DNA from: Pseudomonadota bacterium
Lineage (GTDB): Bacteria; Desulfobacterota; Syntrophia; Syntrophales; JADFWA01
DNA length: 9,443 nucleotides
Reading direction: 5' to 3'
Assembly (NCBI GenBank): GCA_030610915.1
Contig: JAUWQS010000045.1
Location: 1 to 9,443, forward strand
This document shows, in pieces, positions 1 through 9,443 of the stretch (its first letter is position 1; each line of letters begins with the position of its first letter). Under the pieces are notes generated by a model. That model was not told the DNA's origin and made no database searches. It worked only from the letters and a program-made list of their open reading frames with translations. Position numbers and translations under genes: made by a program.

Positions 1-244
1 ACCAGGCTGCCTGATCGCTTTTTGAATATCGGCTGTACACCTTTTCATAACGACGAATGCATTTTAGCCAGTTATGGCGATATTTTCTTTTCCCGGCAGA
101 AGCATTCAGACTCCTGCGACACTTATCAGCCTGTTCAAGGAGTAAGACCGGATTCCTGGTAGTTTTGCATATTGCTTCCGACCCATCCATGCAGCAAAGG
201 AACAAAGAGATCAGCAACAAAATGTAATGAAATTTTCTTTTCAT
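1..244 (-). CDS. Partial exported protein, N-terminal part of a probable N-acetylmuramoyl-L-alanine amidase-type protein
   Basis: An uninterrupted minus-strand reading frame starts at ATG 244-242 and runs off the left edge, giving 81 visible residues. The N-terminus (MKRKFHYILLLISLFLCC) is a typical signal peptide, with basic residues followed by a hydrophobic core, so the protein should be exported. The later segment KRKYRHNWLKCIRRYEKVY, followed by SRYSKSDQA, resembles the helical TPR-like N-terminal region that I recall from deltaproteobacterial N-acetylmuramoyl-L-alanine amidases. The catalytic domain would lie outside the window, so the enzyme name is an inference from family memory. An SD-like AGGTAGGA lies just upstream of the ATG on this strand (246-253). 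The gene is divergent from glgC and probably unrelated to glycogen. Alternatively it could be another TPR-containing periplasmic protein. I am confident that it is coding and only moderately confident of the product. Confidence 0.65.
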   Translation of the reverse strand, partial: MKRKFHYILLLISLFLCCMDGSEAICKTTRNPVLLLEQADKCRRSLNASAGKRKYRHNWLKCIRRYEKVYSRYSKSDQAAW

Positions 245-424
245 GTCCTACCTGGTGTCCATCAAGAAATGAGATAGTTTTCGCAAGGTCAAGGAAGATG
301 AGGATTTTAACCACAGGAATACATTGAAGTATTTCGAGGATTAAAATCCGAATCTGACGTAGAGATTGTGAAAAATAGCCACTTCTGGATGGACATTAGT
401 TAATAATACCGAATGGAGGTTGTT
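245..424. promoter_or_regulatory. Divergent promoter region between the exported protein and glgC, with an inverted repeat at 302-349
   Basis: This 180-bp region separates two divergent genes and must hold promoters for both. The clearest structure is a perfect 9-bp inverted repeat, GGATTTTAA (302-310) and TTAAAATCC (341-349), with 30 bp between the arms. The right arm is itself part of a near-palindrome, GGATTAAAATCC. The spacing fits a dimeric regulator site or a stem in a 5' leader. No convincing -35/-10 pair with proper spacing was found by eye on either strand, so no specific promoter is called. Confidence 0.35.
415..420 (+). promoter_or_regulatory. Ribosome binding site that sets the glgC start
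   Basis: GGAGGT sits 4 nt before ATG 425. It overlaps the alternative upstream ATG at 413, which would have no ribosome binding site of its own. The SD therefore points to ATG 425 as the real start. Confidence 0.8.
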
Positions 425-1666
425 ATGAGGGATATCCTAGCCATGATCATGGCGGGTGGCGCCGGAGAAAGACTATACCCGTTAACACGGGATAGAGCAA
501 AGCCGGCGGTGCCTTTCGGAGGAATATATCGTCTGATCGACTTCACATTGAGTAACTGTGTTAATTCTGGTGTACGAAAGATTGTAGTCCTTACACAATA
601 TAAGTCTCTCTCCCTGGAGCGGCATATCAGCTTTGGCTGGAATATCTTCAATTCAGAACTTGGTGAATATATATTTTTCATCCCTCCCCAGATGAGGATA
701 GGCGGTGATTGGTATAAAGGAACCGCCGACAGCATCTATCAAAATTTATACTTTGCCGACATGGTCAATCCCAGTTATTTCCTTATTCTTTCCGCCGACC
801 ATGTTTATAAGATGGACTATTCTGAGATGCTTACCTTCCATAAAAGCAAAGGCGCCGACGTTACCATGGCCACCATAGAGGTGGACCCCCGGGAAGAATC
901 CCGGTTTGGTATTGTCAGGGTTGATAAGGAGGACAGGATAACCGGTTTTGAGGAAAAGCCTGAACGACTTGAGCCCGTATCCCAGGGCAGAGAAACCTTA
1001 TCAGCCAATATGGGGGTTTATATCTTTAACAGCCACACCTTGAGAGAATTCCTGGAAGAAGATGCCCATAAAAACAGCCATCATGATTTCGGCAGGGACA
1101 TCGTCCCAGCGATGACCCAAAGTAACGTCAAGGTGTTTTCCTATAATTTTAAGGATGTAAACAAAAAAGAACCGAAGTACTGGAGGGATGTTGGAACCAT
1201 CGAGGCCTACTTTGATGCCAATATGGATCTGGTGGCGCCTGATCCCATGCTCAACCTTTATGACACGGACTGGCCCATACGCACTTATCAGGGTCAATAT
1301 CCCCCGGCCAAGACGGTCTTCGCCCAGGAATATCCCGGCGGAAGGCTGGGGATTTGTCTGGATTCCATAGTTTCCGGAGGATGTATCATCAGCGGTGGCA
1401 AGGTACAAAACTGTGTTTTGTCTCCCAGGGTTCGAATAAACAGCTATGCCGAGGTGAAGGAATCCGTGTTGATGGAGGGTGTCGAGGTTGGCAGATATTG
1501 TAAGATTAAGAGGGCCATTATTGATAAAGGAGTAAAGGTGCCTCCGGGAACAGAAATAGGATATGACATCAGAGAGGATAGAAAGAAATTTTTTGTGAGT
1601 AAGGGGGGCATAGTAGTTATTCCTAAGGGTATGGAGGTTCCATTGTCAAAGGAGGAAACCCGGTGA
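425..1666 (+). CDS. glgC: Glucose-1-phosphate adenylyltransferase (ADP-glucose pyrophosphorylase)
   Basis: This enzyme makes ADP-glucose from ATP and glucose-1-phosphate, the committed step of bacterial glycogen synthesis in the cytoplasm. The 413-residue length is normal for the family. The N-terminal nucleotidyltransferase domain shows [13 protein letters not shown] (residues 9-21), [10 protein letters not shown] (24-33), [20 protein letters not shown] (with D125 in the place of the catalytic Asp), GFEEKP and [18 protein letters not shown]. The C-terminal part ends in the left-handed beta-helix signature, [11 protein letters not shown] followed by [15 protein letters not shown]. In the family motif LSGDH the Gly is Ala here, a minor substitution seen in other homologues. 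ATG 425 is preferred over ATG 413 because GGAGGT lies at 415-420. It is the first plus-strand gene of the cluster and probably the promoter-proximal gene. Allosteric control is known for the family, but the effector cannot be read from the sequence. Confidence 0.96.
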
Positions 1667-1756
1667 CGGAAAGTGTCATTGAATATGGCGTTCCCGGGGG
1701 AGTAGATAGTCGTATGTGAGGCAATAGGGTATCTTTCAAGACAAATATAAAACAAG

Positions 1757-1780
1757 CCACTTCCTTTGGCAGTGGTATTT
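1757..1780 (+). terminator. Weak hairpin with T-rich tail between glgC and the GT4 gene
   Basis: CCACT (1757-1761) pairs with AGTGG (1771-1775) around a 9-nt loop and is followed by TATTTT. The stem is only 5 bp, so at best it is an attenuator or partial terminator in the 140-bp glgC-GT4 gap. The gap otherwise shows no gene. Confidence 0.25.
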
Positions 1781-1806
1781 TGCTTAAAGGTAGAAAGGAG
1801 AAAAGG

Positions 1807-2964
1807 ATGAAGATTGCGATGTTTTCGTGGGAAACACTCCATTCCATTGCTGTTGGGGGCATTGCCCCGGTGGTGACTGAATTGGCGGCAGCCCTGGAAA
1901 GGAAAGGAGAGGAAATACATGTTTTCACCCGTATGGGAGAGGGACAGCGTTTATATGAACTCATTGATGGAGTTCACTACCACCGCTGCCCTCACAGGCT
2001 CGACCCCAATTTCTTTGAAGAGGTAAATGACATGTGCCGCTCCTTCGCCGACCATTTCTTCCAGACAGAGGATTATATTGGCGGCTTCGATATTATCCAC
2101 GGCCATGACTGGTTAACGGCCAATGCGGTTGGCTGGATAAAAGAGAGAAGAGATAAGAAAGCTGTATTTACTGTTCATTCCACCGAGTATGGGAGATGTG
2201 GCAACAACTTCTGGGGTGGGGCCTCTGCTGTGATCAGTGACCATGAGCGATATGGGACCTATATTGCCGACAGGGTAACGGCAGTGTCGAATAACTTGAA
2301 AAGTGAGATCGAGTGGATGTATAATGTTCCCGAGTGGAAAGCGGATGTTGTATATAATGGAATCAGTGTTCATAACTTTGATGGGTGGGTTGATCCCGGT
2401 GAGATCAAAAAAAAATATGCGGTAGCCCCCTTAGAGCCTATGGTGCTCTTTGTTGGTAGAATGACCTATCAGAAGGGCCCGGATTTGCTGGTAGAGGCCA
2501 TACCTTCTATCTTAAGATATTACCCAAACGCCAAATTTGTCTTTGTCGGCGATGGAGATATGATGCGGAACGTAGAAGATCAGACTCGTGCTCTTGAGAT
2601 TTCCCATGCCACCAGATTCCTGGGGTATAGATCGGGACAGGAACTTATAGATATATTTAAGGCAGCGGATGTGGTTTGTATTCCCAGCAGAAATGAGCCC
2701 TTCGGGGTGGTGGTGCTGGAGGCCTGGGCTGCGGGCAAACCGGTTATAGCCAGCAAAAATGGAGGGCCTGATGAATTTGTCTGGCATGAGGTAAATGGAC
2801 TTAAGGTCTCTGACAATCCCGATAGTATCGCCTGGGGGATAGGCACGCTTTTCGCTGATTTTGAGCGGGCAAGAGAGATAGGAATGAATGGAAGGAAGAC
2901 TGCTGAACAAGCCTTTTCGTGGGAGAGCATCGCCGATCAGATGCTGGAAGTTTATTATTCGTAG
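1807..2964 (+). CDS. GT4-family glycosyltransferase, glycogen-cluster type (GlgM-like or auxiliary glucan synthase)
   Basis: This is a GT-B-fold retaining glycosyltransferase of 385 residues, probably acting on an ADP-sugar given its place directly after glgC. The N-terminal half has MKIAMFSWE and a Gly-rich loop VGGIAPVVTELAAAL, then HGHDWLTANA and FTVHSTE. The C-terminal half has VLFVGRMTYQKG with the phosphate-binding pair R218 and K223. It also has EPFGVVVLE, an EX7E motif (E297 and E305), and then GKPVIASKNGGPDEFV. These match the GT4 family. GlgC-linked GT4 enzymes of this length include actinobacterial maltose-1-phosphate synthase GlgM, but no GlgE partner is visible here. Substrate and product therefore remain open, and a second glycogen synthase or a different sugar transfer is possible. 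An upstream in-frame TTG at 1780 exists. ATG 1807 is chosen because AAAGGAG (1794-1800) lies 6 nt before it and the conserved MKIAMFSWE begins there. Confidence 0.88.
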   Translation: MKIAMFSWETLHSIAVGGIAPVVTELAAALERKGEEIHVFTRMGEGQRLYELIDGVHYHRCPHRLDPNFFEEVNDMCRSFADHFFQTEDYIGGFDIIHGHDWLTANAVGWIKERRDKKAVFTVHSTEYGRCGNNFWGGASAVISDHERYGTYIADRVTAVSNNLKSEIEWMYNVPEWKADVVYNGISVHNFDGWVDPGEIKKKYAVAPLEPMVLFVGRMTYQKGPDLLVEAIPSILRYYPNAKFVFVGDGDMMRNVEDQTRALEISHATRFLGYRSGQELIDIFKAADVVCIPSRNEPFGVVVLEAWAAGKPVIASKNGGPDEFVWHEVNGLKVSDNPDSIAWGIGTLFADFERAREIGMNGRKTAEQAFSWESIADQMLEVYYS

Positions 2965-2990
2965 AATATAAAAGAAAGGGGGGAATTGTT

Positions 2991-3221
2991 ATGCCTAAAA
3001 AAGATGGGAGTGGCCCTCCCGGTGGGAGCGGCCCTGGAACAGGAACGGGTATAGGCAGAGGAGGAGGAGGCAGAGGCAGGATGGGAGGCACCAGACCTGG
3101 GTCTGGTCCCGGTGGAGAGTGTGTCTGCCCCAATTGCGGAACAACTGCTCCTCATCAACAGGGGATCCCTTGTACCCAGATAAGCTGTCCAAATTGCGGC
3201 GCCAGTATGGTAAAGAAGTAA
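2991..3221 (+). CDS. Gly-rich zinc-ribbon miniprotein
   Basis: This 76-residue protein has two parts. Residues 1-43 form a low-complexity Gly/Pro/Arg tail (GIGRGGGGRGRMGGTRPG is typical). Residues 44-76 hold a compact metal-binding module: C44-x-C46-x2-C49, H55, C61, and C66-x2-C69, followed by GASMVKK. Six Cys and one His in this layout suggest a zinc ribbon or rubredoxin-like knuckle. Similar Gly-rich proteins with a C-terminal CPxCG pair are familiar from anaerobic Desulfobacterota and Nitrospirota, but I know of no assigned function. Start 2991 has a strong purine-rich RBS (AAAGGGGGGAA at 2975-2985). Upstream in-frame codons from 2919 overlap the GT4 gene and lack the family pattern. The 26-nt gap to the GT4 gene suggests cotranscription. 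It could be a nucleic-acid-binding, metal-handling or scaffold protein. The frame is good and the function unknown. Confidence 0.8.
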   Translation: MPKKDGSGPPGGSGPGTGTGIGRGGGGRGRMGGTRPGSGPGGECVCPNCGTTAPHQQGIPCTQISCPNCGASMVKK

Positions 3222-3244
3222 GGTATCAGCTCAATAAATAGTGG
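3222..3244 (+). repeat. Solo left end of the MITE-like element found at 6410-6652
   Basis: The 17-mer GGTATCAGCTCAATAAA (3222-3238) is identical to 6409-6425, and similarity continues as TAGTGGG versus CAGGGG. In both places it begins almost directly after a stop codon (TAA 3219-3221 here). No matching right end or flanking duplication is seen before the next gene. This copy is therefore truncated or overwritten by the adjacent CCCTCACCC element. Confidence 0.6.
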
Positions 3245-3249
3245 GAACG

Positions 3250-3356
3250 CCCTCACCCTCACCCTCACCCTCTCCCACCAGGGGAGAGGGAATTAATCAA
3301 TCGAAATCATTAAAAAAACGCCCCTCCGCCTTGAGGGGGAGGGTTGGGGTGGGGGT
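3250..3356. repeat. Nested palindromic dispersed repeat (CCCTCACCC / GGGTTGGGGTGGG type)
   Basis: Outer arms at 3249-3266 (CCCTCACCCTCACCCTC) and 3339-3356 (GAGGGTTGGGGTGGGGGT) are inverted copies matching at 14 of 18 positions, and two mismatches would be G-U wobbles in RNA. Inside are two further hairpins: CCCTCTCCC (3268-3276) with GGGAGAGGG (3282-3290), and CCCCTC (3321-3326) with GAGGGG (3333-3338). The left arm has a 6-bp CCCTCA tandem. This resembles REP/BIME-like repeats scattered through many Gram-negative genomes. It occupies most of the 171-bp gap before the GH57 gene. No transposase is present. Confidence 0.7.
3312..3338 (-). terminator. Minus-strand intrinsic-terminator-like hairpin inside the palindromic repeat
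   Basis: Read on the minus strand, CCCCTC-AAGGCG-GAGGGG is followed by CG and seven Ts. That is a GC stem plus U-tract, the standard rho-independent form. No minus-strand gene ends here, so it probably comes with the repeat or blocks antisense transcription. Confidence 0.45.
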
Positions 3357-3392
3357 AAAAAGGGGAGATTTGCTCAATGTCTGGAGGGTAAA

Positions 3393-4589
3393 ATGAGTAA
3401 AGGAATTTATCATGCTCTGGGGCTGCATATGCATCAGCCACCAGGGAATCTAAAACTCCTGATAGAGACAAATGACTGGGAGGCAAGACAGATTATCCTC
3501 TGTTATGAACGGCCGTTAAGGTATGCCCGGGCCTTCCCGGATATAGCCAGAATAAATGTGGGTTTTTCCGGGATACTTCTGGAACAGCTCCAGGATGAAG
3601 AGATACAGAAGAGGTATGCCTCTATTATCGATATTCCTCAAATGCTTGAAGGTTACGCAAGACAGGAGAACATTGAGCTGATCGGCATGGGATACTACCA
3701 CCCCATCTTTCCCCTCATTCCCGAAGAAGACTGGGAAGCGCAGCTCAGGAAGGGCAGGGATAAGATTAGAGAAGTGTTTGGAAGGGAACCTTCAGGTTTC
3801 TGGCCGCCGGAGATGGCCTTTTGTATGGAGCTAATCCCTGCTTTAAAGAGGAACGGTTATGAATATGTGGTGATAGATGGTGTCCATGTGAGGCCCAAAA
3901 TCATTTTAACACCACAGGAGATACTTTATCAGACTCATGTAGCAGAGTATGATGGCCATGAAATTGCTGTAATTTCCAGAGACAGGGACTTGAGTAATGC
4001 CCAGGAAAGCGGGTTGGATACCGGCTGGTTTGAAAGGGAAATAGGGGAGAAGACAGCACAATGCACCCAGCCTTCCCTGGTTACCACCTGGTCTGACGGA
4101 GAGAATGGGGGCTGGTTCCGTCAAACCGATGAACCTTCAGGTTTCTGGGGGCATTACTTTGCCCCTTATATGGAAAGGGTGAGAAGCGGAGGAATGCCCA
4201 TCACCCCTGTCAGAATTTCCGATTTTATCCAGGAACATCCACCCCGCAATAAGGTCAGGGTGGAAAGCGGGGCATGGAATATCGGGACAAGGGGAGGAAA
4301 GGATTTTTCACAATGGTCGGGCTCGGATTCCCAGAAAAGAGCGCTGAGAGAGATCGGTGAGATAAGTCGCTACTACCATCAAATGGAAGGGCGGTTAATG
4401 AAGGAAAAGAAAAAAGGACGGGATATGCCGGGGACAGATAAGATATTGAGTTCCGCCTATGAATATGTGCTTAAATCTCAGACAAGCTGTTATCTCTTCT
4501 GGGGAGATGCATGGGTCTCAAGGGTATATGAGGTTACAAAAAAGGCCAGGGTATTGCTGAACGAGGCAAGGCAGGTATTATTACGATAA
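3393..4589 (+). CDS. GH57 family glycoside hydrolase (amylase-like)
   Basis: This protein of 398 residues has the five GH57 conserved regions in order. Region 1 is LHMHQPPG (H12 and H14). Region 2 is GMGYYHPIFPLI. Region 3 is FWPPEMAF with E140 at the nucleophile position. Region 4 is TTWSDGENGGWF with D235 at the acid/base position. Region 5 is the C-terminal SCYLFWGDAWV. GH57 enzymes are retaining alpha-glucan hydrolases or transferases with a (beta/alpha)7 barrel, and the catalytic pair is intact. No signal peptide is seen, so it acts in the cytoplasm. Its place between glgC and a branching enzyme suggests glycogen trimming, debranching or maltooligosaccharide remodelling. The exact specificity (alpha-amylase, amylopullulanase-like or 4-alpha-glucanotransferase) cannot be read by eye. 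Start ATG 3393 follows GGAGGG at 3383-3388. The next gene starts 10 nt after its stop codon, indicating cotranscription. Confidence 0.92.
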   Translation: MSKGIYHALGLHMHQPPGNLKLLIETNDWEARQIILCYERPLRYARAFPDIARINVGFSGILLEQLQDEEIQKRYASIIDIPQMLEGYARQENIELIGMGYYHPIFPLIPEEDWEAQLRKGRDKIREVFGREPSGFWPPEMAFCMELIPALKRNGYEYVVIDGVHVRPKIILTPQEILYQTHVAEYDGHEIAVISRDRDLSNAQESGLDTGWFEREIGEKTAQCTQPSLVTTWSDGENGGWFRQTDEPSGFWGHYFAPYMERVRSGGMPITPVRISDFIQEHPPRNKVRVESGAWNIGTRGGKDFSQWSGSDSQKRALREIGEISRYYHQMEGRLMKEKKKGRDMPGTDKILSSAYEYVLKSQTSCYLFWGDAWVSRVYEVTKKARVLLNEARQVLLR

Positions 4590-4599
4590 AGGAGGGTGT

Positions 4600-4818
4600 A
4601 TGCCGATGAAATGCTGGTTTTGTGAGAATGAGGCAAGGGGAGTATGCGCCGCTTGCGGAAGAGCGCTTTGCCATGACCATGCCCATATTCATGATGCGAT
4701 GACCATCGCCAAGTCAGACACCTCTACCGGTTATGCCAGTTATTACAATGTCTACGGGGCATTGAAGTGTTCGGATTGCAGGCTGGAATGGGAGAGTTGT
4801 CAGCCTGACAAAGAGTGA
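4600..4818 (+). CDS. Cys/His-rich zinc-finger-like miniprotein between the two GH57 genes
   Basis: This 72-residue protein shows the pattern C5-x2-C8, C16-x2-C19, C24-x2-H27, H29 and H31, then C57-x2-C60 and C67. The first half (MKCWFCENEARGVCAACGRA, then LCHDHAHIHD) resembles a B-box-like or DUF2180-like treble of zinc-binding pairs. The second half adds one further CxxC. It is almost certainly a metal-binding protein and is not a recognised enzyme. It lies 10 nt after the GH57 hydrolase and 9 nt before the branching enzyme, so it is very probably cotranscribed and may be translationally coupled. GGAGGG (4591-4596) supports ATG 4600. ATG 4606, giving MKCWFC directly, is the alternative. Its function is unknown. 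A role in regulating or assembling the glucan enzymes is only suggested by position. Confidence 0.82.
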   Translation: MPMKCWFCENEARGVCAACGRALCHDHAHIHDAMTIAKSDTSTGYASYYNVYGALKCSDCRLEWESCQPDKE

Positions 4819-4827
4819 GGATGATCT

Positions 4828-6402
4828 ATGGAAAAAGGCTACCTTTGCATGATCCTGCATGCCCATCTCCCCTTTGTCAGGCATCCCGAAGAAGAGGATT
4901 TTCTGGAGGAATACTGGTTCTTTGAAGCGATCACTGAAACCTATCTCCCTTTAATCACCGTGATGGATGACCTGATAAGGCAGGGCGTTGATTTTCGCTT
5001 AACCATGTCCTTGACACCTCCTCTGATTACTATGCTTGGGGACCCGCTTTTGCAGTCCCGCTACCTTAAAAGGTTAAATAAACTTCTTGAACTGACGGAA
5101 AATGAGCTGGTGAGGACAAGAGCCCAGCCGGAGTTTTTTCACCTGGCACGGATGTATCGCGAGGACTTCCTTAAAAAGAGAGAGGTCTTCCAGGGCTTAG
5201 GGGGCAATTTGCTTTCCGCCTTTAAAAAGTTTCAGGAGCTTGGAAAATTGGAGATTCTTGCTTCGTGCGCCACTCATGGATTTCTGCCGTTGTTGAACGT
5301 AAATCCTTCTGCGGTGAAGGCTCAAATTGAGGTGGGGATTGACTGTTATGAGGAGGTTTTTGGGACCAGACCACGTGGTTTTTGGCTTCCCGAGTGTGGT
5401 TATTATCCTGGACTGGATGAGATTCTTAAGAATTCGGGTGTCAAATATTTTCTCCTGGAAAGCCACGGCATCTTAAATGCCACACCCTTTCCTGAATGCG
5501 GGGTTTATGCCCCTGTATTTTGCGAGTCAGGGGTGGCGGCTTTTGGACGGGATGATACGGCTTCCAAACAGGTCTGGGATGCCTTTACCGGTTATCCCGG
5601 CGACTTTGACTATCGTGAATTCTACCGTGACATCGCCTATGAGCAGGACTATCAATATATTAAACCTCATATCCCCGGTGAGGTCAGGGTTGATTCCGGT
5701 ATAAAATACTATCGAATAACGGGAAAGAACGGGGATAAACAACCTTATAATCCTGAGTGGGCAAGAGAAAAGGCTGCTGCTCATGCAGGAAATTTCATGT
5801 TCAATCGTGAAAAACAGGTGGAATCTCTTTCCGGTGCTATGGATCGGAAGCCTGTTATTATTGCCGCTTATGATGCCGAGCTTTTCGGCCACTGGTGGTT
5901 TGAGGGGCCCCTGTGGCTGGAGTTTTTGATGAAGAAAATTTACTATGACCAGCAGACCATAAAACTTGCCACCCCTTCTGAATATCTAACAGAGTATCCC
6001 GCAGGCCAGGTCTGCGTGCCTTCCGCTTCCAGTTGGGGAGAGAAGGGATATAATGAGATATGGTTAAATGGAAGCAACGAATGGATTTACCCTCACTTGC
6101 ATATCTGCGCCAAGAGGATGGAAGAGATGGCCAGAGGCTTTCCTCATGCCGGAGGTGTTGTCCGCAGGGCTTTAAACCAGGCGGCAAGAGAGCTTCTGCT
6201 GGCTCAGAGCAGTGACTGGGCCTTTATCATGCATAATGGAACCCAGGTAGAATATGCCGTGAGAAGAGTAAAGGAGCATATCGGAAGATTTAACAAGTTA
6301 TACCAGGATATCAAACAGGGGAAGATTGATAAGCTGTGGCTGGACTGGATCGAACAAAAAAACAGTATATTTCCCCATATCGATTATCGGGTCTATGGAT
6401 AG
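4828..6402 (+). CDS. GH57 1,4-alpha-glucan branching enzyme (DUF1957 type)
   Basis: This 524-residue protein matches the GH57 branching enzymes known from Thermus and Thermococcus in length and motifs. Region 1 is LHAHLPFVRHP (H11 and H13). Region 2 is ATHGFLPLL. Region 3 is FWLPECGYYPG with E189 as the nucleophile. Region 4 is AYDAELFGHWWFEG with D349 as the acid/base residue. The C-terminal helical domain has SSWGEKGYNEIWLNGSNEW and SDWAFIMHNG. The stretch VAAFGRDDTASKQVWDAF, GYPGDFDYREFYRD is also characteristic of the branching type. It would create alpha-1,6 branches in cytoplasmic glycogen, replacing the GH13 GlgB that is absent here. GAGG of the preceding stop region (4815-4820) serves as the RBS, 7 nt before ATG 4828. 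Its stop (TAG 6400-6402) abuts the MITE-like insertion, and the coding sequence itself is intact. Confidence 0.93.
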   Translation: MEKGYLCMILHAHLPFVRHPEEEDFLEEYWFFEAITETYLPLITVMDDLIRQGVDFRLTMSLTPPLITMLGDPLLQSRYLKRLNKLLELTENELVRTRAQPEFFHLARMYREDFLKKREVFQGLGGNLLSAFKKFQELGKLEILASCATHGFLPLLNVNPSAVKAQIEVGIDCYEEVFGTRPRGFWLPECGYYPGLDEILKNSGVKYFLLESHGILNATPFPECGVYAPVFCESGVAAFGRDDTASKQVWDAFTGYPGDFDYREFYRDIAYEQDYQYIKPHIPGEVRVDSGIKYYRITGKNGDKQPYNPEWAREKAAAHAGNFMFNREKQVESLSGAMDRKPVIIAAYDAELFGHWWFEGPLWLEFLMKKIYYDQQTIKLATPSEYLTEYPAGQVCVPSASSWGEKGYNEIWLNGSNEWIYPHLHICAKRMEEMARGFPHAGGVVRRALNQAARELLLAQSSDWAFIMHNGTQVEYAVRRVKEHIGRFNKLYQDIKQGKIDKLWLDWIEQKNSIFPHIDYRVYG

Positions 6403-6409
6403 AAATATG
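6402..6409 (+). repeat. Left target-site duplication of the MITE-like element (GAAATATG)
   Basis: GAAATATG here is repeated exactly at 6653-6660. The first G is the last base of the branching-enzyme stop codon. The core AAATAT (6403-6408) is the minimum duplication if the bordering G bases belong to the element or match by chance. Confidence 0.65.
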
Positions 6410-6652
6410 GTATCAGCTCAATAAACAGGGGATTACATTTTTGAAATGTTGGTCTCGATCCACGATAAGCGTTCACTGAACGTTGAAATTAGAAATTGGA
6501 AATTTGGCCTTCATGTTTTTTACTGTCAACTCGCAAACTTGTTTCATCGCTCCCAAATTTCTACTTTCCAATTTCAAGTTTCAAGCTGTGAACGGCTACG
6601 ATCCACAATCATTCTTACATGCCTGAATTGGCCCTATTTATTGAGATAATAC
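6410..6652. mobile_element. MITE-like, largely palindromic non-coding insertion with terminal inverted repeats
   Basis: This element is about 243 bp. Its left end GTATCAGCTCAATAAACAGGG (6410-6430) is the imperfect inverted copy of the right end (6632-6652, reading GTATTATCTCAATAAATAGGG on the minus strand). About 18 of 21 positions match. A second, inner pair of inverted arms lies at 6468-6507 and 6553-6597. These share AGC(C)GTTCAC at the outer side and GAAATTTGG at the inner side, with A/T-rich GAAATT motifs between and a 45-nt centre. A small hairpin, ACATTT-TTG-AAATGT, sits at 6435-6449. The element is flanked by the direct repeat GAAATATG. No transposase is encoded, and the open frame at 6446-6649 looks accidental. 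Family assignment is not possible from memory, and any mobilising transposase must be elsewhere in the genome. Confidence 0.7.
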
Positions 6653-6660
6653 GAAATATG
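6653..6660 (+). repeat. Right target-site duplication of the MITE-like element (GAAATATG), containing the DUF4912 start codon
   Basis: This is an exact copy of 6402-6409. Its last three bases are ATG 6658-6660, the proposed start of the DUF4912 gene. Confidence 0.65.
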
Positions 6661-7200
6661 CTTACCTGTTGTCCAAGATGTTCTTTTTATGATACCTGTG
6701 AACTCAAATGGTATCGAGAAGAAAGTGGAGAAGCCCAGCTTTGTTGTAATAGATGTGAGTGGTTCGACCAATGCATGGTGAAGGAAACAGAAGAAGAGAT
6801 AAAGGAGTTGCCGGCAGTCGATGGGGATAGCAGGGTAGTGCTCATGGTGATTGACCCCTTTCATGTCCATGCTTATTGGGAGATAACGTCTCATACGTGG
6901 GAGAAAATCAAAGATGAGCTTGAAGGAGAGTTCGATCAGACCAGAAAGGTACTCCGTGTATATGACACAGCCTATATTATCTTCGATGGAGCCAATGCCA
7001 ACAGTTATTTTGATATATATGTGGGTGACGCTGCCAACTGGTATATAGATCTCCTGGGTCCGGAAAAATCAATATGCGCCGACTTCGGATTGCTTACACC
7101 TCAGGGGAAATTTTACACTCTGGTCAGATCCAATTTCGTCCATACCCCCAGGAATGGACCATCAGAAAAGAGAGAAGTGAAACGGCTTGAAAGTGGTTAG
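6658..7200 (+). CDS. DUF4912 protein with an N-terminal Cys-rich segment
   Basis: This 180-residue protein has an N-terminal metal-binding-like segment: C4, C5, C8, C14, C29, C30, C33 and C39, that is CCPRC and CCNRC each followed by a further Cys. A DUF4912 domain covers about residues 51-165. Its hallmarks are DSRVVLMVIDPFHVHAYWEIT (57-77, in which YWE is diagnostic), VLRVYDTAYIIFDG, FDIYVGDAANWYIDL and LVRSNFVHTPR. DUF4912 proteins commonly sit beside GH57 and glycogen genes. The YWE beta-sandwich look suggests a carbohydrate- or protein-binding module, which is an inference. An in-frame ATG at 6619 lies inside the MITE-like insertion, so the first 13 residues it would add are insertion-derived. 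ATG 6658 is preferred because removing the insertion leaves it 4 nt after the branching-enzyme stop codon. No strong SD precedes either start, so expression may depend on weak initiation or have been altered by the insertion. Confidence 0.85.
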   Translation: MLTCCPRCSFYDTCELKWYREESGEAQLCCNRCEWFDQCMVKETEEEIKELPAVDGDSRVVLMVIDPFHVHAYWEITSHTWEKIKDELEGEFDQTRKVLRVYDTAYIIFDGANANSYFDIYVGDAANWYIDLLGPEKSICADFGLLTPQGKFYTLVRSNFVHTPRNGPSEKREVKRLESG

Positions 7201-7264
7201 TGATCAGTGGTCAGTGGTCAGTGAACAGTATTTTATGACCACTGACCACTGACCACTGACCACT
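7199..7264. repeat. Long inverted repeat built from TCAGTGG heptamers
   Basis: The 25-nt left arm 7199-7223 and right arm 7240-7264 are inverted copies with one mismatch, around a 16-nt loop. Each arm is a tandem of a 7-bp unit (TCAGTGG, or CCACTGA on the complement). The left arm starts inside the TAG stop codon of the DUF4912 gene. The transcript would form a very stable stem-loop between DUF4912 and glgA. There is no T-tract after it, so mRNA stabilisation, processing or a dispersed repeat is likelier than intrinsic termination. The rest of the 148-bp gap holds the glgA ribosome binding site and no gene. Confidence 0.8.
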
Positions 7265-7348
7265 ATGGTTCAAAGATTAGAGAGCGCCTGACCGTAAGCC
7301 TGACAACCGGAGTAGTCACCAAAAAATCCCGTAAGAAAGGAGCAGGAT

Positions 7349-8827
7349 ATGAATATCTTAATGGCGGCAAGCGAGGTAGTCCCTTTTGCCAAGACGGGAG
7401 GATTGGCCGACGTGCTGGGTTCCCTCTCGAAGGAACTGGAAAGACTTGGCCATAAGCTTAAGATAGTGCTTCCATACTATCGAATGATAAAAGAGGGAAA
7501 TTTTGAGGTAGATCATCTTAAGGAGACCATGAGAATAAGGATTTCGGACAAAACAGTGGAGGGAGAAGTCCTGACTGCCGGGATGGGCAGGGATATTACA
7601 GTATATCTGATAAAGAACGATGACTATTATGATCGCGAAGGTCTGTACGGAACTGAGAAGGGTGATTACGGTGACAATGCTGAGAGGTTCACCTTCTTCT
7701 GCAAGGCCGTACTCGAATTGCTCAAGATGACTGGATTTAAACCCGATGTCATCCACTGTCATGACTGGCAAACGGGTTTGATCCCTGTTTATCTGAAAAC
7801 TCTTTTTAAAAACGATTCCTGTCTGTCTGCCATAAAGACTGTCTTTACTATCCACAACCTTGCCTATCAGGGGCTCTTCCGGGCATTGGATATGCCCTTG
7901 ACCGGGCTTCCCCAGGAGGTGTTTACACCTGAAGGGATAGAGTTTTATGGGAAGATAAATTTCCTTAAGGCAGGGATCGTCTATGGGGATATAGTAACTA
8001 CAGTGAGCGAGAAGTATGCTCAGGAGATCCAGACCGAAGAGTTTGGATATGGACTGGAGGGGGTCTTACTGTCGAGGAAGGAAGACCTGTACGGTATCCT
8101 TAATGGCGCGGATTATGAGGAGTGGAATCCGGAGAAGGACAAGTTCATTGTCAAGAAATATGGCAGAGATGATCTTTCAGGAAAGAAGGATTGCAAAATG
8201 GATATTATAAAGGAGTTTGGATTGGAAATAGAGGAGGACGCCCCTCTTTTCGGTCTGGTGTCAAGACTTGTCGAGCAGAAGGGGCTTGATCTGGTGGTGG
8301 ATGCCGCCGACGAAATCTCAAAACTTGGCGGGCTGGTAATCCTGGGGAAAGGAGATGAAGATTGCGAGAAACTGGTGGCCGGCCTGGCAAATAGATATCC
8401 CCGTAAGGTGGGCGTGAGGGTCGCCTTTGATGAATCGCTGGCACATAAGATCACCGCCGGCGCTGATTTTTTTCTGATTCCATCTCAATACGAACCTTGC
8501 GGACTTAATGCCATATATAGCTTGAAATATGGATCTATCCCCATAGTCAGGGCAACAGGTGGACTCGATGATATTATTCTTGAACTCGACTCCGAGACTG
8601 GATGGAGCAACGGGTTTAAATTTCCGGATTTTTCGAAGGAATCACTTATATCTTGCGTTAGGATCGCAATGGGAACATATAGAAAAAAAGAGTTATGGCA
8701 TAAGGTTATGGAAAATGCCCTTGCGTGTGATTATTCCTGGCGAAGGCCGGCAATCGAGTATGAAAAGCTTTACCATAAAGTTTTGGGCGAAGAGACTGTA
8801 AACCTGAAGCTACAGACAGACTACTGA
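7349..8827 (+). CDS. glgA: Glycogen synthase, GT5 family (ADP-glucose-dependent)
   Basis: GlgA transfers glucose from ADP-glucose to the non-reducing end of alpha-1,4-glucan in the cytoplasm. The 492-residue length is normal. The N-terminal ADP-glucose loop is SEVVPFAKTGGLADV, with K15 in KTGGLADV. It is followed by HCHDWQTGLIPVYL, TIHNLAYQG, TTVSEKYAQEI and NGADYEEWNP. The C-terminal Rossmann half has SRLVEQKGLDLV with R306 and K311, then IPSQYEPCGLNAIYSLKYG with E382, and RATGGLDD. All expected catalytic residues are present. Start ATG 7349 is preceded by AAAGGAG (7336-7342) with 6-nt spacing. It shares strand and pathway with glgC but is separated from the DUF4912 gene by 148 bp holding a strong stem-loop, so it may be partly independently expressed. 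Confidence 0.96.
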   Translation: MNILMAASEVVPFAKTGGLADVLGSLSKELERLGHKLKIVLPYYRMIKEGNFEVDHLKETMRIRISDKTVEGEVLTAGMGRDITVYLIKNDDYYDREGLYGTEKGDYGDNAERFTFFCKAVLELLKMTGFKPDVIHCHDWQTGLIPVYLKTLFKNDSCLSAIKTVFTIHNLAYQGLFRALDMPLTGLPQEVFTPEGIEFYGKINFLKAGIVYGDIVTTVSEKYAQEIQTEEFGYGLEGVLLSRKEDLYGILNGADYEEWNPEKDKFIVKKYGRDDLSGKKDCKMDIIKEFGLEIEEDAPLFGLVSRLVEQKGLDLVVDAADEISKLGGLVILGKGDEDCEKLVAGLANRYPRKVGVRVAFDESLAHKITAGADFFLIPSQYEPCGLNAIYSLKYGSIPIVRATGGLDDIILELDSETGWSNGFKFPDFSKESLISCVRIAMGTYRKKELWHKVMENALACDYSWRRPAIEYEKLYHKVLGEETVNLKLQTDY

Positions 8828-8919
8828 TAATAAAAAGGACTCAGCCACAGATTCACACAGATGAACGCAGACAGGTTTAAATACAAAGAAATCACGTGAC
8901 TATACAGGTGGGTAGGCTG

Positions 8920-8940
8920 AAGACTGTTAGTCTTTTAATT
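8920..8940 (+). terminator. Possible weak terminator of glgA
   Basis: AAGACT (8920-8925) pairs with AGTCTT (8929-8934) around a 3-nt loop, and TTAATT follows. The stem is short and AT-rich and lies about 93 nt after the glgA stop codon, so this is a tentative call. Confidence 0.25.
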
Positions 8941-8951
8941 GTAAGGTTCTT

Positions 8952-8980
8952 GCCTGCCTGTGCCGACACGGCAGGCAGGC
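8952..8980. repeat. GCCTGCCTG / CAGGCAGGC palindrome
   Basis: GCCTGCCTG (8952-8960) and CAGGCAGGC (8972-8980) are perfect inverted 9-mers. An inner CCG-ACA-CGG pairing (8963-8971) makes a nearly continuous GC-rich hairpin, followed by GCAGACAGGCAG. There is no T-tract. Palindromes of this GCCTGCC type are common dispersed intergenic repeats. It sits inside the 8843-9105 segment. Confidence 0.6.
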
Positions 8981-9120
8981 GCAGACAGGCAGAAATGACA
9001 AAAGAATTTAAAACTATTACGAAAGTTCGAAAATTACGAAATAACTGTGTGGGGACAGGAAATAGGAGAAAAAATATCAGTGATGATCCGTGTAGATCGG
9101 TGGCTAAATAACTACAAAAG

Positions 9121-9155
9121 TAACTACTCAACCTACATGACTACGTGAGTAGTTA
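9121..9155. repeat. Perfect 10-bp inverted repeat upstream of the last gene
   Basis: TAACTACTCA (9121-9130) and TGAGTAGTTA (9146-9155) are perfect inverted copies around a 15-nt loop. TAACTAC also occurs directly repeated at 9109-9115. It is AT-rich and not followed by a T-tract on the plus strand, so an operator or leader hairpin for the downstream gene is more plausible than a terminator. The remaining stretch 9156-9263 shows only the downstream ribosome binding site. Confidence 0.5.
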
Positions 9156-9263
9156 TAAAAAGCAGTGGCACAGGGCGCAAAAAAAACAAGGTGAGATTAA
9201 GAAGGCCTTGGATGACTTTTACGTTACTGTAGTATTAGCGTGAGGCAAAAGGGGGAAGTAAAA

Positions 9264-9443
9264 ATGAGGTGTCCATTTTATCAGGCAGTACGGGTAGAGT
9301 GTCCCTTAAAGGAGGTTAAGGGGTATTGCACGGGATATCTGAATGGAAAACTGAGAATCCCTTCGATTTATGAAGAGATGAGTTTGTGTCTTACCAGGAA
9401 TTATTCCGGTTGTCAGGTTTTTAATACCCGAATGAAGGAGGAG
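9264..9443 (+). CDS. Cys-rich hypothetical protein, 3' end beyond the window
   Basis: An open frame starts at ATG 9264 and stays open to the window edge, giving 60 residues with no stop. GGGGGAAG (9251-9258) is a good RBS, about 5 nt upstream. Cysteines at 3, 13, 22, 42 and 50 sit in a pattern MRCPFYQAVRVECPLKE, then YCTGYLNGKLRIPS, then LCLTRNYSGCQVF. This looks like a small metal-binding N-terminal module of the type seen at the head of uncharacterised proteins in anaerobic bacteria. No enzyme family is recognised. Its separation from glgA by 436 bp containing inverted repeats suggests a separate transcription unit, though it is on the same strand. Confidence 0.7.
   Translation, partial: MRCPFYQAVRVECPLKEVKGYCTGYLNGKLRIPSIYEEMSLCLTRNYSGCQVFNTRMKEE

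Follow-up and report, generated by a model that had tools for sequence, protein, structure and literature searches.

A nested MITE between the branching-enzyme and DUF4912 genes of a glycogen operon in a Syntrophales bacterium

The window, by which we mean the whole stretch of 9,443 nucleotides that was analysed (contig JAUWQS010000045.1 of a Syntrophales bacterium), contains a branching-enzyme gene followed by a DUF4912 gene, in a cluster that has the glycogen genes glgC upstream and glgA downstream. The junction of the two genes is occupied by a MITE that encloses a second MITE, and another copy of the outer family lies further upstream. The features are as follows.

3215..3222, + strand: left target duplication, GAAGTAAG, of the second outer copy; both duplicates are present in the related locus L001
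3223..3346 (right limit approximate), no strand: second, older copy of the outer family
4828..6402, + strand: GH57-type 1,4-alpha-glucan branching enzyme (PF03065 and PF09210 BE_C matches)
6402..6409, + strand: left target duplication copy, GAAATATG, 8 bp; a single copy stands in the empty site of L001
6410..6652, no strand: composite MITE, 243 bp
6410..6430, + strand: left inverted end of the outer MITE
6457..6464, + strand: left flank duplication of the inner element, GATCCACG, 7 of 8 bases identical to the right copy
6465..6599, no strand: nested inner MITE, an A+T-rich palindrome
6600..6607, + strand: right flank duplication of the inner element, GATCCACA
6632..6652, - strand: right inverted end of the outer MITE
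6653..6660, + strand: right target duplication copy, GAAATATG, which includes the DUF4912 ATG (6658-6660)
6658..7200, + strand: DUF4912 protein gene (PF16258, E 4.3e-30), with an alternative in-frame ATG at 6619

The outer element is flanked by exact copies of GAAATATG, and its ends, GTATCAGCTCAATAAACAGGG and GTATTATCTCAATAAATAGGG, are imperfect inverted repeats with 18 of 21 positions identical. In the excerpts of PMC10969869, prokaryotic MITEs are described as short elements with inverted ends, direct repeats in the younger copies, many, mostly intergenic, copies, and a full-length partner that shares the ends. The element agrees with this description in its length (243 bp, below 500 bp), in the absence of a transposase gene, and in terminal repeats within the range of about 4-30 bp; the sole listed + strand ORF lying wholly within it (6446-6649, 67 aa) has no Pfam match. 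The branching-enzyme TAG (6400-6402), whose last base belongs to the target duplication, and the DUF4912 ATG are both intact around the insertion. The left duplication retains a stranded ATG (6407-6409), from which a stub of five codons now runs to a stop within the terminal repeat. The initial annotation had described a MITE-like insertion with imperfect inverted ends, which had duplicated its target in a 4-nt intergenic gap and preserved both genes. Its coordinates prove to be exact, the duplication is 8 bp long, both codons are kept, and the empty site exists.

This empty site is found in the closest relative recovered. A scan of a genome collection gave two loci from nine candidate stretches. 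One of them, a Spirochaetaceae locus, is 50% identical and lacks a branching-enzyme/DUF4912 junction. The other, L001, is a 7021-bp contig of the MAG Pseudomonadota bacterium CSMAG_2437 (its genome is G001 below), and its branching enzyme is 93% identical to that of the window. The L001 junction has no insert and runs GGATAG-AAAT-ATGCTTACC (stop, AAAT, ATG), read as GGTCTATGGATAGAAATATGCTTACC. A search with the DUF4912 protein gave three matches (P0001, P0002 and P0003) from 17 candidates. The N-terminus of P0001 (92% identity), MLYSPISTTGSMDRNMLTCC, is the uninterrupted junction read in that frame, and its sequence differs from L001, which implies a second empty allele at the protein level. 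Among 149 genomes DUF4912 was matched at E 1e-15 in G001 alone, so that this set offered no additional empty sites to count. The predicted junction TAG-AAATATG, obtained in the initial annotation by removing the element and one repeat, is thus found letter for letter in L001 and is implied by P0001. The reconstruction was right, and relatives still show the uninterrupted form.

The further claim that the insertion fixes the start of DUF4912 does not hold. The empty site has an in-frame ATG 12 nt upstream (ATG GAT AGA AAT ATG), overlapping the branching-enzyme stop, and in the window the in-frame ATG at 6619, inside the element, would add 13 residues to the protein. P0001 is called from further upstream still than the ATG 12 nt upstream. 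DUF4912 most likely starts at the ATG at 6658, since P0002 and P0003 begin there (MLTCC); the insertion itself gives no proof of it.

Other repeats are also present in this operon, and they differ between the two lineages. A dispersed repeat of about 270 bp at 8839-9110 of the window is matched many times in G001 and in part in another genome, G019. L001 has a copy of it between DUF4912 and glgA (6524-6795 of L001), where the window has none. The window has, between the same two genes (7192-7264), an imperfect palindrome of GGTCAGTGGTCAGTG-like units, 84% identical by self-alignment, and one outer MITE copy of G001 (the 300-bp element of L012) encloses a stretch that resembles it.

The outer element belongs to a MITE family with 8-bp target duplications. 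Its copy number was measured in the relative G001, an incomplete genome of 1.6 Mb in many contigs, while for the organism of the window the analysis covered the two copies inside the window. In G001 the end pattern is matched 127 times (66 and 61) at up to three mismatches, against 1 and 2 with a reversed control. Across 119 genomes (G001 and its relatives), at up to two mismatches, 43 have any match to the end pattern, which is enriched only in G001 (57 and 45) and G019 (9 and 6); the other 117 have 0 to 4 end matches each, with 0 to 2 in the control. Similarity over the whole element was found in three of 41 genomes, namely G001, G002 and G019. Searches of plasmid and phage collections by blastn gave no match to the element, and viral contigs contained neither a match to two exact end patterns nor a DUF4912 gene.

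Thirty-five paired copies were recovered in the loci examined, which cover part of the G001 copies (40 of 144 candidates were scored, and the end matches are those listed). L006 and L058, where the contig ends, were omitted from the duplication counts, leaving 33 copies: 31 from G001, one from G019, and that of the window. The 8-bp duplication is exact in eight of these, has 7 of 8 bases in three, and has 6 or fewer in 22. Among 1122 mismatched flank pairings there were no exact duplications and six at 7 of 8 bases, and of the lengths from 4 to 12 none but 8 stands clearly above the control. When 96 distinct ends were compared, 12 pairs had exactly complementary 8-bp flanks, against none of 4560 reversed pairings and one in a shifted control. 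The exact-duplication copies account for eight of these pairs, one is the right end in L001 re-paired with the orthologous left end of the window, and two unite halves of elements on different contigs; the pair formed by L012 and L140 may be due to chance or recombination. Other genomic copies with inverted ends and duplications, which the initial annotation had suggested looking for, do exist in G001. It had also named copies lacking duplications as evidence against the model. Such copies do occur, in 22 of the 33 cases, but the exact class (8 of 33 against 0 of 1122) lies far above chance, and so the 22 are read as probably decayed, recombined or misassembled.

Several outer copies have only their ends in common and enclose unrelated palindromic cores; it looks as though a single shell of ends had taken up repeats of several families. 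In L053, L058, L140 and L146, all from G001, ends of an identical type, 21 bp long, surround quite different palindromic cores.

In the window, the core is itself a MITE. Similarity in G019 is often limited to about positions 57-190 of the outer element (window 6466-6599), and this inner unit has inverted ends of its own and occurs without the outer shell in G019 and G002. It begins ATAAGCG in the window and GTAAGCG in many G001 copies, and has GTAGCCG at the other end. Exact 8-bp duplications flank it in seven of 62 listed pairings (six copies in G019 and one in G002), some of the 62 being alternative pairings of one copy. Mixed pairings gave seven exact cases in 3721, although this control is not clean because nested copies share flanks. 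The inner flanks of nested G001 copies mostly have 5 or 6 of 8 bases identical. Thirteen of the 35 outer copies were found by script to contain the inner motif, and six more (L003, L005, L008, L017, L021 and L025) were recognised by eye. The inner unit sits at the same point of the outer shell in the copies that bear it, and L049 and L051 are outer shells in which that point is empty. An exact outer duplication accompanies the inner unit in L004, L007 and the window. The outer element is thus a composite with a second MITE nested within it, most simply explained by a single nesting event after which the composite spread.

The second outer copy in the window (3223 to about 3346) has lost its right end by deletion. 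Its intact orthologue in L001 (2722-2864, 143 bp) keeps both duplicates. The TAA (3219-3221) that closes a small gene lies within the duplicated GAAGTAAG; this gene has weak zinc-ribbon matches, below cut-off. The insertion at 3223 is older than the split between the window and L001 lineages. The insertion at 6410-6652 is most simply placed after that split.

With high confidence, we explain the locus by the insertion, at GAAATATG between the branching-enzyme and DUF4912 genes, of a non-autonomous, high-copy composite MITE mobilised in trans with 8-bp staggered cuts. The outer family, with ends GTA(T/A)...CTCAATAAA(T/C)AGGG, is present in high copy number and, being non-autonomous, would depend on a transposase supplied from elsewhere, probably a DDE enzyme. 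A different MITE would first have jumped into an outer MITE, and the composite would then have spread by means of the outer ends. A copy in the lineage of the window would have inserted at GAAATATG, which straddles the branching-enzyme stop and the DUF4912 start. Because the target straddles both codons, its duplication would have regenerated both, and neither gene would have been broken. The change at the junction would, on this account, be a gain.

The mobilising enzyme proposed in this account, a DDE transposase working in trans, is suggested by the inverted ends and the 8-bp duplications. No full-length partner with the ends of the element, which the initial annotation had proposed to look for, was found among four transposase families in G001 or G019, both as assembled and the former incomplete. 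PF03050 occurs in eight of 60 genomes and in neither G001 nor G019; PF12762 is found in neither of the two; PF00872 has no match in G001 and two partial ones in G019; and PF01609 is represented by one gene in G001 and six in G019. The PF01609 gene of G001 is of the IS701 type, lacks matching ends, and was set aside as mobiliser. Unpaired ends were listed in 40 stretches, and ORFs up to 1.6 kb inside 24 such ends were viewed by eye. Ten of these ORFs, all beside ends in G001, included no transposase by Pfam; eight had other or weak matches and two had none.

A divergent IS66-like transposase of 555 aa (L157:291-2213, in genome G004; NF033517 at 97.9 bits, below its cut-off) lies between GTATCCTATTCAAAA inverted ends, which bear only a loose resemblance to the MITE ends described here. 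It shows no clear duplication by eye and has no match in G001, matches being confined to two of 197 genomes. It is possibly a distant relative of the missing mobiliser, and an IS66-like enzyme is at best a lead. Inner-type ends also occur in two G019 loci, L171 (2605) and L172 (1030), which have sub-threshold PF01609 matches (16.8 and 16.9 bits) as well; these matches are a possible lead to the mobiliser of the inner element.

Two other explanations of the junction were considered. The window may show the older state, with the element ancestral and lost precisely, together with one duplicate, in the relatives. A deletion between two 8-bp repeats would yield the same empty site. However, both L001 and P0001 are empty, which would call for two precise losses or for one in a shared ancestor, and L001 has kept its other orthologous copy of the family (2722-2864) without excision; we consider such a loss very improbable. 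Equally hard to credit is a retained functional intergenic element (a terminator, a processing hairpin or a small RNA) that merely resembles a transposon. The RNA of the element does fold more stably than shuffled sequences (z -3.2), and the excerpts of PMC10969869 state that MITEs are able to affect transcripts, but the element has no terminator-like site, no excess of promoters and no Rfam match at the gathering score. Moreover, it is absent from this junction in relatives, and its family consists of many dispersed copies with 8-bp duplications. Insertion of the composite MITE, the preferred reading, is compatible with some influence on the host genes: given the stable fold, though there is no terminator-like site, the element may possibly affect the operon, for example through DUF4912 translation or mRNA stability.

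A separate proposal, which would add to the insertion model and is not exclusive of it, is that the transposase prefers stop codons or the 3' ends of genes, and that the precise sparing of genes is due to the enzyme and not to survivor bias. In both window copies the duplication takes in a stop codon, either whole or by its last base. Crude ORF calling places 31 of the 33 insertions between genes, or 32 when ORF lengths are set more strictly. Of the 31, nine fall no more than 20 bp from the 3' end of an ORF, where intergenic positions would predict 3.8 (P 0.009), and one falls that close to a 5' end, where 4.4 would be predicted. With stricter lengths the 3' counts were 8 of 32 (2.8 expected, P 0.005) and 7 of 32 (2.3 expected, P 0.006). 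At 10 bp, however, the excess is weak (P 0.036 to 0.064), the ORF calls are crude, nearly all copies come from one incomplete genome, the counts include copies without a duplication, and the nine include the window copy, itself selected because it sits at a stop codon. Most insertions lie away from stop codons, and selection against 5' insertions would yield the same pattern, which fits either target choice or the loss of harmful 5' insertions. A preference for 3' ends is, in our view, unlikely. We would put no more trust in a broader picture of nested families, in which the composite spreads, the outer transposase favours gene 3' ends, and the duplications rebuild stop and start codons, so that the elements could move through packed operons without cost. 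If the bias were true, it would bear on how mobile elements persist in dense genomes.

The locus is of interest as a clean, independently confirmed case in which an empty site was predicted from one copy by sequence alone. The insertion in the glycogen operon can be ordered relative to that at 3223, and the nested layers can also be ordered in time. No description of this MITE family was found in a survey of the literature. A text search on ten bases of the ends gave, among the matches listed, none on MITEs by title, and no literature was found on MITEs in Desulfobacterota. The kind of element is already known.

Among the known systems, the IS66 family has ends starting GTAAGCG and 8-bp direct repeats, according to the excerpts of PMC11946415. 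The outer and inner MITEs share with this description the 8-bp repeats and ends beginning GTA, and many inner copies in G001 start GTAAGCG at one end. In contrast to that description, the outer ends start GTATCAG or GTAATAG and no transposase gene lies inside; the inner MITE of the window starts ATAAGCG, and those inner copies of G019 and G002 that have exact duplications begin GTAACTG, GTAACCG, GTAGCCG or GCAACCG. The setting also differs, since neither G001 nor G019 has a PF03050 gene. TIMEs, the miniature elements derived from Tn3, are likewise non-autonomous and proposed to be mobilised in trans, but as excerpted from PMC4133298 they have Tn3-type ends, duplications of 5-6 bp, and usually a single copy. 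A close precedent, likened here by its description, with ends and duplications outside the comparison, is Chunjie, a MITE of Geobacter uraniireducens. In the excerpts of PMC10969869 it is 235 bp long, with 37 further copies that have conserved ends and direct repeats and 57 partial ones; nesting is not mentioned in these excerpts, whereas the element of the window is nested. The title of the paper cited there (Chen et al. 2008, Genetics 179:2291) reports insertion into an operon with its structure undisturbed. The element between the branching-enzyme and DUF4912 genes is an ordinary kind of bacterial MITE.
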